From Spirochaetae bacterium HGW-Spirochaetae-5 (GTDB lineage: Bacteria > Spirochaetota > UBA4802 > UBA5550), in assembly GCA_002839285.1 (NCBI GenBank), contig PGXT01000056.1:1-33411 (forward strand): 33,411 bases of DNA. Reading direction: 5' to 3'. A program made the translations under genes and the position numbers. Under the pieces are notes generated by a model. That model was not told where the DNA came from and searched no databases. It worked only from the letters and a program-made list of their open reading frames with translations. This document shows positions 1-33,411 of the stretch, piece after piece. How positions within the stretch are numbered: position 1 is the first letter of the stretch; each line of letters opens with the position of its first letter.

Positions 1-286
1 AATCTTTGATCTGACGTTCAATCTCCTGCCAGCTCATTCCGTAATGGGTATAATTTTTATAAGGGAAACGGATTCCCGGATCTGAATTATTTATGTACGG
101 TTTAAGATAGCTGAATTCTGCCGGGAGTTCCATTACACTTTTTTTTCCGCTGTGGCAGTTCAGCAGAACAGGTTTGAATCCCCCCTTTATCAAAGCTGAA
201 GCTATATAGAGGAGTCCCAATGGCTGACGGCGGATTCCCGTAACATAGAAATCTTCAATTGGAGGATTTATTAATGTTATTTTCAT
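1..286 (-). CDS. B12-binding-domain radical SAM protein, N-terminal part (runs off left edge)
   Basis: The minus strand encodes 95 codons from an ATG at 286 with no stop before the window edge, so only the N-terminus is present. It opens with a hydrophobic strand followed by NPP (ITLINPPI), then RRQPLGLLYIASALIKGG. This is the usual start of the cobalamin-binding Rossmann domain that precedes the radical SAM domain in methyltransferase/cyclase-like enzymes. The C-x3-C-x2-C cluster motif would lie beyond the edge and cannot be checked. The ribosome site is weak (AAAG about 8 bases before the ATG). It lies downstream of the DMT transporter on the same strand and may be cotranscribed with it. 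The exact reaction cannot be inferred. Confidence 0.7.
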   Translation of the reverse strand, partial: MKITLINPPIEDFYVTGIRRQPLGLLYIASALIKGGFKPVLLNCHSGKKSVMELPAEFSYLKPYINNSDPGIRFPYKNYTHYGMSWQEIERQIKD

Positions 287-359
287 ATTATCTTTACTCT
301 GTATTTATTCAGCATTAACTTAAAGGGAAGTCAACATCTTTAAAAAAGTATGCGGCTCT

Positions 360-621
360 TTAATGTTTATGCCTGTGATGCATATCGGGCCAGTGAGGAT
401 GAGCATGTTCATCCTCTTCATGTGTATGAATATGTTCATGATAGGATACTTTTTCTTCGTGAGGATGATTATGATGCAGATCATCATGTCTGTGAAAATG
501 AATATGCTCGGTTTCATGATGGTGATGATGATGTTCATGTTTTTCAAACATAAAAAATATTATTGATACAGTAAATAATGCAAAAGAGATAATCTGTAGA
601 GAGCTTATGCTTTCAGACAGA
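360..621 (-). pseudogene. Displaced C-terminal end of the DMT transporter: last membrane helix plus histidine-rich tail
   Basis: This is the continuation of the transporter gene at 605-1387, in a frame offset by one base. Reading from the T-run at 621-624 in this frame gives a hydrophobic helix (LQIISFALFTVSIIFFMFEK) that matches the missing last membrane span. It then enters a tail of 63 residues (from the Met at 551) of which 26 are histidine, ending in HRHKH and a TAA at 360-362. The tail is also rich in Glu and Asp (HxH, HHNH, DDLHH patterns), typical of a flexible cytoplasmic segment that binds Zn, Ni or Co. Some EamA/DMT transporters are known to carry such tails. The segment has no ribosome site of its own and is unlikely to be a separate gene. 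Confidence 0.7.
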
Positions 622-1387
622 AAACTCCGAAAAATGGAGCACTGGAAAAAATTATCTGGCTCCTGATCGCACCGAGTTTCTGAGCTGAAATTATATACAG
701 AACAATACTCAATCCGTAGGAAACACTACCTAAAATTACTGCATATATAATTAACTCGGTTCCCGGAGTACTGCCCGAAAAATAGTAACCCGCTGCAGTA
801 TTAACAATACCGGCAGATAGTCCCTTAATAAATGTACTCTGCACCGCCGATATCCCGTCAATGAGAGCTGTAAAATGATTATCAAAACCCCAGCATATAC
901 ATGCCGAGCCCACCAGTACCGCGGAGAGCACACCAGAATGCCCCTCATTTACCGTAAGTATAAGACCTGAAATAAGAGCAAAGACCACGCCAGCCCACCC
1001 CTTTACCCCGAGAAAATCTTTAAAAAAAAGAAATCCCAGAAGAGCGGTCGCAGCCAGTTCAAGATTAAGCCACAGAGAAACAGATGAAGCAGATGCGTAC
1101 TTCAGTCCGGTTAATATCAATACAGGACCAAGAACTCCCCCCAGAAGAACTGAACCTGATAATCTGATCCTGTTATTCCGGTTCATATTGAGCAGATGAG
1201 GCAGTTCTTTCCGGATCAGAATTACCGGCAGTAATCCCATTGACGCGCCGAGATATAAAAGACCTGCCAGAAAAACAGGGTTAATATCATTCAGCAGAAT
1301 TTTATTAAACGGGGTATTAATGCCGAACAGAGCTGCTGAGGACAGAGCCACAATCATGGCGGAATATTTTATTATTATCGTTTTCAT
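605..1387 (-). CDS. EamA/DMT-family membrane transporter, truncated by frameshift
   Basis: This encodes an inner-membrane drug/metabolite transporter of the EamA family. As written it has 260 residues from the ATG at 1387, which has GGA about 10 bases upstream. An in-frame ATG at 1444 lacks a ribosome site. The two EamA halves are visible: the first begins ALSSAALFGINTPFNKILL and closes with LNLELAATALLGFLFFKD, the second begins SACICWGFDNHFTALIDG. The reading ends abruptly at FFGVFCLKA, inside the second half and before the last helix. Adding one T to the run at 621-624 restores APFFGVFLSES and joins the helix and histidine-rich tail down to 360, giving about 342 residues. The substrate is unknown; the tail suggests a metal-linked role. 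The cause may be a sequencing error, a real mutation or a phase-variable tract. Confidence 0.8.
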   Translation of the reverse strand: MKTIIIKYSAMIVALSSAALFGINTPFNKILLNDINPVFLAGLLYLGASMGLLPVILIRKELPHLLNMNRNNRIRLSGSVLLGGVLGPVLILTGLKYASASSVSLWLNLELAATALLGFLFFKDFLGVKGWAGVVFALISGLILTVNEGHSGVLSAVLVGSACICWGFDNHFTALIDGISAVQSTFIKGLSAGIVNTAAGYYFSGSTPGTELIIYAVILGSVSYGLSIVLYIISAQKLGAIRSQIIFSSAPFFGVFCLKA

Positions 1388-1612
1388 TATATTATTCCAT
1401 ATATTATAAATGCAAATAAAGAATTGAATGGGGATTAAATTCAATAATTATTTTAAATAGCGGTTCTGCTTTCCACAGCAGAGAATTATTTTCAAAGAAT
1501 GACTGTCTCATATTATCAGAAGCAAAAAAAAGATGAAAAGTATCAATATTAACAGTAAATTCTTCAAATGATTCTAATAATAGATTTTTTGAATAATTAA
1601 AGAGGTTTAAAA

Positions 1613-1969
1613 ATGCCCCATATAGTTCTTGAAAATACCAGTGCAGTAAAAGATGCCTTTAATGCCATTACACCCTTCGCTGAAAAAACAGAAAAAGGGA
1701 TGCTCAAGGTAATTGATAAATTTTTAAATTCATCTGAGCAGGTTGTATTAATTGAAGCTCTTGCTATCGAAAACGGAAAGAATCAGAATTTTTTCATACA
1801 GATCTCCCGGAAAGAATCCAGTCTTACAGTAAGGCTTCTTCCGATGACCGATCCGGAAAAAACCGACGGTGTTAAAACCATCATGGCAAAAATAGCAAAG
1901 CAGATTAAGGATAGAGATACAAATATCTTATACGGCAAGACCAATCTTCAGGATTTCCTGATAGATTAA
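1613..1969 (+). CDS. Hypothetical 118-residue protein
   Basis: This is a small soluble, probably cytoplasmic protein with no signal peptide or membrane span. The ATG is preceded by GAGG at a suitable distance (AAAGAGGTTTAAAA). The sequence alternates helical stretches (DAFNAITPFAEKTEKGMLKVIDKFL) with a central two-strand segment (QVVLIEALAIENGKNQNFFIQIS and SLTVRLLPMTD) and a lysine-rich C-terminal helix. I recognise no family. Its stop codon overlaps that of the convergent YqaA-like gene by four bases. It is divergent from the DMT transporter with about 225 bases between starts. Confidence 0.7.
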   Translation: MPHIVLENTSAVKDAFNAITPFAEKTEKGMLKVIDKFLNSSEQVVLIEALAIENGKNQNFFIQISRKESSLTVRLLPMTDPEKTDGVKTIMAKIAKQIKDRDTNILYGKTNLQDFLID

Positions 1970-2412
1970 ATATCAATCACCTTTATCGTAATAAGCCCTA
2001 AAGCAAGGTATCTTGAAAACTTACCTGCGAACATAAATATAAACACCTTCCAGACAGGGGCTCTCATAAATCCTAATGCTACGGCAAGCGGATCCCCAAT
2101 AACAGGGAGCCAGCATAGAAGAGAAGCAAGAGCTATACGGTCTTTAATTTTTAAATGGAGAGATTTTACTTTTTCAATATTTACATTCATATATTTTTCC
2201 AGCCATTCCCATTTTACGAGATAACCAAGAAGATAACTGCTCATACCTCCAAGGGTATTTCCTGCCGAAGCTGAAATCAGACAGAGTGTAAAATCATAAT
2301 TCCCGTAGAGCATTGTACTGAATAAAACTTCTGATCCTAATGGAAGAACTGTTGCAGCAAGGAACCCTGCAGTAAAAAGACCCAGATAACCCGGGTCAAG
2401 CAACTCTATCAT
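1966..2412 (-). CDS. YqaA/DedA-like small membrane protein
   Basis: This is a 148-residue integral membrane protein of the VTT (SNARE-associated/DedA) group, closest in size and layout to YqaA. The N-terminal half holds GLFTAGFLAATVLPLGSEV and an SASAGNTLGGMSSYLLGY segment. That matches the family's short re-entrant helix and G-N-x-x-G motif. The second half has LLCWLPVIGDPLAVALGFMR, the conserved P-x-x-G-D-P stretch of the YqaA branch, followed by a final membrane helix. The start ATG is preceded by GCAGG. Members are linked to lipid scrambling or membrane homeostasis, but no role is established for this branch. Confidence 0.8.
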   Translation of the reverse strand: MIELLDPGYLGLFTAGFLAATVLPLGSEVLFSTMLYGNYDFTLCLISASAGNTLGGMSSYLLGYLVKWEWLEKYMNVNIEKVKSLHLKIKDRIALASLLCWLPVIGDPLAVALGFMRAPVWKVFIFMFAGKFSRYLALGLITIKVIDI

Positions 2413-2469
2413 TAATAAAACCTGCTGATATAATAATTAAAATTTTCCTGATAAAAATATCATGATACA

Positions 2470-2886
2470 TCAATAACGCACATCGAGATCATCGGCATCT
2501 AGATGAATTGTATGACACTTCATCTGCAGTAAAGATTTTTTTTCGTTGAAATACCATGAAGATTCAATTTTGTTCACTGCGGCAACAGTCAGGAGCCACT
2601 CCTCCTCATGCGGATGAATCTGTTTATCAGAGGAGGCAAGAACAAGTCCGTCTTTAATAAATTTTTCAGCAAGCTCATTTGATGAAAAAACCGGAGGTTC
2701 CTCAGATATATATTTATTCCCGATAATTTCATTTATGGCATCTTCAATAAAGCCCTTTTCAAAACCCAGAGCCTTCCCTATCCGGGTTATAATGACATGT
2801 TCAGGTTCTGAAATTTTATTATCTTTACGGACAAGGAGAAGCATACCTTTAAAATAATTACTGCCGTCTATAACTGGAATTTTCAT
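2470..2886 (-). CDS. TerB-like helical protein
   Basis: This is a soluble protein of 138 residues. The start chosen is the ATG at 2886 because GAGGGG lies four bases before it; an in-frame ATG at 2943 adds 19 residues and has no such site. The sequence reads as a bundle of helices: YFKGMLLLVRKDNKISEPE, HVIITRIGKALGFEKGFIE and EEEWLLTVAAVNKIE. The spacing of acidic residues after the first helix resembles TerB/tellurite-resistance folds (for example DNKISEPE). It lies downstream of a PilZ protein on the same strand, so the pair may act together, but no function is known. The family call is by eye only. Confidence 0.6.
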   Translation of the reverse strand: MKIPVIDGSNYFKGMLLLVRKDNKISEPEHVIITRIGKALGFEKGFIEDAINEIIGNKYISEEPPVFSSNELAEKFIKDGLVLASSDKQIHPHEEEWLLTVAAVNKIESSWYFNEKKSLLQMKCHTIHLDADDLDVRY

Positions 2887-3060
2887 ATTACCCCTCAATG
2901 TTTTTACACTTTCACAAAACTGCTGTAAATTCAGAACATACACACCGGTATTATACTTTTAATTATTACCCGATGAAAAATATTTCTAAAAGTTATTCTG
3001 AATTTATAATCTGTCAAAATCGAAACATGGAAGTTACAGTATTAATTTATTCACCCCTTA

Positions 3061-3411
3061 TTATCTGGATTTTTCATATTCCTTTACTGCATTAGAATTG
3101 CCCGCGTCATTAAAATCAATAATATTCTTCAAGTGAATGAACGAGTCAAATTCAATTTCTTTAAAGATTACCGCAACTCCCTTTGACTCTTTCCTTGAAA
3201 CTACACCATTAATTTTAAGCGTCAACTCAGATGTGGAACCCGAAAGGTAAATCGAAACCTCCACGGCAGTATCAACCGGTATGTTTTCTGAAGTATTCAT
3301 AAACATACCGCTGGTGCTCAGATTTTCAACATCCCCGTTAACAGTTACTCCATCATACTCAAGCGAAGCATTTACATGAAATACAACTCTTGATTTATTC
3401 CTTTCATTCAT
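3061..3411 (-). CDS. PilZ domain protein (probable c-di-GMP receptor)
   Basis: This 116-residue protein consists almost entirely of one PilZ beta-barrel. Near the N-terminus is a basic NERNKSRV stretch, a plausible match to the RxxxR c-di-GMP-binding arm. The second motif, D/N-x-S-x-x-G, appears as DVENLSTSGMFM at about residues 27-38. The rest (VSIYLSG, LTLKINGVVSRKES, GVAVIFKEI) gives the remaining barrel strands. PilZ proteins of this size usually bind cyclic di-GMP and pass the signal to a partner. The gene precedes the TerB-like gene. GAGGAG lies about 11 bases ahead of the ATG. The first motif has a single clear arginine pair, so ligand binding is likely but not certain. Confidence 0.85.
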   Translation of the reverse strand: MNERNKSRVVFHVNASLEYDGVTVNGDVENLSTSGMFMNTSENIPVDTAVEVSIYLSGSTSELTLKINGVVSRKESKGVAVIFKEIEFDSFIHLKNIIDFNDAGNSNAVKEYEKSR

Positions 3412-3451
3412 AAAATTTCATCTCCTCATGCATAAACACTTATATATCAAT

Positions 3452-3480
3452 ACTGTAATAAATGTATCAGAATTTATCAA
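3452..3480 (-). promoter_or_regulatory. Possible sigma70 promoter of the PilZ gene
   Basis: On the minus strand TTGATA (3475-3480) is followed after 17 bases by TACAGT (3452-3457), about 40 bases upstream of the PilZ start. The -10 match is only moderate. Confidence 0.35.
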
Positions 3481-3674
3481 GCAGTGGTGTCTTTTTTTCA
3501 TTTAATCTTTTTGCTGGTTACCTGGAGATTATTGTAAGTTTAGTATCATGGTGAAAGATTGTTTTTTATAAGGTTTTTTATATGGCTTTTAGATTATACT
3601 TTCAAGTAAGAAATATAACCGTTTATCCCCTGGAAATTTCAATGCTTTAAACAATAGCAGGAAGTAATCAAAAT

Positions 3675-3706
3675 TATAATATAAAAAGACCCGTTTAAAG
3701 GTCTTT
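3675..3706 (-). terminator. Rho-independent terminator after the ankyrin lipoprotein gene
   Basis: On the minus strand AAAGACC and GGTCTTT form a perfect 7 bp stem (3685-3691 with 3700-3706) around an 8-base loop. A T-rich stretch follows. It begins about 18 bases after the stop of the ankyrin gene. Confidence 0.7.
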
Positions 3707-3724
3707 CAATATTATTTATAAAGA

Positions 3725-4219
3725 TTATTTCGCTCCGGCTTTTTTCAGAATCTCAATTAACTCAGGCCATGTTGTAGAAGTTGGAGAATCTTTCGCCCAT
3801 CCTTCAACTCTCTGAAGTGGTGTTCCATATCCGCCGTCAAAATTAACATCAGCCTTCTTTTCAATAAGAAGCTTAACTACATCAGTACGTCCCCCAAGGA
3901 GAGCACCGCTTAATGCAGTACTTTTCCCGGAAGTTTTCTGATTAACATCAACACCCTTATCGAGAAGAAATTTAACGACTTCGATTTTCCCGCTGTTTGC
4001 TGCAGTTACAAGAGCTGTTGTGTCATAATTAGCCTTACTCTCGCCATTTATGTCTGCGCCCTCATCATACAGCTTTTTCACTTTTTCAAGATCACCGTCA
4101 TATGCTGCTTTTACAAACTGATCGGTTAACGCAGGATTTATTGTCCGTTTGCACCCGTTAAATCCGATAACTCCGGCGATAAGAATAAAAATTACACCAT
4201 AAACTCTGAAATTCCTCAT
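3725..4219 (-). CDS. Ankyrin-repeat lipoprotein
   Basis: This is a 164-residue exported lipoprotein. Residues 1-22 form a basic start plus hydrophobic core, and the lipobox GFNGC places the lipidated cysteine at residue 23. After a short linker come about four ankyrin repeats: LTDQFVKAAYDGDLEKVKKL, TALVTAANSGKIEVVKFLLD with GVDVNQ, TALSGALLGGRTDVVKLLIE with KADVNF, and a degenerate last one ending ELIEILKKAGAK. Such proteins act as binding scaffolds in the periplasm or at the membrane; the partner is unknown. AAAGGAGC lies 3-4 bases before the ATG, and a hairpin terminator follows the stop. It looks like a single-gene unit. Confidence 0.85.
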   Translation of the reverse strand: MRNFRVYGVIFILIAGVIGFNGCKRTINPALTDQFVKAAYDGDLEKVKKLYDEGADINGESKANYDTTALVTAANSGKIEVVKFLLDKGVDVNQKTSGKSTALSGALLGGRTDVVKLLIEKKADVNFDGGYGTPLQRVEGWAKDSPTSTTWPELIEILKKAGAK

Positions 4220-4290
4220 GTGATGCTCCTTTGTATTATTTACTTATGGTGAAGTATACAAAGAATATCTGTTAATTACAAAAAAAATAC

Positions 4291-4806
4291 TTAAAAATCA
4301 AAATGTTTTCTATCCCCCTTCTTCCAGAACTCAAATCTCTTTGCTGCCAGTTCAGATGCATCTCTGCTCCGCTGTTCTTTATTATGTATGTCCGGGAAAT
4401 TCTGCAGAAACTGATCAAGATTATCAGCCACCGCATAAACACGCGGTCCCTCAAAATCGAAAATCAGAACAGGCATCATCTCTTCAGAACTGTCCCAGAC
4501 AAGAAATCCCTTCGATTCAGGAACTTCGGGGTGATCATAAATTGCCAATGGGATATAAGTATTAAACTCAGCTGTCCAGATCTCCTTAATATTATTAATC
4601 CCCTGGGATTTCCCCAGTTCAATTACATCTGTAAGGAGTTCATCAACAAAATGAAGATGAAAGAGTCCGCTGATAAATCCTGTAAAGAGCGCCTGATTCT
4701 CTTCAAACTGTTCATACTCCTTCTCTTTAATAAACTGTTCATATCTTGCGGGGAGAGTAACTTTATAACTCTTTGTTATTTTTGATAAAAATATATTTTC
4801 GTCCAT
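4291..4806 (-). CDS. SUKH (SMI1/KNR4)-like protein
   Basis: This is a cytoplasmic protein of 171 residues from the ATG at 4806. I prefer this to the in-frame ATG at 4815 because AAAAGG sits directly against the latter but 8-9 bases before the former. The order of elements fits the SUKH fold: an N-terminal helix (LPARYEQFIKEKEYEQF), a central strand/helix (SQGINNIKEIW), the hallmark YIPLAIYDHPE and GFLVWDSSEE, then PVLIFDFEG and the closing helix ADNLDQFLQNF. SUKH proteins often serve as immunity proteins to contact-dependent toxins. No toxin gene is visible next to it, so that role is only a possibility. Family assignment is by pattern. Confidence 0.65.
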   Translation of the reverse strand: MDENIFLSKITKSYKVTLPARYEQFIKEKEYEQFEENQALFTGFISGLFHLHFVDELLTDVIELGKSQGINNIKEIWTAEFNTYIPLAIYDHPEVPESKGFLVWDSSEEMMPVLIFDFEGPRVYAVADNLDQFLQNFPDIHNKEQRSRDASELAAKRFEFWKKGDRKHFDF

Positions 4807-4855
4807 TTTATACATCCTTTTGTTTTATTAATCAGTCTTTTCATATTATCCTATT

Positions 4856-4996
4856 TATAGCATTTTACGATTGAAATAGTACTAACTTCAGGCTTTGACT
4901 CCGCTCAGCCAGCGTTAAATTACGCTCCCTGCTTGTATTGAGCTTGTCGAAATGAGCGGAGTCGAAGGGCTAATTGTACTGATTCATTCGTTAACC
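4856..4996. repeat. Copy A of a ~141 bp imperfect palindromic repeat
   Basis: This aligns without gaps to the block at 6302-6442 and differs at only about one position in ten. It contains a long inner inverted repeat: GACTCCGCTCA (4898-4908) pairs with TGAGCGGAGTC (about 4953-4963). It also contains a small nested stem (AGCG...CGCT). Its outer ends are related to each other as an imperfect inverted repeat. It does not code for protein. It may be a MITE-like or REP-like element and lies just downstream of chrA. Confidence 0.75.
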
Positions 4997-5067
4997 TCTT
5001 TTATTTATTCAAAAGCAATAAGCTCTCCGGATTATAGAAAAGAATAAATGACGACCTTAACCGACCG

Positions 5068-6273
5068 TCAGAATTTAAAAAATTCCAGAATCATTCCCCC
5101 TGCCGCTCCGGCTATTACAATAATCCATGGAGGTAACTTAATAAAAACCAGCATCATAAACAACAGAACTGTCAGTGCAAGATCATACTCCGATTTAACA
5201 GCCGAAATCCATACAGGATTATACAGAGCAGCTAAGAGTATTCCGATAACAGCAGCATTAACACCTGTAAGTGCCCCCTGTATTTTAGGACTGTTACGAA
5301 GCACATTCCAGAAAGGGAGTGTTCCGATAATTAGAAGATAAGCCGGAAGAAAGATCGCAAAAAGAGCGAGCAAGGCCCCCTTCAACCCGCCGATCATTGC
5401 TCCCAGATATGCGGCAAATGTAAAGAGAGGACCCGGTACACCCTGCGCAGCTCCATACCCTGCAAGAAAAAGATCTTTGTCAACCCATCCCGTAGGAACA
5501 ACCTCATGTTCAAGAAGAGGAAGTACAACATGACCCCCTCCGAAAACAAGCGAACCGGAACGGTAAAAACTATCTGCAACTGCAATCATATGATTATTTG
5601 TTAAATTACGAACTATCGGCAGTGCGGCGAGCAGAATAAAAAATGCCGCGAGACATAGAAGAGCAAATCTCCGGCTGACCTGAACCCTGATCTTTGTAAC
5701 TTCGGGAACCTCATGTTTCCTGTAAAATATCAAGCCGGTAATACCTGCCGCGGCGATTATAATAATCTGATTAAACGCAGACTGCCAAAACAGCAATATT
5801 ATAAAAACTCCAACTGCTATTACTGCCTTAAGTTTATCTGTAATTATTTTCTGCCACATGGTAAGAATAGCCTGAGCAACTATCGCAACCGCAACAATCT
5901 TAAGTCCATGAAGCCAGCCTGAATCTATAATATCAAATCCCTGAAGAACAAAGGCGAATAGTATCATCATTACAGCAGAAGGAAGAGTAAAACCGAACCA
6001 GGCTGCAATCCCTCCGGGTACACCTGCACGGATAGTACCTATTCCAATACCTATCTGACTGCTTGCCGGTCCTGGAAGAAACTGGCATAGAGCAACAAGA
6101 TCAAGATAACTCCGTTCATCAATCCATTTCCTTTTATCAACATACTCATTGTGGTAATATCCCAGATGCGCAATGGGCCCGCCGAAAGATGTTAAACCGA
6201 GTTTCAAAGAGACCAGAAGTACTTCCAATACAGCTTTAAATCCGGTTTTTGCTGTTATGATTTTTTCTGTCAT
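5068..6273 (-). CDS. chrA: Chromate transporter, long-chain CHR family
   Basis: This is an inner-membrane protein of 401 residues with two homologous CHR domains, the standard long ChrA form, about 10-12 spans. Domain 1 (about 15-190) has KLGLTSFGGPIAHLGYYHNE and the signature CQFLPGPASSQIGIGIG. Domain 2 (about 205-395) has the parallel GSLVFGGGHVVLPLLEHEVV and AAQGVPGPLFTFAAYLGAMIGG. Family members export chromate by proton-coupled antiport, although many homologues in anaerobes have untested substrates. The ATG has TGAGGTG upstream. Copies of one repeat flank the gene on both sides in the same orientation, so it may be a transferred cassette. No chrB-like regulator is present. Confidence 0.9.
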   Translation of the reverse strand: MTEKIITAKTGFKAVLEVLLVSLKLGLTSFGGPIAHLGYYHNEYVDKRKWIDERSYLDLVALCQFLPGPASSQIGIGIGTIRAGVPGGIAAWFGFTLPSAVMMILFAFVLQGFDIIDSGWLHGLKIVAVAIVAQAILTMWQKIITDKLKAVIAVGVFIILLFWQSAFNQIIIIAAAGITGLIFYRKHEVPEVTKIRVQVSRRFALLCLAAFFILLAALPIVRNLTNNHMIAVADSFYRSGSLVFGGGHVVLPLLEHEVVPTGWVDKDLFLAGYGAAQGVPGPLFTFAAYLGAMIGGLKGALLALFAIFLPAYLLIIGTLPFWNVLRNSPKIQGALTGVNAAVIGILLAALYNPVWISAVKSEYDLALTVLLFMMLVFIKLPPWIIVIAGAAGGMILEFFKF

Positions 6274-6301
6274 AGCACCTCATTGCAGTTTCATTTGATT
6301 C

Positions 6302-6448
6302 TATAGCATTTTTCGATTGAAATAGTACTGACTTCAGGCTTAGACTCCGCCCAGCCAGCATTAAATTATGCTCCCTGCTTATATTGAGCTTGTCGAAATG
6401 AGCGGAGTCTAAGGGCTAATTATACCAGTTCATTCGTTAACCGCTATA
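6302..6448. repeat. Copy B of the ~141 bp imperfect palindromic repeat
   Basis: This is the second copy of the block at 4856-4996, upstream of chrA and in the same orientation. In this copy the palindrome extends to the edges: TATAGC (6302-6307) at the left end and GCTATA (6443-6448) at the right end form short terminal inverted repeats. The internal GACTCCGC/GCGGAGTC stem is retained. No open reading frame lies inside it. Confidence 0.75.
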
Positions 6449-6524
6449 ATTCCCAAATAATAATAGATTATAATAAAATGGTCAAACTAATTTCTCAAAT
6501 GAACATATAGCAGACTCGATTTAT

Positions 6525-7274
6525 TTATTCAGGTAGTGAAATCACCAGTCCGGGGTAAACATATTCTATCTGCTTATGCGAAGGGCCTTTCTGTTTTTTA
6601 ATATGAGTTCCATAAAACATAATTTTCCCCTTACTATGGGGGATCCCTTTTTCAATTAAATCCTCCTCTGACAAATGAATTTTCTGCGGATCCGATGGTT
6701 CTCCATTGAGATCTGTTATTATAATCTGCGGGAACAGTTTTATCTGAGATATCAGTTCATCACTCCAGATAGTGTCAGCAAAATATGAAAAAATTATTCT
6801 ATAATTTTTAAAAAATGAAAATCCGTAAGTCTCTGTAAAATGATTCATGGAGAAGACTTTCAGATAACTATCATTCTCAATATGAATTCTGCCATCAGCT
6901 TCAAGTTCATCAAAAATAAAGTTATCATCAATCCAGCTGTTTACCGGATGATTTTCACTCAATGCAAGTCTGCATATCTCTTTTGATCTATTCTTTATCC
7001 CTGGTGGTCCAAGAATCCTTATTTTAAAATTCATGGACTGTCCGGCTGAATTAAAAAATAAACGGAGTATCAGAAATGGGAGACCGAAGTAGTGATCACC
7101 ATGAAAGTGAGAAATATATATAACACGAATTGCAGACAGATCTGTTTTTTCCCTGAACAGAGAGTTCATTATATCCGGCGGAGTCTCTACCAGAAAATAA
7201 TTATCAGCTATAAATGAATTGTAAGGCAATCCGTCATTTACAGCTCCGCCGTTACCTAATATCCTGATCTGCAT
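6525..7274 (-). CDS. MBL-fold metal-dependent hydrolase
   Basis: This is a cytoplasmic protein of 249 residues with the metallo-beta-lactamase fold. The main metal site SHFHGDH places H56, H58, D60 and H61. Further ligands are likely H145 (SMNHFTETYGF) and D167 (FADTIW), with a late histidine such as H200 or H224. The opening IRILGNGGAVNDGLPYNSF resembles the RNase Z/PhnP-like branch, where a G-S-G-x-A stretch precedes the substrate pocket. The full RNase Z signature is not obvious, so I do not name it rnz. The ATG is preceded by GCAGG. It is upstream of chrA on the same strand, separated by repeat copy B, so it is probably a separate unit. Confidence 0.8.
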   Translation of the reverse strand: MQIRILGNGGAVNDGLPYNSFIADNYFLVETPPDIMNSLFREKTDLSAIRVIYISHFHGDHYFGLPFLILRLFFNSAGQSMNFKIRILGPPGIKNRSKEICRLALSENHPVNSWIDDNFIFDELEADGRIHIENDSYLKVFSMNHFTETYGFSFFKNYRIIFSYFADTIWSDELISQIKLFPQIIITDLNGEPSDPQKIHLSEEDLIEKGIPHSKGKIMFYGTHIKKQKGPSHKQIEYVYPGLVISLPE

Positions 7275-7325
7275 ATTTTTACCTGCTGTTAAGATATTAG
7301 TATTATTTCAGTAATAAATCAATGA

Positions 7326-8168
7326 TTATTTAAATTCCTCCACAGGCATCAATTCAACGGGAGGATAGACCTGACCGTGAACCGGAGGCATGGAGTTATA
7401 AACCCAGTCAATATCAACAACTCCCCGTTTTATAAAACGTGATCTGCTGTATCCTCTGAATTTACCCCGGACAAGAACGCTCTCCATATCGAGAGTCATG
7501 GCGAAGATTGCAACTTCAGCTCCTTCAGGAATCATTTTCATTTCGTCAGAGTATGCTGCCGGTGAAAACAGAACAGAATCCGGTGATGCAATACTCTGAA
7601 TCACCGGGATAATCTCCGGAAAACCGTTACCGTCAACATATACAATAAATTTTAGAGAATCCAGTCTGTTAAAAAAAGAGAGAGATATATCATTCAGAGG
7701 AGTATCATGTGAAATCTTTTTATTACGGCCGGATATTCGTGTAAGCAGTACAGACTTAATAATACTCATAATGGGGAGGGTTTCCCTGCCGCCGCAGCTT
7801 ACCATGTCAAGATAGTGTACAGTATTAATTCCAAAGTAAGTATTATACCTGAACATAGGCTTTTCGTTATACATTATATATTCCGCGCCCTCTCTCTTTT
7901 TCTCTCTCCAGAGAGCCTTCCCGCGCCATAATTTTTTATCCATTGTCATCATAAGAAATGCCGTTTTCGGATTATTTCTCACATGCCATTTAGATAGACC
8001 ATAACTGAACTCGCCGAAGACAAGTTCCTTTTCACTCAAAGGCTGAATAGATGTAATCAATGTAATATGAGGTTCACCTTCACCATTCACAGTTGCAAGG
8101 AGTCCGATCTTCTCTGCCGGTTCAAGCTTTCTGATTTCATCTTTTGAAAATGTTTTCATTGAATCCAT
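7326..8168 (-). CDS. Flavin-reductase/PNPOx-like split-barrel protein of the glycyl-radical locus
   Basis: This is a soluble protein of 280 residues. The start is the ATG at 8168 because AGGAGG lies seven bases upstream. The reading frame stays open further upstream, but only through the end of the activase and a GC-rich hairpin. The N-terminal half (about 1-130) has LATVNGEGEPHITLITSIQP and FSYGLSKWHVRNNPKTAFLM, typical of FMN-binding split barrels of the pyridoxamine-phosphate-oxidase/flavin-reductase group. The C-terminal half repeats the pattern (KFIVYVDGNGFPEIIPVIQS, then GAEVAIFAMTL). A conserved-looking VSCGGRET lies between. It is the last gene of the GRE operon, one base after the activase stop. 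It might supply reduced flavin or act on the pathway product; this is inference. Confidence 0.75.
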   Translation of the reverse strand: MDSMKTFSKDEIRKLEPAEKIGLLATVNGEGEPHITLITSIQPLSEKELVFGEFSYGLSKWHVRNNPKTAFLMMTMDKKLWRGKALWREKKREGAEYIMYNEKPMFRYNTYFGINTVHYLDMVSCGGRETLPIMSIIKSVLLTRISGRNKKISHDTPLNDISLSFFNRLDSLKFIVYVDGNGFPEIIPVIQSIASPDSVLFSPAAYSDEMKMIPEGAEVAIFAMTLDMESVLVRGKFRGYSRSRFIKRGVVDIDWVYNSMPPVHGQVYPPVELMPVEEFK

Positions 8169-8169
8169 T

Positions 8170-8486
8170 TTATTCCTCCTGTTTTTTGAGTTTGTGATGT
8201 GTTTGAAAGCCCCCCACCGGGGGGTTTGGGGGGCTGACCGTCGACCCGCTCCACCTGACAATCTCCGGATCAACTCCGCTCCTTCGGGCGATATCCGCAA
8301 GCTCTTCCATAAATGATTCCTCAATCAGCGGTGTTTTTTCAAACTCCCACACTTTATCAAGACGGATGTACTTATCTGCGCAGAGGTTGTTGAATGCACA
8401 AAGATCCCAACGTTTCACAACACCATCCGGAAGAGACGAAATAAATTTCCCGATCCCTTCAATATTCTCTTTCCGTGCAGCTCTTT
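8170..8486 (-). pseudogene. C-terminal fragment of the glycyl-radical activating enzyme, out of frame with its N-terminal part
   Basis: This frame reads AARKENIEGIGKFISSLPDG and then VVKRWDLCAFNNLCADKYIR, LDKVWEFEKTPLIEE and VDPEIVRWSG. That is the normal end of a GRE activase, including the final helices and the VRWSG strand end. It lies in a different frame from the N-terminal part (8415-9116), and the expected W-I-R-T-P-x-x-P-G-A-T stretch just before A-R-K-E-N is absent. After VRWSG the frame runs through a GC-rich hairpin, giving an unusual tail (SPPNPPVGGFQTHHKLKKQEE, split here as SPPNPPVGG plus the rest) before TAA at 8170-8172. A GTG at 8418 could be read as a start, but no ribosome site supports a separate gene. 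Confidence 0.75.
8208..8235 (-). repeat. GC-rich hairpin in the activase C-terminus
   Basis: AGCCCCCC (8208-8215) and GGGGGGCT (8228-8235) form an 8 bp perfect stem in an otherwise AT-rich region, with a GC-rich 12-base loop. On the minus strand TTTC follows. It may be an inserted intergenic-type repeat or a former terminator; the coding frame now runs through it. Confidence 0.55.
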
Positions 8487-9116
8487 TATATACTCACAAC
8501 ATCGCGTCAGATTATCCAGAATTCTTTCGTTACCGCTTCCGGTAAATTCTTTATGCAGTTTTGAATCTATCTCTTTCAGATCATACAAAACAAGATCCGC
8601 ATGGGAGAATATTTCATCAAAGACGGAGTCATTAAACAGACCGCATGTGTCCACTGCAGTATGGATCCCTTCAGCTTTCAGTTTTTTTAAAAGTCTGCCA
8701 ACAAATTTTGTCTGAAGCGTCCCCTCTCCGCCGGAAACAGTAATCCCCCCTGAAGATTTTTCAAAATATGCCCTGTCTTTTATAAGCTCTTCAAAAAGTT
8801 TATCGACCCCCCATTTTTTACCCAGCAGTTCAAGTGCAGTTGACGGACAATGCTCTGAACATATTCCGCATCCGGCGCAGAGATTTCTGTCTATCTTCAC
8901 TCCGCTTCCGCTGAGAGATAATGCTTTATGCGGACAAACTTTAACGCATGTACCGCAACCAATACACCGAACCCCAAGCCAGTGAATCTCGGGTAATGGT
9001 GAAATACTTTCGGGGTTATGACACCATCTGCATGACAGTGGACAACCCTTCATAAAGACCGTTGTACGTATACCGGGTCCATCCTCAGTGGACATCCTCT
9101 GTATCTCAAGGACCAC
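8415..9116 (-). pseudogene. Glycyl-radical enzyme activating enzyme (radical SAM), N-terminal part, disrupted
   Basis: This is a PflA-like activase that would generate the glycyl radical on the neighbouring enzyme using S-adenosylmethionine. The start is the GTG at 9116, three bases after the GRE stop. The SAM cluster motif is C25-x3-C29-x2-C32 (GCPLSCRWCHNP). An inserted ferredoxin-like pair of clusters follows, CIGCGTCVKVCP and CAGCGICSEHCP, found in activases of non-PFL glycyl radical enzymes. SGGITVSGGEGTLQ is the SAM-binding GGE region, and the DTCG and LYDLKEID motifs follow. After CCEYIKE the sequence loses about 20 expected residues and the frame, and stops at 8415-8417 with a short foreign tail. 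It is therefore probably non-functional as read, unless the gap is an assembly error. Confidence 0.8.
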
Positions 9117-9119
9117 CGC

Positions 9120-11636
9120 CTACATTCTGCTATGGCTCAGCCGGGCAATTACTTCATCCTGAAGCTCCCGCCCTATACCGGTGAAGTATGCATTATAACC
9201 GGTTATCCGCACAAGCAGATGCCTGTAATCCTCAGGGTGCTTCTGCGCGTCACGGAGCATCTCTGGATCAAGAATATTTATCTGCAGAGCTGTACCGCCA
9301 TTCTCAATGTAACCGCGGAGAAATGCTTTGAACTTCTCCCGATGTTCGGCACTCTTCATAATTGAAGGATTAAATGTAATTGTATGACTTGCACCATTTG
9401 GAAGAAGGTTAAGGTAGCCTTCGAATGAATCGGGACTTTTATCGGACTTACCTCCTAAAGCTTTACCAACTGAGTTTGAATTTGAAGTGGGACCGTTTAT
9501 ATCTGCACCGTTAGAGGGGCATATTGCGTTGGAAAGAAACTGTCCCCTTGCCCGGCCATCGGGACTCGCCGCCATTATATAACCATCCCCGGCCCAGTAG
9601 TTCCAACTGAGCATCCCCGGTCTGAACTGTCTCCCGGTAGAACGTGTTTTATACTTCCATGTCTCATCGGTCCAGAGCTTCATAACCCGTAGCGCCATGT
9701 CATCAGCTTCGTTGTCATCCCTTCCGTACTTGGGTGCTTTATTCTTTGCCATTGCCTGAAGTATATTATGATTCACCCAGTTATCTTTCAGAGCAGTAAT
9801 CAGCTCATCCATGGTGCAGAGCTTTTTATCATATACCAGATATTTAACTGCAAGAATTGAATCAACAGTAGTTGCATAAGTTACTGCTTCAATCGTCGCC
9901 ATGCTTATTTCGGCGCCGCCCCTTGTTACATCAACCCCCTTCTCTGCGCACCCCTTAACAAGACATGACAGATATGGAGTGGGGTGGAACTCCGCCCGGA
10001 TACTCTCGAACTGTTCATAAAGATCCGTTATCTTTTTTACTAAATATTTTGTCTGAATTTCATATGCTCTCCAGAACTCTTCGAATGTTTTAAACCTGCG
10101 CGGGTCACCAGTTGACGGACCATCCTGTTTAATCTTATCAGCCTTACCTGTTATAGGATCGATAAACTGATTCATGTCTTTTCCGCCGGTAAGTGCAAGC
10201 TCCACAGCTTTCAGGAGGTTGAGATTATTATCAACAGTTCCTGACCTGTCATTCCCCACCATTGTATTTTCAAGACAGCCCACGGGTGCATACTCCCATG
10301 CATTCTTTTCGTTTATCAGGTCCGTTATTCCAGCTCTTCTGCCTTCCAGTATCATTCCGGCTATAGATCTCTCGTCAAAATTCAGAAGAAATGGCGCACC
10401 CTGACTTCCGGAAATCATATCAACAACTTTATCAAGAAGTTCATCGGGAGTTTTTCTGTGAAGACGGACATTGGGCTTGGGCTCAAGAATCGGCGACATC
10501 TCATCGATCACTTCAAGAATTGCATATGTCAGGTCATTGGATAAATCCTCACCATCTGCACCGCACCCTGCAAGAGTGATGAGCTGACCGAAACCCGCAG
10601 TAATACCCTGATTACCTGTCCGTATCATTGAATCGTATGCGGTATTTGCATGCATCCAGAAGCAGCGGAGAATCTCCTTACCGAATTCTCTATCCATACC
10701 CTTTCTGATAGAATACTCCCAGTACGGAAAAAGATACTGATCCATCCTCCCGAAGGAGACACCCGGACCGGGATAGTTTTCATCACTCATAACAAGCATA
10801 TGATTCAGCCAGAGAGACTGTACCGCCTCATGAAAAGTAACCGGAGCTTCCCAGGGCACTCTTGAAAGAATATCCCCCATCTGAATCAATTCCTCTTTTC
10901 TCGACTTTTCCTGTTCACGCCCCGCCATAGTTCTGCAGAGATCAGCATATGCCGCCGCAAGATCACGGGGCATCTTTGAAGCAATAATCATCCCGCGGAG
11001 CTGGCCGCCTTTTTCACTCTTTTTCTCTTTATCTGAAAGATTATTATAACGTTCCGTAAGTTCTTTATGTATCCCCTTCCATCCGAGTTTCAGTGCTCTT
11101 TCATGACCTGGAATCAGATGACCGCTTGTTGCTCCTGAGTTACCGTAACCGTGATCATGAAATTTCTTCATCATCGCCCTTGATCCGCTTCTGCCATGTA
11201 CAAGTTTATGCCGGGCCTTTGCCTCTTTCTCTGTAAGGCAGTGCGATGTCATAATATTAAATCTCCCACCGGCAATAAGGTCTCCCGGCAGAATCTCCTT
11301 CGGCAGATATTTTACCATCACTTCACGGTTAAACCAGGCTCTCCGCTCAGGGAGAGTCCAGGTCCAGAAATCTTTGTGAAGGTCAACAGTTCTTGCAGAT
11401 AACCGGTATGAGGAGTATATAGTCTGCATCAATGCGTAGGTTTCCGGAACTATGTAGAATGTAAGCTCATTATACTGAGCATCCCATGGTGTCCCAGTTG
11501 ACCATGAAGTGGTCTCGTTGCTCCAGTTTCTAGATGCCCCTTTGAAATAATAATCTCTCAGCCATTTGATACGAGGGGTTAAACCCTCGGGCTCCCGGAT
11601 TTTGAACTCCTGTTTCAATGCAGATGATCCGCTCAT
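9120..11636 (-). CDS. Pyruvate formate-lyase-family glycyl radical enzyme, substrate unassigned
   Basis: This is an anaerobic, cytoplasmic radical enzyme of 838 residues, full length for the family. The thiyl-radical cysteine is C454 in YAPVGCLENTM; the C-x-E pattern with E456 is that of eliminases and decarboxylases rather than true PFL. The radical glycine is G813 in VRITGYNAYFTGIGRELQDE near the C-terminus. The N-terminal ~125 residues (with WSNETTSWSTGTPW and WTWTLPERRAWFN) are unlike the usual PFL/CutC start that I know. The substrate could be an aryl acid or another small molecule, but I cannot assign it. GGGGTG lies before the ATG. It is the second gene of a regulator-GRE-activase-flavoprotein operon. 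With the activase damaged, activity in this strain is doubtful. Confidence 0.9.
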   Translation of the reverse strand: MSGSSALKQEFKIREPEGLTPRIKWLRDYYFKGASRNWSNETTSWSTGTPWDAQYNELTFYIVPETYALMQTIYSSYRLSARTVDLHKDFWTWTLPERRAWFNREVMVKYLPKEILPGDLIAGGRFNIMTSHCLTEKEAKARHKLVHGRSGSRAMMKKFHDHGYGNSGATSGHLIPGHERALKLGWKGIHKELTERYNNLSDKEKKSEKGGQLRGMIIASKMPRDLAAAYADLCRTMAGREQEKSRKEELIQMGDILSRVPWEAPVTFHEAVQSLWLNHMLVMSDENYPGPGVSFGRMDQYLFPYWEYSIRKGMDREFGKEILRCFWMHANTAYDSMIRTGNQGITAGFGQLITLAGCGADGEDLSNDLTYAILEVIDEMSPILEPKPNVRLHRKTPDELLDKVVDMISGSQGAPFLLNFDERSIAGMILEGRRAGITDLINEKNAWEYAPVGCLENTMVGNDRSGTVDNNLNLLKAVELALTGGKDMNQFIDPITGKADKIKQDGPSTGDPRRFKTFEEFWRAYEIQTKYLVKKITDLYEQFESIRAEFHPTPYLSCLVKGCAEKGVDVTRGGAEISMATIEAVTYATTVDSILAVKYLVYDKKLCTMDELITALKDNWVNHNILQAMAKNKAPKYGRDDNEADDMALRVMKLWTDETWKYKTRSTGRQFRPGMLSWNYWAGDGYIMAASPDGRARGQFLSNAICPSNGADINGPTSNSNSVGKALGGKSDKSPDSFEGYLNLLPNGASHTITFNPSIMKSAEHREKFKAFLRGYIENGGTALQINILDPEMLRDAQKHPEDYRHLLVRITGYNAYFTGIGRELQDEVIARLSHSRM

Positions 11637-11664
11637 AGTTTCACCCCGTTGTACTTTTATGTTC

Positions 11665-12396
11665 TTACATTTTTTTTACAGATAATAATTTCTTAAGATG
11701 AGATTCCCCATGAGATATGATTTCATTCATTATCTTTACTGCACTTTTACTCTCTTTTTTTTCTATCGCTCTGAATAATTTTTCGTGCTGATTGAATACA
11801 AATTCAATTGTGGAACTATCAGCAAAAAACTCCCTTGTAAGATTTGTATAAACTTCTTTGAAGGAATTAAGCATAAGAGGATAAATCATGTTCCCCGATG
11901 CTATCGCTGTAAGCAGATGGAACTCAAAGTCCAGTGATACAATAAGTTCAATATCGGATCTGTCACCGATCTTCTCCTCATCAATGATAAATTTGAATTC
12001 TTTTAAATGCTCCGGAGTTCGATTAATCGCGGCAAGACCGGCCGTTTCTGTTTCGATCAGTATCCTCATTTTAAGCATGCTCTCGAGAATATCCGGGCCT
12101 GGTATCCCGCTTGAATAATCGACCAGTGAATTAAGCAGCGTAAGAGAGCCATTCCGCCTGTAATCGCTTACAAAAGTCCCGACTCTCGGTTTCATTTTCA
12201 CAAGTCCGCGGGCTTCAAGTTCAATAAGACCCTCATGCACAACAGATCTGCTTACACCAAGCTGCATGGCAAGTTCTCTTTCAGATAGAAGCTTCTCTCC
12301 GATAGATAATTTTTCTGAAAGAATAAGTTCTTCAAACCGGCGGATAAATATTTCGACGAGACTTTCAGTCTTCAGCGGCTTGAGTAATTCATGCAT
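11665..12396 (-). CDS. GntR-family transcription regulator, FadR/FCD subfamily
   Basis: This is a DNA-binding regulator of 243 residues. Residues about 10-78 form the winged helix-turn-helix (LLSERELAMQLGVSRSVVHEGLIELEARG, the typical GntR core, written here in one piece only as LSERELAMQLGVSRSVVHE). Residues about 100-235 form the all-helical FCD effector domain. Likely metal/effector ligands are D156 and H160 (DFEFH), H204 (NQHEKLF) and H229 (SHGES). FCD regulators sense organic acids or sugar acids and are usually repressors. It lies 28 bases upstream of the GRE on the same strand. A palindromic site sits 30-50 bases before its own ATG, so the whole operon is probably autoregulated and induced by its substrate. 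AAAGGA precedes the start. Confidence 0.88.
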   Translation of the reverse strand: MHELLKPLKTESLVEIFIRRFEELILSEKLSIGEKLLSERELAMQLGVSRSVVHEGLIELEARGLVKMKPRVGTFVSDYRRNGSLTLLNSLVDYSSGIPGPDILESMLKMRILIETETAGLAAINRTPEHLKEFKFIIDEEKIGDRSDIELIVSLDFEFHLLTAIASGNMIYPLMLNSFKEVYTNLTREFFADSSTIEFVFNQHEKLFRAIEKKESKSAVKIMNEIISHGESHLKKLLSVKKM

Positions 12397-12427
12397 ATTA
12401 TTTCCTTTAAAAACCTCTTAATGGCTA

Positions 12428-12447
12428 CTGGTATTACCAGATACCAG
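12428..12447 (-). promoter_or_regulatory. Probable GntR-family operator of the glycyl-radical operon
   Basis: The site contains a perfect 13-base palindrome, CTGGTATTACCAG (12428-12440), followed at once by ATACCAG (12441-12447). CTGGTAT and ATACCAG also form a wider palindrome. TGGTAT/ATACCA half-sites are typical of FadR/VanR-type GntR regulators. The site overlaps the expected -10 region of the promoter. Confidence 0.65.
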
Positions 12448-12464
12448 ATTTACAAATTTGTCAA
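12436..12464 (-). promoter_or_regulatory. Promoter of the regulator-GRE operon
   Basis: A perfect -35 box TTGACA lies on the minus strand at 12459-12464. A TATCTG or nearby TAATAC sequence serves as a poor -10 within the operator. The spacing to TATCTG is about 15 bases, shorter than ideal. Confidence 0.45.
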
Positions 12465-12632
12465 GTTTTTTAGTTGATTTTTCCAGTACCGTCATTAATA
12501 AAACTTAATCAGATTATTAATCCATATTATCACTTAACTAAACGTAATTTAATAATATTCTATTACCCTCGCTATACAGCGCAGGGAAGTTATACTATCG
12601 CATTAAGACGGTTAATAAAGGAATGCCCGGAC

Positions 12633-13928
12633 ATGAAAAAAATAATTTCGATAATTTTAATTTTATCCCTGCTTAATATAAGCTGCTCATCTCTAAATAC
12701 AAAAAGTACTTATACCTTTTCATCAACGTCTCTGGCTTCGGGTGATATTGACAGCGCCCTTCGGAGCCTCCCCCAAGGAGAGGGTACAACCTTCATTTCA
12801 ATAATGGAAAAGACATATCTGAATCTTTTAAAGGGGAATCCGGATATTGATACTCTTGCCGCATACTCTCATAAAATTGACAACCAGGTCAGATATAAAG
12901 TCTCCCGTGAAGCTAAATCATTTTTCTTTATTGAAACACCGGAAGGTTACTATGCCTCTGAACATGAAATAATCTGGATGCATTTTATGCTCAGCTGGGG
13001 ATACTCGCTACGCGGTGATTTCGAGAAAGCTCGTGTTGAAGTAAACAGATCTGCCGTACTCCTGAGCAACAGGTTCAGCGAAGAGGGGAGATTCGACGAC
13101 GCTTTCATGCGTATCATCTGCGGGGTATTATGGAATATGTGCGGTGAATGGGACCATGCCAGGACAGATTTCAGACGCGCGATCATGCTGAATCCTTCAA
13201 TGAAGTGGATCAAGGAACTTGTCAATATGGAAACCGCTCCGAAAAACCTTACACTGATTCTTGGAGGGATAGGTTATCAGCCATACTGGAATCCGAAAGG
13301 CGACGCATTTGTGAGAGGTTACAGAGATGTGGATTTCAAAGCTGCAGGCAATAAATCCGATCTCACTCTCTCTATTCCTGAAAATATAAAATTAAATCTT
13401 TTTATTACACCGGATTCTTCAGCCTGGTATGCAAGACATAAAACACGGAATAATGAAATTTCCGATACTATTGATGACGTTAAATATGCCCAGAAATTCA
13501 GTATCAGCTCCGCTAAAATGACCAGCAGAATGGTATTTGGAATTGCCGGGGGTCTTCTGATATTTACTCTCATAGGTGCTGCCGGAATCGGAATTGCAGC
13601 ACTCGGATTATACGCCGAATCAGCCGAAATGGCAGGTTTCGGTATAGGGGTTCTTATCTATGGCGGTTACACCGGAATCGATTTCGCGGGAAGCAACATA
13701 AAAAGTGCATCATCCGATTACAAAAAAGAGATGAATCCATCTGACAAATACAGATATGTCCGGTTTCTTCCGGAATACTCCTGGCTCGGCTGGAGCAACA
13801 GAAAAATTACCACACCGATTACTGTAAACTCAATTAAAAATTCCAGTATCATCTACAATTCGACAACAATAACTAATAATCAGAATAATACAATAATCGG
13901 ATATTATCCCGATACTCAGATACAATAG
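12633..13928 (+). CDS. Lipoprotein with TPR-like region and membrane hairpin
   Basis: This is an exported lipoprotein of 431 residues from the ATG at 12633. The frame is open upstream, but only this ATG gives a signal peptide and has AAAGGA before it. The lipobox is LNISC with C18. Residues about 115-197 look like tetratricopeptide helices (WMHFMLSWGYSLRGDFEKAR, GVLWNMCGEWDHARTDFRRA), as in the uncharacterised COG3014 group of bacterial lipoproteins. Residues about 299-347 are glycine-rich and hydrophobic (MVFGIAGGLLIFTLIGAAGI and a second stretch) and may cross or enter a membrane. The C-terminus is Asn/Ser/Thr-rich (NSSIIYNSTTITNNQNN). The function is unknown. It is divergent from the GRE operon. 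Confidence 0.75.
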   Translation: MKKIISIILILSLLNISCSSLNTKSTYTFSSTSLASGDIDSALRSLPQGEGTTFISIMEKTYLNLLKGNPDIDTLAAYSHKIDNQVRYKVSREAKSFFFIETPEGYYASEHEIIWMHFMLSWGYSLRGDFEKARVEVNRSAVLLSNRFSEEGRFDDAFMRIICGVLWNMCGEWDHARTDFRRAIMLNPSMKWIKELVNMETAPKNLTLILGGIGYQPYWNPKGDAFVRGYRDVDFKAAGNKSDLTLSIPENIKLNLFITPDSSAWYARHKTRNNEISDTIDDVKYAQKFSISSAKMTSRMVFGIAGGLLIFTLIGAAGIGIAALGLYAESAEMAGFGIGVLIYGGYTGIDFAGSNIKSASSDYKKEMNPSDKYRYVRFLPEYSWLGWSNRKITTPITVNSIKNSSIIYNSTTITNNQNNTIIGYYPDTQIQ

Positions 13929-13971
13929 CCGGATGCAGCTTAATTTACTTACATTTAAATTCTGCCGAGGC

Positions 13972-14010
13972 AGCAAATTATTTTCAGGGGTGTGTATGCT
14001 CAGCATACGC
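13972..14010. repeat. 39 bp repeat with palindrome, copy 1
   Basis: It matches 19572-19610 at 37 of 39 positions. It ends in a near-palindrome, GTGTATGCT-C-AGCATACGC, which is perfect in the other copy. It lies after the lipoprotein gene and upstream of the cyclase. Confidence 0.7.
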
Positions 14011-14138
14011 TGTAAATTGTGGATTCCGGACGCATCGTGAGGCGCTTCACCAAAAAAATAAACTACCGCCTCTGCCGTTTTATTAATAATTAATAATATT
14101 TGATTTTATGAAAAAACCGTCTGAAACTATTTTTATAC

Positions 14139-14167
14139 TTTCAATTTAATAATTAATTAGTTATAAT
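14139..14167 (+). promoter_or_regulatory. Possible promoter of the adenylate cyclase gene
   Basis: A perfect -10 box TATAAT is at 14162-14167, with a poor -35 (TTTCAA) 17 bases before it. The site lies about 48 bases ahead of the cyclase start. Confidence 0.4.
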
Positions 14168-14214
14168 TTAAAGAGTTGTCACTGCCGTTCATCTTTGAAT
14201 AAGGAAAAATCCTG

Positions 14215-15882
14215 ATGAAAATTAAAAAGCGTCAATTTTCAATTAAAATCTTCATATCCATGGCATTTAACATAATTGTAGTAACCACAGGTCTTCTCAT
14301 GTGCATATTTGTTTTTATTTATACCCGTGATGTTCTGCGAGGGAATCTCTACACACGTCTTAATGATCTGGTTTACACTATTTCAAAAAATATTGACGGA
14401 GATAAATTTGAAAAAATCGTATCTAAGGATGACCCGGTAAGTGTCGCTAACTATAAATCAATACAGACAAAACTTCAGGATATTCAGAAGAATACCACAA
14501 AAATATTTTATATCTACTCTATGAAACTCAACAGCAGCAATCAAAGCGTCTTTGCTGTCCCCACTGATGACGACAGAGGTTTTATGGGATGGCTTAACGT
14601 TCCATATCTTGAATTCCCTCAGGAAGCAATGAAACTTTACAAGGAAAATGGTATAGTAGTAATTGAATCTTTTATCGAAGATACTTATGGGACATGGGTT
14701 TCCGGTTATGCATCAATACTAAACTCTAAAGGAAAAATTGTCGGTGTAGTGGGCATAGACGTCTCCGCGGAAGATGTTATTAATTCAGAAATACGCTGCC
14801 TTGTTATTCTTATACTCATAACTTTAGCTATTGTTCTGGTTGTCATTTTTTTGGGTCATTATTTTTCAAAAATGATATCCAATCCGCTTATCCAGCTTCA
14901 GGATGAAATAGCAATGATTCAGAAATTTGAACTCGCAGATGTTATACCATCTGAAACAATATTTATAGAAATTTCAGATATGGAAAATGTTGTTGATAGA
15001 ACCAAAAAAGCTTTAAGATCATTCAAGCGTTATGTCCCGGCAGAGCTTGTTCATCAGATTGTTATTACAAAAAAAGAAGCAGTTCTAAGCGGAGATAAGA
15101 CTGAAGCTACTTTCATGTTTACAGATATTCAGAATTTTACAACTATAGCTGAATCCATGGAGATAGAAAAACTCTTTGATAAGCTAGGAAATTATTTCGA
15201 ATTAATGACTTCAAATATTCACTCAAATAACGGCACTGTTGATAAATATATAGGTGATGCCATTATGGCTTTCTGGGGTGCCCCTAATTACATCGAAAAT
15301 CATGCAGGACTTGCATGTATCTCGGCTCTTCAGTGTTCAGATCTCCTCAAAACTTTAAACGCCGAATTAAAGAATCACAACTTCCCACCTCTTAACACAC
15401 GTTTCGGAATTCATACAGGACATGCGATTATCGGGAATATGGGATATTCCGAAAGACTTAACTATACAGCAATCGGCGATACAGTCAATCTGGCAAGCAG
15501 ACTCGAAGGTATAAATAAATTTTATGACACAAATATTATAATAAGTAATGATACCTATAATCTGGTTAAGAATGATTTCATTACAAGGCATCTGGATAAA
15601 ATAATTGTTAAAGGTAAAACAAACTGGATAGCAATTCATGAGCTTATAGGAAAAAAAGGTGAAACGGAAAAATCAATTCTGGAGTTTTCTGAAATTTATA
15701 ATTCAGCAGTTAATCTGTTTTATAAAAGGGAATGGAAAAAGGCAATATCAGCTTTTGAAGACGCGCTCAGAATTAAACCTGACGACAGACAAACCAAAAG
15801 AATGATCTCTCACTGTAGAAAATACATTCAAACACCTCCATCTGACAGATGGGAAGGTATTGCCAAGCTTAATTCAAAATAA
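14215..15882 (+). CDS. Membrane-bound class III adenylate cyclase with Cache sensor and TPR
   Basis: This 555-residue sensor enzyme makes cAMP from ATP. Its layout is: membrane helix (about 15-36); extracytoplasmic Cache-like domain (about 45-190, with VSGYASILNSKGKIVGVVGIDV, the typical second Cache strand pair, broken here as GKIVGVVGIDV); second helix (about 194-216); HAMP-like linker; cyclase domain (about 290-478); two TPR-like helices (about 487-535). Metal ligands are D304 (MFTDIQNFT) and D348 (YIGDAIMAFWG). K344 and T418 (NYTAIGDTVN) point to ATP as substrate. N425 and R429 (NLASRLEG) are the transition-state residues. All key residues are present, so it should be active. AAGGA precedes the ATG. 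It is convergent with the GNAT gene, with a three-base gap. Confidence 0.92.
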   Translation: MKIKKRQFSIKIFISMAFNIIVVTTGLLMCIFVFIYTRDVLRGNLYTRLNDLVYTISKNIDGDKFEKIVSKDDPVSVANYKSIQTKLQDIQKNTTKIFYIYSMKLNSSNQSVFAVPTDDDRGFMGWLNVPYLEFPQEAMKLYKENGIVVIESFIEDTYGTWVSGYASILNSKGKIVGVVGIDVSAEDVINSEIRCLVILILITLAIVLVVIFLGHYFSKMISNPLIQLQDEIAMIQKFELADVIPSETIFIEISDMENVVDRTKKALRSFKRYVPAELVHQIVITKKEAVLSGDKTEATFMFTDIQNFTTIAESMEIEKLFDKLGNYFELMTSNIHSNNGTVDKYIGDAIMAFWGAPNYIENHAGLACISALQCSDLLKTLNAELKNHNFPPLNTRFGIHTGHAIIGNMGYSERLNYTAIGDTVNLASRLEGINKFYDTNIIISNDTYNLVKNDFITRHLDKIIVKGKTNWIAIHELIGKKGETEKSILEFSEIYNSAVNLFYKREWKKAISAFEDALRIKPDDRQTKRMISHCRKYIQTPPSDRWEGIAKLNSK

Positions 15883-15885
15883 CTT

Positions 15886-16392
15886 TTATGCTTCAGTTCT
15901 GATATAATACCACAGGGTACTCTCCCCCTTGTGGTAATACTCAGGGAAGTTTCCGACAAGTGTAAATCCCATTTTAACAAGAAGATTTCTCATAGCTATA
16001 TATTCAGGTTTATCTGATGTATCAACAATCAGAAATCTCCCTTCGTTTGATTTTACAAATTCTACCGCAATAGCAATAAGACTCTTCCCTATACCATGAT
16101 GCCTGAAACTCTCATCAACTGCAATAAAAGATATACAATAACCTGAAGTTTTATGCTCTGTCTCTTTAACTCCAACAGCAGCAATAATGTCCCCCTTCTT
16201 ATTACTGGAATACCAGTACTTAATATCCCTGCTCCGGAGACTCATGAATGGTTCCCGATATATCTGCTCCCTTTCTCCAGGGGTTAAAACTGCATCGAAG
16301 GCCCTTCCGGAGAGAAAAAAAGTAATCAGCTTCTCTACGTCCTCCGTTGTTTTAACTTCTGTATAAACAAATTTAGTTTCTATCTGGTTCAT
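15886..16392 (-). CDS. GNAT-family N-acetyltransferase
   Basis: This is a cytoplasmic protein of 168 residues with the GCN5-related acetyltransferase fold. The acetyl-CoA pyrophosphate-binding loop is RHHGIGKSLI, following strand ISFIAVDESF. The family's later LLVKMGFTLVGNFPEYY stretch (helix plus beta7) is also present. The substrate is unknown. Its ATG overlaps the stop of the large MFS fusion gene (ATGA), and GGGGAG lies just upstream inside that gene, so the two are translationally coupled. That linkage suggests a joint role, for example modifying the transported molecule, but this is inference. Confidence 0.85.
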   Translation of the reverse strand: MNQIETKFVYTEVKTTEDVEKLITFFLSGRAFDAVLTPGEREQIYREPFMSLRSRDIKYWYSSNKKGDIIAAVGVKETEHKTSGYCISFIAVDESFRHHGIGKSLIAIAVEFVKSNEGRFLIVDTSDKPEYIAMRNLLVKMGFTLVGNFPEYYHKGESTLWYYIRTEA

Positions 16393-19364
16393 TTCTTCTC
16401 CCCTGCCAAAGATCCATTTTTGGTACCCAAAACAAAAATAAATAATAACGCGGTCATACCGGTTATCATTATAATCATCCCCTGATTATAGCCCGAAACA
16501 AAAAGATAACCCATCAGAACAGGACCGATCATCTGCCCGATATTACCGATAAAATTAAGGTACCCGACACTCTTATTATATCCAATATCCGCTGAAGCTT
16601 TCTGATCTATCAGATAATCGTTACTCATGGGGAGTCCGAAACTATCCCCTATGCCTACAAACAATACTATAATTACCGCTGTTATAACTGACGGTTTAAT
16701 TCCAAAAAGAATAAGGCCCATTAATGTAACAGCCATATATAATACCATGGACCATTTACCTCTCAGAAAATCTCTTTTGGAGAGATACCGTACAATCGCC
16801 GGGCCAAGATATATAATAACCAGACTGTTCATCATAAACACCCGGCTTATATCACCTGCCGAGATATTCTGTCCCTCGGCAAAAACAGGAAACATATAAG
16901 TCAGAAACATACTGCATATTGAAACCGGAATAAATGCAGTGAAGAAAAAAAGAAAAATATTCCGGTTAGTGAAGAACTTCATAATGTCTATAAAGGAAAC
17001 TCTCTTCTCCTCTACAAGGTTGTGGGTTCTTCTGTTTTTCATTAAGTACAATGCATAGAGTAATGCTGCAACTGAAACGAATACAGATATCATATAGACA
17101 CTCGAAAATCCGATGTAGTCAGCGCTGAGTCCGCCTATAGCAACACCGCAGCAGTATCCGGCATTCAAGCCGGAATTCTGTGAGGCAAGGCCGCTGTTCC
17201 TTACAGTTACGTCCGGTGAAATCATCGGATAACACTGAAGTGTAACCAGAGCAAAACCATATGCCGTACCGACAAATGTTCTCGCTATTGTAAAAGCATA
17301 TGGATTATTGATATAATATGCAATGAGTGAACCAATCCCCATACAGACTGCTCCAATTAGAAACGGGAATTTCCATCCCCTTTTATCTGTCCAGTTCCCT
17401 GCAAAAACTGCGAACACAGCCGTTGCCAGCATCTCCGCTGAGATGGGAATTGCCATTGCAATTGTCTCGGGGAGATTAAAGAGCGTAATCCCGGAAGTGG
17501 CAAGTATCTCTTTCATCATCAAAGGAGTATATGAAACAGGGAGCGCGTATGAAAAGGCTATGATAAATGCCAGCATCCTGACAATTTCAACTGAATATTT
17601 ACCAAAAGGATTCTCTTTGCTTTCATTCTTATTTATAAAAACATTCCGGAGTATAGTAACTTCAATCATAATAAGAACAAGAATTATTAAAACTGTAACA
17701 ATCTCCTTATTTATATTTGTTATAAATTCCTGAATCTTCACCTCAAATGAATTCAGATCCTTACCCACTTCCAGAAATCCGGCAATTTCACCCTTTGAGT
17801 TATATATAGGTCCAAGAGAATAGATCCATGATCCATATATATCATTCTCTTCGACACTTTTGATTTCACCTTTATCTATTACATCAGCAAAGGGGCTATC
17901 TTTATAATTATCCTTATAAGGGAAGTTTACACCTGAACTGTCATCGAAGAACATCAGCACATATATTTTATTGTTTTTTAAAGTATAAATTCCGCCGTAA
18001 TAATCGGCATTCCATTCATCAGCATTATCATTAAACATACTGTGAAGCTGAGACCTTAACTTGATATAATCCTTACTCATAAAATCTTCACGGTCGTTGA
18101 CTTTACTTATAAGGTCCCCTTCAATATATCTGTTTGAAAGCTGATTTATATGCTTAAGATTACTGAATACATTCTCTTTATAAATACCGGTAAGAGTGGA
18201 GACTGCAATCTTAAGAACAATAATTGTAGTTATAAGAACAGCCGTAATTATCATTGCCGACTGAACAGTAACTTCCGATAATTTCTTTTTGAAAATATAA
18301 ATATATATCCATGCTGCTAAAAAAACTATACTCAGAAAAAATAGAATACCGCTTAAAAATATTAACAATCTTGTCGCAATTATAAATATCGAATAGCGCT
18401 TCCCTTCAGATTCAATTTTAATATTCCCGGCAAAATCACCCTCTATAATTGAAGCATCAGTTACAGCTGAAAAATTATCGCCGTTAATTTTAAAATTTCT
18501 GATAATATCCGAAGAGTCTTCTGATAAAGAATATGTATATCCTCCGTAAGCATTCTTATCCATTTTTACAATTTTTCTAAATCCCACGTCAGAGAAAAAA
18601 ACAGATTTGCCGTTTACAGCAATCTGCCATGGAATTGATAATTCATTTTTAACAACAGGGCGCGAGCTTGAATATATCTCTTTAAATCTAAGACCATTTT
18701 CACTGATGAAAATCTGACCTTTTTTTGTTATGTAGGCAATGGTAGAGAGGTTTGGTATAAAATCGCAATCCACTATGTTAAGTTTAGGATTATCCATAAC
18801 TATTGTTTTAAGGATAGAGTTTGTGCCGTCTGAAATATTAATCGAACCTAACTGAATTCTAACGGAGTCATTATAAAAATAGAAAATCCTGTCATTGCTG
18901 AAGGTTATCCTTCTATAATTCCCTTCCATGTCCGGCATTTCATCTTCTTTATACAAATGTGAAAATACATTTTTAACAAAATCTCCGTTTGAATTAAACA
19001 TCTTGATATTTTCTTTTACAATTTTCAATCCCGAGTCATCTGTCGCATAATCAAGCAGATAAAAATTTCCTGCTGTATCATTTACAATATCCCATGCTCT
19101 GAAAAAGCTTTCCGGCTTATCCGAATTACCCTCCAGAATATACTCAACTGTATTATCTTTCCTGATTTTAGCAATTTTCTTCAAAGAATTAAAGATTATA
19201 AATCTATTTCCGTTCAAATCAGTGGAAATCCGGGCGGCGCTTTCAAGTTCCAGACGAACATTAAGAGGATTTGAAAAAACGATCTCCTGGTTTTTATAAC
19301 CTGTAAAACCGAAAATCAGAAGCGATAATAAAATAAGAAGCAGATATTTTTTAGATTTCAGCAT
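16389..19364 (-). CDS. Sensor-transporter fusion: propeller-like domain, Cache-like sensor and MFS transporter
   Basis: This is a ~991-residue inner-membrane protein. The start is the ATG at 19364 (GGAA about 9 bases upstream); a TTG at 19406 would add 14 residues. After an N-terminal hydrophobic segment (about 1-23) comes a ~300-residue, strand-rich extracytoplasmic region with repeated GNRFIIF, GNFYLLDY, GKSVFFSDVG units, resembling NHL/beta-propeller blades. A membrane helix (about 327-358) and another (370-391) follow, then a Cache-like domain (about 392-550, ending SLGPIYNSKGEIAGFLEVGK). A helix (554-576) leads to a 12-span MFS domain (about 594-985) with the loop motif GNWTDKRGWKFP. MFS proteins are normally about 400 residues. 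The substrate is unknown; the sensor part could gate transport. It is coupled to a GNAT gene. Confidence 0.8.
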   Translation of the reverse strand: MLKSKKYLLLILLSLLIFGFTGYKNQEIVFSNPLNVRLELESAARISTDLNGNRFIIFNSLKKIAKIRKDNTVEYILEGNSDKPESFFRAWDIVNDTAGNFYLLDYATDDSGLKIVKENIKMFNSNGDFVKNVFSHLYKEDEMPDMEGNYRRITFSNDRIFYFYNDSVRIQLGSINISDGTNSILKTIVMDNPKLNIVDCDFIPNLSTIAYITKKGQIFISENGLRFKEIYSSSRPVVKNELSIPWQIAVNGKSVFFSDVGFRKIVKMDKNAYGGYTYSLSEDSSDIIRNFKINGDNFSAVTDASIIEGDFAGNIKIESEGKRYSIFIIATRLLIFLSGILFFLSIVFLAAWIYIYIFKKKLSEVTVQSAMIITAVLITTIIVLKIAVSTLTGIYKENVFSNLKHINQLSNRYIEGDLISKVNDREDFMSKDYIKLRSQLHSMFNDNADEWNADYYGGIYTLKNNKIYVLMFFDDSSGVNFPYKDNYKDSPFADVIDKGEIKSVEENDIYGSWIYSLGPIYNSKGEIAGFLEVGKDLNSFEVKIQEFITNINKEIVTVLIILVLIMIEVTILRNVFINKNESKENPFGKYSVEIVRMLAFIIAFSYALPVSYTPLMMKEILATSGITLFNLPETIAMAIPISAEMLATAVFAVFAGNWTDKRGWKFPFLIGAVCMGIGSLIAYYINNPYAFTIARTFVGTAYGFALVTLQCYPMISPDVTVRNSGLASQNSGLNAGYCCGVAIGGLSADYIGFSSVYMISVFVSVAALLYALYLMKNRRTHNLVEEKRVSFIDIMKFFTNRNIFLFFFTAFIPVSICSMFLTYMFPVFAEGQNISAGDISRVFMMNSLVIIYLGPAIVRYLSKRDFLRGKWSMVLYMAVTLMGLILFGIKPSVITAVIIVLFVGIGDSFGLPMSNDYLIDQKASADIGYNKSVGYLNFIGNIGQMIGPVLMGYLFVSGYNQGMIIMITGMTALLFIFVLGTKNGSLAGEKK

Positions 19365-19691
19365 TTTAACATTCCGGGATATTTTATTTTTAAACTGTTT
19401 ACTCAATAATAAGCTTACTGTACAAATTAATATTTAAAAAAAATGATCAGTTCTAAAAACTCTATACTAATATAAATGTTTTTTCAATTAAAAAATAGTA
19501 ATTATATAAAAATGTCAGTATTTATTACTTTGCACTTTGTAAGCAGATTAAACACCACCCTTTCATCTGGTAGCAAATTATTTTCGGGGGTGCGTATGCT
19601 CAGCATACGCCTGGAGAGGGGGATTATTCTTCTTGATTATAAACCCGCTAAAAAAGTAGTATTAACAAAAATTTATACTGAAGGTTTACCG
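19365..19691. other. Divergent intergenic region between the MFS fusion and tatD
   Basis: This 327-base stretch holds copy 2 of the 39 bp repeat (19572-19610). On the minus strand, TTGAAA (19482-19487) with TATAGA (19461-19466) 15 bases on could be the MFS promoter, although the spacing is short. The frame of tatD stays open through much of it, but without a ribosome site or conserved residues. I see no gene. Confidence 0.55.
19572..19610. repeat. 39 bp repeat with perfect palindrome, copy 2
   Basis: This is 37/39 identical to 13972-14010. It ends in GCGTATGCT-C-AGCATACGC (19592-19610), a perfect 9 bp inverted repeat around one base. It lies about 80 bases ahead of the tatD start. Confidence 0.7.
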
Positions 19692-20477
19692 ATGATTCTC
19701 GACTCACATGTACACTTTAATATGATACTTGAAGATAAAAAAATATCTGAAACTGACTTAATCAAATCTCTAAAATATAATAATATGGAATATGCTGTTC
19801 AGATAGCTGTTGAGGAGAAGGATTTCATATGGTCCCGTGATTTTGCAAAGAGAAATTACGAGAATGGAATTTTCTACACCCTGGGGATTCACCCTTCATC
19901 GCCGGCTGATGATAAGAGACTTCAAAATCTCAGTTCTCTGGTTGAGCAGGAGATGAGCGGTAAATACAGCAGACTTCTTCTGGGTATAGGTGAATGCGGC
20001 CTCGACTTCTACAGAATGCATCAGACAAAGGAGATGCAGATTCACTCATTCGAAACACAGATTGATATTGCAAAAAAACATAAGCTCCCTCTTATCATAC
20101 ACTCAAGAGATGCCATGGATGAGACTCTTGAAATTCTTAAGAACAAAAAATACGGCTATGGGATAATGCACTGCTTTGCAGGAGATTCCGCTGCTGCTAA
20201 AAAAGTTCTCGATATGGGATTTATGATATCATTTGCCGGTAACGTAACATACAAAGCCGCTGTGGAACTTCACGATGCAGCCGAATATGTCCCTCTTGAC
20301 AGAATTCTGCTGGAGACCGACTCACCCTTTCTTTCACCAGTCCCCATGAGAGGTAAACCCAATCTTCCCGAGAACATTAAGCATACATACAAGTTCATTG
20401 CCCTGCATAAAAAAGTTTCCGTCAGCAGACTTGAAGATTCAATTACTGAAAATTTCACTTCACTGATAAGAATATGA
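19692..20477 (+). CDS. tatD: TatD-family metal-dependent DNase
   Basis: This is a cytoplasmic TIM-barrel hydrolase of 261 residues, the standard TatD length. The start is the ATG at 19692 with AAGG seven bases upstream; the open frame before it contains a repeat and no family residues. Metal-binding motifs are in order: DSHVHF (H6, H8), GIGECGLDFYR, PLIIHSRDA, IMHCFAGD and LLETDSPFLSP. TatD proteins degrade DNA from 3' ends and have been linked to repair and quality control. Its stop overlaps the start of the next GNAT gene (ATGA), so it heads a four-gene operon with the GNAT, NYN-nuclease and small hypothetical genes. Confidence 0.93.
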   Translation: MILDSHVHFNMILEDKKISETDLIKSLKYNNMEYAVQIAVEEKDFIWSRDFAKRNYENGIFYTLGIHPSSPADDKRLQNLSSLVEQEMSGKYSRLLLGIGECGLDFYRMHQTKEMQIHSFETQIDIAKKHKLPLIIHSRDAMDETLEILKNKKYGYGIMHCFAGDSAAAKKVLDMGFMISFAGNVTYKAAVELHDAAEYVPLDRILLETDSPFLSPVPMRGKPNLPENIKHTYKFIALHKKVSVSRLEDSITENFTSLIRI

Positions 20478-20902
20478 AATTATCTGACAAAGGGATAATC
20501 ATACGAAAAACAATTGAAGAGGATCTGCCGCAGATCTATGCAGCTGGAAAGAGCCTCGATTCTCTCACCGGTCTCCCTTTCGCATTTAATGCTGAAAATC
20601 TGGCAGATATTTTCGCTTCAGACAGCTCAAGCTGTTATACCGCTGCAAGAAAAAAAAAGGTTCTCGGGTTCATTGCATGGTCGATTAAAGATAATGAATC
20701 AATTTTACACTGGATAATGGTCAGTAAAAATTTCCGCCGTGCAGGGATAGGCAAAACGCTGTTAACACAGTACATTGAAGAATCAGAAAAATCCAAAGTT
20801 AACAGTTTTTTAATTGAAGTTTTAGATAGTAGCGAATCTGCTAAATTCTTTACCTGTTCCGGATTTAACCAGAAAGAAACAGTTTTAAAATTCAGACTTT
20901 AA
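20474..20902 (+). CDS. GNAT-family N-acetyltransferase
   Basis: This is a small acetyltransferase of 142 residues. The acetyl-CoA loop is FRRAGIGKTLLTQYIEE, preceded by the strand SILHWIMVSKN. The C-terminal half SFLIEVLDSSESAKFFTCSG is the typical beta5-alpha4 of RimI-like GNATs. A protein or small-molecule acceptor is possible; the sequence does not decide. It overlaps tatD by four bases and is followed after 16 bases by the NYN-domain gene, so it belongs to that operon. Confidence 0.85.
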   Translation: MKLSDKGIIIRKTIEEDLPQIYAAGKSLDSLTGLPFAFNAENLADIFASDSSSCYTAARKKKVLGFIAWSIKDNESILHWIMVSKNFRRAGIGKTLLTQYIEESEKSKVNSFLIEVLDSSESAKFFTCSGFNQKETVLKFRL

Positions 20903-20918
20903 TTATCAGGAAAATTTT

Positions 20919-21422
20919 ATGCCTCTTCTTATAGATGGTTTTAACCTTATCTACAAATTCCCGGACCTCGAAGCGATGATGTATCTGAGTCAGCTCAATG
21001 CCGCACGCGCCGGGCTTCTTGAAAAACTGAAAGAGTATCAGAAAATTAAAAAGACTGCAATACGTGTAGTTTTTGACGGTAAGAAAGACAAAACAATAGA
21101 AACGACCAGTGAAAAAATAGGTAAAATTGATGTGTATTACTCTCTTGACTACTCCGCAGATTATCTCATAAAACAGTTCATAAAAAAAGATCTCAATCCG
21201 AAGATGACAACAGTTGTCACTTCCGATAAAGATATTATATTCTATATTAACAGGTTCGGAGCAAAAAATATTACAAGTGAAAAATTTGCTGAAATAGTTA
21301 ACAAAACTTTTGCCGAATATTTAGAAGAGCAGAAACTGCAGCAGATTTCTGCCGAGAAGGAGAATCCTTCAATTTCAGAAGAAGAGATCTCCTACTGGCA
21401 GAAACTTTTCAGAAAAAATTAA
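20919..21422 (+). CDS. NYN-domain (YacP-like) ribonuclease
   Basis: This is a 167-residue PIN/NYN-fold protein. The acidic metal-binding residues appear as LLIDGFNLIYKFP (D6), IRVVFDGKKDK, a DYSADYLIKQF helix and TVVTSDKDI. This order matches the YacP/Rae1 group, in which Bacillus Rae1 cleaves mRNA at the ribosome. The C-terminal tail (SISEEEISYWQKLFRKN) is a short charged helix that often ends this family. AGGAAAATTTT precedes the ATG. Its position after tatD gives a small operon of nucleic-acid enzymes. Confidence 0.85.
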   Translation: MPLLIDGFNLIYKFPDLEAMMYLSQLNAARAGLLEKLKEYQKIKKTAIRVVFDGKKDKTIETTSEKIGKIDVYYSLDYSADYLIKQFIKKDLNPKMTTVVTSDKDIIFYINRFGAKNITSEKFAEIVNKTFAEYLEEQKLQQISAEKENPSISEEEISYWQKLFRKN

Positions 21423-21436
21423 CGAGGTAAAAAATA

Positions 21437-21757
21437 ATGCCGCAGATTGACTACATGAAAGTTTTGGACATAGCCGCATTAACTCTGGAAACCTCATCTC
21501 ACATAGAGGTACGTGCTCTTGATCTTACTATTTTCAATGCGGTACTTATACGTGAAGATGGAAGTGAACTGAATATTCTTGTAAAAACATCTGAATACGA
21601 ACTTGAACTGACTCTTGATAATATCTTTTCAAACAATAAAGAATTTGATAAATGGCTCAGCAAATTTGAATTCCAGCTGGAACAGAATTTTTTTAAAAAC
21701 ATAGCTCTTGAGCACCATGGTAACGGGAAAGAATATAAAATTAAAATACTTTTTTAA
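21437..21757 (+). CDS. Hypothetical 106-residue protein
   Basis: This is a small acidic soluble protein, last in the tatD operon, 14 bases after the NYN gene and preceded by GAGG. Predicted strands (HIEVRALDLTIFNAVLIRED, LNILVKTSEYELELTLD) are followed by a helix (KEFDKWLSKFEFQLEQNFF) and a final strand (KEYKIKILF). I recognise no family. The operon end is marked by a strong hairpin at 21804-21830. Confidence 0.7.
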   Translation: MPQIDYMKVLDIAALTLETSSHIEVRALDLTIFNAVLIREDGSELNILVKTSEYELELTLDNIFSNNKEFDKWLSKFEFQLEQNFFKNIALEHHGNGKEYKIKILF

Positions 21758-21803
21758 ATCAGTATTAATTCCTAACATTTGTTAAAGTATAAAAAGCTCT
21801 ATT

Positions 21804-21830
21804 ATCCCCGCCGCCTTCGGCGGCGGGGAT
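21804..21830. terminator. Strong hairpin terminator between convergent genes
   Basis: A perfect 12 bp GC-rich stem (21804-21815 with 21819-21830) with a TTC loop, of the C(UUCG)G type, lies between the ends of two convergent units. The minus strand continues with a T-rich stretch (GCTTTTTATAC), while the plus strand continues less T-rich. It probably ends transcription from both sides. Confidence 0.8.
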
Positions 21831-21862
21831 ATATAATTCTTCCGTTTATAAAAACCTGATAA

Positions 21863-22507
21863 TTATTTTATCAGCGATTCTGCCAGCTCTTTCCCGAGTT
21901 CAATAGCTCTATTTAAAACTTCATCCTGCTTTTTAACCCTGCCTCTGCCGAAAACTCCATACACCGGAAGCTCTCCTACAACATCATAACCCAAAGCCTG
22001 CAGAGGACGACGCATAGCTTCCATTGTAAAACCCATATCATCCTTATCGTTCTGTTCGCAGACAGCTGCTATAACTGCTTTACGTCCCTGACCGGCAAAC
22101 TGGCTTGACCAGATACTTCTATTATTAAAATCAAAATTATAAAAGCAGTATAAACGATCAATAAATGCTTTCATCCATGCCGTGATGTTATAGTTATGTG
22201 TAGGTGAAACCAGAACTAATCCTTTAGACTCAAGAATTTTCGGATAAAGAAGAGACATCCCGTCTTTCAGTCCTGTGCATATTTTATCTCTCCTGCAATT
22301 TTCACATCCTAAACATGATTGATACTGATAGTCAATCAGGTGGACTGTATTCGAATTAATCAGAGATTCTGCTGCTCCGCTGATAAAAGATGACAGCAGA
22401 GTATTGGAATTTCCATCTCTCCTCGGGCTGCCGCTTACACCAAAAATCACGGGCTTTAAAGAATAATTTTTAAAGCTTTCAGGATTTATAATATCGAATG
22501 AATTCAT
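21863..22507 (-). CDS. NAD(P)H-dependent FMN-binding oxidoreductase (iron-sulfur-flavoprotein-like)
   Basis: This is a flavodoxin-fold protein of 214 residues. The FMN phosphate loop is FGVSGSPRRDGNSNTLL at about residues 22-38. The cysteine cluster CLGCENCRRDKIC (about 66-78) matches the site that binds a [4Fe-4S] cluster in archaeal iron-sulfur flavoproteins, although many bacterial relatives keep the cysteines without a proven cluster. VLVSPTHNYNITAWMKAFID is the second flavin loop. It probably transfers electrons in the anaerobic cytoplasm; the substrate is unknown. A terminator separates it from the betaine genes upstream on the same strand. Confidence 0.82.
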   Translation of the reverse strand: MNSFDIINPESFKNYSLKPVIFGVSGSPRRDGNSNTLLSSFISGAAESLINSNTVHLIDYQYQSCLGCENCRRDKICTGLKDGMSLLYPKILESKGLVLVSPTHNYNITAWMKAFIDRLYCFYNFDFNNRSIWSSQFAGQGRKAVIAAVCEQNDKDDMGFTMEAMRRPLQALGYDVVGELPVYGVFGRGRVKKQDEVLNRAIELGKELAESLIK

Positions 22508-22540
22508 TATGGCATCTCCTGCTCTGCAGATATTTTCTAT

Positions 22541-22571
22541 AAAAAAGTAGAGCCCCTTAATGACAGGGACT
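22541..22571 (-). terminator. Terminator after the betaine transporter operon
   Basis: On the minus strand AGTCCCT and AGGGGCT form a 7 bp stem with one G-U pair, soon followed by TTTTTT. An outer GTAGAG/CTCTAC pair (22603-22608 with 22547-22552) could strengthen or compete with it. It lies about 90 bases after the opuAC stop. Confidence 0.65.
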
Positions 22572-22659
22572 CCATTTGATTATCTAATTTAGAATCTAAA
22601 AACTCTACTATATCCGACGCTGAAGGCGGAAGATTTTTCTTTTATTATTTATACAAAAA

Positions 22660-23514
22660 TTATTTTAACCAGCTGTCGACTTTATCTTTATTGTCCTTAA
22701 CCCACTGCTGCGCTGTTTTATTCAGATCTGCGCCTTTCTCCTGATTCGCAACCATTACTTTAGAAATATCTTCATTCTCCCAGTAAAACTTATCAAGGAA
22801 ATTGTAAACCTCAGGCATATCATCTTTAAGGCCTTTTCTCACAACCGTATTTATTGTCTCTTCAGCACCGAAAGCGCGTTTAGGATCTTCAAGAATTTTA
22901 AGGTCCCATCTGCCGAATTTCCAGTGAGGAGCCCAGCCTGTAACAACAATCCACTCCTTATTATCAATTGCCTCTTTTAGAGCCGCAGCCATTGTTGCAC
23001 CGCTCCCTTCAATCAGTTTTGCGTTTAATTTTTCACTTTTTATAAACTTTTCAGTCTGGATCATCATGCCGGCACCGGGATCAATACCGATAATCTGATT
23101 TTTAAACTTATCCATATTATCCTTAAGCTCTAAGAGAGAATTAATTGTTACATAAGATGGTACAACAAGACCAAGCTTTGCACCTTTGTAATTCGGGCCG
23201 AGATCTTCAACATTCTTTTTCACCTTCGCAAGATACTCTGCATGAGTAACCGGAAGCCATGCTGTAGTCATCGCATCTGCATCACCAGAACCGATAGACT
23301 GCCACATCGCTGCAGCTGCCACAGGAATAACCTCTACGGTATAACCAAGTCTGTCTTCAATTACAGCTTTAGCAACATGCGCACTTGCTGTAGCACAGTC
23401 CCACTCTACGTAAACAAGCTTAACGGTGCCTTTTGACTCTTTCTTTTTGCAGCCTGCGCTGACCGCTGCAATTAATGAAACTGAAACAAATAATAAAATT
23501 ATTTTTCTTAACAT
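22660..23514 (-). CDS. opuAC: Glycine betaine/proline-type ABC transporter substrate-binding lipoprotein
   Basis: This is a periplasmic, lipid-anchored binding protein of 284 residues. I take the ATG at 23514 because GGAG lies six bases upstream; the ATG at 23526 has no such site. The signal peptide ends in the lipobox VSAGC with C22. Tryptophans that would form the aromatic cage for quaternary ammonium groups are W38 (VEWDCA) and those in AAMWQSIG, TAWLPVTH and TGWAPHWKF. This favours glycine betaine or a similar compatible solute. It is the third gene of the ATPase-permease-binding protein operon, and the separate subunits follow the OpuA/ProU layout. A gap of about 120 bases separates it from the permease. 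Confidence 0.9.
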   Translation of the reverse strand: MLRKIILLFVSVSLIAAVSAGCKKKESKGTVKLVYVEWDCATASAHVAKAVIEDRLGYTVEVIPVAAAAMWQSIGSGDADAMTTAWLPVTHAEYLAKVKKNVEDLGPNYKGAKLGLVVPSYVTINSLLELKDNMDKFKNQIIGIDPGAGMMIQTEKFIKSEKLNAKLIEGSGATMAAALKEAIDNKEWIVVTGWAPHWKFGRWDLKILEDPKRAFGAEETINTVVRKGLKDDMPEVYNFLDKFYWENEDISKVMVANQEKGADLNKTAQQWVKDNKDKVDSWLK

Positions 23515-23633
23515 ATCTTTCTCCATATATTTTTTAAACAGTTAACTATATCAACTGCCCTGTTCTAAACATATTTATCTCTCAGGTCTTAAGTTTATAA
23601 AACCGGAGGAGACAAATATATCCTTTTGTGCTT

Positions 23634-24461
23634 TTAGAATTTTTTACGTATATTCTGAGTAATCCGATCAAGTATAATTGCCATAATAACAACAGCAATA
23701 CCCGCTTCAAAACCCATCCCCGGACGTAATCTCTGAATTGCTCTCCATACTTCTCCGCCAAGACCTCCCGCACCAATCATTGCTGCAATTACCACCATTG
23801 AGAGAGCAAGCATAATGGTCTGATTAACACCTGCCATTATTGTGGGCATTGCAAGTGGAAGCTGAATCTGAAACAATTTCTGTTTTCTTGTGGCTCCGAA
23901 TGAATCTGCTGCTTCAATATACTCGTTGGGTACCTGCTGTATTCCAAGACATGTAAGTCTTATTGCAGGTGGCATTGAAAAAATAACCGTTGTAAAAACA
24001 GCAGAAACAACACCAAGACCGAAAAACGGAATAGCCGGTATAAGATATACAAAAGCCGGCATTGTCTGCATAAAATCCAGCACAGGCATTATGGCCCTTC
24101 TAGCTCCCGAGTTGAGCGCCGCCAGTATCCCGATAGGAATACCTATAATCATCGATAAAAACGTCGCTATTAATACCAGCGTCAGTGTCGAAACCGATGC
24201 TGACCATAAACCAAGATTCCATATAAAAAGCAGACCAAGGAATGTAAAAACTGCAATACCCCTGGTACTGAAGTACCAGGCCAGGGCCACGAAAACAAGA
24301 ATAAGAACAATCGGCGGAATAAGCATAAGAAAATCGTTAACAGAATCAATTCCGATCTTCATAACTCTTGAAATCGCTTTGGTAACAAATGAATAATGTA
24401 ATGTTGTATAATCTATAAAGGTATCTACTGCCGCATCAAGCGGTAATTTAGGAATTATCAT
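23634..24461 (-). CDS. opuAB: Glycine betaine ABC transporter permease
   Basis: This is an inner-membrane permease of 275 residues with about six to seven spans, of the ProW/OpuAB type. The ATPase-contact (EAA) loop is EAADSFGATRKQKLFQIQLP, followed by AMPTIMAGVNQTIMLALSM and the conserved IGAGGLGGEVWRAIQRL. The N-terminal amphipathic region is short, as in OpuAB and unlike the long ProW tail. The gene overlaps the upstream ATPase gene by four bases (ATGA), so the two are translationally coupled. Confidence 0.92.
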   Translation of the reverse strand: MIIPKLPLDAAVDTFIDYTTLHYSFVTKAISRVMKIGIDSVNDFLMLIPPIVLILVFVALAWYFSTRGIAVFTFLGLLFIWNLGLWSASVSTLTLVLIATFLSMIIGIPIGILAALNSGARRAIMPVLDFMQTMPAFVYLIPAIPFFGLGVVSAVFTTVIFSMPPAIRLTCLGIQQVPNEYIEAADSFGATRKQKLFQIQLPLAMPTIMAGVNQTIMLALSMVVIAAMIGAGGLGGEVWRAIQRLRPGMGFEAGIAVVIMAIILDRITQNIRKKF

Positions 24462-25651
24462 TGTACTGCTCCTCTGTCTGCAAGCCCGGCAATCAGTGAG
24501 CCCCTTACAATTATCCCGAGAAATTTATTGTATTCATCAAGCACAACAAGAGGATATTTTGAATCTGCAATTATAGGCATAATCTCCTGAAGTGATGTAT
24601 CAGGTAAAACCCGGTATTCGCAGATCTCCTCAGTGATATTCATCAGGTCATTCTCACCTCTATCCAGAGCCTGTTTCGCATTTTCAGCCGAAACCAGACC
24701 CTTGAAAATTTTTGATTTATCAACTACAAATATACTTGAGATCCCACGCTCCTTCATTGTGTGAAGAGCTGTTTTGGGACCGTCTTTCCCGTAGGTTATG
24801 GAAATTCCCTTTACCATTACATCCTTGGCTGTAAGCACACGCGTCAGGTCAACATTCTCCACAAATTTTTCGACATACTCTGTTGCCGGTTTTGTAAGAA
24901 TAACCTCGGGGGTACCGATCTGTACAATCTCTCCATCCTTCATAAGAATAATTCTGTCTCCGATTTTCAGAGCTTCATTTAAATCATGAGTAATGAAGAT
25001 GATAGTCTTCTTAACTTTATCCTCAAGACTAAGGAGCTCCTCCTGCATCTCAGTTCTGATTAAAGGATCAAGAGCACTGAAGGCCTCATCCATGAGTAAA
25101 ATATCAGGGTTAATAGCAAGAGCTCTGGCGAGACCAACCCTCTGCTGCATACCGCCACTCAGTTGCGAAGGATAATACTCCTCCCACCCCTTAAGACCGA
25201 CGAGATCGAGCGCCTCCATACCTTTAACGACGCAAACCTCCTTTTCGACTTTCTGAATCTCAAGACCGAAATAAGCATTTTCAAGAACAGTCTTATTTGG
25301 GAACAAAGCAAACTGCTGGAACACCATACCAAACTTGTGCTGCCGGAATTTTCGAAGCTCCTCTTCAGATAGAGCAGTTACATCCACTCCGTCTATTGTG
25401 ACTTTACCTGAAGATGGTTCAAAAAGACGGTTTATGCAGCGGAGCAGAGTCGACTTTCCGCTTCCTGATAGTCCCATTATAACTAAAGTTTCACCCTCGT
25501 ACACTTCGAATGAAGCATTAACAACACCGACAGCGCAATTTGTCTTTTCAAGAATAGTATCTTTATCAGAACCGCTCTTTAACATCTTCATCGCCGGTTT
25601 TATATTTGAACCAAAAACCTTATAAATATTTTCTACTTTAATCTTTACCAT
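24458..25651 (-). CDS. opuAA: Glycine betaine ABC transporter ATPase with CBS domains
   Basis: This ATP-binding subunit has 397 residues. Walker A is GLSGSGKS (60-67), the signature is LSGGMQQR (164-171) and Walker B is DILLMDEA (183-190). The stretch KDTILEKTNCAVGVVNASFE ahead of Walker A is typical of ProV/OpuAA. Residues about 276-390 form two CBS domains (ISSIFVVDKSKIFKGLVSAE and YPLVVLDEYNKFLGIIVRGS), which in OpuA sense ionic strength or cyclic di-AMP. Import is therefore probably gated by osmotic state. AGG lies eight bases before the ATG. It is the first gene of the operon. Confidence 0.93.
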   Translation of the reverse strand: MVKIKVENIYKVFGSNIKPAMKMLKSGSDKDTILEKTNCAVGVVNASFEVYEGETLVIMGLSGSGKSTLLRCINRLFEPSSGKVTIDGVDVTALSEEELRKFRQHKFGMVFQQFALFPNKTVLENAYFGLEIQKVEKEVCVVKGMEALDLVGLKGWEEYYPSQLSGGMQQRVGLARALAINPDILLMDEAFSALDPLIRTEMQEELLSLEDKVKKTIIFITHDLNEALKIGDRIILMKDGEIVQIGTPEVILTKPATEYVEKFVENVDLTRVLTAKDVMVKGISITYGKDGPKTALHTMKERGISSIFVVDKSKIFKGLVSAENAKQALDRGENDLMNITEEICEYRVLPDTSLQEIMPIIADSKYPLVVLDEYNKFLGIIVRGSLIAGLADRGAVQ

Positions 25652-25719
25652 AAGTAAGCCTGACTTTAAAATTTATTACCTGTTAATTTGTACTTCTATA
25701 ATCGCTACAGGTTGTAACT

Positions 25720-25743
25720 GAATTCCTGAAGAAATTGGAATTC
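25720..25743. promoter_or_regulatory. Inverted repeat upstream of the betaine operon
   Basis: GAATTCC (25720-25726) and GGAATTC (25737-25743) form a perfect 7 bp inverted repeat with a 10-base spacer, about 70 bases before opuAA. It could be a regulator site or a hairpin; no T-run follows, so it is not a terminator. Confidence 0.3.
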
Positions 25744-25928
25744 TATAACTCATAAATCATACCCTTTACAAGGCTCCAGTCAATACTCCAAAGGTATTAG
25801 ATTACAGCATATAAATGACTATTATGTTCTAGTTAAATGCCGATGTTAATGAAATTGAGTTTAAGAGAATTGAAGACTACAAATTACGGTTTAAAGCGGA
25901 ATACAGGAGAGTTAAGTATGGGTGGAAA

Positions 25929-26594
25929 TCATATCTCAATCATATTATTCTTAATAGCATAAATTACAAGTTCCGAACTCTTATGAACATCAAGTTTTTT
26001 CATTATATTTGCTCTGTGCACTTTGGCTGTTCGGGGCGATATTCTTAAACATTCGGCTATCTCATGACCGCTCTTACCCTCTGCTATGAGTTTGAGGACT
26101 TCTCTCTCCCTCCCAGTAAGAAGCTTAAACTGGGATTCCTCCCCTTTTTCTGAACCGGCCTTTTCCATCTGAACATAATCAGATACAACCTTTGCTGCTA
26201 CACCCGGACTAAGATAAATGCTGTTTTTTAAAACTGCATCAATTGCCCTTAATAGATCATCACCTGCGTCATCTTTTAAAACGTATCCGTTTATTCCTGT
26301 TTTAAGCAGCTCTTTGACATACTCTTCATTATCGTGCCTGGAGAGTATAATTATTTTAATATCCGGCGAGTATCTCTTTAAATACCTTACAATATCAATA
26401 CCGCTCATTGTTGGCATAGATATATCAAGAATTGCCATGTCCGGCTTTAATTTCTCAATAAGATCAAGAGCCTCTTTCCCGTCACCAGCCTCTCCGATAA
26501 CATTGTAATGAGGCACATCTTCGATAATGAGTTTTAAACCCTCCCTGAATATTGTGTGATCATCAGCTAAAAAAAGTTTTACTTCACTATTCAT
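25929..26594 (-). CDS. NarL/LuxR-family response regulator
   Basis: This is a two-component DNA-binding regulator of 221 residues. The receiver domain (about 5-120) has acidic D11/D12, phosphoacceptor D57 (AILDISMPTMSG) and K107 (YVLKDDA). The LuxR helix-turn-helix lies at about 159-205 (LLTGREREVLKLIAEGKSGH, then ISPRTAKVHRANIMKKL). All catalytic positions are present. Its gene starts two bases after the stop of the histidine kinase gene, so the two form a cognate pair. It points toward the opu operon on the same strand, but about 9 genes of distance in function cannot be judged from sequence; its targets are unknown. Confidence 0.92.
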   Translation of the reverse strand: MNSEVKLFLADDHTIFREGLKLIIEDVPHYNVIGEAGDGKEALDLIEKLKPDMAILDISMPTMSGIDIVRYLKRYSPDIKIIILSRHDNEEYVKELLKTGINGYVLKDDAGDDLLRAIDAVLKNSIYLSPGVAAKVVSDYVQMEKAGSEKGEESQFKLLTGREREVLKLIAEGKSGHEIAECLRISPRTAKVHRANIMKKLDVHKSSELVIYAIKNNMIEI

Positions 26595-26596
26595 TA

Positions 26597-27682
26597 TTAA
26601 TCCGCCTTTATGATAATACTTACCGAAGTTCCGGCATCGGGAGTTGAAATTAACACATAATTCCCACCATGACTGTTAACCCTCTGCCTGATATTTGAAA
26701 GACCAAAACCTTTTCTTTCTTTAAGAATCTGATCCATATTAAAACCAATTCCATTGTCTGATATTTCCAGCTTTATAACTCCATCACTGTTTGAAAGAAT
26801 CATGTTTACAGAATCAGCACCGGAATGCTTGATAATATTTGAAAACAATTCTTTGATTATTCTATAAATATCAACTTCAAGAGGATGAGTGATAACATCT
26901 TCCAGCTTTATATCGAGCCGAACTTTAATCTGCTTGATTTCAAGTGAGTTTTTAGCATACCATCTGATAGTTGACTCAAGTCCCATATCGGATAAAATGG
27001 AAGGATAAAGATCATCGTATATCTCTCTAAGTTCATGGCTTGCATTGTCTATAAATTTAAGCCCGGCCATAAAACGGTCTTTATGCTTCATATTATCCTT
27101 ATGATATGCCATAAAATTAAGTTTTGCCGCAAGAATTGTCTGACCAACCCCGTCATGAAGGTCTTTAGCAACACGCTGCCTCTCAAGCTCCTGCGATGTA
27201 ATGATCATATTTGAAAGAATACGATTCTCCATTTCAAATTTCTTTCTTTCTGTTATATCAATAAAAGAGAGAATCATTCCCATATCCCCCCCGCGACCCT
27301 TTACAGATGAAGCTGAAATTTCCACCTGAAATATTGATCCATCATTTCTGTAAACATCAAATTCCAGTTTTTTCTCACTCTCACTCTTCATAATTTTTTC
27401 AATATCTGAAATTTTACTTATCTTTGAGGCAACAAATATATCCGCGGCATAATTCCCTATAACAGTATCCCTGGAGTCATATTCAAACATATTTAAAAAT
27501 GACGGATTAACATAACGTATAATGCCCTTTAAGTCGGTAATTGCCACACCATTTAAAGTTGAATCAAGAGAATCATATATAAGAGAAATATAGTGCTCAT
27601 CACCCCATTTCCGGTTTAATTCATTTTCCAGAAAAATGATTCTTTCAATTAATTCTTTTTTATTAAAACCGGAATAATTCAT
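26597..27682 (-). CDS. PAS-domain sensor histidine kinase (HisKA_3/NarX type)
   Basis: This is a cytoplasmic kinase of 361 residues without membrane spans. A coiled start (LIERIIFLENELNRK) leads to a PAS domain (about 32-145, with GVAITDLKGIIRYVNPSFLN and a closing PAC segment LSFIDITERKKFE). The dimerisation/phosphoacceptor region has H176 in AKDLHDGVGQ, the HisKA_3 form. The ATPase domain shows the N box ELFSNIIKHS (N282), DNGIGF (309-314) and KGFGLSNIRQR. It would phosphorylate the NarL-type regulator encoded next. The PAS ligand or redox cofactor is unknown. AGGG lies seven bases before the ATG. Confidence 0.9.
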   Translation of the reverse strand: MNYSGFNKKELIERIIFLENELNRKWGDEHYISLIYDSLDSTLNGVAITDLKGIIRYVNPSFLNMFEYDSRDTVIGNYAADIFVASKISKISDIEKIMKSESEKKLEFDVYRNDGSIFQVEISASSVKGRGGDMGMILSFIDITERKKFEMENRILSNMIITSQELERQRVAKDLHDGVGQTILAAKLNFMAYHKDNMKHKDRFMAGLKFIDNASHELREIYDDLYPSILSDMGLESTIRWYAKNSLEIKQIKVRLDIKLEDVITHPLEVDIYRIIKELFSNIIKHSGADSVNMILSNSDGVIKLEISDNGIGFNMDQILKERKGFGLSNIRQRVNSHGGNYVLISTPDAGTSVSIIIKAD

Positions 27683-27985
27683 ATATAACCCTGAAATAAA
27701 TAATAAACTCTATAGCGTATTAAATCTTCACCAACCTGCAATACAATACAGAGTAATACCGGAACTTTACGCAAAACCACCAATCCCGCCTACAGCAGCA
27801 AAAAATAATTTACAATCATAAACTGAATCTAACAATACCCCTTTGCTTTCCTATACGTCACTTAAAAATTAGATTTTATATATTTTTATTCCTTGAATAA
27901 TATTTAAATATCTTTAATCATGTCTTACATATATAAAAATATTTACCCGGGCATTCCTGCCAATAAAAAAAAATGAGGTAAATTT
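27683..27985. other. Divergent intergenic region between the kinase and crotonase genes
   Basis: This is a 303-base AT-rich region without a gene. A weak promoter-like pair, TTGAAT with TAATCA 16 bases downstream at about 27894-27921, points to the crotonase gene. I see no clear inverted repeats or RNA structure. Confidence 0.45.
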
Positions 27986-28765
27986 ATGAGCGAATCAAAA
28001 ATAAAGCTCACGAAAGATGGCTATATTGCCACTATCACTTTCTGTGATCCGGGCGGTCTGAATCTTCTCGATGAAGATGTAGTTCTCGGTTTAGCCAGGA
28101 TTCAGGATGAGATAGCAGAGGATAACCAGCTGAGAGCTGTAATACTCTGTTCATCGGGAGCACATTTTTCTGCCGGAGTCGACACCGCATTTCTTAAAAC
28201 TGTCGATACAAGATTTGTAAAAGACAAGCTTAATTTTCTACAGAGAACTTTCAGCAGATTCCAGGAGTTTCCACAGCCTGTAATTGCCGCAATTAAAGGA
28301 TTCTGTCTCGGCGGCGGACTTGAACTTGCACTGAGCTGTGATTTAAGAATTGTTGCCGAAGGTGCCACACTTGCACTCCCTGAAGTAAAATTCGGACTTA
28401 CAGCAGACCAGACAGGAACTACCAGACTTACAAAACTTGTCGGCAGCGGTCAGGCTAAAAAGCTTATTCTCTGTACAGAGATGATCGACGCAGCTGAAGC
28501 TTATCGTATCGGACTTTGCGAATATCTTGTAAAACCTGAAGAGCTTGAGGGAAAAGCAACACAACTTGCAAAGAGAATTTCCAACCTTCCTCCATCTGCA
28601 ATCAGATTCGGTAAATGGGGAGTTAATGTCGCGGCAGAGGGGAACACATATGCCTCCCTTATGTTCGAACAGGCTCAATCTATCTACTGCTTCGGAACAG
28701 AAGATAAAGAGGAAGCAGTTAACGCTTTCATAGAAAAAAGAAAACCTGTATTTAAAGATAAATAA
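27986..28765 (+). CDS. Enoyl-CoA hydratase/isomerase (crotonase) family protein
   Basis: This is a cytoplasmic enzyme of 259 residues, the usual crotonase length. The CoA oxyanion hole is formed by HFSAGVD and KGFCLGGGLELALSCDLRI. Both catalytic glutamate positions of true hydratases appear to be retained: the one in GGGLELAL and the one in LALPEVKFGL. Hydration of a 2-enoyl-CoA is therefore possible, but crotonases also act as isomerases or hydrolases and the acyl group is not defined. TGAGG lies ahead of the ATG. No other beta-oxidation gene is adjacent. Confidence 0.88.
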   Translation: MSESKIKLTKDGYIATITFCDPGGLNLLDEDVVLGLARIQDEIAEDNQLRAVILCSSGAHFSAGVDTAFLKTVDTRFVKDKLNFLQRTFSRFQEFPQPVIAAIKGFCLGGGLELALSCDLRIVAEGATLALPEVKFGLTADQTGTTRLTKLVGSGQAKKLILCTEMIDAAEAYRIGLCEYLVKPEELEGKATQLAKRISNLPPSAIRFGKWGVNVAAEGNTYASLMFEQAQSIYCFGTEDKEEAVNAFIEKRKPVFKDK

Positions 28766-28790
28766 GATTCAGAATGGGCTACTCTTTCCC

Positions 28791-28809
28791 CCCTCCCTTG
28801 ATGGGAGGG
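28791..28809. repeat. GC-rich hairpin after the crotonase gene
   Basis: CCCTCCC (28791-28797) and GGGAGGG (28803-28809) form a perfect 7 bp stem with a 5-base loop, 26 bases after the crotonase stop. It may act as a terminator, although no T-run follows on the plus strand. It resembles GC-rich intergenic hairpins of REP type. Confidence 0.5.
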
Positions 28810-28855
28810 TGAGGAATTCCACACCTTGTCATAGCCCTTTCTTTATAAACACACC

Positions 28856-29935
28856 ATGCAGAAATACCCCGAAACATTACTGAAAGCAATCCTCGTAAAA
28901 AGAATAAACCGTTTTGTAGCCGAAGTAACTGTAAACAATGAAAAACTGAATGTCTATGTTCCGAACACCGGTCGTCTATCCGAACTTGCTCTCCCGGGAA
29001 CAGAGGTATTACTCTCTCCGATAAATGCAAAGTATAAATACAAAATTCTATATATGATAAACAGATCATATCCCGTAATGATCGATTCCACTTACAGCAA
29101 CAGACTCTTTCATTCGCTTCTGAAAGAAAAAAAAGTCCCCGGTCTTGAAAATTACTCATCAATAAGAAGCGAACCTATCTACGGAAACCACAGATTTGAC
29201 TTTCTCATTACAAATGAAACCGGCACAAAATTTATTGAATTAAAGTCCTGCACACTTTTCCACAACAGAACCGGTGCATTCCCCGATGCGGTAAGTTCAC
29301 GCGCCTCTGAACATGTTAAGGAGCTTGCAGAATCGGGTATAGGGGAACTGATATTCCTTGTACTTAAAAACGACATAGAAAAGTTTATACCTAACTATCA
29401 TACAGATTTCCGGTTTTATGAAACTCTCACGTTATATAAAGATAAAATTAACGTCCGTGCGCTAACAGTTCAATACGATAATGATTTAAAAATCCAGTCA
29501 TTGAAAGAGATTCCTGTGATAATACCCAAGATAAAACCTGAAGGGATATTTCTTCTGATGATGTTTAATCCTGAAGATACAGTTAATAATGATGGAGACG
29601 TTCTGGAACAGGGATTCTACATATATTGCGGAGATCACGAAGAAAATGTTTTTAAAACGATAAATTCAATCAGAAAAAAAAATGGGATCCAATCCATTCT
29701 CCCCGGTAAACAATTTTCAAAACTGAAAATAATTTCAGACTTACCGATTGTAACTTCATCAATCACAACCGATGAAGTTGATAAAAAACTTATTTATAAT
29801 GGCGGATTGAGTGTATCTTTGGATGGTCAGAATAATAACATCAGAAAATGTATTATTTTTTTTAAAGAAAATCCGGTAAACCAATCCTGGTTCTGGGATT
29901 TAATTCTCGGACTTAGATTCGAAGAGTATAAATAA
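28856..29935 (+). CDS. sfsA: SfsA-family nuclease with an extra C-terminal domain
   Basis: Residues about 1-225 match SfsA, a DNA-binding/nuclease-like protein named from sugar fermentation stimulation. Motifs are VPNTGRLSEL, RFDFLI (D115), FIELKSCTL (E128, K130; a PD-(D/E)xK-like core) and FPDAVSSRASEHVKEL. Typical SfsA proteins end at about 230-240 residues; here about 130 more follow (GIFLLMMFNPED, EQGFYIYCGDHEENVFKTIN, WFWDLILGLRFEE). The spacing of Gly and Tyr resembles the DUF123/GIY-YIG-like domain, but this is only a by-eye similarity. There is no clear ribosome site before the ATG. It is convergent with the YgiQ gene, with a three-base gap. Confidence 0.85.
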   Translation: MQKYPETLLKAILVKRINRFVAEVTVNNEKLNVYVPNTGRLSELALPGTEVLLSPINAKYKYKILYMINRSYPVMIDSTYSNRLFHSLLKEKKVPGLENYSSIRSEPIYGNHRFDFLITNETGTKFIELKSCTLFHNRTGAFPDAVSSRASEHVKELAESGIGELIFLVLKNDIEKFIPNYHTDFRFYETLTLYKDKINVRALTVQYDNDLKIQSLKEIPVIIPKIKPEGIFLLMMFNPEDTVNNDGDVLEQGFYIYCGDHEENVFKTINSIRKKNGIQSILPGKQFSKLKIISDLPIVTSSITTDEVDKKLIYNGGLSVSLDGQNNNIRKCIIFFKENPVNQSWFWDLILGLRFEEYK

Positions 29936-29938
29936 ATC

Positions 29939-31777
29939 TCACTTCCCGCCGAAAAGCTTCTTCAATATATCCTCTCTCCCTATCTTCCGAAGTCTCCTCT
30001 TCAGCTTCTCGCGATTCTCATCTTTATACCAGAATAGAAAACTCCTCTGATCACTCCGGTCGTCGGCACTCTTAGCAGAGTAGACTTTTTCTTTAGTATA
30101 CGGATCAAACCCGATGTAATACATCACCGATGAAAGAGTCATGGGAGTGGGAGTAAAATCCTGAACCTGTTCCAGTTTAAACCCTTCACTCTTGGTGATT
30201 GCAGCGAGCTCCGCCATATCCTCAAGCTCCGATCCCGGATGCGCTGAGATAAAATATGGAACTATCTGCTGATTAAGCCCCGCCTCGAAATTTAATCTCT
30301 CAAATGCTTTTTTGAATTTATCAAAAAGCCTGTATGAAGGCTTTCTCATGAATTTAAGAACGCGGTCAGAAGTATGCTCAGGGGCAACTTTCAACCTGCC
30401 GGATATATGGTCTTTGACTATTTTTTTAAGATACTCGTCACATGAATACTTTTTTCTTTTTTCTGTATCATCGCATAACAGAAGATCGTATCGTATTCCG
30501 CTTGAAACGAATATTTTTTTTACACCGGGAATCTTCTCGGCTTTTTTGTATAACTCAATAAGCGGTTTATGATCAAAAGCAAGATTACTGCACATGGCCG
30601 GATAAAGACACGATGACCTGCTGCATTTTCTGCAGATAGAAAAATCTTCTCCGCCCATCTTGTACATGTTTGCCGATGGTCCCCCAAGATCGGAAATATA
30701 TCCTTTAAAATCATCCATCTCCACAACACTTCTGATCTCATTTAAAATAGACTTTTCCGATCTGTTGATAACTCTCTTACCCTGATGCATTGTAATAGAA
30801 CAGAAACTGCACCCTCCGAAACAACCCCTGTGCATCGTAACAGAGTGACGGATCATATCGTAAGCAGGTACACCACCCTTATTGTTATACTTCGGATGAG
30901 GGAGCCTTGTGTATGGAAGATCAAAGGCAATATCGATGTTATCACTTTCAGATTCCACTCTCCCGGGATTCATTACAATAACAGATTCACCCGATTTCTG
31001 AATTAGTCGAACCTGTTCATTGCCTGCTGCATACTTTTCAATCACAACATGATTTGCTGCGAACTTTTTCTTATCAGCCAGACACTCTTCATGTGAATAG
31101 AGTTCAACATCCTCCCAGTTTTTATTCAGAGGGAGTTTTTCATTGATCGAAACTGCAATTCCCGTTTGAGGAACTGTCTTTAATGAGGAGAACGGCACCC
31201 CTTTCTTCATAAGATCAGCAATCTCGATTACAGGTTTTTCACCCATACCGTAAACCAGAAGATCGATAGATCCGTCAGAAATTACCGGAGGTCTTAAGGA
31301 ATCACTCCAGTAATCGTAGTGGGTGAATCTCCGCAGAGAAGCCTCAACTCCTCCGGCAATAACAGGAACATCCGGGAACAGTTTTTTCAGAATACCGGAG
31401 TAAACCGAAACGGCGTAATCGGGCCTGAATCCCCCATTCCCGCCGGCAGTATATGCGTCATCGGACCTGAGCCTTTTACCCGCAGTATAATGGTTCACCA
31501 TTGAATCCATGCATCCCGATGTGACGGCAAAAAAGAGTTTAGGAATACCGAACTTTTTAAAATCGCGAAGATCATCGCGCCAGTTCGGCTGAGGAACAAT
31601 TGCAACACGAAGTCCCCGGCTCTCCAGTATGCGGCCTATGACGGCGCTCCCGAAAGAGGGGTGATCGACATATGCATCGCCGGAAAACAGGATAACATCC
31701 AGCTCATCCCATCCTCTGAGATCCGCATCTTTTTTAGTAACAGGGAGCCAGTCAGTTAATTTATATTTATTATTCAT
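29939..31777 (-). CDS. YgiQ-family radical SAM protein
   Basis: This is a cytoplasmic radical SAM protein of 612 residues. The N-terminal third (about 25-300) carries the YgiQ-specific DELDVILFSGDAYVDHPSFG and GGVEASLRRFTHYDYW stretches. The [4Fe-4S] cysteines are C319, C323 and C326 (RGCFGGCSFCSITMHQGK). A second cysteine group (CRKCSRSSCLYPAMC) follows at about 383-397 and may bind another cluster. The C-terminal part includes LKVAPEHTSDRVLKFMRKP. The reaction of this widespread family has not been established. All family hallmarks are present at full length. It ends three bases from the convergent sfsA. Confidence 0.92.
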   Translation of the reverse strand: MNNKYKLTDWLPVTKKDADLRGWDELDVILFSGDAYVDHPSFGSAVIGRILESRGLRVAIVPQPNWRDDLRDFKKFGIPKLFFAVTSGCMDSMVNHYTAGKRLRSDDAYTAGGNGGFRPDYAVSVYSGILKKLFPDVPVIAGGVEASLRRFTHYDYWSDSLRPPVISDGSIDLLVYGMGEKPVIEIADLMKKGVPFSSLKTVPQTGIAVSINEKLPLNKNWEDVELYSHEECLADKKKFAANHVVIEKYAAGNEQVRLIQKSGESVIVMNPGRVESESDNIDIAFDLPYTRLPHPKYNNKGGVPAYDMIRHSVTMHRGCFGGCSFCSITMHQGKRVINRSEKSILNEIRSVVEMDDFKGYISDLGGPSANMYKMGGEDFSICRKCSRSSCLYPAMCSNLAFDHKPLIELYKKAEKIPGVKKIFVSSGIRYDLLLCDDTEKRKKYSCDEYLKKIVKDHISGRLKVAPEHTSDRVLKFMRKPSYRLFDKFKKAFERLNFEAGLNQQIVPYFISAHPGSELEDMAELAAITKSEGFKLEQVQDFTPTPMTLSSVMYYIGFDPYTKEKVYSAKSADDRSDQRSFLFWYKDENREKLKRRLRKIGREDILKKLFGGK

Positions 31778-32058
31778 TTATTCTCATTTAACTCTATTCT
31801 AGATACTTCCTAATCTTATAAAATATATTTCGAAATTTAAATTAAGGGCAATCCCGATAACTTAACTTTATGACCACCATTAATTAGCCGATAATTTATT
31901 CCTCTGCATTTAAAGAAAGTAAAAAAACATTGTCACATAGTAAAATTAGATTGATTAAAATCATTCTTTTTATAGATTTATTTAAAATAAAATCATCTCT
32001 TTAAATATTTTGATTTTTCTGACACTTTGCACATATCTATTAAAATTGAGTGAAAACT

Positions 32059-33327
32059 ATGAAAAAAATTCTGATTATCTCTGCCGCGCTGGCACAGCTC
32101 TTCATCATTACCCCGCTTTTTTCAGCGGTATACGAAGCATCAACACTGCACAATTCAGTCTCCAGATCTGAAACAGTTCAGGATCTTTATGTAAAGAGAT
32201 GGAAAATCCTCCAGGAGGAGAACTTCTATTTCGACATTTACGGAAAGATAAACTGGGTTTTCGGCTTTGATGTAAACACAGTTAATGCAGGATCACTTCA
32301 GACTGAACCAACAGATCTCCACCTCACAAGAACATACGGCAGTATGACACTTGCAATGCCTATCGGAGGACACAGACCTACTCCTGAAGAGAACGATCTT
32401 ATTATTGCTTTCACAACAACTGGTTTTCACTACGGACTTACAAAAAAAGTTCAAATTGACCGTGGTGCTGCCGGAAGCGAATCCGTAACAGACTATAAAC
32501 ACTCCCAGTTTTTTGACGATATATATGCTTTTTCTATTCTCTACAGACCATACCTTACACTTCATGGCGGACTCATTTTCAACAACGAATACGCTCCGGA
32601 AGATGATGGAACAATGGATTACTTCAATCCGATAGAGAGCTACAGTAAAAAATTCTTTGCAATTGAAGTTTACGGATGTACAGCTTTCAGCATGAATATA
32701 GACAACGGCAAGCCTGAATCTATAAAAGCTGAATTAGAGGTTACAAAAATTGCGGGACTTTTCAAAGATCTTTCAAATCCTTATATTACCGCTGTCACCC
32801 TGGGATATGAGCGTACAATGGCTTACAATGATGAAGAGTTTGATGCAGTCTGGGTCAATAAAATTAAATTACCTCTGGACGATTTGAAAGAAAACGCCAA
32901 TCTTCATATATTCTCTCTTAAACTTATTCAGAGGATTTCAAAAAACTTTACACTTGAAGGTTTTTACGCTGCCCAGTATATCACAGAGGATATATATACT
33001 AAAACAGATCAGAAAAAAATCGATCCGTCAATAACCAAAGAATGGTATGTGCTTATTAATATAGACCCGATCCCCGTATCCCCTGAAGAGGTAAAATATA
33101 AGGCTTATACCGGTATAAGCTGGTACTGGGACCCTGCCATTGCAATACATAGAAACACACCTTCAAAAGGTAATGGAGCCTATGGCTGGATACTCGGCGG
33201 TTCAATCGACTTTAAAAATTACGGAGCAGACTTTAAAACTGAATACAACTTTTCAACTGAACTTAAAAAACTTATCGAAACATCGGACAAGTGGGCAGTT
33301 GAAGGAAGCATGTTTTTAAGGATATAA
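32059..33327 (+). CDS. Predicted outer-membrane beta-barrel protein
   Basis: This exported protein has 422 residues from the ATG at 32059; a GTG nine bases earlier is also in frame. A signal peptide (MKKILIISAALAQLFIITPL, cleavage about FSA/VYEA) is followed by many alternating hydrophobic strands rich in aromatic residues (FYFDIYGKINWVFGFDV, YAFSILYRPYLTLHGGLIF, AYTGISWYWDPAIAIH). The last strand ends with WAVEGSMFLRI, close to the aromatic-terminated barrel signal. I recognise no specific porin family. It is followed after 13 bases by a lipoprotein gene, so the pair may be one outer-membrane complex. Confidence 0.7.
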   Translation: MKKILIISAALAQLFIITPLFSAVYEASTLHNSVSRSETVQDLYVKRWKILQEENFYFDIYGKINWVFGFDVNTVNAGSLQTEPTDLHLTRTYGSMTLAMPIGGHRPTPEENDLIIAFTTTGFHYGLTKKVQIDRGAAGSESVTDYKHSQFFDDIYAFSILYRPYLTLHGGLIFNNEYAPEDDGTMDYFNPIESYSKKFFAIEVYGCTAFSMNIDNGKPESIKAELEVTKIAGLFKDLSNPYITAVTLGYERTMAYNDEEFDAVWVNKIKLPLDDLKENANLHIFSLKLIQRISKNFTLEGFYAAQYITEDIYTKTDQKKIDPSITKEWYVLINIDPIPVSPEEVKYKAYTGISWYWDPAIAIHRNTPSKGNGAYGWILGGSIDFKNYGADFKTEYNFSTELKKLIETSDKWAVEGSMFLRI

Positions 33328-33340
33328 TGAGGAAAAGAAT

Positions 33341-33411
33341 ATGAAATATATTAAACTGATAATATTAGCCGCATTTTTAAGCACAATGTTTACCGGATGC
33401 TCCTATGTATC
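33341..33411 (+). CDS. Lipoprotein, N-terminal fragment (runs off right edge)
   Basis: Only the first 23 codons are in the window. The ATG at 33341 has GAGGAAAAG upstream. The signal peptide LIILAAFLSTMFTGC ends in a lipobox with cysteine at residue 19. It is the second gene of the unit begun by the beta-barrel gene. Function cannot be judged. Confidence 0.7.
   Translation, partial: MKYIKLIILAAFLSTMFTGCSYV

Follow-up and report, generated by a model that had tools for sequence, protein, structure and literature searches.

A split EamA transporter gene with a His-rich tail in a draft spirochaete genome is probably an assembly artefact that lost 16 bases

Transporters of the DMT superfamily have ten membrane helices, and those bearing the EamA domain include members in which two EamA stretches are accompanied by a His-rich tail, as in two close relatives of the gene described here (L002 and L003) and in Desulfosarcina widdelii (L017). 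These proteins have in common the CWGFDNHFTALIDG and APFFG motifs and a tail ending in WPDxHHRH, all of which, together with the two EamA stretches, recur in a transporter encoded within a 33,411-nucleotide stretch of DNA (hereafter the window) that constitutes the whole of contig C70 in a genome of 4.71 Mb and 309 contigs. Unlike its EamA relatives, the copy in the window is 16 bases short and runs out of frame from helix 9 onward. A literature search covering the opening parts of abstracts yielded nothing that we recognised on an EamA family with a His-rich tail among the matches listed. The second class with which the locus can be compared is that of gene breaks in draft assemblies, which arise when contigs are joined over unfilled gaps. 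Variable net losses, an undecayed downstream frame, the hit in an essential gene and N-runs of similar size are features of such breaks and are found here as well, a likeness of pattern alone. In our assessment, the split of the transporter is probably an artefact of the assembly, in which 16 bases were lost in joining, rather than a real feature, and living cells probably carry an unbroken gene.

In itself the gene is ordinary: it encodes a transporter of the EamA family (DMT superfamily) whose C-terminal tail is rich in His. The first part of the transporter matches the Pfam EamA family (PF00892) in two stretches with an E value of 1.5e-22 and 80.8 bits against a cut-off of 28.2, which places it within EamA/DMT; NCBIfam returned no match over its cut-offs for this part, and no solved structure matched the transporter in sequence at an E value of 0.01. 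As assembled, the locus comprises the following features.

605..1387, minus strand: N-terminal part of the EamA/DMT transporter, frame 0, 260 aa, with an early TAA at 605-607
621..626, minus strand: break point, with a placement ambiguous by a few bases, within the codons of helix 9; 16 bases short compared with relatives
360..623, minus strand: C-terminal part of the transporter in the -1 frame, comprising the end of helix 9, helix 10 and the His-rich tail, with the stop at 360-362

The frame change reported in the first-pass annotation is present: the frame that starts at the ATG at 1387 meets the TAA at 605-607, its final residues lying beyond the break and out of frame, and the C-termini of relatives align to the -1 frame, an agreement that puts the second frame beyond chance. 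That annotation had also placed the stop before the last helix, which holds for the early stop and understates the damage, since the break cuts into helix 9 as well and throws helix 10 out of frame. Consistent with this, no single open frame of the assembled transporter carries the full helix set, the first one ending inside helix 9, and simple hydropathy scanning of L002 showed one helix at the position of the join and another after it. The second frame reads (FL)SESISSLQ...HHHHHH...WPDMHHRHKH, also given as LSESISSLQIISFALFTVSIIFFMFEKHEHHHHHH...WPDMHHRHKH, and an ATG at 551 opens the frame of the tail. The tail perhaps binds metal, a role with a metal ion being suggested by the tail alone.

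Matches to the transporter were detected in eight of 98 genomes, the window's own included, and a scan of genome contigs gave 20 loci in records bearing the names Zixiibacteriota, Desulfobacterota groups, Elusimicrobia, Eisenbacteria, Truepera, Lentisphaeria, Spirochaetes and others. The nearest complete relatives are L002 and L003, which match the first part with 63% and 62% identity; each is a single open frame (358 and 364 residues) with a similar His-rich tail; in the more distant L006 (33%) the site is present and the His-rich tail is absent. L007 and L008 were excluded from the alignment (E near 1e-3), L010 and L030 are one gene, counted once, with N-runs elsewhere within it, and L026 has N at the site and is unreadable there; L023 and L024 are nearly identical, and L029 is truncated by the start of its contig. 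As a separate observation, N-runs interrupt this same transporter gene in two further assemblies: that of L030/L010 (UBA5368), where L030 shows three such runs, each about 150 bases long, in or at the gene, and that of L026, which has one of 100 bases. EamA transporters with a His-rich tail that ends in WPDxHHRH (360-551 on the minus strand of the window; relatives such as L002, L003 and L011-L025) were found in records of several phyla.

The alignment of these relatives revealed how much is missing at the join. All 23 distinct readable relatives carry five residues, located between the APFFGV-like and L-x-E motifs (TFSVV in L002 and VFSVL in L003), that the window lacks, a tally obtained by a pattern count (19 of 25 rows) and by eye in the alignment for L012, L014, L016, L022 and L025. 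Five absent residues plus the frame offset imply that 15 + 1 = 16 bases are missing, and the same figure emerged from the net shortfall between the two matched pieces in 17 of the 17 relatives matching both, as well as from the DNA alignment with L002, which shows a single 16-base gap at the join. The first-pass annotation had ascribed the offset to a single missing base in a T-run (AAAA on the plus strand, TTTT on the minus strand, 621-624), and this is contradicted by all three measurements. Adding one T does bring the tail back into frame down to 360, as it had proposed, yet helix 9 remains five residues short. The basis for a homopolymer explanation is therefore gone, for phase variation and for a miscounted run alike, and a one-base homopolymer error is rejected. 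Of the three origins that had been put forward, a sequencing error, a mutation and a phase-variable homopolymer, an error in this assembly is the best supported, in the form of a lost 16-base stretch instead of a miscounted homopolymer.

The same evidence bears on the proposal that slippage in the T-run switches the last helix and the His-rich tail on and off. The break does lie at the TTTT run, and one extra T returns the tail to frame; a fifth T would nonetheless leave helix 9 without the five residues present in every readable relative, and in the DNA of five relatives the T-runs near the site vary from 3 to 7 bases with no shared place. Four bases also make a short tract for slippage, and contingency genes are recognised by a repeat tract that brings back the complete product when its length changes, which this 4-base tract does not do. 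We thus rejected phase variation, which we regard as extremely unlikely; a switch of this kind, if true, would be an unusual control of a metal-binding tail, and the evidence points away from it.

Both frames could in principle be used, either by a programmed -1 ribosomal frameshift, with a longer product, or by translation restarting from the ATG at 551, with two. The -1 frame is conserved, the ATG opens the frame of the tail, and A TTT TTC just upstream of the break is a near match to a slippery site. The rule for such sites is X XXY YYZ, and no exact instance occurs at the break itself. Moreover, all 23 distinct readable relatives cross the site in a single frame, the two-frame arrangement being kept in none of them, and a frameshift would leave the five missing residues unsupplied. 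On these grounds programmed frameshifting was rejected, and we give next to no credence to either of these translational routes. The single-frame passage in all 23 also answers a point raised in the first-pass annotation, namely that a close relative might likewise end near residue 260; none of the 23 does.

The condition of the second frame was examined by comparing nonsynonymous divergence (dN) on either side of the break, synonymous sites being saturated in this comparison. Against L002 the tail gave 0.30 and the body 0.28; against L003 the two values were 0.35 and 0.32. The tail is thus about as conserved as the body, which indicates that the second frame has not decayed and, hence, that the break is either very recent or absent from the cell. 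The first of these options corresponds to a real 16-base deletion, whereby the transporter gene would be a young pseudogene whose 260-residue product ends before helix 9 is complete and lacks both helix 10 and the tail. This is how the sequence as given reads, and a recent deletion would likewise leave the downstream frame undecayed; taken alone, one locus would look identical under a small real deletion, and the site, with its Phe codons, is rich in T, a composition that might promote slippage. A further elaboration, in which such a deletion became fixed and the ATG at 551 yields a free, soluble, His-rich metal-binding peptide acting as a metal buffer split from the shortened transporter, seems to us highly improbable. 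What sets the assembly artefact apart from a real deletion is the state of other genes in the same genome.

A survey of gene integrity was made between this genome (G000) and G001, the only same-genus genome among those searched and the one on which the survey rests. G001 supplied the open frames, taken from 120 residues upward, and about 0.69 Mb of G000 (0.67 Mb readable) served as the target, a gene being counted as matched when its best piece reached at least 50% identity. Seven of 69 matched genes were split in G000, against 0 of 68 in the reverse search (Fisher p = 0.013). Overlapping frames were removed in this final count; an earlier, less strict count had the same seven breaks (7 of 98, against 0 of 100 in the reverse search) and, in the two directions, 25 and 28 internal-stop matches that were taken, without being checked singly, as antisense or overlong stop-to-stop frames. 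The seven splits correspond to net losses of 5, 11, 47, 52, 86, 91 and 154 bases, none of them a single base. Two of the seven broken genes adjoin on one 4.7-kb contig (L176), and one of the seven (L178) has one piece at 44% identity. Within the window, a glycyl-radical enzyme activase (8415-9116, minus strand) is split as well, its second frame running on to about 8224. Measured against six of the nine relatives matching both pieces it has lost 52 bases, and against the remaining three 46, 58 and 64. This activase adjoins an 838-residue glycyl radical enzyme.

Across 667 kb of readable sequence, the sampled stretches of G000 also contain 19 N-runs, which measure 8-186 bases; the window itself holds no N. 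These runs indicate that the assembly has short padded gaps in a size range like that of the losses (5-154 bases); a check of gap sizes gave five matches close to N-runs, none of which was bridged. The N-runs look like scaffolding over short gaps of estimated length, and a gap whose size was estimated at zero or below could have been joined free of N, producing a break resembling those observed. At the transporter, two contig ends flanking a short gap would have been joined directly, without the bases of the gap or N padding, and the same joining apparently affected other genes of G000, including ileS. We infer that the bases were lost in joining and not through mutation.

Six universal families were searched in G000. 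The rpoC, rpoB, dnaE and alaS genes were each found in one open frame, unbroken, and the valS frame reaches the end of a contig and was not counted as broken. For ileS, one match exceeded the family cut-off, with weaker matches in other frames, such as the valS frame, and this one is split.

Contig C18 of G000, about 2534-5202 (L194): split ileS, with an 82-base loss

The first frame of ileS stops after 752 residues and the remainder lies in another frame. Compared with G009 and G002, the loss appears as one clean 82-base gap, and the alignment with G001 resolves it into 88 minus 6. The search for ileS covered 14 relatives, two of which had no match at 1e-100, and in all 12 with a match the gene occupies a single open frame, 867-969 aa long. 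Isoleucyl-tRNA synthetase is indispensable to a living cell, and because of this need the break in ileS is most simply an assembly fault, unless the genome has a second ileS beyond the 95% that was recovered. An ileS beyond that portion would weaken the argument from an essential gene. Over rpoB, rpoC, dnaE, alaS and ileS, about 1.6 breaks would be expected at the rate of the survey and one was seen.

Similar breaks are therefore present elsewhere in the assembly and extend to a gene that the cell can hardly lose, which is the pattern anticipated for breaks made by assembly. For a real deletion in the transporter, these same observations are adverse: similar losses affect 7 of 69 matched genes, none by a single base, and the sole ileS over the cut-off is also broken, a condition that a living cell could hardly tolerate. 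We accordingly hold a real deletion to be unlikely. With 7 of 69 testable genes split by small losses, split genes and short proteins in this genome need checking before any biological reading is placed on them.

The surroundings of the transporter were compared with loci around the genes of three relatives (L031-L034), with L011-L030 and with 20 small contigs of G001, and the transporter was the only part of the window to be matched above 150 bits. Known RNA families at gathering threshold, sought in the window and eight relative loci, were limited to two tRNAs, both in L011. Elsewhere in the window, positions 16389-19406 on the minus strand encode a protein of 1005 residues in which Pfam places a Major Facilitator domain at 612-934; the long N-terminal part ahead of it has no match in Pfam. 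Positions 22660-25651, also on the minus strand, encode an ABC transporter set of the glycine betaine type, in which the OpuAC binding protein was recognised by Pfam and the permease and ATPase were assigned from the appearance of their sequences.

Follow-up and report, generated by a model that had tools for sequence, protein, structure and literature searches.

Transporter-like folds are tied to signal detection in UhpC (with UhpB) and in CbrA. MprF combines an LPG synthase with a flippase, its membrane part being neither an MFS domain nor joined to a Cache domain. The yeast proteins Snf3 and Rgt2 also tie a transporter-like fold to signal detection, according to one published account (PMC12740885). 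No group of extracellular bacterial sensors is larger than the Cache domains. The reference survey of these domains lists as their outputs chemotaxis proteins, kinases, cyclases, diesterases, phosphatases, transcription factors and ion channels, and the word 'transporter' is absent from its text (PMC4822843).

Here we analyse a 33,411-nucleotide stretch of DNA (the window; contig PGXT01000056.1) from Spirochaetae bacterium HGW-Spirochaetae-5, in which a single gene joins a predicted β-propeller and Cache sensor to an MFS transporter domain. Many spirochaetes and Clostridia of the gut have retained this fusion, so the Cache–MFS protein represents a real family and not a one-off.

Domain architecture of the fusion

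The fusion gene occurs once in its own genome, and its reading frame (19364 to 16389, minus strand) contains no internal stops. Its features are as follows.

16389–19364, minus strand: sensor–MFS fusion gene, 991 amino acids, starting with ATG at 19364 (or possibly with a TTG at 19406, giving 14 further residues)
19293–19361, minus strand: N-terminal membrane helix or signal anchor, residues 2–24 (AlphaFold2 and hydropathy)
18390–19274, minus strand: NHL-type β-propeller, residues 31–325, predicted outside (AlphaFold2 strands at 37–324; Foldseek match to Trim71 NHL)
18180–18389, minus strand: helical hairpin, residues 326–395 (AlphaFold2, hydropathy)
17709–18179, minus strand: Cache domain, residues 396–552, predicted outside (AlphaFold2 of the excised domain; Foldseek)
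17634–17708, minus strand: last sensor membrane helix, residues 553–577 (AlphaFold2, hydropathy)
16401–17600, minus strand: MFS domain with 12 membrane helices, residues 589–988 (Pfam MFS_1, AlphaFold2, Foldseek)

The original prediction had placed a chain of about 991 residues at 16389–19364; position and length hold, and the strand, which it did not give, is minus. A chance or frameshift read-through is ruled out, given the single stop-free frame and the conservation of the fusion with identical domain order in 46 copies. An Rfam search found no RNA elements in the window, and promoter-like sites were no more frequent there than in shuffled sequences.

Pfam identified the MFS part directly (MFS_1, residues 598–920; E 2.5e-27; 96.1 bits against a curated cut-off of 33.4), as it did in 7/7 spirochaete homologues scanned. 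For the Cache and propeller assignments, Pfam alone was insufficient: sCache_3_3 remained below threshold (E 0.01 with the full chain; E 0.0014 and 19.4 bits with the excised domain, under the curated cut-off of 28.8), and the NHL repeat profile did not match the window protein and reached only E 0.0094 in one homologue. The folds were therefore predicted. An AlphaFold2 model of the full chain, based on an alignment including 15 homologues, had a mean pLDDT of 82.3, and the Cache part modelled alone reached 84.9. Foldseek comparison with the PDB gave structural counterparts for all three parts—the NHL domain of Trim71 for the propeller (8j72; E 2.0e-8; TM-score of 0.66 on the target), the sensor domains of CitA, WalK, Tlp3, KinD and the formate-binding chemoreceptor 8py0 for the Cache model, and NorA, VMAT and MdfA for the MFS part. 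By its predicted fold the domain is a Cache domain, its Pfam score falling short of the cut-off. The hairpin consists of two membrane helices, the second of which continues into the N-terminal helix of the Cache domain. Hydropathy and loop charges predict, from the N to the C terminus, an inside N terminus, the propeller outside, the hairpin, the Cache domain outside, the last sensor helix and an MFS domain in the usual orientation, with its N terminus inside. The propeller-like region, Cache-like domain and 12-span MFS domain that had been proposed for this chain are thus borne out, including a confidently predicted Cache fold and good domain bounds (30–325 and 392–550); the N-terminal membrane helix and the hairpin between propeller and Cache domain had been missed.

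Distribution and origin

We gathered 46 full-length fusions, some closely related to one another, from two phyla (Spirochaetota, and Bacillota represented by gut Clostridia). The closest relatives of the window fusion are in Spirochaetota metagenome genomes; the same domain order occurs in Intestinimonas butyriciproducens and in genomes labelled Gemmiger, Blautia, Lachnospiraceae and Oscillospiraceae. Within Lachnospiraceae, 23/348 genomes were positive (two with a short relative only), compared with 11/391 in a class-level sample (a count that includes a few short relatives) and, for the fusion itself, 3/87 in the family of Intestinimonas. The sensor and this MFS domain were not found as separate, unrelated genes among the genomes surveyed (296 from Spirochaetota, about 800 clostridial), the arrangement that would have contradicted the fusion as first described; strong matches in those genomes were either fusions or sensors with other outputs.

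Next to the fusion in several spirochaetes, a gene encodes the same propeller–Cache unit followed by HAMP and a class III cyclase, and elsewhere in Spirochaetota the unit ends in cyclases or, once, in a SpoIIE phosphatase. When the Cache regions of 56 sensors were placed on a tree, the 42 that are MFS-fused lay on one side of a branch with SH-aLRT support of 98, in a quick maximum-likelihood analysis without bootstrap in which some rows were long-branched. They were thereby set apart from versions of this sensor that are joined to class III cyclases or a SpoIIE phosphatase, and output changed once on the tree, compared with 12.7 times in shuffles. A single origin of the MFS-type sensor, with later inheritance and movement between phyla, would fit this pattern.

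The MFS domain

The MFS domain is the best conserved region of the fusion (mean Jensen–Shannon score, 0.412), and its best sequence match in the PDB is NorA (E 6.2e-14). Motif A (GNWTDKRGWK, between helices 2 and 3), R695 and D907 are all present in the window copy, and by homology the protein plausibly transports. Across the family, the residues that couple ordinary MFS pumps vary—the motif A acid (residue 660) is D/E in 17/42 sequences, the motif B arginine (residue 695) is R in 6/42 and the helix 10 acid (residue 907) is D/E in 25/42. Every acid within the MFS helices stays below 80% conservation, and no conserved acids align with E222 and D307 of NorA. We rejected assignment to a DHA1-type drug-efflux family, as these NorA coupling acids are unmatched and the cut-offs of the NCBIfam efflux families are unmet (20.1 bits against 200.9 for the Bcr/CflA model).

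Because the canonical coupling residues vary, the main rival to transport is that the MFS domain serves as a receptor and not a pump, that is, as a transceptor that binds a compound and signals to the Cache-bearing cyclase or SpoIIE phosphatase encoded next to it; pairing of their ectodomains might be the route. We consider this somewhat unlikely; the high conservation of the MFS domain and the motif A, R695 and D907 retained in the window copy speak against it, and the gene neighbourhoods described below bear on it in both directions. The reading that we prefer, which we hold at about an even chance, is that the fusion is a sensor-gated MFS permease acting within a small signalling module. 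Export would be more likely than import, by analogy, because the MFS proteins nearest in solved structure and in sequence are exporters, NorA among them.

An invariant residue pair between sensor and transporter

Two residues flanking the junction were unchanged in all fusions.

17661–17663, minus strand: codon of Glu568, within the last sensor membrane helix (46/46 fusions)
17577–17579, minus strand: codon of Arg596, at the start of MFS helix 1 (46/46 fusions)

The alignment held 42 fusions at first and then 46, which, being related, do not amount to 46 independent observations. E568 is preceded by about 15 mostly hydrophobic residues, and every other position of the helix varies. Glutamate was found at this position in 0/15 homologous sensors with other outputs (cyclase, SpoIIE or no output), which carry A, T, L, I, F, V or G instead. 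Among distant, shorter Cache–MFS proteins that lack the propeller, both residues were present in 10/11, and in the eleventh (L067) both had changed (E to I and R to K). By eye, arginine at the position of R596 was apparently present in none of four stand-alone MFS proteins and NorA. The invariance of the pair, its joint loss in L067 and the lack of the glutamate in sensors with other outputs point to a sensor–transporter contact that is important for coupling, and suggest that E568 and R596 form a physical latch between the two parts; from their position and conservation, this contact may be a salt bridge.

Across the family, between 26 and 135 residues make up the stretch that links E568 to R596, as might be expected if the fusion were structural only, aiding folding, membrane localization or partner docking while the sensor had no effect on transport. 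We regard this as very unlikely, in that a mere tether would need no invariant buried charge, and the fusion has persisted in two phyla, its MFS-type sensor having apparently arisen once. The invariance of the pair instead strengthens the interpretation first offered for this gene, namely that it would mediate ligand-gated transport or act as a transceptor.

Gene neighbourhood

Two genes lie close to the fusion in the window.

15886–16392, minus strand: GNAT acetyltransferase gene, 168 amino acids (Pfam Acetyltransf_1, E 3.7e-8)
14215–15882, plus strand: convergent gene for a class III adenylate/guanylate cyclase, 555 amino acids (Pfam Guanylate_cyc, E 2.7e-23)

The start codon of the acetyltransferase gene overlaps the stop codon (TGA) of the fusion (ATGA at 16389–16392). 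The convergent cyclase, about 0.5 kb from the fusion, carries one of the ten class III cyclase domains of the genome and, as read by eye, a Cache-like region of its own; it is a possible partner of the fusion.

We counted neighbours within 3.5 kb at the 46 loci, recognizing SpoIIE and cyclase genes by profiles of their catalytic domains. Genes of the GNAT, LPG_synthase_C or formyl-transferase-like type were present at 30/46 loci, and the link to an acetyltransferase proposed for the window is thus both real and recurrent. A cyclase or SpoIIE domain was likewise present at 30/46. At least one of the two classes occurred at 41/46 loci, with few exceptions on the strand of the fusion and in many cases overlapping. 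Five loci had neither class, and two of these (L031 and L116) end at contig edges. SpoIIE genes adjoined the fusion in 14/25 clostridial genomes, which hold 1–4 SpoIIE domains each (0.18 expected), and LPG_synthase_C genes in 12/25 (0.09 expected), the expectations serving as a guide only because they assume independent genomes, though the genomes are related. Some loci also contain NHLP-type RiPP export genes (two genes at L105 exceed NCBIfam cut-offs) or RsbW-like kinase genes.

The frequency of cyclase and SpoIIE neighbours speaks for a non-pumping receptor, as does the adjacent same-strand cyclase that shares the propeller–Cache ectodomain in seven spirochaete genomes (G015, G016, G017, G023, G024, G050 and G210). 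However, a signalling neighbour is absent within 3.5 kb at about a third of loci.

Binding-protein genes or domains were seen in three cases—an ABC_sub_bind gene adjoins the short Cache–MFS relative L064, L125 has its MFS domain joined to an ABC_sub_bind-like domain and a Bmp-type binding protein gene lies beside the fusion at L122. These would fit an ectodomain that captures substrate and hands it to the MFS domain, as a tethered counterpart of a substrate-binding protein and not as a regulator. Such a role seems distinctly unlikely to us, as substrate capture would be pointless in the cyclases and the SpoIIE phosphatase that the same propeller–Cache unit drives, and E568 is a membrane residue, pointing to mechanical coupling.

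Proposed coupling

For a sensor-gated permease, we propose that a putative ligand binds the Cache domain, the propeller or both, and that the C-terminal helix of the Cache domain then shifts the last sensor helix. The E568–R596 contact would thereby be altered, and the conformational cycle of the MFS domain allowed or blocked. More tentatively, what is transported might resemble, or derive from, the compound that the adjacent transferase makes, and the cyclase or phosphatase nearby might report the same signal inside the cell.

A broader version, which we judge to be improbable, is that the propeller–Cache proteins include a new receptor class whose output is transport itself, the sensor helix supplying a membrane carboxylate (E568) that latches to R596 and gates or joins the transport cycle. 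With the neighbouring GNAT- or LPG-type transferase, and with either the Cache-bearing cyclase or the SpoIIE phosphatase, such proteins could constitute a circuit in spirochaetes and in Clostridia of the gut that makes, exports and senses a small signal passed between cells.

Comparison with known systems

Full-text searches of open-access papers returned nothing relevant on Cache–MFS fusions, and within that literature the family is apparently undescribed. To our knowledge, an extracytoplasmic propeller–Cache unit ahead of an MFS domain occurs in none of UhpC/UhpB, CbrA and Snf3/Rgt2; in those systems, unlike in the fusion, the transporter-like part is the detector itself or is fused to a kinase. 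DHA1-type exporters (NorA, MdfA and VMAT) share the 12-span fold of the fusion, but the coupling acids of NorA are not conserved in the family, and the NCBIfam efflux cut-offs are far off. The resemblance to MprF lies in the pairing of an LPG_synthase_C-type transferase with a membrane flippase, as many fusions adjoin a PF09924 gene; a lipid substrate, by this analogy, would be no more than a guess.

On the sensor side, the propeller–Cache–HAMP class III cyclases of Spirochaetota share the propeller, hairpin and Cache domain (family profile positions 1–590), whereas HAMP and cyclase domains replace the MFS domain and no glutamate is found at 568. The fusion also resembles sCache receptors (CitA, WalK and chemoreceptors) in its tethered outside Cache domain, long N-terminal helix and C-terminal helix leading into the membrane, but differs from the Cache receptors surveyed (PMC4822843) in that its output is a full MFS domain. 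A conserved Cache–MFS family would thus add direct control of transport to the outputs of Cache sensors, with no kinase or gene expression in between, and point mutation of its two invariant residues offers a way to test the coupling. In Lachnospiraceae of the gut the family occurs fairly often, and its substrate could be exchanged among gut bacteria or with the host. Compared with the systems above, the novelty lies in a conserved, apparently unreported combination of known modules that carries a specific coupling signature (E568/R596).

Genes flanking the sensor–MFS fusion

An inverted repeat with perfectly matching 9-bp arms, GCGTATGCT-C-AGCATACGC, lies in the intergenic region of the window between the fusion gene and a divergent TatD gene, and had no Rfam match; a glycyl radical enzyme locus lies elsewhere in the window.

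window 19592-19610: inverted repeat
window 8415-12396: glycyl radical enzyme (pyruvate-formate-lyase-like), radical SAM activase and FadR-type regulator

At other loci (L-numbers), several kinds of gene lie 5′ of fusion homologues. NHLP/NHLM RiPP export genes (HlyD-like, peptidase-ABC and ABC) precede sensor-MFS in some Lachnospiraceae and, in more divergent form, in Oscillospiraceae. A family of 370–470-aa proteins occupies position −1, directly 5′ of the fusion, in L062, L063, L115, L117, L119, L120 and L121; none of the three members scanned had a Pfam match, and two members lacked an NCBIfam match. In L041 and L042, the sensor-MFS operon is preceded by genes for an 800-aa repeat protein of MORN-like appearance (by eye) and a DUF4280 (PAAR-like) protein.

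L105:1259-6624 (also L113, L114, L035, L037, L043 and L126): NHLP/NHLM RiPP export genes
L041:394-3320 and L042:268-3159: MORN-like repeat protein and DUF4280 genes

Cyclase-like sensors

On visual inspection, two of the cyclase-like sensors (L042 and L149) seemed to have a degenerate FSDI metal-binding Asp motif and may be pseudo-cyclases. In four spirochaetes, the sensor-MFS/sensor-cyclase pair is followed by a formyl-transferase-like gene.

L042:3164-4864, L041:3337-5031 and L149:6252-9134: cyclase-like sensors
L029:11803-12972 (also L030, L075 and L076): formyl-transferase-like gene (PF00551)

Related MFS proteins

Shorter Cache-MFS proteins that lack the propeller cluster with a D-Ala-D-Ala ligase-like gene (L064, L065, L066, L067, L124 and L147). 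The L064 cluster additionally contains a gene resembling alanine racemase, together with an ABC_sub_bind protein; those of L124 and L147 additionally contain SpoIIE and RsbW-like kinase genes.

L064:438-8385, L124:5770-11208 and L147:593-5969: short Cache-MFS clusters
L125:7011-10454: 1147-aa protein in which an MFS domain lies between N-terminal sensor-like regions and a C-terminal ABC_sub_bind-like domain

With its C-terminal ABC_sub_bind-like match slightly under the cut-off, the L125 protein represents an MFS protein with a fused binding protein.
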